Source: Thermoproteota archaeon
Lineage (GTDB): Archaea; Korarchaeota; Korarchaeia; B14-G2
Length of the DNA stretch: 20,589 nucleotides
Direction: 5' to 3'
Assembly: GCA_003661385.1 (NCBI GenBank)
Contig: QMWA01000012.1
Coordinates: forward strand, 1-20,589
Part shown: in pieces, positions 1 through 20,589 of the stretch
How the letters are laid out: each line of letters starts with the position of its first letter
Position numbering within the stretch: the first letter of the stretch is position 1
Notes under the pieces: model-generated
Databases searched by the model: none
What the model was told of the DNA's origin: nothing
What the model saw: the letters and a program-made list of their open reading frames with translations, nothing else
Translations under genes and position numbers: made by a program

Positions 1-35
1 CCTACATCATCGCCATTAGTTTGTTGGGTGGGTGG

Positions 36-42
36 CTTTTAA
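36..42 (+). promoter_or_regulatory. Probable TATA box of the topoisomerase gene
   Basis: The stretch gcttttaag resembles the boxes in front of several other genes here (11443, 17276, 18688). A start site about 26 nt downstream would fall near 65, just before GTG 70 and ATG 73, giving an almost leaderless message. This argues against the longer in-frame start at GTG 43, which overlaps the box. Confidence 0.45.
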
Positions 43-69
43 GTGTTGGCATCTGGGCTGCAGTATGAT

Positions 70-2115
70 GTGATGTTTCTTGCTGAGAAGGGTAAGCAGG
101 CTGAGAGGATAGCTAGGGCTTTAGCTGATGGAGGAGTCTCTAGGAGGGGGGTTTATGGTGTTAGCGTGTTTGAGTTTGAGGTTGATGGGCTTAGGTGCGT
201 TGCTGTACCCGCTAGGGGGCACTTGTATGAGGTTTACTCTCCTGACCGTGGGTATCCTGTGCTTAGAATGGAGTGGAGGCCTGTTGCTGGGGTGAAGGAC
301 GCCCCCAGGTATATTAGAGCTATTGTGGAGCTCTATAGGAGGAGTAGGCGTGTTGTCGTGTGCACTGACTACGATATTGAGGGTGAGCTTATCGGAGGAA
401 ACCTGCTGGAGTACGCTATTGGAGTCAGGGATCTTGGGTCTGTTGACAGGATGAAGTTTTCTAGCCTGACTAAGGATGAGATCCAGAGAGCTTGGAGGAA
501 GCTCAGCAAGCTGGACTTGAACATGCTTGATGCTGGTAGAGCCAGGCATGAAGTTGACTACCTCTGGGGCATCTCCTTCTCTAGGGCTTTGATGACCGCT
601 TTGAAGCTGGCTGAGGGCTGGAGTAAGAGCCTTAGTGCAGGTAGGGTTCAGACTCCGATGCTGATTGAGGTTGTCCGGAGGGAGCTTGAGAGGCAGAGGT
701 TTAAGCCTAAGCCCTACTGGGAGGTCTACGCTACCATCCAGGTTCCAGGGGGTGTGCTGGAGGCTGCTTGCAGGCTTAACCCGTTTTGGAGCAGGGATGA
801 GGCAGAGGAGGCTTGTAGGAGGGCTTCTTCAGCAGGGTATGCCGTTGTAGCTGGCGTTGACAGGAGGAGGGTTAGGAGGAGGCCTCCTCCGCCATTTGAC
901 ACTACTGAGCTCCAGAGGGAGTGCTTTAGGCACTTCGGGCTTCCTCCTGATAGGGTTATTGAGGAGGCTGAGGCCATCTACCTGGCTGGAGCTATATCCT
1001 ACCCTAGGACTGATAGCCAGAGGTATCCTCCCGGCTTGGATCACAGGAAGGTGCTTAAGGGGCTTGCTTCAGCTGGCTACGGAGAGCTTGCTCGAAGACT
1101 GCTTGAGAAGAGGGAGCTTAAGCCTGTTGAGGGGAGGAAAGGTGGAGAGGAGAGCGCGCATCCAGCGATATACCCTACTGGAGTGAAGCCTGAGGGGCTT
1201 ACCAAGACTCAGATGAGGATATACGACCTGATAGTGAGGAGGTACATGGCTACTCTAGCTGACGACGCGATCAGAGAAACCGTCTCCATAAGGCTTGATG
1301 TCGGGGGAGTCGAGTTCAGGGCTACAGGCTCTAGGACTGTCTATGAAGGGTGGCTTAGGTACTATAGGCCTTATGCTGGGTTTGCTGAGGTTGAGCTGCC
1401 TAGCCTCAAGGCTGGTGAGAGGCTTAGAGTCGGTGAGGTGAAGCTTGAGGAGAAGGAGACTAAGCCTCCTCCAAGGTATACTCCAATGAAGCTTGTCCTC
1501 TGGGCTGAAGAAAACGGCATAGGGACGAAGGCCACCAGAGGAGAGATGGTGAAGAAGCTGCTTGATAGGGGATACGTTGTCAAGAAGGGAAGCCAGCTTG
1601 TGCCAACTCAGCTTGGGGTGAAGGTCGCTGAGGTCATTGAAAGCTACTGCCCTCCCTTGGCTAGCGTAGAGATGACTAGAGAGCTTGAAGGGAAGCTTCT
1701 GGGGATCCAATCTGGGGAGCTCAGTAGGAGTGAGGTCCTGAAGGAGGCTGCCTCCAGGGTTGAGGAGCTTGTTTACGAGTTTAACAGCAGGATAAAGGCC
1801 ATAGGTAGGAGCTTAGCTGAGGGAGTTAGGGAGTCCACTGGAGAGTACATTGGGGTATGTAGCAGGTGCGGGAAGAGGCTTAAGCTGATCAGGAGGAGAG
1901 ATGGGAAGAGGTTTATCTGGTGCACTACCAGAGACTGCACGTACTACCCTCTCCCCAGGAGGGGGAGGCTTAAGGTGCTTGACTACGAGTGCCCTAACTG
2001 TGGGCTTAAGGTGATCTCCGTCAGGGAGAGGAAGGGGAGATGGGTGCTCTGCGTTAAGTGTGGGCCTTGCTCCAGGTGTGCTAGGAGAGCTGAGTGCAAG
2101 AGCAGGTTTAAGTGA
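70..2115 (+). CDS. topA: DNA topoisomerase I, type IA (archaeal TopA)
   Basis: Relaxes negative supercoils by cutting one strand through a 5'-phosphotyrosine link. Numbered from GTG 70 (681 aa), the Toprim domain opens with the AEK glutamate (E6) and carries TDYDIEGE (D100, D102, E104, E106). The catalytic tyrosine is Y311 in ISYPRTDS. The tail has 11 cysteines: 597, 600, 618 and 623 form a complete C4 zinc finger; 641, 644, 661 and 664 form a second; 667, 670 and 676 are extra. There is no helicase domain, so it is not reverse gyrase. The frame stays open back to GTG 43, but the TATA-like box at 36-42 favours 70 or 73, and archaeal homologues begin close to the Toprim strand. The 3' end overlaps the convergent RNase J-like gene by 8 nt. 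Confidence 0.93.
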   Translation: MMFLAEKGKQAERIARALADGGVSRRGVYGVSVFEFEVDGLRCVAVPARGHLYEVYSPDRGYPVLRMEWRPVAGVKDAPRYIRAIVELYRRSRRVVVCTDYDIEGELIGGNLLEYAIGVRDLGSVDRMKFSSLTKDEIQRAWRKLSKLDLNMLDAGRARHEVDYLWGISFSRALMTALKLAEGWSKSLSAGRVQTPMLIEVVRRELERQRFKPKPYWEVYATIQVPGGVLEAACRLNPFWSRDEAEEACRRASSAGYAVVAGVDRRRVRRRPPPPFDTTELQRECFRHFGLPPDRVIEEAEAIYLAGAISYPRTDSQRYPPGLDHRKVLKGLASAGYGELARRLLEKRELKPVEGRKGGEESAHPAIYPTGVKPEGLTKTQMRIYDLIVRRYMATLADDAIRETVSIRLDVGGVEFRATGSRTVYEGWLRYYRPYAGFAEVELPSLKAGERLRVGEVKLEEKETKPPPRYTPMKLVLWAEENGIGTKATRGEMVKKLLDRGYVVKKGSQLVPTQLGVKVAEVIESYCPPLASVEMTRELEGKLLGIQSGELSRSEVLKEAASRVEELVYEFNSRIKAIGRSLAEGVRESTGEYIGVCSRCGKRLKLIRRRDGKRFIWCTTRDCTYYPLPRRGRLKVLDYECPNCGLKVISVRERKGRWVLCVKCGPCSRCARRAECKSRFK

Positions 2116-3427
2116 CCTCATAGCTTACTTCAGCGGCTACACTCACTACCCTAGAACCTAGGTTGCTCAGGTACTTCTCAGCTAGCTTGGGCTGAGGTGT
2201 GTGTATTGGATATATGTCTCTCGGCTTTATCTCAGCTATCTTCTCCCTGAGCTGGTGTGGTAGGATGTGGCCTGATGCGTGTATGTGGTAAAGGGGTAGC
2301 CCAAAGTGGTCTAGCCAGTTTAGGAGCTTTGTGAAGCTTACCTCAGACTCCTCGTCTATCGGCTCTGATGACGAGAGTATGTAGCAGCTTCCTGGCTTGG
2401 GCTTCATCTTCACCATGTCCTCGAAGTCGTAGAGCGAGGCAGCTACTATGAGGTCTCTCTGGCGAGCTGAGGCTTCTTCAGCTGAGACGGACTCGAATCT
2501 CTTGAGGACAGCCTGCTCCCAGCTCCTATAGACCTTCTTCACCCTCCTGTAGACTACTATGTCCTTGAGGAGCTCTGGCACACCTAGCTTGGGGTCCTGC
2601 TCGAGCTTAGCTAGGAGGTAGGCTTGCCTCATCGAGACCGCTACAGCTCTACCGCACTCCCTAGCAGCCTCTATGAAGGACCTCAGCCTATCTATGTCTG
2701 CTATGCTGAAGCTAGCTAGGACAAGCCCCTCAGCCCTTGAGACCACCTCCATGAGGCTCTCCTTGACCTTCTCCTCTGACGAGACCTCAGCTCCAGCTGT
2801 GTTCGTTGCCTCAGTTATCACCGCAGTTGGGTCAGCTCGCGCTGCTGCCTCGGTGAAGTCTTGGGTTAGCTGAGGCTTCGTGCCATGCGCTCTGAAGTCT
2901 CCTGTGTAGACTATGCTCCCAGCTGAGGTGTGGACTATTAGCCCATAGGAGCCTGGTGTAGAGTGGTCTACGTGCCAGGGCTCTACCTCAACTGAGCCTA
3001 TCTTCAGCCTGTCTCCTGTCCTGAACGTCTTGAACTCTATCCCAGTGAAGTCGAGCTCAAGCCTCCTTGGAGAGGTCTCTCCGAAAGCTGACAGCACTCT
3101 GAGCGTGGCTTCACCACAGTAGACTGGTATGCTCCTGTTGAGGAGTGATATGTACCCCGAGTGGTCTAGGTGCGGGTGGCTCAGGACTACTGCGTCAATG
3201 GGGCTCTCAGCTTCACCCACTCTGTAGAGCCCTTGGATCCTGGGTAGAACTCCCAGCTCGATTAGGCTGTCTATGCTCCTCGGAGTGAGGTATGGGTCAG
3301 CATAGAACCTCTTTCTCGATGTGAATGAGACGCCGAAGTCTAGCATCAGCTTCGTGTCGCCATCGCATACTAGTATCTTGTTCCCTCCTACCTCACCTAC
3401 TCCACCGTAGAATGTTATGGTTGGCAA
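2108..3427 (-). CDS. RNase J-like metallo-beta-lactamase-fold hydrolase
   Basis: 439-aa MBL-fold protein of the RNase J / beta-CASP-like group, probably a metal-dependent ribonuclease. Visible motifs: GGVGEVGGN at 8-16, SHPHLDHSG at 83-91 (zinc ligands H84, H86, D88, H89), VDHSTPGSYG at 153-162 (H155), YTGDFR at 174-179 (D177), and a late HASGH at 383-387 with H409 as the final histidine. The HASGH element is the usual C-terminal ligand region of RNase J. Length is close to archaeal RNase J. The start is TTG 3427, chosen because a strong Shine-Dalgarno (gggaggt) lies about 11 nt upstream. It follows the Ig-like membrane protein gene by 8 nt, so the two are probably co-transcribed. Nuclease activity and direction are inferred from the family, not visible here. 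Confidence 0.82.
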   Translation of the reverse strand: MPTITFYGGVGEVGGNKILVCDGDTKLMLDFGVSFTSRKRFYADPYLTPRSIDSLIELGVLPRIQGLYRVGEAESPIDAVVLSHPHLDHSGYISLLNRSIPVYCGEATLRVLSAFGETSPRRLELDFTGIEFKTFRTGDRLKIGSVEVEPWHVDHSTPGSYGLIVHTSAGSIVYTGDFRAHGTKPQLTQDFTEAAARADPTAVITEATNTAGAEVSSEEKVKESLMEVVSRAEGLVLASFSIADIDRLRSFIEAARECGRAVAVSMRQAYLLAKLEQDPKLGVPELLKDIVVYRRVKKVYRSWEQAVLKRFESVSAEEASARQRDLIVAASLYDFEDMVKMKPKPGSCYILSSSEPIDEESEVSFTKLLNWLDHFGLPLYHIHASGHILPHQLREKIAEIKPRDIYPIHTPQPKLAEKYLSNLGSRVVSVAAEVSYEVT

Positions 3428-3435
3428 GCTGAAGG

Positions 3436-4206
3436 CTAACCTCCCTTCTCTTCTCCACTAGGCTTCTGGGTGACTGAAACCTTGATTTCAGCTGAGCACG
3501 TGTCTATGCTATAGCCTCTCTTGAAGGCTGTAGCCCTTATGCTGATGGTCTTGGTTGCGTTCGGTGTGAAGCTCGCGTTCCACAGCGCAGTGTAGACCCC
3601 ATTCTCATCTGTGACCCCAGTCTCGTTGTGCACCTCCCCCTCGTCTGCTACTATCCTCACGTTCACGCCCTTTAGTGGGGACCCTGTGAGCTTGTTGACG
3701 ACTTTCACCTGGATTGTGACCGTGAAGTTTGCTGTCGTGTTCGCTTCGACCTCAGCCTCTAGCTCGGTTTGGGAGAGCTCCATGGTGGCGTCGAGCTCAG
3801 CCCAGATCACGGTGAAGAAGGACTCCTCTAGGTACCTTCTTCCACCAGAGTTCCACTCTACTCGGATGCTGTGCAGGCCTATCGAGTACTTTCCCTCCTC
3901 AGCCTTGAACTCGAGTTCATAGGGGCCTAGGCCTCCTGGGAGGGTTGTGGACTCCAGTGTCCTGTTCGACACGTACTCGTATACCTCGACTCTTATGTCT
4001 GATGTCGGTGGCTCTAGCAGCCTTATCTTGACCCTGTAGCTTTGGGTTAGCCTGACTATGTTCGGCCTACATCCTTCAGCTAAGACCTCCACCTCAGCGC
4101 GAGGCTTCTCAGCTAGCAGTAGGGGCGCTACCAGCAGTACTATGCACACTGCTGCAGCAATTGCGACAGATGCAGCTAGCTTCCTGTCCTCTCTGAGCTT
4201 CTCCAT
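3436..4206 (-). CDS. Membrane-anchored surface protein with Ig-like domain
   Basis: 256 aa with an uncleaved N-terminal anchor: a charged start (MEKLREDRK) followed by a hydrophobic helix at about 11-32; the rest should face outside. The extracellular part is beta-rich with several NxT/NxS sites. Near the C-terminus (about 165-245) it carries the pattern of a bacterial Ig-like / Big_1 domain, with GSPLKGVNVRI, then TDENGVYTALW, and a following beta strand. No enzymatic motif is visible. ATG 4206 is 34 nt downstream of a TATA-like box (ttaaaatacc on the plus strand), giving a short leader. It is first in a two-gene unit with the RNase J-like gene; a functional link between the two is not obvious. 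Confidence 0.75.
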   Translation of the reverse strand: MEKLREDRKLAASVAIAAAVCIVLLVAPLLLAEKPRAEVEVLAEGCRPNIVRLTQSYRVKIRLLEPPTSDIRVEVYEYVSNRTLESTTLPGGLGPYELEFKAEEGKYSIGLHSIRVEWNSGGRRYLEESFFTVIWAELDATMELSQTELEAEVEANTTANFTVTIQVKVVNKLTGSPLKGVNVRIVADEGEVHNETGVTDENGVYTALWNASFTPNATKTISIRATAFKRGYSIDTCSAEIKVSVTQKPSGEEKGG

Positions 4207-4234
4207 CCTGGCACCTGCTCCCCTGCTGCTAGCT

Positions 4235-4260
4235 GGTTAAAATACCTTAGGTTTAAGTAC
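4235..4260. promoter_or_regulatory. Divergent promoter region (surface protein / egsA)
   Basis: Two offset AT-rich boxes lie in an otherwise GC-rich 83-nt gap. ggttaaaatacc (4235-4246), read on the minus strand, is about 34 nt from ATG 4206. ggtttaagtac (4250-4260), read on the plus strand, is about 35 nt from TTG 4290. Both spacings fit a TATA box plus a leader of roughly 8-9 nt. Confidence 0.5.
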
Positions 4261-4289
4261 TCAGAGGCAGCAGCCTGAGTAGTGGTAGC

Positions 4290-5372
4290 TTGGCGCTAGA
4301 GCACTTCCAGATTCCAAGGTATATCCTGTTTGGGCCTGAGGCTCTAGAGCAAGCTCCGCAGGCTCTTACTAAGATAGGGCTTAGGGGCAAGGCTCTCGTG
4401 ATATCTGGAGGAGGCGCTACAGCTAAGATAGCAGACAGGTTCTGTAGCATACTCGAGGACAGCAGGGTTGAAGCCTCCAGGTTCACTGTTGAGAGCAGGA
4501 TAGCTGATGTAGCTGAGGTCCTTGAGGCAAGTAGGGTTGCTGAGAGAGAGAAGACGAGGTTCGTCTTAGCTGTTGGCGGAGGTAGGATAATAGATGTCGG
4601 GAAGCTTGTGGCAGCAAACCTAGGGCAGCCCTACGTGAGCGTCCCGACCTCAGCTAGCCACGATGGGATAGCCTCTCCCTCAGTGTCGTTCCTGCTTAAG
4701 AGGAGCGCCATGAAGGCCGGGATCGATGTCAGCAGGCTTACACCTCCTCTTGGGATAATAGCTGACACCAAGGTCATATCCAGTGCACCTCCCATAACGT
4801 TCAGGTCAGGGTGTGGAGACATCTTAGCCAAGGTGACTGCTATCAGAGACTGGAAGCTAGCTCACAAGCTGAAGGGCGAGAGGTATAGTGAGTATGCTGC
4901 TGCCATATCAAGGCTCAGCTTCGACTTAATCAAACAGCATGCACATGAGCTTAAGCCTGGTGAGGAGAAGAGCAGCAGGCTCCTGGTCAAGACACTGATA
5001 GGCTCAGGGGTCGCCATAGGCATAGCAGGGTCCTCTAGGCCTGCTAGTGGCTCAGAGCACATGTTCTCACATGCATTAGACCTACTTTCAATGAGGGAAG
5101 GCTATAGCCCGGCGCCACACGGGATACAGGTAGCGCTCGGTACTATAATGATGGCCTACCTGCATGAGCTCGACTGGATGGAGGTCAGGAGGCTAGCTAA
5201 GGCCATAGGGCTCCCTGTCACTGCTAGGGAAGCTGGGATACCCTCTGATCTCGTTGTAGAGGCCCTGACTATGGCTCACAGGATCAGGAACAGGTACACC
5301 ATACTGGGTGAGACAGGGCTGACGAGAGAGGCTGCAGAGGAGCTTGCTAGAAGCACCATGGTCATAGACTGA
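4290..5372 (+). CDS. egsA: Glycerol-1-phosphate dehydrogenase
   Basis: Reduces dihydroxyacetone phosphate to sn-glycerol-1-phosphate with NAD(P)H, the committed step for the archaeal ether-lipid backbone. The 360-aa length is typical. Visible motifs: nucleotide-binding AVGGGRIIDVGK (94-105), the family signature SVPTSASHDGIASP (117-130), and zinc ligands D177 (GCGD), H257 (SEHMFSH) and H277 (APHGIQV). The start is TTG 4290, the first in-frame start after the TATA-like box at 4250-4260. The gene stands alone and converges on the Yip1-like gene with an 11-nt overlap. This is the strongest single indication that the source is archaeal. Confidence 0.95.
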   Translation: MALEHFQIPRYILFGPEALEQAPQALTKIGLRGKALVISGGGATAKIADRFCSILEDSRVEASRFTVESRIADVAEVLEASRVAEREKTRFVLAVGGGRIIDVGKLVAANLGQPYVSVPTSASHDGIASPSVSFLLKRSAMKAGIDVSRLTPPLGIIADTKVISSAPPITFRSGCGDILAKVTAIRDWKLAHKLKGERYSEYAAAISRLSFDLIKQHAHELKPGEEKSSRLLVKTLIGSGVAIGIAGSSRPASGSEHMFSHALDLLSMREGYSPAPHGIQVALGTIMMAYLHELDWMEVRRLAKAIGLPVTAREAGIPSDLVVEALTMAHRIRNRYTILGETGLTREAAEELARSTMVID

Positions 5373-6030
5373 GGGCCACTATGGCAGCTAGCCTCCCGAG
5401 GGTGTAGCCGAGCAGAGAGGCTAGAGCAAAGGCTACTGCCTTGGACAGCGGGAGCCTGTGTACCACTCTACCTCCAAAGCCTGCTGTGAACCCCATCCAG
5501 CCTGTGAAGAAGAATGAGAGCATCGCTGCAGCTCTGAGGAGGGGTTCTTCCAGTATCCTGGCAGCTATCTTAGCTCTGATCTCTTCTAAGGCGAGCTGTG
5601 TGGTTGTGCTCTCAACCACCACGGTGACGCCCCCAGATATAGCTGAGTAGGCTATTGAGAGCAGGTAGTATGGTATCAGGGCGCTCAGTGAGGCTAGGGT
5701 TATCGAAGCTGTATCTCTCAAGCTTCCGTACCCTCCGAGGACTACAGCTACAGTGTGTGCTAGAGCTGTGGCGAGAAGCCAGCCCACAGGGAGAGCTAGA
5801 GTCGAGGCTATAGCCTCTCTAGCTCGAGCTCTGCTGACTTCAGCTACAACTGTGCTTGGGACTGATGGGGTGAACTCCACAGACACCAGGGTGTAGGATA
5901 CTGCTGTCGAGGCTGCTGCCAGAGCTGAGGCCAATATGAGCACTCGGATGCACTCCCTGAGCATATCTCTGCTCCTCATCTCCTCGAAGAGGCTGCGTGG
6001 GCTAGCCAGCACCCTAGCTACTACCCTCAT
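5362..6030 (-). CDS. Yip1-like polytopic membrane protein
   Basis: 222 aa from ATG 6030, with about five hydrophobic segments (roughly 27-49, 75-98, 108-132, 164-184 and 194-220). The N-terminus VLASPRSLFEEM resembles the start of Yip1-domain proteins, in which a short phrase with Pro and Phe precedes the first helix. The function of prokaryotic Yip1-domain proteins is largely unknown, and the assignment rests on this motif and the topology. The frame stays open to 6111, but that would run through the promoter and the start of the divergent nitroreductase; ATG 6030 lies downstream of the shared TATA box, so it is preferred. The 3' end overlaps egsA. Confidence 0.65.
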   Translation of the reverse strand: MRVVARVLASPRSLFEEMRSRDMLRECIRVLILASALAAASTAVSYTLVSVEFTPSVPSTVVAEVSRARAREAIASTLALPVGWLLATALAHTVAVVLGGYGSLRDTASITLASLSALIPYYLLSIAYSAISGGVTVVVESTTTQLALEEIRAKIAARILEEPLLRAAAMLSFFFTGWMGFTAGFGGRVVHRLPLSKAVAFALASLLGYTLGRLAAIVALSL

Positions 6031-6063
6031 GGCTCTCAGTCTGGTGTGGATGCCTCTGGCAAG

Positions 6064-6075
6064 AGTTATAAAAGC
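6064..6075. promoter_or_regulatory. Shared divergent TATA box (Yip1-like / nitroreductase)
   Basis: The sequence gttataaaagct reads as a TATA box on both strands. Going right, ATG 6101 is about 32 nt from its centre. Going left, ATG 6030 is about 39 nt away. No second AT-rich box is seen in the 70-nt gap. Confidence 0.5.
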
Positions 6076-6100
6076 TTGAGCATCTGTCTTGGGGCTCAGG

Positions 6101-6589
6101 ATGGATGTCAAGGCTGCAATAGAGGCTAGGAGAAGCGTGAGGTCTTATGTGGCAGGCTACAAGCTCTCTGATGAGGAACTTAAGGCTCTCATGAGAGCAG
6201 CTCAGCTAGCCCCCTCAGTCAAGAACATCCAGCCATACTACTTCATTGTAGCTGTGAGCGATAGGGTGAAGAAGAGGCTCTCTGAGGCAGCTTGGGAGGC
6301 CTCCTTCATAAGAGATGCGTCAGCAATCTTCGTAATAGTCGGTAGGCCTAGAGACTCACCTTGGTACAAGATCGATGCGGCGATAGCAGGAGAGCACATA
6401 GTTCTTCAAGCTGTTGAGCTTGGGCTTGGCAGCTGCTGGCTTACAGCATTCAGCAGAGACCTCATAAAGAGCATACTGGATATACCGCCTGAAGAAGACG
6501 TTGTGGCGATGATAGCAGTGGGCAAGCCAGCGGAGCACCCGCCTCAGGTCCCGAAGAAGCCTGTGGAAGAGCTCTTCAAGGTAATATGA
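6101..6589 (+). CDS. Nitroreductase-family flavoprotein
   Basis: 162-aa FMN-dependent oxidoreductase of the nitroreductase superfamily; the physiological substrate cannot be read from the sequence. Hallmarks: an N-terminal IEARRSVRSY (about 7-16, phosphate-binding arginines), APSVKNIQPYYFIV, AGEHIVLQAVELGLGSCW in the helix-turn region, and a C-terminal VVAMIAVGKPAE. It is at the short end of the family, like many archaeal members. TTG 6089 is possible, but ATG 6101 fits the TATA box better. It overlaps the radical SAM gene by ATGA (4 nt), so the two are probably translationally coupled. Confidence 0.88.
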   Translation: MDVKAAIEARRSVRSYVAGYKLSDEELKALMRAAQLAPSVKNIQPYYFIVAVSDRVKKRLSEAAWEASFIRDASAIFVIVGRPRDSPWYKIDAAIAGEHIVLQAVELGLGSCWLTAFSRDLIKSILDIPPEEDVVAMIAVGKPAEHPPQVPKKPVEELFKVI

Positions 6590-7695
6590 TGAGGAGCGTG
6601 TTCACGGTCAGAGCGACCCTACATGTCACGCTGCTGTGCCCTTACCCAACTAGGCTAGAGCTGTACTCTGGGTGCAGCCACTCGTGTGTGTACTGCTATA
6701 GGAGCTGGGTTAAGCGTGTCCCAGCTGTCTCTCCTGAGCTAGCTGAGAGAGCCTTGAGGAAGGTTGCTGAGAGGCTTGGTGAGGTTCCTGTCCCAGTTAG
6801 GCTCTCAACTCTAGCTGACCCGCTTCAGCCTGCTGAAGCTAGGCGGAGAAGAACGCTGAGAGCGCTCGCAGCTCTGAGGAAGCTTAGAGCTCCAGTGATA
6901 GTGAGCACAAAGAGCAGCCTAGTGGCTGAAGAGCCTTACTTAAGCTTGTTGGCTGAGATGGCTGACGAGAGGCTTGCTGTAGTCCAGGTGACAGCGAGCC
7001 TGCCCCCTGATGCAGCAGCTAAGCTTGAGCCGGGTGCACCTGGGGTGGCTGACAGAGTGCATGCAGTTAGAGAGCTCAGTAGAGCTGGTGTGCCGTGTGC
7101 TCTTAGGCTCCAGCCATATGTCCCTGGTGTGAGCGACAGCTGGCTCACTGAGCTGGTTAGCATGATGCTTGATGCTGGAGTCAGGCATGTTATAGCAGAT
7201 GGGCTTAGAGCACCAACTGAAGCGGAGCTTAGGAGGGTTTATAGAGCTGTTGGAGCTGACGTCCCCAGCGTCTTCACGAGCTCCGGTGCTGGAGCTCTCG
7301 TAGCTAGCAGAAAGAGGCTAGCTGAGGTGTTCTCAGCTGTAGCAGAGACGTGCAGGAGAAAGGGTGCTTCCTTCGCCACATGCAAGACTGGGCTGCTGCA
7401 GCTGCATACCACCCAGGACTGCTGTACAGGAGGGCTTATAGACGCCTGTAGGAGGCTTACGATGGTTGAGGTCTACTTCACATCTAGGAGGCTTGGTAGA
7501 GAAGTAGAGCTCAGCGAGTCGCTTGGAGAGAAGGTTCTACAGGGGACTGAGCTCTCAGGGACCCCCTTGGACATGAGTAGGCACTACAGGAGGCTTGTCA
7601 AGCTCTGGAGCCAACCCGATAGGGTTAGGGCTGCTACAGGCAGCCTCATCTACGTGGATGGGAGGTATGCTGCAGCTGAGGTGCTAGCATGCTGA
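6586..7695 (+). CDS. Radical SAM protein, SplB-like
   Basis: 369 aa. The CxxxCxxC cluster of the radical SAM superfamily is at C30, C34 and C37 (GCSHSCVYCY), early in the chain as in COG1533/SplB-like proteins. A TIM-barrel-like middle follows, including LSTLADPLQPAE, VIVSTKS and a LEPGAPGVADR / LRLQPYVPGV pair shared with the second radical SAM protein at 10431-11441. Extra C-terminal cysteines (C256, C266, C279, C280, C288) could bind another cluster. The photolyase activity of bacterial SplB should not be assumed. Start ATG 6586 (or 6589) overlaps the nitroreductase stop, and the 3' end overlaps the permease by 7 nt, giving a three-gene operon. Confidence 0.8.
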   Translation: MMRSVFTVRATLHVTLLCPYPTRLELYSGCSHSCVYCYRSWVKRVPAVSPELAERALRKVAERLGEVPVPVRLSTLADPLQPAEARRRRTLRALAALRKLRAPVIVSTKSSLVAEEPYLSLLAEMADERLAVVQVTASLPPDAAAKLEPGAPGVADRVHAVRELSRAGVPCALRLQPYVPGVSDSWLTELVSMMLDAGVRHVIADGLRAPTEAELRRVYRAVGADVPSVFTSSGAGALVASRKRLAEVFSAVAETCRRKGASFATCKTGLLQLHTTQDCCTGGLIDACRRLTMVEVYFTSRRLGREVELSESLGEKVLQGTELSGTPLDMSRHYRRLVKLWSQPDRVRAATGSLIYVDGRYAAAEVLAC

Positions 7696-8603
7696 TCTTA
7701 GCTACTGCCCTGCTGATATCATTTGCAGTAGGCTCCTCAGATGAGAGCATGGCTGTCCCCGTCGGCTTTACTCGCAGAAAGGCAGCTGTTCTTGTTGGAG
7801 CCCTCATGGCTGCAGCTGGCGCCATGGCTTCAGGCGAGGCTGTTGAGCGCATGCTCGGAGCTAAGCTCTACACTAGGCCGCTTGGCAGAGTGGAGCTTGA
7901 GACAGTGGGGCTTGTCTCATCTGCCCTCATAGTCCTGTTCGCGCTGCTTGGAGTACCCCTCTCTACAGCTCAGGTGGTTACTGGAGCAGCTATAGGAGCT
8001 GGGCTCAGGAGCATAAGCCTCCCTGAGGTAGCTAAGCTGGCTTTAGCCTGGTGTATGCTCCCAGCTGCCAGCTACACGCTGGCTTACCTAGCTGGAGCTA
8101 AAGTACTCAAGGCTGTGAGAGCGTACTCGCGTGGGAGCTTAGCTAGGAGGACTGCAGCTGAGCGAGGAGCTCTCATAGCTTCATACCTTGCCTCGCTGCT
8201 CCTGGCATTTGCTAGAGGGGGGAACACCATAGGGCTTGGTAGCTTTCTCGCCATAAGGGAAGTTGGAGGGGCTGGTAGAGCCTTGTGCGCTGCTAGCATG
8301 GCATTAGGCGTAGCGCTGGTCTCGAGTAGGGTGGCTACTTCGCTTGGGCTTGATGTCATGAGCTTTCCTCCCAGTGTAAGCTTGGCTTTCATGCTTCCTC
8401 CGCTTGTGCTCCTCCATGTGATGACTGCAGCTGGAATCCCCGTCTCAACTTCTCAGCTACTGCTTCCAGCTATGCTAGGTGCAGCCAGAGCGTCTGGCAT
8501 AAGGACTAACGTCGAGATTACTGTGAAGATGCTTTCAGCTTGGGTTGCGTCTGTCCCGCTGGCTGCGACATGCTCTTACGCTGTCGCTCTCACCCGACTC
8601 TGA
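7689..8603 (+). CDS. PiT-family (inorganic phosphate transporter-like) permease
   Basis: 304-aa, strongly hydrophobic protein with an internal duplication typical of PiT permeases. The repeated signatures GVPLSTAQVVTGAAIGAGL (88-106) and GIPVSTSQLLLPAMLGA (249-265) match the PiT 'P-[LIV]-STS/TQ' element. The classical GANDVANA motif that precedes each in phosphate transporters is degenerate: GSSDESMA near 15 and RGGNTIGL near 176. Uptake of phosphate (or another oxyanion) is therefore inferred with reserve. It is the last gene of the operon. Its 3' end overlaps, tail to tail, a DUF47/PhoU-like gene, the usual partner of PiT genes. Confidence 0.78.
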   Translation: MLILATALLISFAVGSSDESMAVPVGFTRRKAAVLVGALMAAAGAMASGEAVERMLGAKLYTRPLGRVELETVGLVSSALIVLFALLGVPLSTAQVVTGAAIGAGLRSISLPEVAKLALAWCMLPAASYTLAYLAGAKVLKAVRAYSRGSLARRTAAERGALIASYLASLLLAFARGGNTIGLGSFLAIREVGGAGRALCAASMALGVALVSSRVATSLGLDVMSFPPSVSLAFMLPPLVLLHVMTAAGIPVSTSQLLLPAMLGAARASGIRTNVEITVKMLSAWVASVPLAATCSYAVALTRL

Positions 8604-9261
8604 CTGCGATGAGCTTGAGGACGTCAGCTGAGTCCTCGCAGAAGTCTGATATCTTCTCCACGTTTTCTAGCAGCTCTCTGAGGAGCACTGCCTTAACTGG
8701 CTTCAGGTCCATTTCTGAGAATGACTCTAGGAGGGACATGTACTCTATATCACATACTCTCTCAAGCTCCTCAACCCTCCTTATCCCCTCCAGGCTTCTG
8801 CGTACATCTTCCTCCAGGAGCTCCACGCTCTTCTCCAGCTCCCTTATGCAGCTCAGTGTGAGCTCCATGAGCCTTCTTATCTTAGGATACAGCCTTCTGC
8901 AGACTTCTCCCATCTTCAGAACAGACAGCAGCCTTCCTGCGTCGTGTATCCCGTCGGTTATCATGTCCAGTATCCTCATGAGCCTTATCATGTCCTGCCT
9001 GCTTAGTGGTGGAGGCACACCCCTGACTGTAAGCTGCTCCATGGTTTCTCTCCTGAGTGTATCTGCTTCACTCTCTATGAGGTGCAGGAGCTGGAGCCTC
9101 TCATAGGCCTCCTTCTCCCTGCCTGCTGCAGCGTGATCTAGCATCTCTATGAGCGCCTCCATTGCCTTGATGCTGTACTTCACGTGAGTAGCCATGTACT
9201 CCATCGGCTCTAGGTGGCCTCTCAGCCCAAGGGCCTTAGCTAGCCTGCTTATCAGCCGCAT
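8590..9261 (-). CDS. DUF47 / PhoU-like phosphate transport regulator
   Basis: 223-aa all-helical protein of the DUF47 (TIGR00153) family, distant from PhoU, usually linked to PiT transporters. Metal-binding-type acidic motifs are visible: LIESEADTLRRE (E63, E65, D67), ILDMITDGIHDAGR (D99, D103, D107) and a C-terminal ENVEKISDFCEDSADVL. Length is typical for the family. ATG 9261 overlaps the end of the CinA-like gene by 26 nt, so it is the last gene of a minus-strand operon. The convergent overlap with the PiT-like gene (14 nt) keeps the two genes adjacent but not co-transcribed. Confidence 0.85.
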   Translation of the reverse strand: MRLISRLAKALGLRGHLEPMEYMATHVKYSIKAMEALIEMLDHAAAGREKEAYERLQLLHLIESEADTLRRETMEQLTVRGVPPPLSRQDMIRLMRILDMITDGIHDAGRLLSVLKMGEVCRRLYPKIRRLMELTLSCIRELEKSVELLEEDVRRSLEGIRRVEELERVCDIEYMSLLESFSEMDLKPVKAVLLRELLENVEKISDFCEDSADVLKLIAVRVG

Positions 9262-10069
9262 GGTGGTGTACTACCTCTACTCTTCCACCCTCCTCCTCAA
9301 GGAGCTTCCTCAGCTTTTCAGCTGCCCTCTCAGCTTCCTCAGCAGCCTCCTTTAGGGACTCGGATCTGGATATCAGGTGTATCTCCAGGACCGGCTTCCT
9401 CTCCTCTCCCTTGGGGTGCGACTTCACGTATACTCTCCTGTGCTCTCTCACAACACGCTCTATGTGAGGAGCTGCAGTGGACTCCATTACACCAGCTACC
9501 TTCAGCACCACCCTAGCAGTCTTCAGCCCGCCCTTGGACTTGAGGACTGGAGCTATGCTTTCCTCGAATATTGCCTTCATCTCCCTCGGAACCCCTGGGA
9601 GAGCGACTATAGTCACCTCACCAGCCTCTACGATGACACCTGGCGCTGTCCCAGCTGGGTTTGGGAGAGGCCTCGCTCCCTCTGGTAGCGTAGCCATTTT
9701 CACTCGCTCCCTAGTCAGCTTTATCTCCCTGCCAGTTTCCCTAGAGTAGCTCTCATACTTCCTCCTGACCATGTCTAGGGCTTCGCTGTTGAGCTCGAGC
9801 TTCCTGCCTAAGGCGTATGCCACTGCCTCCAGCGTTTTGTCGTCGAATGTGGGGCCTAAGCCTCCTGAGAGCACTATCCAGTCTGCTCCCCGCTTGATCG
9901 CCTCTCTTATAGCTGAGGCTATCTCCCCTATGTCATCGCCTACAGCAGTGTACCTCCTGACCACGAACCCTAGCTCGCTTATCCTCTTAGCAAGCCAAGC
10001 TGCATTCGTGTTGACTACTGTCCCGTCTAGGAGCTCGTTTCCGACTGTGATTATCTCGAAGACCAGCAT
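9236..10069 (-). CDS. CinA N-terminal / MoaB-type domain protein (COG1058)
   Basis: 277-aa stand-alone CinA-type competence/damage-like domain of the molybdopterin-binding (MoCF) fold. Motifs: GNELLDGTVVNTNAAWLAKR (about 11-30), SGGLGPTFDD (68-77) and NPAGTAPG (137-144). The C-terminal NMN-deamidase domain of bacterial CinA is absent, as usual in archaea; the role may be nucleotide-adduct hydrolysis or pterin-related and is unproven. The frame is open to GTG 10078, but ATG 10069 is preceded at good distance by ggtga, a Shine-Dalgarno-like element inside the end of the upstream gene. The extreme C-terminus has a run of three histidines (VVHHHAADK). It lies between the small conserved gene and DUF47. 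Confidence 0.88.
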   Translation of the reverse strand: MLVFEIITVGNELLDGTVVNTNAAWLAKRISELGFVVRRYTAVGDDIGEIASAIREAIKRGADWIVLSGGLGPTFDDKTLEAVAYALGRKLELNSEALDMVRRKYESYSRETGREIKLTRERVKMATLPEGARPLPNPAGTAPGVIVEAGEVTIVALPGVPREMKAIFEESIAPVLKSKGGLKTARVVLKVAGVMESTAAPHIERVVREHRRVYVKSHPKGEERKPVLEIHLISRSESLKEAAEEAERAAEKLRKLLEEEGGRVEVVHHHAADKQAS

Positions 10070-10070
10070 G

Positions 10071-10379
10071 CTACTCACCAGCTAGTATGCTGTCCATCTC
10101 AGCTAAAACCTCTTCCTCGCTTCTATCCGACTCTATGAGCTGGTACTCAGCATAACCGCTCTTCCTGTCCTCAAGCTTGACGCATCTCAGCTCTACAGCA
10201 GCCTTCTGCGGGTGAAGCAGGATGCTCAAGAAGGCTCTCGTGATGTTTGAGACTGTAGCCTCCTGGAGGACAAGCACTACATCCCCTATGTCCAGGAGAA
10301 CCCTGATGTGCCTGTGTCCCCTCGGCACTCCTATGAGAACTCTCCTGACATCCTGGTTCCTGAGAACCCTCACCTGCAT
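10071..10379 (-). CDS. Small conserved hypothetical protein
   Basis: 102 aa, function not recognised. It begins with basic beta-type sequence (MQVRVLRNQDVRRVLIGVPR) and a GHRHIRVLLDIGD segment, then a helix and a KSGYAEYQLIES strand, and ends in an acidic helix (SDRSEEEVLAEMDSILAGE). There are no cysteines suggesting a metal site apart from one isolated residue, and no membrane segment. It is a real gene by context: first in the operon with the CinA-type and DUF47 genes (1-nt gap to the next), and ATG 10379 is about 27 nt from a TATA box, which predicts a leaderless message. Confidence 0.7.
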   Translation of the reverse strand: MQVRVLRNQDVRRVLIGVPRGHRHIRVLLDIGDVVLVLQEATVSNITRAFLSILLHPQKAAVELRCVKLEDRKSGYAEYQLIESDRSEEEVLAEMDSILAGE

Positions 10380-10399
10380 GCACCAGTGATGACAGCAGG

Positions 10400-10411
10400 C
10401 TTTAATAGGTG
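10400..10411. promoter_or_regulatory. Bidirectional TATA box for two leaderless genes
   Basis: gctttaataggt is AT-rich and near-symmetric. Its centre (about 10405) is about 26-27 nt from ATG 10379 on the minus strand and about 26 nt from TTG 10431 on the plus strand. This is the spacing expected if transcription starts at or next to each start codon. Confidence 0.55.
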
Positions 10412-10430
10412 TTGGGCAGCTTTAGCTGGG

Positions 10431-11441
10431 TTGGGCAGGAAGGATCCTAGCAGGCATGCGTACAGGAAGCCTAGGCCATGTGGGCTTACAGTACACCCTG
10501 CGCTAGGCTGTAGCTTAGGCTGCGTGTACTGCTACGTTCCAGAGATGGGGATAAGGGGGGTTAGGGTAAGCGAGCTCAGTGGAGAAGAGCTTGTCAGGGA
10601 GATCAGGGCAAACCCCTACTTCGTTGAGGGAAGGATGGGGACGTTTCTGGCTATTGGAAGCGTCTGCGAGCCTCTCCACCCCATGGTCTTCGAGAAGACA
10701 GTTGAGTTCATTGAAGCCCTCAAGGCTCTAGGCAACCCGATACAGGTTGCTACCAAGTGGAGAGCCCTAGAGGACCCCTCTCCCCTAAGAGAGGTCAACG
10801 TCCTGGTCTCAGTGTGCACCATCAGGCATGCTGAAGCACTTGAGCCAGGTGCTCCCCCACCTGAGGAGAGGATGGAGCTCATAAAGCAGCTTAGGAAGGC
10901 TGGAGCATACCCATACCTGTTCCTGCGCCCTATCATACCAGGGGTAACAGAAGCTGAGGCAGCTGAGATACTTAGAGTCGCTAGGGATAGCGGTGCTCTA
11001 GGGGTTGTGGTAGGCTCTCTCAGGGTGACCAAGAGGATAGTGGAGAGGCTAAAGAGGAGTGGGGTCGACTGCACTGAGGTGCTGAGGAGAGCCCCCAAGC
11101 TTGATAGCAGGCAAAGGTACATAAGAGAGCTGGACTTGAAGAGGAGAATCATGGAGGAAGCTCGGAGAGCTGGGCTTACAGCACTTGGGCAGGCATGCTG
11201 CGCCTCAGCTAGGTCATATGGGGTGCCTTGCGCTGGGCTGTGCTGGGCTAGGGGAAGGTGTAGTAGCTGTGGGAATGCTTGCTTGAGCAAGCTGCCAGAT
11301 AATGTGAATGAAGCCCTGAGGGAGCTTGGGCTAGAGGGGGAGGAGAGAGACGGCAGGATCCTGGTCAAGGGGCCTGTCAGTAATGCTCTAGTAGTCAGGC
11401 TTGAGACCATGGCTAGGAGGGTAGTTGAGGTGGTCAGGTAA
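10431..11441 (+). CDS. Radical SAM protein, SplB-like, with Cys-rich tail
   Basis: 336 aa from TTG 10431. The radical SAM cluster is C27, C31 and C34 (GCSLGCVYCY). Later elements GSVCEPLHP, VATKWRAL, LEPGAPPPEER and LRPIIPGV match the SplB-like protein at 6586-7695. The tail carries a dense cysteine group (C256, C257, C267, C271, C277, C280, C284), suggesting a second iron-sulfur cluster. The substrate is unknown. The frame extends back to 10308, with ATG 10389 as an alternative, but those starts lie upstream of, or inside, the divergent gene and its promoter. TTG 10431 sits 26 nt past the shared TATA box. The next downstream element is the C/D RNA, 31 nt after the stop. Confidence 0.8.
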   Translation: MGRKDPSRHAYRKPRPCGLTVHPALGCSLGCVYCYVPEMGIRGVRVSELSGEELVREIRANPYFVEGRMGTFLAIGSVCEPLHPMVFEKTVEFIEALKALGNPIQVATKWRALEDPSPLREVNVLVSVCTIRHAEALEPGAPPPEERMELIKQLRKAGAYPYLFLRPIIPGVTEAEAAEILRVARDSGALGVVVGSLRVTKRIVERLKRSGVDCTEVLRRAPKLDSRQRYIRELDLKRRIMEEARRAGLTALGQACCASARSYGVPCAGLCWARGRCSSCGNACLSKLPDNVNEALRELGLEGEERDGRILVKGPVSNALVVRLETMARRVVEVVR

Positions 11442-11442
11442 G

Positions 11443-11449
11443 CTTTTAA
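11443..11449 (+). promoter_or_regulatory. TATA box of the C/D RNA gene
   Basis: cttttaa directly after the radical SAM stop. Its centre (about 11446) plus 26 nt gives 11472, just before the predicted C box at 11474. A second similar stretch (ctttaac, 11463-11469) lies too close to the RNA to serve it. Confidence 0.55.
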
Positions 11450-11471
11450 CTGCCTACAGGAGCTTTAACTG

Positions 11472-11530
11472 GGATGAAGAGAAGTGACGGCACTGAGCGC
11501 TTGCCGTGAGGAAACCGACCTGAGCTGACC
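11472..11530 (+). ncRNA. C/D-box guide sRNA (2'-O-methylation guide)
   Basis: Archaeal C/D sRNAs direct fibrillarin to methylate ribose in rRNA or tRNA. The order here is C box ATGAAGA (11474-11480), a 12-nt guide (11481-11492), D' box CTGA (11493-11496), a 9-nt spacer, C' box GTGAGGA (11506-11512), a 12-nt guide (11513-11524) and D box CTGA (11525-11528). Both guides have the exact 12-nt spacing preferred in archaea, and each C-type box differs from RTGATGA at one position. Flanks gg (11472-11473) and cc (11529-11530) can pair as a short terminal stem. A TATA box lies at the right distance. The guides are gaagtgacggca and aaccgacctgag. The ends are estimates. A CTGA at 11520 is an alternative D box but would leave only 7 nt. 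Confidence 0.75.
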
Positions 11531-11531
11531 A

Positions 11532-11540
11532 CTTTAATAG
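11532..11540 (+). promoter_or_regulatory. TATA box of fae-hps
   Basis: ctttaatag is centred about 35 nt before ATG 11571, predicting a leader of about 8 nt. It begins only 3 nt after the end of the C/D RNA. Confidence 0.5.
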
Positions 11541-11570
11541 CCTAGCTGCAGTGGGGCTTAGGGCTGCTGG

Positions 11571-12755
11571 ATGATGCTGATCGGTGAGGCTCTGGTAGGC
11601 AAGGAGCCTGAGATAGCCCACATAGACCTGGTAATTGGCAGCAAAGACGGGCCTGTTGGCCAGGCTTTTGCAGCAGGGCTAGCTCACTGCTCAGCTGGGC
11701 ACACCCCACTGCTAGCTGTTATAAGGCCGAACCTCCCCTGTAAGCCGTTCACTCTGATAATACCGAAGGTCACTGTCAGGAATATGAGGGATGCTGAGAA
11801 GATATTTGGGCCTGCTCAGGCTGCTGTAGCTAAGGCTATAGCCGACGCTGTGGAGGAGGGGATAATCCCCAGGGATAAGGTTGATGACTGGGTTATAATC
11901 TGCAGCGTTTTCATACATCCTCAGGCTAAGGACTACAGGAGGATATACCACTACAACTACTCGGCTACGAAGCTGGCTTTAAAGAGGGCTATGCAAGCTT
12001 ACCCAAGCTTAGAGAAGATAATGTATGACAAGGATAGAGCTATACACCCAGTCCTCGGCTACAGGGTGCCTAGGCTGTGGAACCCGCCATACCTCCAGAT
12101 AGCCTTGGACATACCGAGCTTAAGCAGGATCATAGAAGTCGTGAAGCAGATACCCAAGAGCGACACGATAATACTCGAGGCTGGGACCCCTCTGATCAAG
12201 AGGTATGGTGCCTCTGTCATAAGACAGCTCAGAGAGGTTGCTCCAGACGTGTTCATAGTGGCAGACCTGAAGACCCTTGATGTAGGTAAGGTTGAGGTGG
12301 ACATAGCGTTTGAGGAGACAGCTGACGGCGTTGTGGCATCAGGGTTGGCTCCAGTTGAGACTCTCAACAAGTTCGTTTACGAGGCTGATAGGCTGGGTAT
12401 CTACTCGTTTATAGACATGCTCGGAGTAAGTGACCCGCTTTCCGTGCTCGAGAAGCTTGAGAAGCTCCCATCTGGGGTTATAGTGCACAGGGGAGTAGAT
12501 GAAGCAGGACGGGACATAAGGTGGCACCTAGTCAAGAAGATCCGGGAGGCATACGGCAGAAAGCTGTTGATAGCTGTAGCTGGTGGGATAGTGCCTGAGA
12601 ATGTTAGAGAAGCTCTCAGGCTTGGAGCTGACATAGTGATAGTTGGGAGGTACATCACCCAGTCTAGGGATGTCGAGAGAGCTGTTAGGGAGTTTCTGAT
12701 GGAGTTCGAGAAGAGGGAGCTAGACATAGACCTGTTTAGAGAGCACGTCGAGTAG
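11571..12755 (+). CDS. fae-hps: Fae-Hps fusion: formaldehyde-activating enzyme / 3-hexulose-6-phosphate synthase
   Basis: 394-aa bifunctional enzyme. The Fae part (about 1-160) condenses formaldehyde with tetrahydromethanopterin and has the catalytic-type histidine H17 in [10 protein letters not shown], followed by GPVGQAF. The Hps part (about 175-376) is an orotidine-phosphate-decarboxylase-like barrel that interconverts hexulose-6-phosphate with ribulose-5-phosphate and formaldehyde; ADLKTLD (231-237) carries the D-x-K-x-x-D residues and VAGGI / VGRYIT the phosphate-binding loops. In archaea lacking the pentose phosphate pathway this fusion is used in reverse to make ribulose-5-phosphate, with Fae trapping the formaldehyde. 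The isomerase partner (PHI) is not in the window. ATG 11571 and 11574 are both possible. It has its own promoter and is probably monocistronic. Confidence 0.95.
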
Positions 12756-12763
12756 GCTAACAC

Positions 12764-12771
12764 CTATATAC
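12764..12771 (+). promoter_or_regulatory. TATA box of the beta-propeller gene
   Basis: ctatatac lies about 32 nt before ATG 12800. It predicts a start site near 12794, downstream of the alternative TTG at 12785, and therefore supports ATG 12800. Confidence 0.5.
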
Positions 12772-12799
12772 TAGCTCCAGCTCATTGACTGGGGAGCAC

Positions 12800-14707
12800 A
12801 TGGCTAGGCTGCTTATTCTGCTGGCGCTGCTGGCATTCATGCAAGAGGAGCTTCCTCCAGTGTGGACTATTGAGCTTGGCTCTGGGGTCTCATGCTGCTC
12901 AGTCTCCCCAGGTGGGGAGGTTATAGTCGCGGGAACCAGGCTGGGCTATGTCTATGGCGTAGCTGACGGAGTGGTGAAGTGGAGGGTACGCCTTGGGAAA
13001 GCTGTTACATGCCTGGACTCAGCTGGAGACCTCGCCTTATGCGGAACAGCTGACGGAATCCTTGCCATAGTGAGCACAGAGAGCGGGGAGGTCCTTAATA
13101 GGATTAGAGCTGGAAGCTATATTACTGCGGTCTCGCTCTCCTCTAGCGGAGAGATTGCAGCAGCAGGTACATTAGATGGCAGAGTTCTCATACTAGAGAG
13201 AGGTGAGGGGAGAGCTGGCTACACCTTGAAGGCTATAGCTAAGCTCGAGTTCGCTGTCAAAAGCGTGGTTGCGCTCAAGCGTAAGCCTGCAGTCATAGCT
13301 GGTGGAGGGATGGCGGTCTACGCTCTAGATCTCGATGGAGAAGTTAGCTGGAAGCTTGTGCTGAACGATACACTGACCTGCATGAGCTGCTCTGAAAGAG
13401 CCATGATAGTTGCAGCTGGAACGCTTAGCGGAAGCCTTGTGATCAAGTCTGGTAAGTATGTGAATAAGATCCAGCTTGGAGGCATGGTCCTCTCTGTCGA
13501 CGTGGCTGAGATCGGTAGGATAATAGCATCAACTTCTGATGGGAAGGTGTTCATACTGGACTCGTCTGGAGCTGAGCTAGCTGAATACAAGGTCATCGGT
13601 GGAGCTGCTAAGGTGGTTGTAGCAGCAAAGTCCGGTGGCTACGTCGTAGCTGGGCTGTCCAACCTGGCTGTAGCTAGCATTGGCATCACAGGAAGGCTCC
13701 TCTGGACTTATAGCGGGCTGATGGGTGAGCCCACGGCAATAGCGATATCAGAAGACGGGAGGACTGTGGTGGTTGGCTCAGAGGACTACCACCTCTACAT
13801 ATGGGACTTCCATGGCATAGAAGTCTCCAAGGTAGAGGTCGAGAGATGCATGGAGATGCTGGTCAACGAGAGCTACCCTATGCTAGTTGAGATCTACAAC
13901 AGGAACCAGTATGAGATGAACGTGACGCTCTCAGTTGAGGGCTTCTCCTTCATGCACGCTGACATGATTAGGCTAGAGCCCAGTGCTGTCACACGGGTTA
14001 ACCTCACGTTCACCCCAGCTAAGGAGGGGGAAGGAAAGATAACAGTCAGGATATCAGCTTACGGGATGACTTTGAGCGAAAAGAGCATAAGAGGGAGGGC
14101 CTCCTCGCTTGGAGCAAAAGTGTGGATCGTGGAGGCTCCTGAGCATGCTGTTGAAGGCGAGAACGCCACTGTGATAGTTAAGGTGCTTAACGCAGGTGTT
14201 AAGAGGGGGGAGTTTGAGGTTGAGGTTGCTGGAGAGCTCTTTAAGGCAGCTAAAAGGAGGCTGTTCATCAAGGAAGGAGCTTCGGTTGAGGTCGCGTTCA
14301 ACATAACGTTCACGAAGAGCGGTGAAGGGGAGCTGGAGGCTAGAGTTTACTACTCAGGGTCTGTCTTAGCTAAGGCAAGCAGGAGCATCACGGTTGAGCC
14401 AAGGGAGAGCGGAGAAGGCCCTCACACGGTTATAGTCTTCACCGAGGAGAGTACTCGTGGGGAGCAGCTTGAGAACACGACTGAGACTAAGCTTGTTAGA
14501 AGTCATGTCCTGGCGATCGTCTTAGCCGTGTCTATAATCTTAATGACATCTCTCATGGTACTCTTTGTATCGCTTAGGAGGAGGTGGAGGAAGGAAGAGC
14601 TACTTGAGGTGAGGAAGAAGCCCAGGCCAGTTTTCACAGTAGCCTCCTCCACCGAGGACATCTACAAGAAGATACTTGAGGAGGCTAGGAGAGGTGAGAG
14701 CTCGTGA
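12800..14707 (+). CDS. Secreted, C-terminally anchored beta-propeller protein
   Basis: 635 aa. It has an N-terminal signal peptide (MARLLILLALLAFMQ) and then about 330 residues of repeated PQQ/WD40-like blades, each with phrases such as SVSPGGEVIVAGT, SLSSSGEIAAAGT and AISEDGRTVVVGSED. Two beta-sandwich, CARDB-like segments follow (roughly 350-440 and 445-540), one with NVTLSVEG and the other with VIVKVLNAGVKRGEFEVEV. A transmembrane helix lies at about 571-592 and a basic cytoplasmic tail of 43 residues ends the chain. The fold suggests binding or scaffolding on the cell surface; no catalytic motif is visible. ATG 12800 is chosen over TTG 12785 because of the TATA box and because the signal peptide then starts normally. 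It is coupled to the next gene by GTGA. Confidence 0.8.
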   Translation: MARLLILLALLAFMQEELPPVWTIELGSGVSCCSVSPGGEVIVAGTRLGYVYGVADGVVKWRVRLGKAVTCLDSAGDLALCGTADGILAIVSTESGEVLNRIRAGSYITAVSLSSSGEIAAAGTLDGRVLILERGEGRAGYTLKAIAKLEFAVKSVVALKRKPAVIAGGGMAVYALDLDGEVSWKLVLNDTLTCMSCSERAMIVAAGTLSGSLVIKSGKYVNKIQLGGMVLSVDVAEIGRIIASTSDGKVFILDSSGAELAEYKVIGGAAKVVVAAKSGGYVVAGLSNLAVASIGITGRLLWTYSGLMGEPTAIAISEDGRTVVVGSEDYHLYIWDFHGIEVSKVEVERCMEMLVNESYPMLVEIYNRNQYEMNVTLSVEGFSFMHADMIRLEPSAVTRVNLTFTPAKEGEGKITVRISAYGMTLSEKSIRGRASSLGAKVWIVEAPEHAVEGENATVIVKVLNAGVKRGEFEVEVAGELFKAAKRRLFIKEGASVEVAFNITFTKSGEGELEARVYYSGSVLAKASRSITVEPRESGEGPHTVIVFTEESTRGEQLENTTETKLVRSHVLAIVLAVSIILMTSLMVLFVSLRRRWRKEELLEVRKKPRPVFTVASSTEDIYKKILEEARRGESS

Positions 14708-15363
14708 TAAGCCTGGGGATGCACTCGCCTTACAGCTTTAGAGTAGCGCTCATGGACTATACTAGCCCAGGTAGGCCTCCAACAGACCTGGGTTATGTGG
14801 ACATCGAGCTTAGAGGCTTTGAGGCGGAGTACTACTCCTGGTGCTACTCACAAGACTACGTTGAGGGAGCTAGCCTTCAGATGATGAGCTACTGTGGATG
14901 GGAAGCTGGGTGGGAGCCTCAGGTGAGGAAGGCTTTGATCCTAGCTAGGTCAGTGTTCCCTAGACCACCACCATACTACAGGTACCACACCAACAGTATA
15001 TGCAAGAGCCTCAGTGAGGCCATTACAGCAGCTGTCCTCTCAAAGCTTGGTGTAAGCTGCCTTATCAGGCTACCTGGTTCAGGAAGCGTCTGGAGGCCTG
15101 CTAACGCAGACTTCCTAGCTGACGTGAGAGGCTCGCTGCTCGAGGAGAAGTTTGAGGAGATAAGCAGCGTGGTCATGATCGAGTGCAGAGGCTACATGTT
15201 CCCTCAAGAGGACTGGAGGAAGACTGCTGCAAAGGTCAGGGGGCAGCTCTCCTATGCTAAGGTCGCTAACAGCGCTGACTACCAGTCTATAGCCTCGATA
15301 GTCTACCTTGGGGAGACAGCTGAGAGCCCTAGGAGGGTCTTCTTAGTCAGAGTCCACAAGTAG
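14704..15363 (+). CDS. Unrecognised protein, possibly PD-(D/E)xK-nuclease-like
   Basis: 219 aa, no family recognised. The N-terminal half is rich in Tyr, Trp and Cys (YYSWCYSQDY, MSYCGWEAGWEP). The second half has an order that recalls restriction-endonuclease-like folds: a helix with E105 (SLSEAITAAVLSKLG), a strand with D136 and D140 (NADFLADVRG), then a hydrophobic strand VVMIECRG with E160 and R162 where E-x-K would be expected, and a following helix with a Gln (RGQLSYAK). The lysine is replaced by arginine, so this is a weak suggestion only. The start is GTG 14704, overlapping the stop of the propeller gene by 4 nt. There is no signal peptide, so it is cytoplasmic. The 3' end overlaps the convergent aldolase gene by 21 nt. 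Confidence 0.6.
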   Translation: MISLGMHSPYSFRVALMDYTSPGRPPTDLGYVDIELRGFEAEYYSWCYSQDYVEGASLQMMSYCGWEAGWEPQVRKALILARSVFPRPPPYYRYHTNSICKSLSEAITAAVLSKLGVSCLIRLPGSGSVWRPANADFLADVRGSLLEEKFEEISSVVMIECRGYMFPQEDWRKTAAKVRGQLSYAKVANSADYQSIASIVYLGETAESPRRVFLVRVHK

Positions 15364-15957
15364 CCTCCTAGCTGCCCTGGAGATGAAGTCCAGCTTGCAG
15401 AGGTACTCTATGAGCTCTAGTCTAGTACAGGCTTCGCTGAGATCCCCTCCTACGGTGAGCACACCATGCTTGGCTAGCATTAAGGTGTCAGCTCCGCTGG
15501 AGACTGCCTCAGAGCATGCCTCAGCTAAGTCTCTAGAGCCTGGGGGGTGGTACGGTATGACCTCGATCTTTAGAGCCATGGCTTCAGCTAGATGTGTGGG
15601 CGCAATGCCCACATGAGCGTATGCTGTAGCATACGGGGGGTGAGCATGGACTATTGCAGAGATCTTGTTCCTGCATCTCCTGTATATCATCAGGTGGGCT
15701 GGGAGCTCTGTTGAAGGCTGAGGCCCCTCTAAGGCCTCACCTTCCAGGGAGACTATGGAGATGTCGCTCTCCTCGATGCCTCCAAGCCTCTTTAGCCCTC
15801 CCTTAGCTGGGGTTATGTAGACTAAGCCAGCAGCCAGCATGCTCACGTTCCCTGTGCCTGGTGGAGTAAGCCCTCTCTCATCTATCCTCCTAGCTGCCTC
15901 TAGAACTAGCTTAGCTGGAGCTCTGCTCGGCTTCATGCCTACCCTCTTGTCACCCAT
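15343..15957 (-). CDS. Class II aldolase / FucA-AraD family protein
   Basis: 204-aa zinc-dependent aldolase-type protein related to L-fuculose-1-phosphate aldolase. Motifs: GTGNVS (phosphate-binding, 34-39), PSTELPAHLMIY with the catalytic-type E84, VHAHPPYATA with zinc ligands H104 and H106, and AKHGVLTVG with the third ligand H164. All expected active-site residues are present. The exact substrate (fuculose-phosphate, another sugar phosphate, or a methylthioribulose-type intermediate) cannot be decided. ATG 15957 overlaps the end of the upstream secreted-protein gene by 19 nt, so it is the second gene of that transcript. Confidence 0.88.
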   Translation of the reverse strand: MGDKRVGMKPSRAPAKLVLEAARRIDERGLTPPGTGNVSMLAAGLVYITPAKGGLKRLGGIEESDISIVSLEGEALEGPQPSTELPAHLMIYRRCRNKISAIVHAHPPYATAYAHVGIAPTHLAEAMALKIEVIPYHPPGSRDLAEACSEAVSSGADTLMLAKHGVLTVGGDLSEACTRLELIEYLCKLDFISRAARRLLVDSD

Positions 15958-17252
15958 GTTGACTGGTACTCTAGCAGCCTCTCAGCCTCTTCTGCCAGGA
16001 GTATCGACGCTATGATGTCTCCGCTGAGGAGAGCTGCCTCAGCCTTGCCCACGAGTACAGCTGGTAGAGCTAGGCTGGGATGTAGCTCCTCTCCCTTAGC
16101 TATTAGAGCCTGAGCTTTCACGTATGCTAGCCTGGCTCTCAGAGCTTTGGTTACGTTGGCATTTCCCTCTATTCCCTCCACAGCCTCAGCCAGAATGTAC
16201 TCAGACAGCTCTCTAGCTGAGGAAACCAGCTGTGCCGCCTCGGCTTTCCTGCCAGAGCCCAAGAACTCCAGAGCAGTGGATAGGAGAGAGCTAGCTAGGG
16301 CAGCGGCCTCAGATACAGGGGCACCAGCATACTTCGATAGCGTGCTAGCCAGGTACAGGTTTGACTTGACCCCTACAACTTGGGCGAGGAGGCTGTCCTC
16401 GCGAAGTAGGCTCCAGTACCTTGGAGCAAGCTGGCAGGAGTTTATCACAGGTAGAGCTGGAGCAGAGAGCTCAGCTGCTAGCGCGCTGAGCATGGCTTCA
16501 CCTAGCATGCCGGCCTCAAGGTATGCCTCTCCTCTGAGAAGGTAGCACTTCCTCAGCTCTCTTTCAAGCAGGCTCTGGTTTGCCAGCGTCATGTTCTCCA
16601 TGCTAGCAAGCTTCTTCTCAATGATGCCTGGCAGAGCCTCTGGCTCTAGGAGCTTGAGCTGGAGGCTGCTCATGCTCCTAGCTAGCTTGGTGCTGTTTGC
16701 CACAATGACTGCTGTTATGTTCATCTCTCTGAGCTCACTCACCACCTTCTGCAGCTTTACACTAGATGCGAGCACGAGAGGCAATAAGGTGGTCTTTGAG
16801 AGAGCTCTTCCTGCCTCAACTGAAGGCTCACTGTACCCGTCTGCAAGCACCACAGACGACACTGGCAGAGGTGCTATCCTTAATATCTCCTTTAGGACTG
16901 CAAGCGAGGTTTCCACTCTGTCCTCGCCATACAGCCTTATTACGCTCTTGTTTCCTACTGTGAGCTCGACTTCAGGTGGGACAGCTAGCGGCCCTCCGAC
17001 GACATATATGAGGCTGTATGAGGTCAGTAGTGCTAGGGCGTCTGATGGGATCTTCCCCCACTCTATGGTGATCACATCCACGTTGAAGTAGAACCTCTCT
17101 ACGAAAGCTGAGAGGACATCAGCTGCAGCTCTATCAGCGATGTTATCGCTGACTACTATAGCAGCTAGCCCTTCAGCTCTGCACACTGGGGTTGGTGCTA
17201 GCTGAGCTACTATAGCTAGTACTAGGATTACCACGTGGAACTTAGATGACAT
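15939..17252 (-). CDS. Secreted protein with cell-wall-binding-repeat-2-like domain
   Basis: 437 aa with a cleavable-looking signal peptide (hydrophobic 7-19, likely cut near RAEG at 25-28). Residues about 29-190 resemble cell wall binding repeat 2 (CWB2) domains: a hydrophobic strand ending YVVGGPLAVPPEVE (83-96), then VIRLYGEDRVETSLAVLKEIL (key residues R106, G109, R112, T115), then VVLADGYSEPSVEAG and a second strand AVIVANS. The rest is Ala/Leu-rich and helical, TPR-like in texture, with no C-terminal anchor. In bacteria CWB2 proteins are held on the cell surface; here the ligand is unknown. ATG 17252 lies about 29 nt from a TATA-like box. It overlaps the aldolase gene. Confidence 0.72.
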   Translation of the reverse strand: MSSKFHVVILVLAIVAQLAPTPVCRAEGLAAIVVSDNIADRAAADVLSAFVERFYFNVDVITIEWGKIPSDALALLTSYSLIYVVGGPLAVPPEVELTVGNKSVIRLYGEDRVETSLAVLKEILRIAPLPVSSVVLADGYSEPSVEAGRALSKTTLLPLVLASSVKLQKVVSELREMNITAVIVANSTKLARSMSSLQLKLLEPEALPGIIEKKLASMENMTLANQSLLERELRKCYLLRGEAYLEAGMLGEAMLSALAAELSAPALPVINSCQLAPRYWSLLREDSLLAQVVGVKSNLYLASTLSKYAGAPVSEAAALASSLLSTALEFLGSGRKAEAAQLVSSARELSEYILAEAVEGIEGNANVTKALRARLAYVKAQALIAKGEELHPSLALPAVLVGKAEAALLSGDIIASILLAEEAERLLEYQSTWVTRG

Positions 17253-17275
17253 GCTAGCGGCAGGGGTATAGAGCG

Positions 17276-17286
17276 CCTTTTAAAGG
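17276..17286 (-). promoter_or_regulatory. TATA box of the secreted-protein gene
   Basis: On the minus strand the sequence reads cctttaaaagg, about 29 nt before ATG 17252, predicting a near-leaderless message. It lies in the 40-nt gap after the Clp1/Grc3-like gene, so the secreted-protein/aldolase pair can be expressed separately. Confidence 0.5.
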
Positions 17287-17292
17287 TTGCTT

Positions 17293-18558
17293 TCAGAAGT
17301 CTCCAGGCTTTCTCCTACCTAGCTCTCTTCCATCCTCAGTGAGGTATAGGTACCCTAGGGCTACTGAGGATATGCTGCCCTGCTTGAACAGCGCTGCCTT
17401 AGCAGCTAGAGTTCTCCTGGCTAAGTCCAGGTGCTCTAGTATGCCTACGCCTAGCAGGGTGCTTTCTCCTATCAGCCCTATGTACAGGCTTGAGAAGGCA
17501 GATCTGGGCACGACTTTGACGGGTTTGCCTCCCATCGTCCTCTCATGTGCTCTGCCACTGTCGGTTACAGCTAGCACGTAGTCTGCTGACTCCTCAGCGT
17601 ACTGTATGCTCAAGCGGGTTTGAGCTCTGAGTTCAGAGAGGTCCTCTTCGGTAAGCTGCCTTCCAGTCCCTAGTATGGTCTGCTTTAAGGTGACTTCGTC
17701 CATGTTAAGCGTGGTACGCCTGGCGTCCTTCAGGAACTTCCTCATGGAGCTTTCTCTTAGGAATATCCTCTCAGATCTCCCTGTTTCCCTAGCGTACTCG
17801 GACACCTTGAGGCGTATGCACTCTACTGACTTGGGTATGGGCTTTAGTATGTGGCTGAGCTCGCCTTGAGCCTCTAGGGCAGCTAGGTGTGTTGGGGCTA
17901 TCAGCTCTATCTTGGCTTCCTTAAGAGCTCTAGCTGCTCCACCATACACCATACCTGATGTGTTGACTATTACGTGAGTTGCACCGGCTTGCCTGCACTT
18001 GTCCAGCATCCTGTAGGTTCCTACTACAACCTGAAGCAAGTGGCCTGCTGGAGCCTTATCTCCTATGAAGCACCCGTCCAGTAAGCTTATGGAGCTGTAT
18101 GATGGAGCAGGAGCCCTTAGGACCGCAGCTCCTATCACACCTGGAGGACCTATGTCAGATTGGCCTATGTCAGAGTCTACTATGCCAACAGTCTTCCCCT
18201 CTCTGGCCAGTGTGTTTGACAGGAATAATGTCAGGCTACTCTTCCCAGAGTCTGGAGCACCGACCACCATGCAGGTGGCTTTCTGCTGAGCAGCTAGCTC
18301 CTCTGCAAGTGACCTCCACGACTCTGGGATCGGGTTGCTCTTCGTGTGCTCAGGGGGAGAGCAGCTATAGACCTCTAGCTCGGAGCCCTCCACGCTAGCT
18401 ACTGGAGCCTGCTTTCCTAGGGGGACAGTGAGCTCAAGCCCCTCTCCCACGGGGCATGCAAAGACCTCTACGATGCCCTTTAGAACCTTCACCCGAGCTG
18501 GCCCCTCGACTATTATGCTGTCTCCCTGGGCTAGGGAAGCCTTGAATTTGCTCAGCAA
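17293..18558 (-). CDS. Clp1/Grc3-family polynucleotide 5'-hydroxyl kinase
   Basis: 421-aa P-loop protein of COG1341, related to eukaryotic Clp1 and Grc3/Nol9, which phosphorylate RNA 5'-OH ends. An N-terminal beta domain (about 1-75) precedes the Walker A motif GAPDSGKSS (100-108). Next comes DSDIGQSDIGPPG (128-140), the family signature containing the catalytic and metal-binding acidic residues. VIVNTSGMVYGG is about 70 residues further on. The C-terminal third (about 285-415) forms the usual C-terminal beta-rich region. The start is TTG 18558, with a G-rich tract (aggggggtgg) immediately upstream and a TATA box at 18601-18610. Kinase activity is inferred from archaeal homologues. Confidence 0.85.
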   Translation of the reverse strand: MLSKFKASLAQGDSIIVEGPARVKVLKGIVEVFACPVGEGLELTVPLGKQAPVASVEGSELEVYSCSPPEHTKSNPIPESWRSLAEELAAQQKATCMVVGAPDSGKSSLTLFLSNTLAREGKTVGIVDSDIGQSDIGPPGVIGAAVLRAPAPSYSSISLLDGCFIGDKAPAGHLLQVVVGTYRMLDKCRQAGATHVIVNTSGMVYGGAARALKEAKIELIAPTHLAALEAQGELSHILKPIPKSVECIRLKVSEYARETGRSERIFLRESSMRKFLKDARRTTLNMDEVTLKQTILGTGRQLTEEDLSELRAQTRLSIQYAEESADYVLAVTDSGRAHERTMGGKPVKVVPRSAFSSLYIGLIGESTLLGVGILEHLDLARRTLAAKAALFKQGSISSVALGYLYLTEDGRELGRRKPGDF

Positions 18559-18600
18559 TCCACCCCCCTGCCGGTGGCCTTAAGCTACCATCTAGTGTGG

Positions 18601-18610
18601 CTTTATATTC
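18601..18610 (-). promoter_or_regulatory. TATA box of the Clp1/Grc3-like gene
   Basis: On the minus strand the sequence reads gaatataaag, centred about 47 nt upstream of TTG 18558. It predicts a leader of about 20 nt that contains the G-rich ribosome-binding tract, making this one of the few leadered genes here. Confidence 0.45.
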
Positions 18611-18687
18611 CTAGTGCATTTTAGCAGCTTAGAGCCCTTTAGCCCTGTAGCTGCTAGCTGGCTGCAAGGCTGTGGTCTCAGGTTATG

Positions 18688-18697
18688 CTTTTAAATT
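18688..18697 (+). promoter_or_regulatory. TATA box of the RAM-domain gene
   Basis: cttttaaatt is centred about 32 nt before ATG 18725, giving a predicted leader of about 6 nt. Confidence 0.5.
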
Positions 18698-18724
18698 CCG
18701 TAGAGGCTGTGGGTTGGGATTCGT

Positions 18725-18964
18725 ATGAGTGGGGATGTGACAGCCTTCGTTTTGATATCAACGCACACAGGTCAGGAGCTTGAAGCCCTCAATGCAATTA
18801 GGAGGATGAAGAGGGTTAAGGAGGCCTACATCACATATGGTGACTACGATATCATAGCTAAGGTCCAGGGACCGGATTTGGAGGCAATAGACAACACAGT
18901 TAAGGCTATAAGAAGGATGAAGGAGGTAATGGACTCCTGTACCCTGATATGCACTAAAGACTAG
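18725..18964 (+). CDS. Stand-alone Lrp/AsnC ligand-binding (RAM) domain protein
   Basis: 79 aa, a single RAM/SAM domain of the Lrp/AsnC family without the helix-turn-helix. The beta-alpha-beta-beta-alpha-beta order is readable: TAFVLISTHTGQE, a helix with LNAIRRMKRV, EAYITYGDYDIIAKVQG (the GDYDII turn is characteristic), IDNTVKAIRRMKEV, then DSCTLICTKD. Such short proteins bind amino acids or related ligands and form oligomers. Without a DNA-binding part it may modulate a full-length Lrp protein or an enzyme. ATG 18725 fits the TATA box. The next gene starts 13 nt after the stop, so the two form a transcript. Confidence 0.9.
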   Translation: MSGDVTAFVLISTHTGQELEALNAIRRMKRVKEAYITYGDYDIIAKVQGPDLEAIDNTVKAIRRMKEVMDSCTLICTKD

Positions 18965-18977
18965 CCTCGGTGTCGTC

Positions 18978-19589
18978 TTGAGAGTTGTATCAGTGGTGGG
19001 GGATAAGGGCAGTGGGAAGACTCAGCTGATAGAGGAGCTCATCAGGAGGATGGTGCAGAGAGGGCTCAGAGTAGCTACAGTGAAGTGCACGCACCTTGAG
19101 AGGTTTGACATAGAGGGTAGAGATACCTTCAGGCACAGGAGCATGGGGGCAGCTGCCACAGTAGGCATAGGCAGAGAAGAAACCCTGATAATGCTGCCGA
19201 AGATGAGGGCTAGAGAAGTCTTGAAGAGGCTTCCTCCAGTTGATGTAGTCCTCATAGAGGGGTGTGGTGAGGAGCCTTACCCTAAGGTCGTTGTGAAGCC
19301 CTACTCCAGGGAGGTTAAGGGCGAGGTCATAGCTGAGTGGGAGAAGGGAGCTGATGTGGGCTACGTACTGGAGAGGGTGCTGTCAGCAGAGCTCAGGGAC
19401 AGGCTTATAGTTGAAGTAGATGAGAGGGAGATACCGCTGAACCCCTTTGTGAGGAGGGTCCTCAGAGAGGTTATAGTAGCCTTCCTATCCAGCTTAAAGG
19501 GGTTTGACAGGGAGTTTGGTGAAGTGGTCATAAGGATACCTGGGGTCAGAGGAGAGGTGGAGGAGAGTACTCCCCGTAAACCTCCCTGA
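18978..19589 (+). CDS. mobB: MobB-like molybdopterin-guanine dinucleotide biosynthesis P-loop protein
   Basis: 203-aa GTP-binding adaptor for guanine dinucleotide attachment to molybdopterin (or tungstopterin). Motifs: Walker A GDKGSGKT (8-15), VATVKCTHLERFDIEGRDT (about 32-50) with the MobB-typical D44 and D49, FRHRSMGAAATV, and Walker B-like VVLIEGCGEEPYPK (90-103). Typical MobB is about 165-175 aa; the extra C-terminal 30-40 residues include NPFVRRVLREVIVAFLSSLKG. The start is TTG 18978, the only sensible start before the first strand, with a weak ggtg 7-10 nt upstream. The last 44 nt overlap the convergent mutase gene, so the basic C-terminal tail (STPRKPP) is encoded antisense to it. Confidence 0.87.
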   Translation: MRVVSVVGDKGSGKTQLIEELIRRMVQRGLRVATVKCTHLERFDIEGRDTFRHRSMGAAATVGIGREETLIMLPKMRAREVLKRLPPVDVVLIEGCGEEPYPKVVVKPYSREVKGEVIAEWEKGADVGYVLERVLSAELRDRLIVEVDEREIPLNPFVRRVLREVIVAFLSSLKGFDREFGEVVIRIPGVRGEVEESTPRKPP

Positions 19590-20589
19590 GGACATCAGAT
19601 ATCTCACCTATAGTGCAGTATACTTTGACTGCATCTATGACAGCTGGAACAATGTTCTCACCCTTCTCTGCTGCCTTTTTTAGCTGCTGTAGTGCTTTCT
19701 GTACTGCTTTCTTGTCTCTCTTCTCCTTCACCTCCCTCAGCCTCTTTAGCTGCTTCTCCTCTACCCTCGGGTCTACTCTGAAGACTGGGACTTCTACCTC
19801 CTCTTCCTCAGTGAACATGTTCACTCCAACAACTACTTGCTCACCACTCTCAATCCTCTTTTGCTCTTCGTAGGCTGCTTCAGCTATAGCACGCTGAGGA
19901 AACCCCAGCTCAACAGCTCTGGTCATGCCACCAAGCTCCTCAACCCTATAAATCAGCTTCCAAGCACGCTCCTCAACCTCATCAGTAAGCCACTCCAAAA
20001 AATAGCTACCACCCAAAGGGTCAACAACATCACAAACACCACTCTCAAAAGCAATAACCTGCTGAGTCCTCAAAGCAACCCTAACAGCCTCCTCACTCGG
20101 CAGACACAGCGCCTCGTCTAGGCTGTTTGTGTGTATTGATTGTGCTCCTCCTAGTGCTGCTGCTAGTGCTTGTAGTGTTACTCTTATTATGTTGTTTTGT
20201 GGTTGTTGTGCTGTTAGTGTTGCTCCTGATGTTTGTACGTGGAATCTTAGCCACATGCTTCTTGGCTTTTTTGCTTTGAACCATTCTTTCATTATTTTTG
20301 CCCACATTCTTCTTGCTGCTCTGAACTTTGCTATTTCTTCGAAGAAGTTTATGTGTGATGCGAAGAAGAAGCTTAGCCTGCCTGCGAACTCGTCTACCTT
20401 TAGGCCTCTCTCAAGGGTTTTCCTAACGTACTCTATGCCATCTGCTATGGTGAATGCTAGCTCCTGAACAGCGTTGGCGCCAGCCTCCCTAATATGGTAG
20501 CCACTAATGCTAATAGGATTCCACCTAGGCAAAAACCGGCTACAAAACTCAATAACATCAACACAAACCTTAACACTAGGCTCAGGAGG
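19546..20589 (-). CDS. mcmA: Methylmalonyl-CoA mutase large subunit (5' end beyond window)
   Basis: C-terminal 347 codons of the B12-dependent mutase catalytic subunit, which interconverts (R)-methylmalonyl-CoA and succinyl-CoA. The frame is open to the right edge: VKVCVDVIEFCSR leads into PRWNPISISGYHIREAG, a mutase signature, so the TTG at 20532 is not the start. Other signatures are RFHVQTSGATLTAQQPQNN (active-site His and Gln) and HTNSLDEALCLP, then DPLGGSYFLE. The chain ends without a B12-binding domain, so a separate small subunit is expected, as in other archaea. Reading frame and protein are intact. Synonymous codon use is strikingly mosaic: 20119-20376 almost wholly A/C-ending, 19921-20118 and 20491-20589 almost wholly G/T-ending. 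Confidence 0.93.
   Translation of the reverse strand, partial: PPEPSVKVCVDVIEFCSRFLPRWNPISISGYHIREAGANAVQELAFTIADGIEYVRKTLERGLKVDEFAGRLSFFFASHINFFEEIAKFRAARRMWAKIMKEWFKAKKPRSMWLRFHVQTSGATLTAQQPQNNIIRVTLQALAAALGGAQSIHTNSLDEALCLPSEEAVRVALRTQQVIAFESGVCDVVDPLGGSYFLEWLTDEVEERAWKLIYRVEELGGMTRAVELGFPQRAIAEAAYEEQKRIESGEQVVVGVNMFTEEEEVEVPVFRVDPRVEEKQLKRLREVKEKRDKKAVQKALQQLKKAAEKGENIVPAVIDAVKVYCTIGEISDVLREVYGEYSPPPLL

Follow-up and report, generated by a model that had tools for sequence, protein, structure and literature searches.

A silent, strand-directed codon mosaic in a korarchaeal methylmalonyl-CoA mutase gene and in HdrA2 paralogues with a near-identical internal segment

How can a gene be written in two almost exclusive sets of synonymous codons that replace one another within a single codon, while the protein stays intact and family-like across the switches? 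This question is raised by the window analyzed here, a stretch of 20,589 bp that is the entire contig C12 of a 206-contig MAG (1.74 Mb, 91% complete). Because the window is the whole contig, the mutase gene at its right end runs off the sequence at position 20589. The part present matches TIGR00641 (1.2e-166 across profile positions 180-524) and covers positions 176-512 of PF01642.

The mutase mosaic and its distribution

A direct recount on the minus strand reproduced every third-position number given for the mutase in the original prediction. From 20376 down to 20119 there are 86 codons, 6 of them Met or Trp, and the other 80 end in A (60), C (18) or G (2, both AAG) and never in T. From 20118 down to 19921, 3 of 66 codons are Met or Trp, and the other 63 end in T (34), G (24) or C (5) and never in A; at 20589-20491, with 33 codons including 1 Trp, the remaining 32 end in T (22), G (6) or C (4). 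Third positions are mixed in 20490-20377 and 19920-19546. The one-codon width of the switch at 20118/20119 was likewise recovered, the adjacent 30-codon windows differing by 1.00, the maximum possible. Given the amino-acid-specific codon usage of the genome, 41.7 +/- 4.0 A- or C-ending codons would be expected among the 80 of the A/C block, where 78 are observed, and 30.7 +/- 3.7 among the 63 of the second G/T block, where 5 are observed; the mutase mosaic far exceeds chance. Three-state segmentation assigned codons 0-36 to the T state, 36-71 to background, 71-158 to the A state and 158-234 to the T state, followed by background, so that the G/T and A/C blocks stood as first described but their limits were amended, the first G/T block reaching to about 20482 and the second to about 19888 (Table 1). 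Two plus-strand antisense ORFs (19837-20121 and 20129-20467) abut the border at 20119/20118; since G/T at third positions alone leaves a codon-aligned antisense frame free of stops, these ORFs are a by-product of the bias and no evidence of genes.

Table 1. Coordinates of the mutase mosaic, the HdrA2 gene carrying the same mosaic, and the strong skew tracts
Feature	Location	Strand	Basis and remarks
Methylmalonyl-CoA mutase catalytic (N-terminal domain) subunit, 3' part	19546..20589	-	347 codons plus stop; cut by contig end
G/T block 1 (T dialect)	20482..20589	-	Third positions and three-state segmentation, codons 0-36; begins beyond contig end
Mixed spacer, codon use like genome	20377..20481	-	Third positions and segmentation
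A/C block (A dialect)	20119..20376	-	78/80 choice codons A- or C-ending; four-fold sites A in 25/25
Border from A/C block to G/T block, one codon wide	20118..20119	-	Third positions
G/T block 2 (T dialect)	19888..20118	-	Down to 19921, 58/63 choice codons G- or T-ending; four-fold sites 19 T, 2 G, 2 C
3' remainder of gene, ordinary mixed codon use	19546..19887	-	Third positions and segmentation
Heterodisulfide reductase HdrA2 (copy X)	C43, L167:6130-8115	-	NF040770 1.8e-301, though under model cut-off
Strong skew tract	L174 (C50) 3207-9861		
Strong skew tract	L222 (C78) 16-3856		
Strong skew tracts	L220 (C76) 1059-1991 and 6576-7932		
Strong skew tract	L225 (C81) 3719-5322		

Third positions were then followed in sliding windows across the mutase gene and ~1.14 Mb (65%) of the genome, comprising 1,118 ORFs, as well as 400 kb of Korarchaeum cryptofilum and ~100 loci from other genomes, with contrast measured as the difference between adjacent 30-codon windows. 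The comparison set contains no further genome of the host's family; the comparison genome, a single contig of 1,590,757 bp from the host's class but a different family, is presumably that of K. cryptofilum OPF8. The largest contrast was 1.00 in the mutase and 0.80 in the heterodisulfide reductase gene HdrA2 on contig C43, against at most 0.67 in any other gene of this genome that was scanned; K. cryptofilum peaked at 0.53 and the loci from other genomes at 0.63. Clear alternation is confined to the mutase and HdrA2 among the 1,118 ORFs, and it is absent from the 400 kb of K. cryptofilum and from ~100 mutase homologues; the scans of the genome and its relatives rule out an ordinary genome-wide codon habit, as had been anticipated. 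The companion statement that the other genes are mixed held for most of those scanned but failed for HdrA2 on C43, which carries the same mosaic. A weak G/T-to-A switch near noise level was also seen at the 3' end of a single-copy secretion-type ATPase gene on C54 (L178 8591-8700, minus strand). A literature search for within-gene codon mosaics found no matching description.

Near-identical segments in HdrA2 and in the mutase

In HdrA2 on C43 (copy X), segmentation yielded A blocks at codons 183-207, 248-282 and 330-362 and T blocks at codons 207-229 and 296-330, with background on both sides. Copy Y, assumed to be one gene split between C188 (5' part) and C193 (3' part), shares with copy X a protein identity of 0.59 before codon 158, 0.99-1.00 over codons 183-361 and 0.51 after codon 362. 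All five blocks lie inside the shared segment of ~200 codons, the last A block ending at codon 361/362, the point at which X and Y diverge, and both paralogues carry the mosaic in this segment; the few silent X/Y differences within it indicate that these are separate sequences and not one sequence read twice. With copy Y taken as one gene, a near-identical internal tract between strongly diverged flanks on both sides is the signature of ectopic gene conversion, as in concerted evolution, and we take homogenization between the HdrA2 copies as shown by these comparisons. A third paralogue, on C21, was rejected as a conversion partner of copy X, the two sharing 67% nucleotide identity throughout and an even protein identity of 0.63-0.66. 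About 10 HdrA paralogues or pieces occur in the bin (L244, L270, L274-L281), an indication that this korarchaeote has several electron-bifurcating complexes.

The 5' part of the mutase gene occurs twice, on C21 and C95, with different upstream genes; the copies are 98% identical over 258 bp, and the match opens ~10 bp ahead of the start codon. In both, a G/T block of ~17 codons is followed, after mixed third positions, by a 49-codon A/C block, and the two copies differ at only 4 sites, all by transitions. The segment at 19546-20589 is present once in the assembly, and its duplication is therefore deduced from the 5' part; homogenization between copies is likely for the mutase. Among dispersed, non-dovetail segments of near-identical protein-coding sequence in the scanned genome, the mutase and HdrA2 families stand out, the other repeated sequence consisting of contig-end overlaps, a tandem repeat, ~86-bp repeats and one 69-bp repeat. 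The mosaic is found in both shared-segment families, with no clear case outside them in the scanned part, and thus appears restricted to segments that are near-identical between copies, fully so for HdrA2 and for the 5' part only in the mutase. The coincidence of the end of the mosaic with the end of identity in HdrA2, plus the position of the 5' mutase blocks in duplicated sequence, links the mosaic to homogenization between copies.

The same comparisons bear on whether the mosaic is an artefact of assembly or engineering, which we consider very improbable. The MAG has 206 contigs with strain overlaps, and both the mutase and the second HdrA2 copy sit at contig breaks; against this, the 5' mosaic of the mutase is common to two contigs and that of HdrA2 to two paralogues, with small differences, the two vocabularies share almost no k-mers able to mislead an assembler, and the protein is intact and family-like in a sequenced environmental archaeon. 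Independent contigs that share mosaics make a chimeric assembly, one of the causes originally put forward, unlikely.

Silent-site vocabulary and a gene conversion model

The composition of four-fold sites narrows the possible causes. The original description of the mosaic as silent and strand-directed was supported, but C-to-T plus A-to-G changes on one strand, to whose outcome each block had been likened, do not suffice. In the A/C blocks, four-fold sites bearing A or C have A in 58/60 cases, where 28.4 would be expected from transitions alone, and in the G/T blocks those bearing T or G have T in 46/49 cases, where 24.7 would be expected. Deamination restricted to transitions would leave such sites divided between A and C, or between T and G, in line with whether each had been a purine or a pyrimidine, whereas the observed sites are nearly pure. 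Leucine is CTA in 13/13 cases in the A/C blocks, and in the mutase A/C block arginine is AGA in 6/6 cases and 13/15 Lys, Glu and Gln codons end in A, against ~18% genome-wide. The share of A or T at four-fold sites is 0.89-1.00 in the mutase and HdrA2 blocks; in the other skewed tracts A makes up 0.46-0.81 and T 0.42-0.79, with one tract of 6 sites at 0.33. This A-only or T-only vocabulary sets the mutase and HdrA2 apart from all other skewed tracts. The excess of A and T at four-fold sites thus calls for a further preference, for T over G on the G/T strand, which could arise from same-strand G-to-T changes or from selection or biased repair in favor of A and T. G-to-T is the usual outcome of guanine oxidation, and on the same exposed strand it would complete the pattern.

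Evidence from the other codon positions is divided between the two genes. Codon position 2 of the mutase falls below that of every one of 101 homologues in both G/T blocks, and position 1 does so in the second block only, with amino-acid replacements that include Tyr to Phe, Ala to Cys and Val to Leu; in the HdrA2 blocks positions 1 and 2 are unshifted and third positions alone are changed, which together give mixed support for a cause at the DNA level. The restriction to third positions in HdrA2 is what would be expected from codon selection in both enzymes, for example through zones of fast and slow translation or a property of the mRNA, and codons that end in A or C form Watson-Crick pairs with U34 and G34 tRNAs. 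We give this explanation little credence, however, as the mosaic is missing from homologues in ~100 genomes, the coincidence with the converted segment would be left unexplained, and synonymous shuffles of the 669-nt mutase stretch have the same predicted folding energy as the sequence itself (z 0.20 within blocks and -0.46 across blocks), which also argues against RNA secondary structure as such. No complementarity was found between the A/C and G/T blocks; the only matches were self-matches in the mutase A/C block and in one HdrA2 A block, with no clear meaning.

The reading that we tentatively favor, at somewhat less than even confidence, is that repeated homologous exchange (gene conversion) between nearly identical copies of gene segments has left the blocks as its footprint at silent sites, under a strand-specific bias that reverses at fixed points. 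One strand would be repeatedly exposed, damaged or re-copied at fixed points inside the shared segments, and on this strand C would go to T, A to G and G to T where the change is silent, or repair would prefer such outcomes. The affected strand would swap at each border, so that a border would separate codons ending in T or G from codons ending in A or C, and conversion would spread the resulting sequence to every copy. Purifying selection would purge most amino-acid changes, so that almost only silent sites would reach the extreme state. The bias could stem either from mutation of an exposed displaced strand or from biased mismatch repair during conversion, and we infer that homogenization itself generates it. 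Conversion and mosaic are connected by correlation in two gene families, and conversion may simply have copied a mosaic that arose in another way. Conversion normally copies existing sequence, whereas here synonymous vocabularies alternate, and we know of no conversion that creates such alternation. As a general property, homologous exchange in this archaeon would carry a near-deterministic, strand-specific silent bias (T over G over A/C on one strand), flipping at fixed initiation points and writing converted segments in two alternating dialects; such strand-asymmetric biased gene conversion would be previously undescribed, and we regard this wider claim as doubtful though possible.

Recombination is the best supported of the three causes first suggested, in the form of homogenization between paralogues more than of the patchwork of differently biased alleles then envisaged. 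In such a patchwork, donors of uniform A or T type would have been recombined in, one donor piece per block, and the result spread between copies. The sharp borders, the intact protein, the spacers with ordinary codon use and the demonstrated recombination between copies are in keeping with this history, but it appears unlikely, because two unrelated genes would each have had to undergo several short exchanges, homologues lack such a dialect, and no donor of either pure vocabulary was found among 84,980 genomes (best relatives at 70% protein identity), in viral contigs or in the phylum. Neither was an original, un-recoded close relative found in the searched sets, nor did viral contigs yield a source for either the mutase or the recoded words. 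Far-fetched by comparison is a selfish nuclease drive, in which conserved gene segments recoded to resist cutting convert all unrecoded copies: recoded segments common to paralogues with diverged flanks would fit, but alternating pure vocabularies are not predicted and no nuclease or mobile gene was recognized among the neighboring genes, as judged by name from their translations.

The favored conversion model shares features with known recombination-associated processes. In yeast, strand-coordinated mutation clusters switch strand at a break (PMC6786661) and single strands are hypermutable in break-induced replication (PMC6765108). Such clustered mutation, whether as kataegis or through break-induced replication or resection (PMC6786661, PMC6765108), likewise involves one-strand changes along a stretch and a strand switch at a point; the present case differs in its long-term saturation of silent sites, A-only or T-only four-fold sites, blocks of 70-260 bases and opposite polarity at the sharp mutase border. 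That border runs from A/C to G/T, 5' to 3', opposite to bidirectional resection (C-to-T on the left and G-to-A on the right of the top strand), and both polarities are present among the HdrA2 borders; we therefore claim no particular recombination intermediate. The mutase suggested that sharp borders run from A/C to G/T and diffuse ones the other way, as for outward synthesis at a break, but HdrA2 codon 330 does not conform to this rule. GC-biased gene conversion also ties directional fixation of silent variants to recombination, but it raises silent GC, whereas GC3 is 0.30 and 0.45 in the blocks against 0.59 in the genome, so that there is no bias towards GC.

If the mosaic is limited to exchanged segments, the start of recombination and the differently treated strand would be readable directly from sequence, in archaea, where hotspots are hardly known. 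Silent-site composition is usually taken to reflect regional mutation bias or translation, and codon-usage outliers need not imply foreign origin.

Kilobase skew tracts and strain variation

The genome also carries kilobase-scale keto/amino strand-skew tracts whose sign is independent of gene direction, the strongest lying on C50, C78, C76 and C81 (Table 1). Silent-site residuals correlate between opposite-strand genes, and intergenic DNA tracks the skew of flanking genes (r = 0.42), neither being the case in K. cryptofilum. At 1-394 the window is 88% identical to a second allele on C98 (L241), and at 24/33 transitions the window has G or T (p = 0.014). In this region (1-394 and 54-1482) the topoisomerase gene has a G/T-rich tract, and the dovetail between the ends of C12 and C98 is 88% identical, whereas most other long overlaps reach 97-99%. 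The abundance of such tracts and the excess of G/T-directed transitions in the topoisomerase tract (24 vs 9) favor the view that the mosaic is ordinary strand-asymmetric mutation made extreme in short patches. We nevertheless judge this quite unlikely, given that the tracts are mixed at four-fold sites, unlike the mutase and HdrA2 blocks, and do not flip every 70-260 bases within a gene; the tracts and the mosaic may share a cause or only a tendency.

In replication strand asymmetry, the leading strand is enriched in G and T, and one strand is keto-rich at third positions, as here; its constant sign over many kilobases is not seen, the sign flipping several times within one gene, for example at 20119/20118. 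Chimeric assembly, RNA structure and replication skew all fit the mosaic poorly.

In contig-end overlaps that are 97-98% identical (L030/L044, L029/L043, L173/L182 and L028/L029), transitions account for 31/32 differences, which suggests mixed strains and a strong transition bias. Finally, a nitroreductase-like ORF on C81 (L225:4377-5111) has an extremely G/T-rich coding strand by which its protein is seemingly pushed towards W, C, G, F and V.
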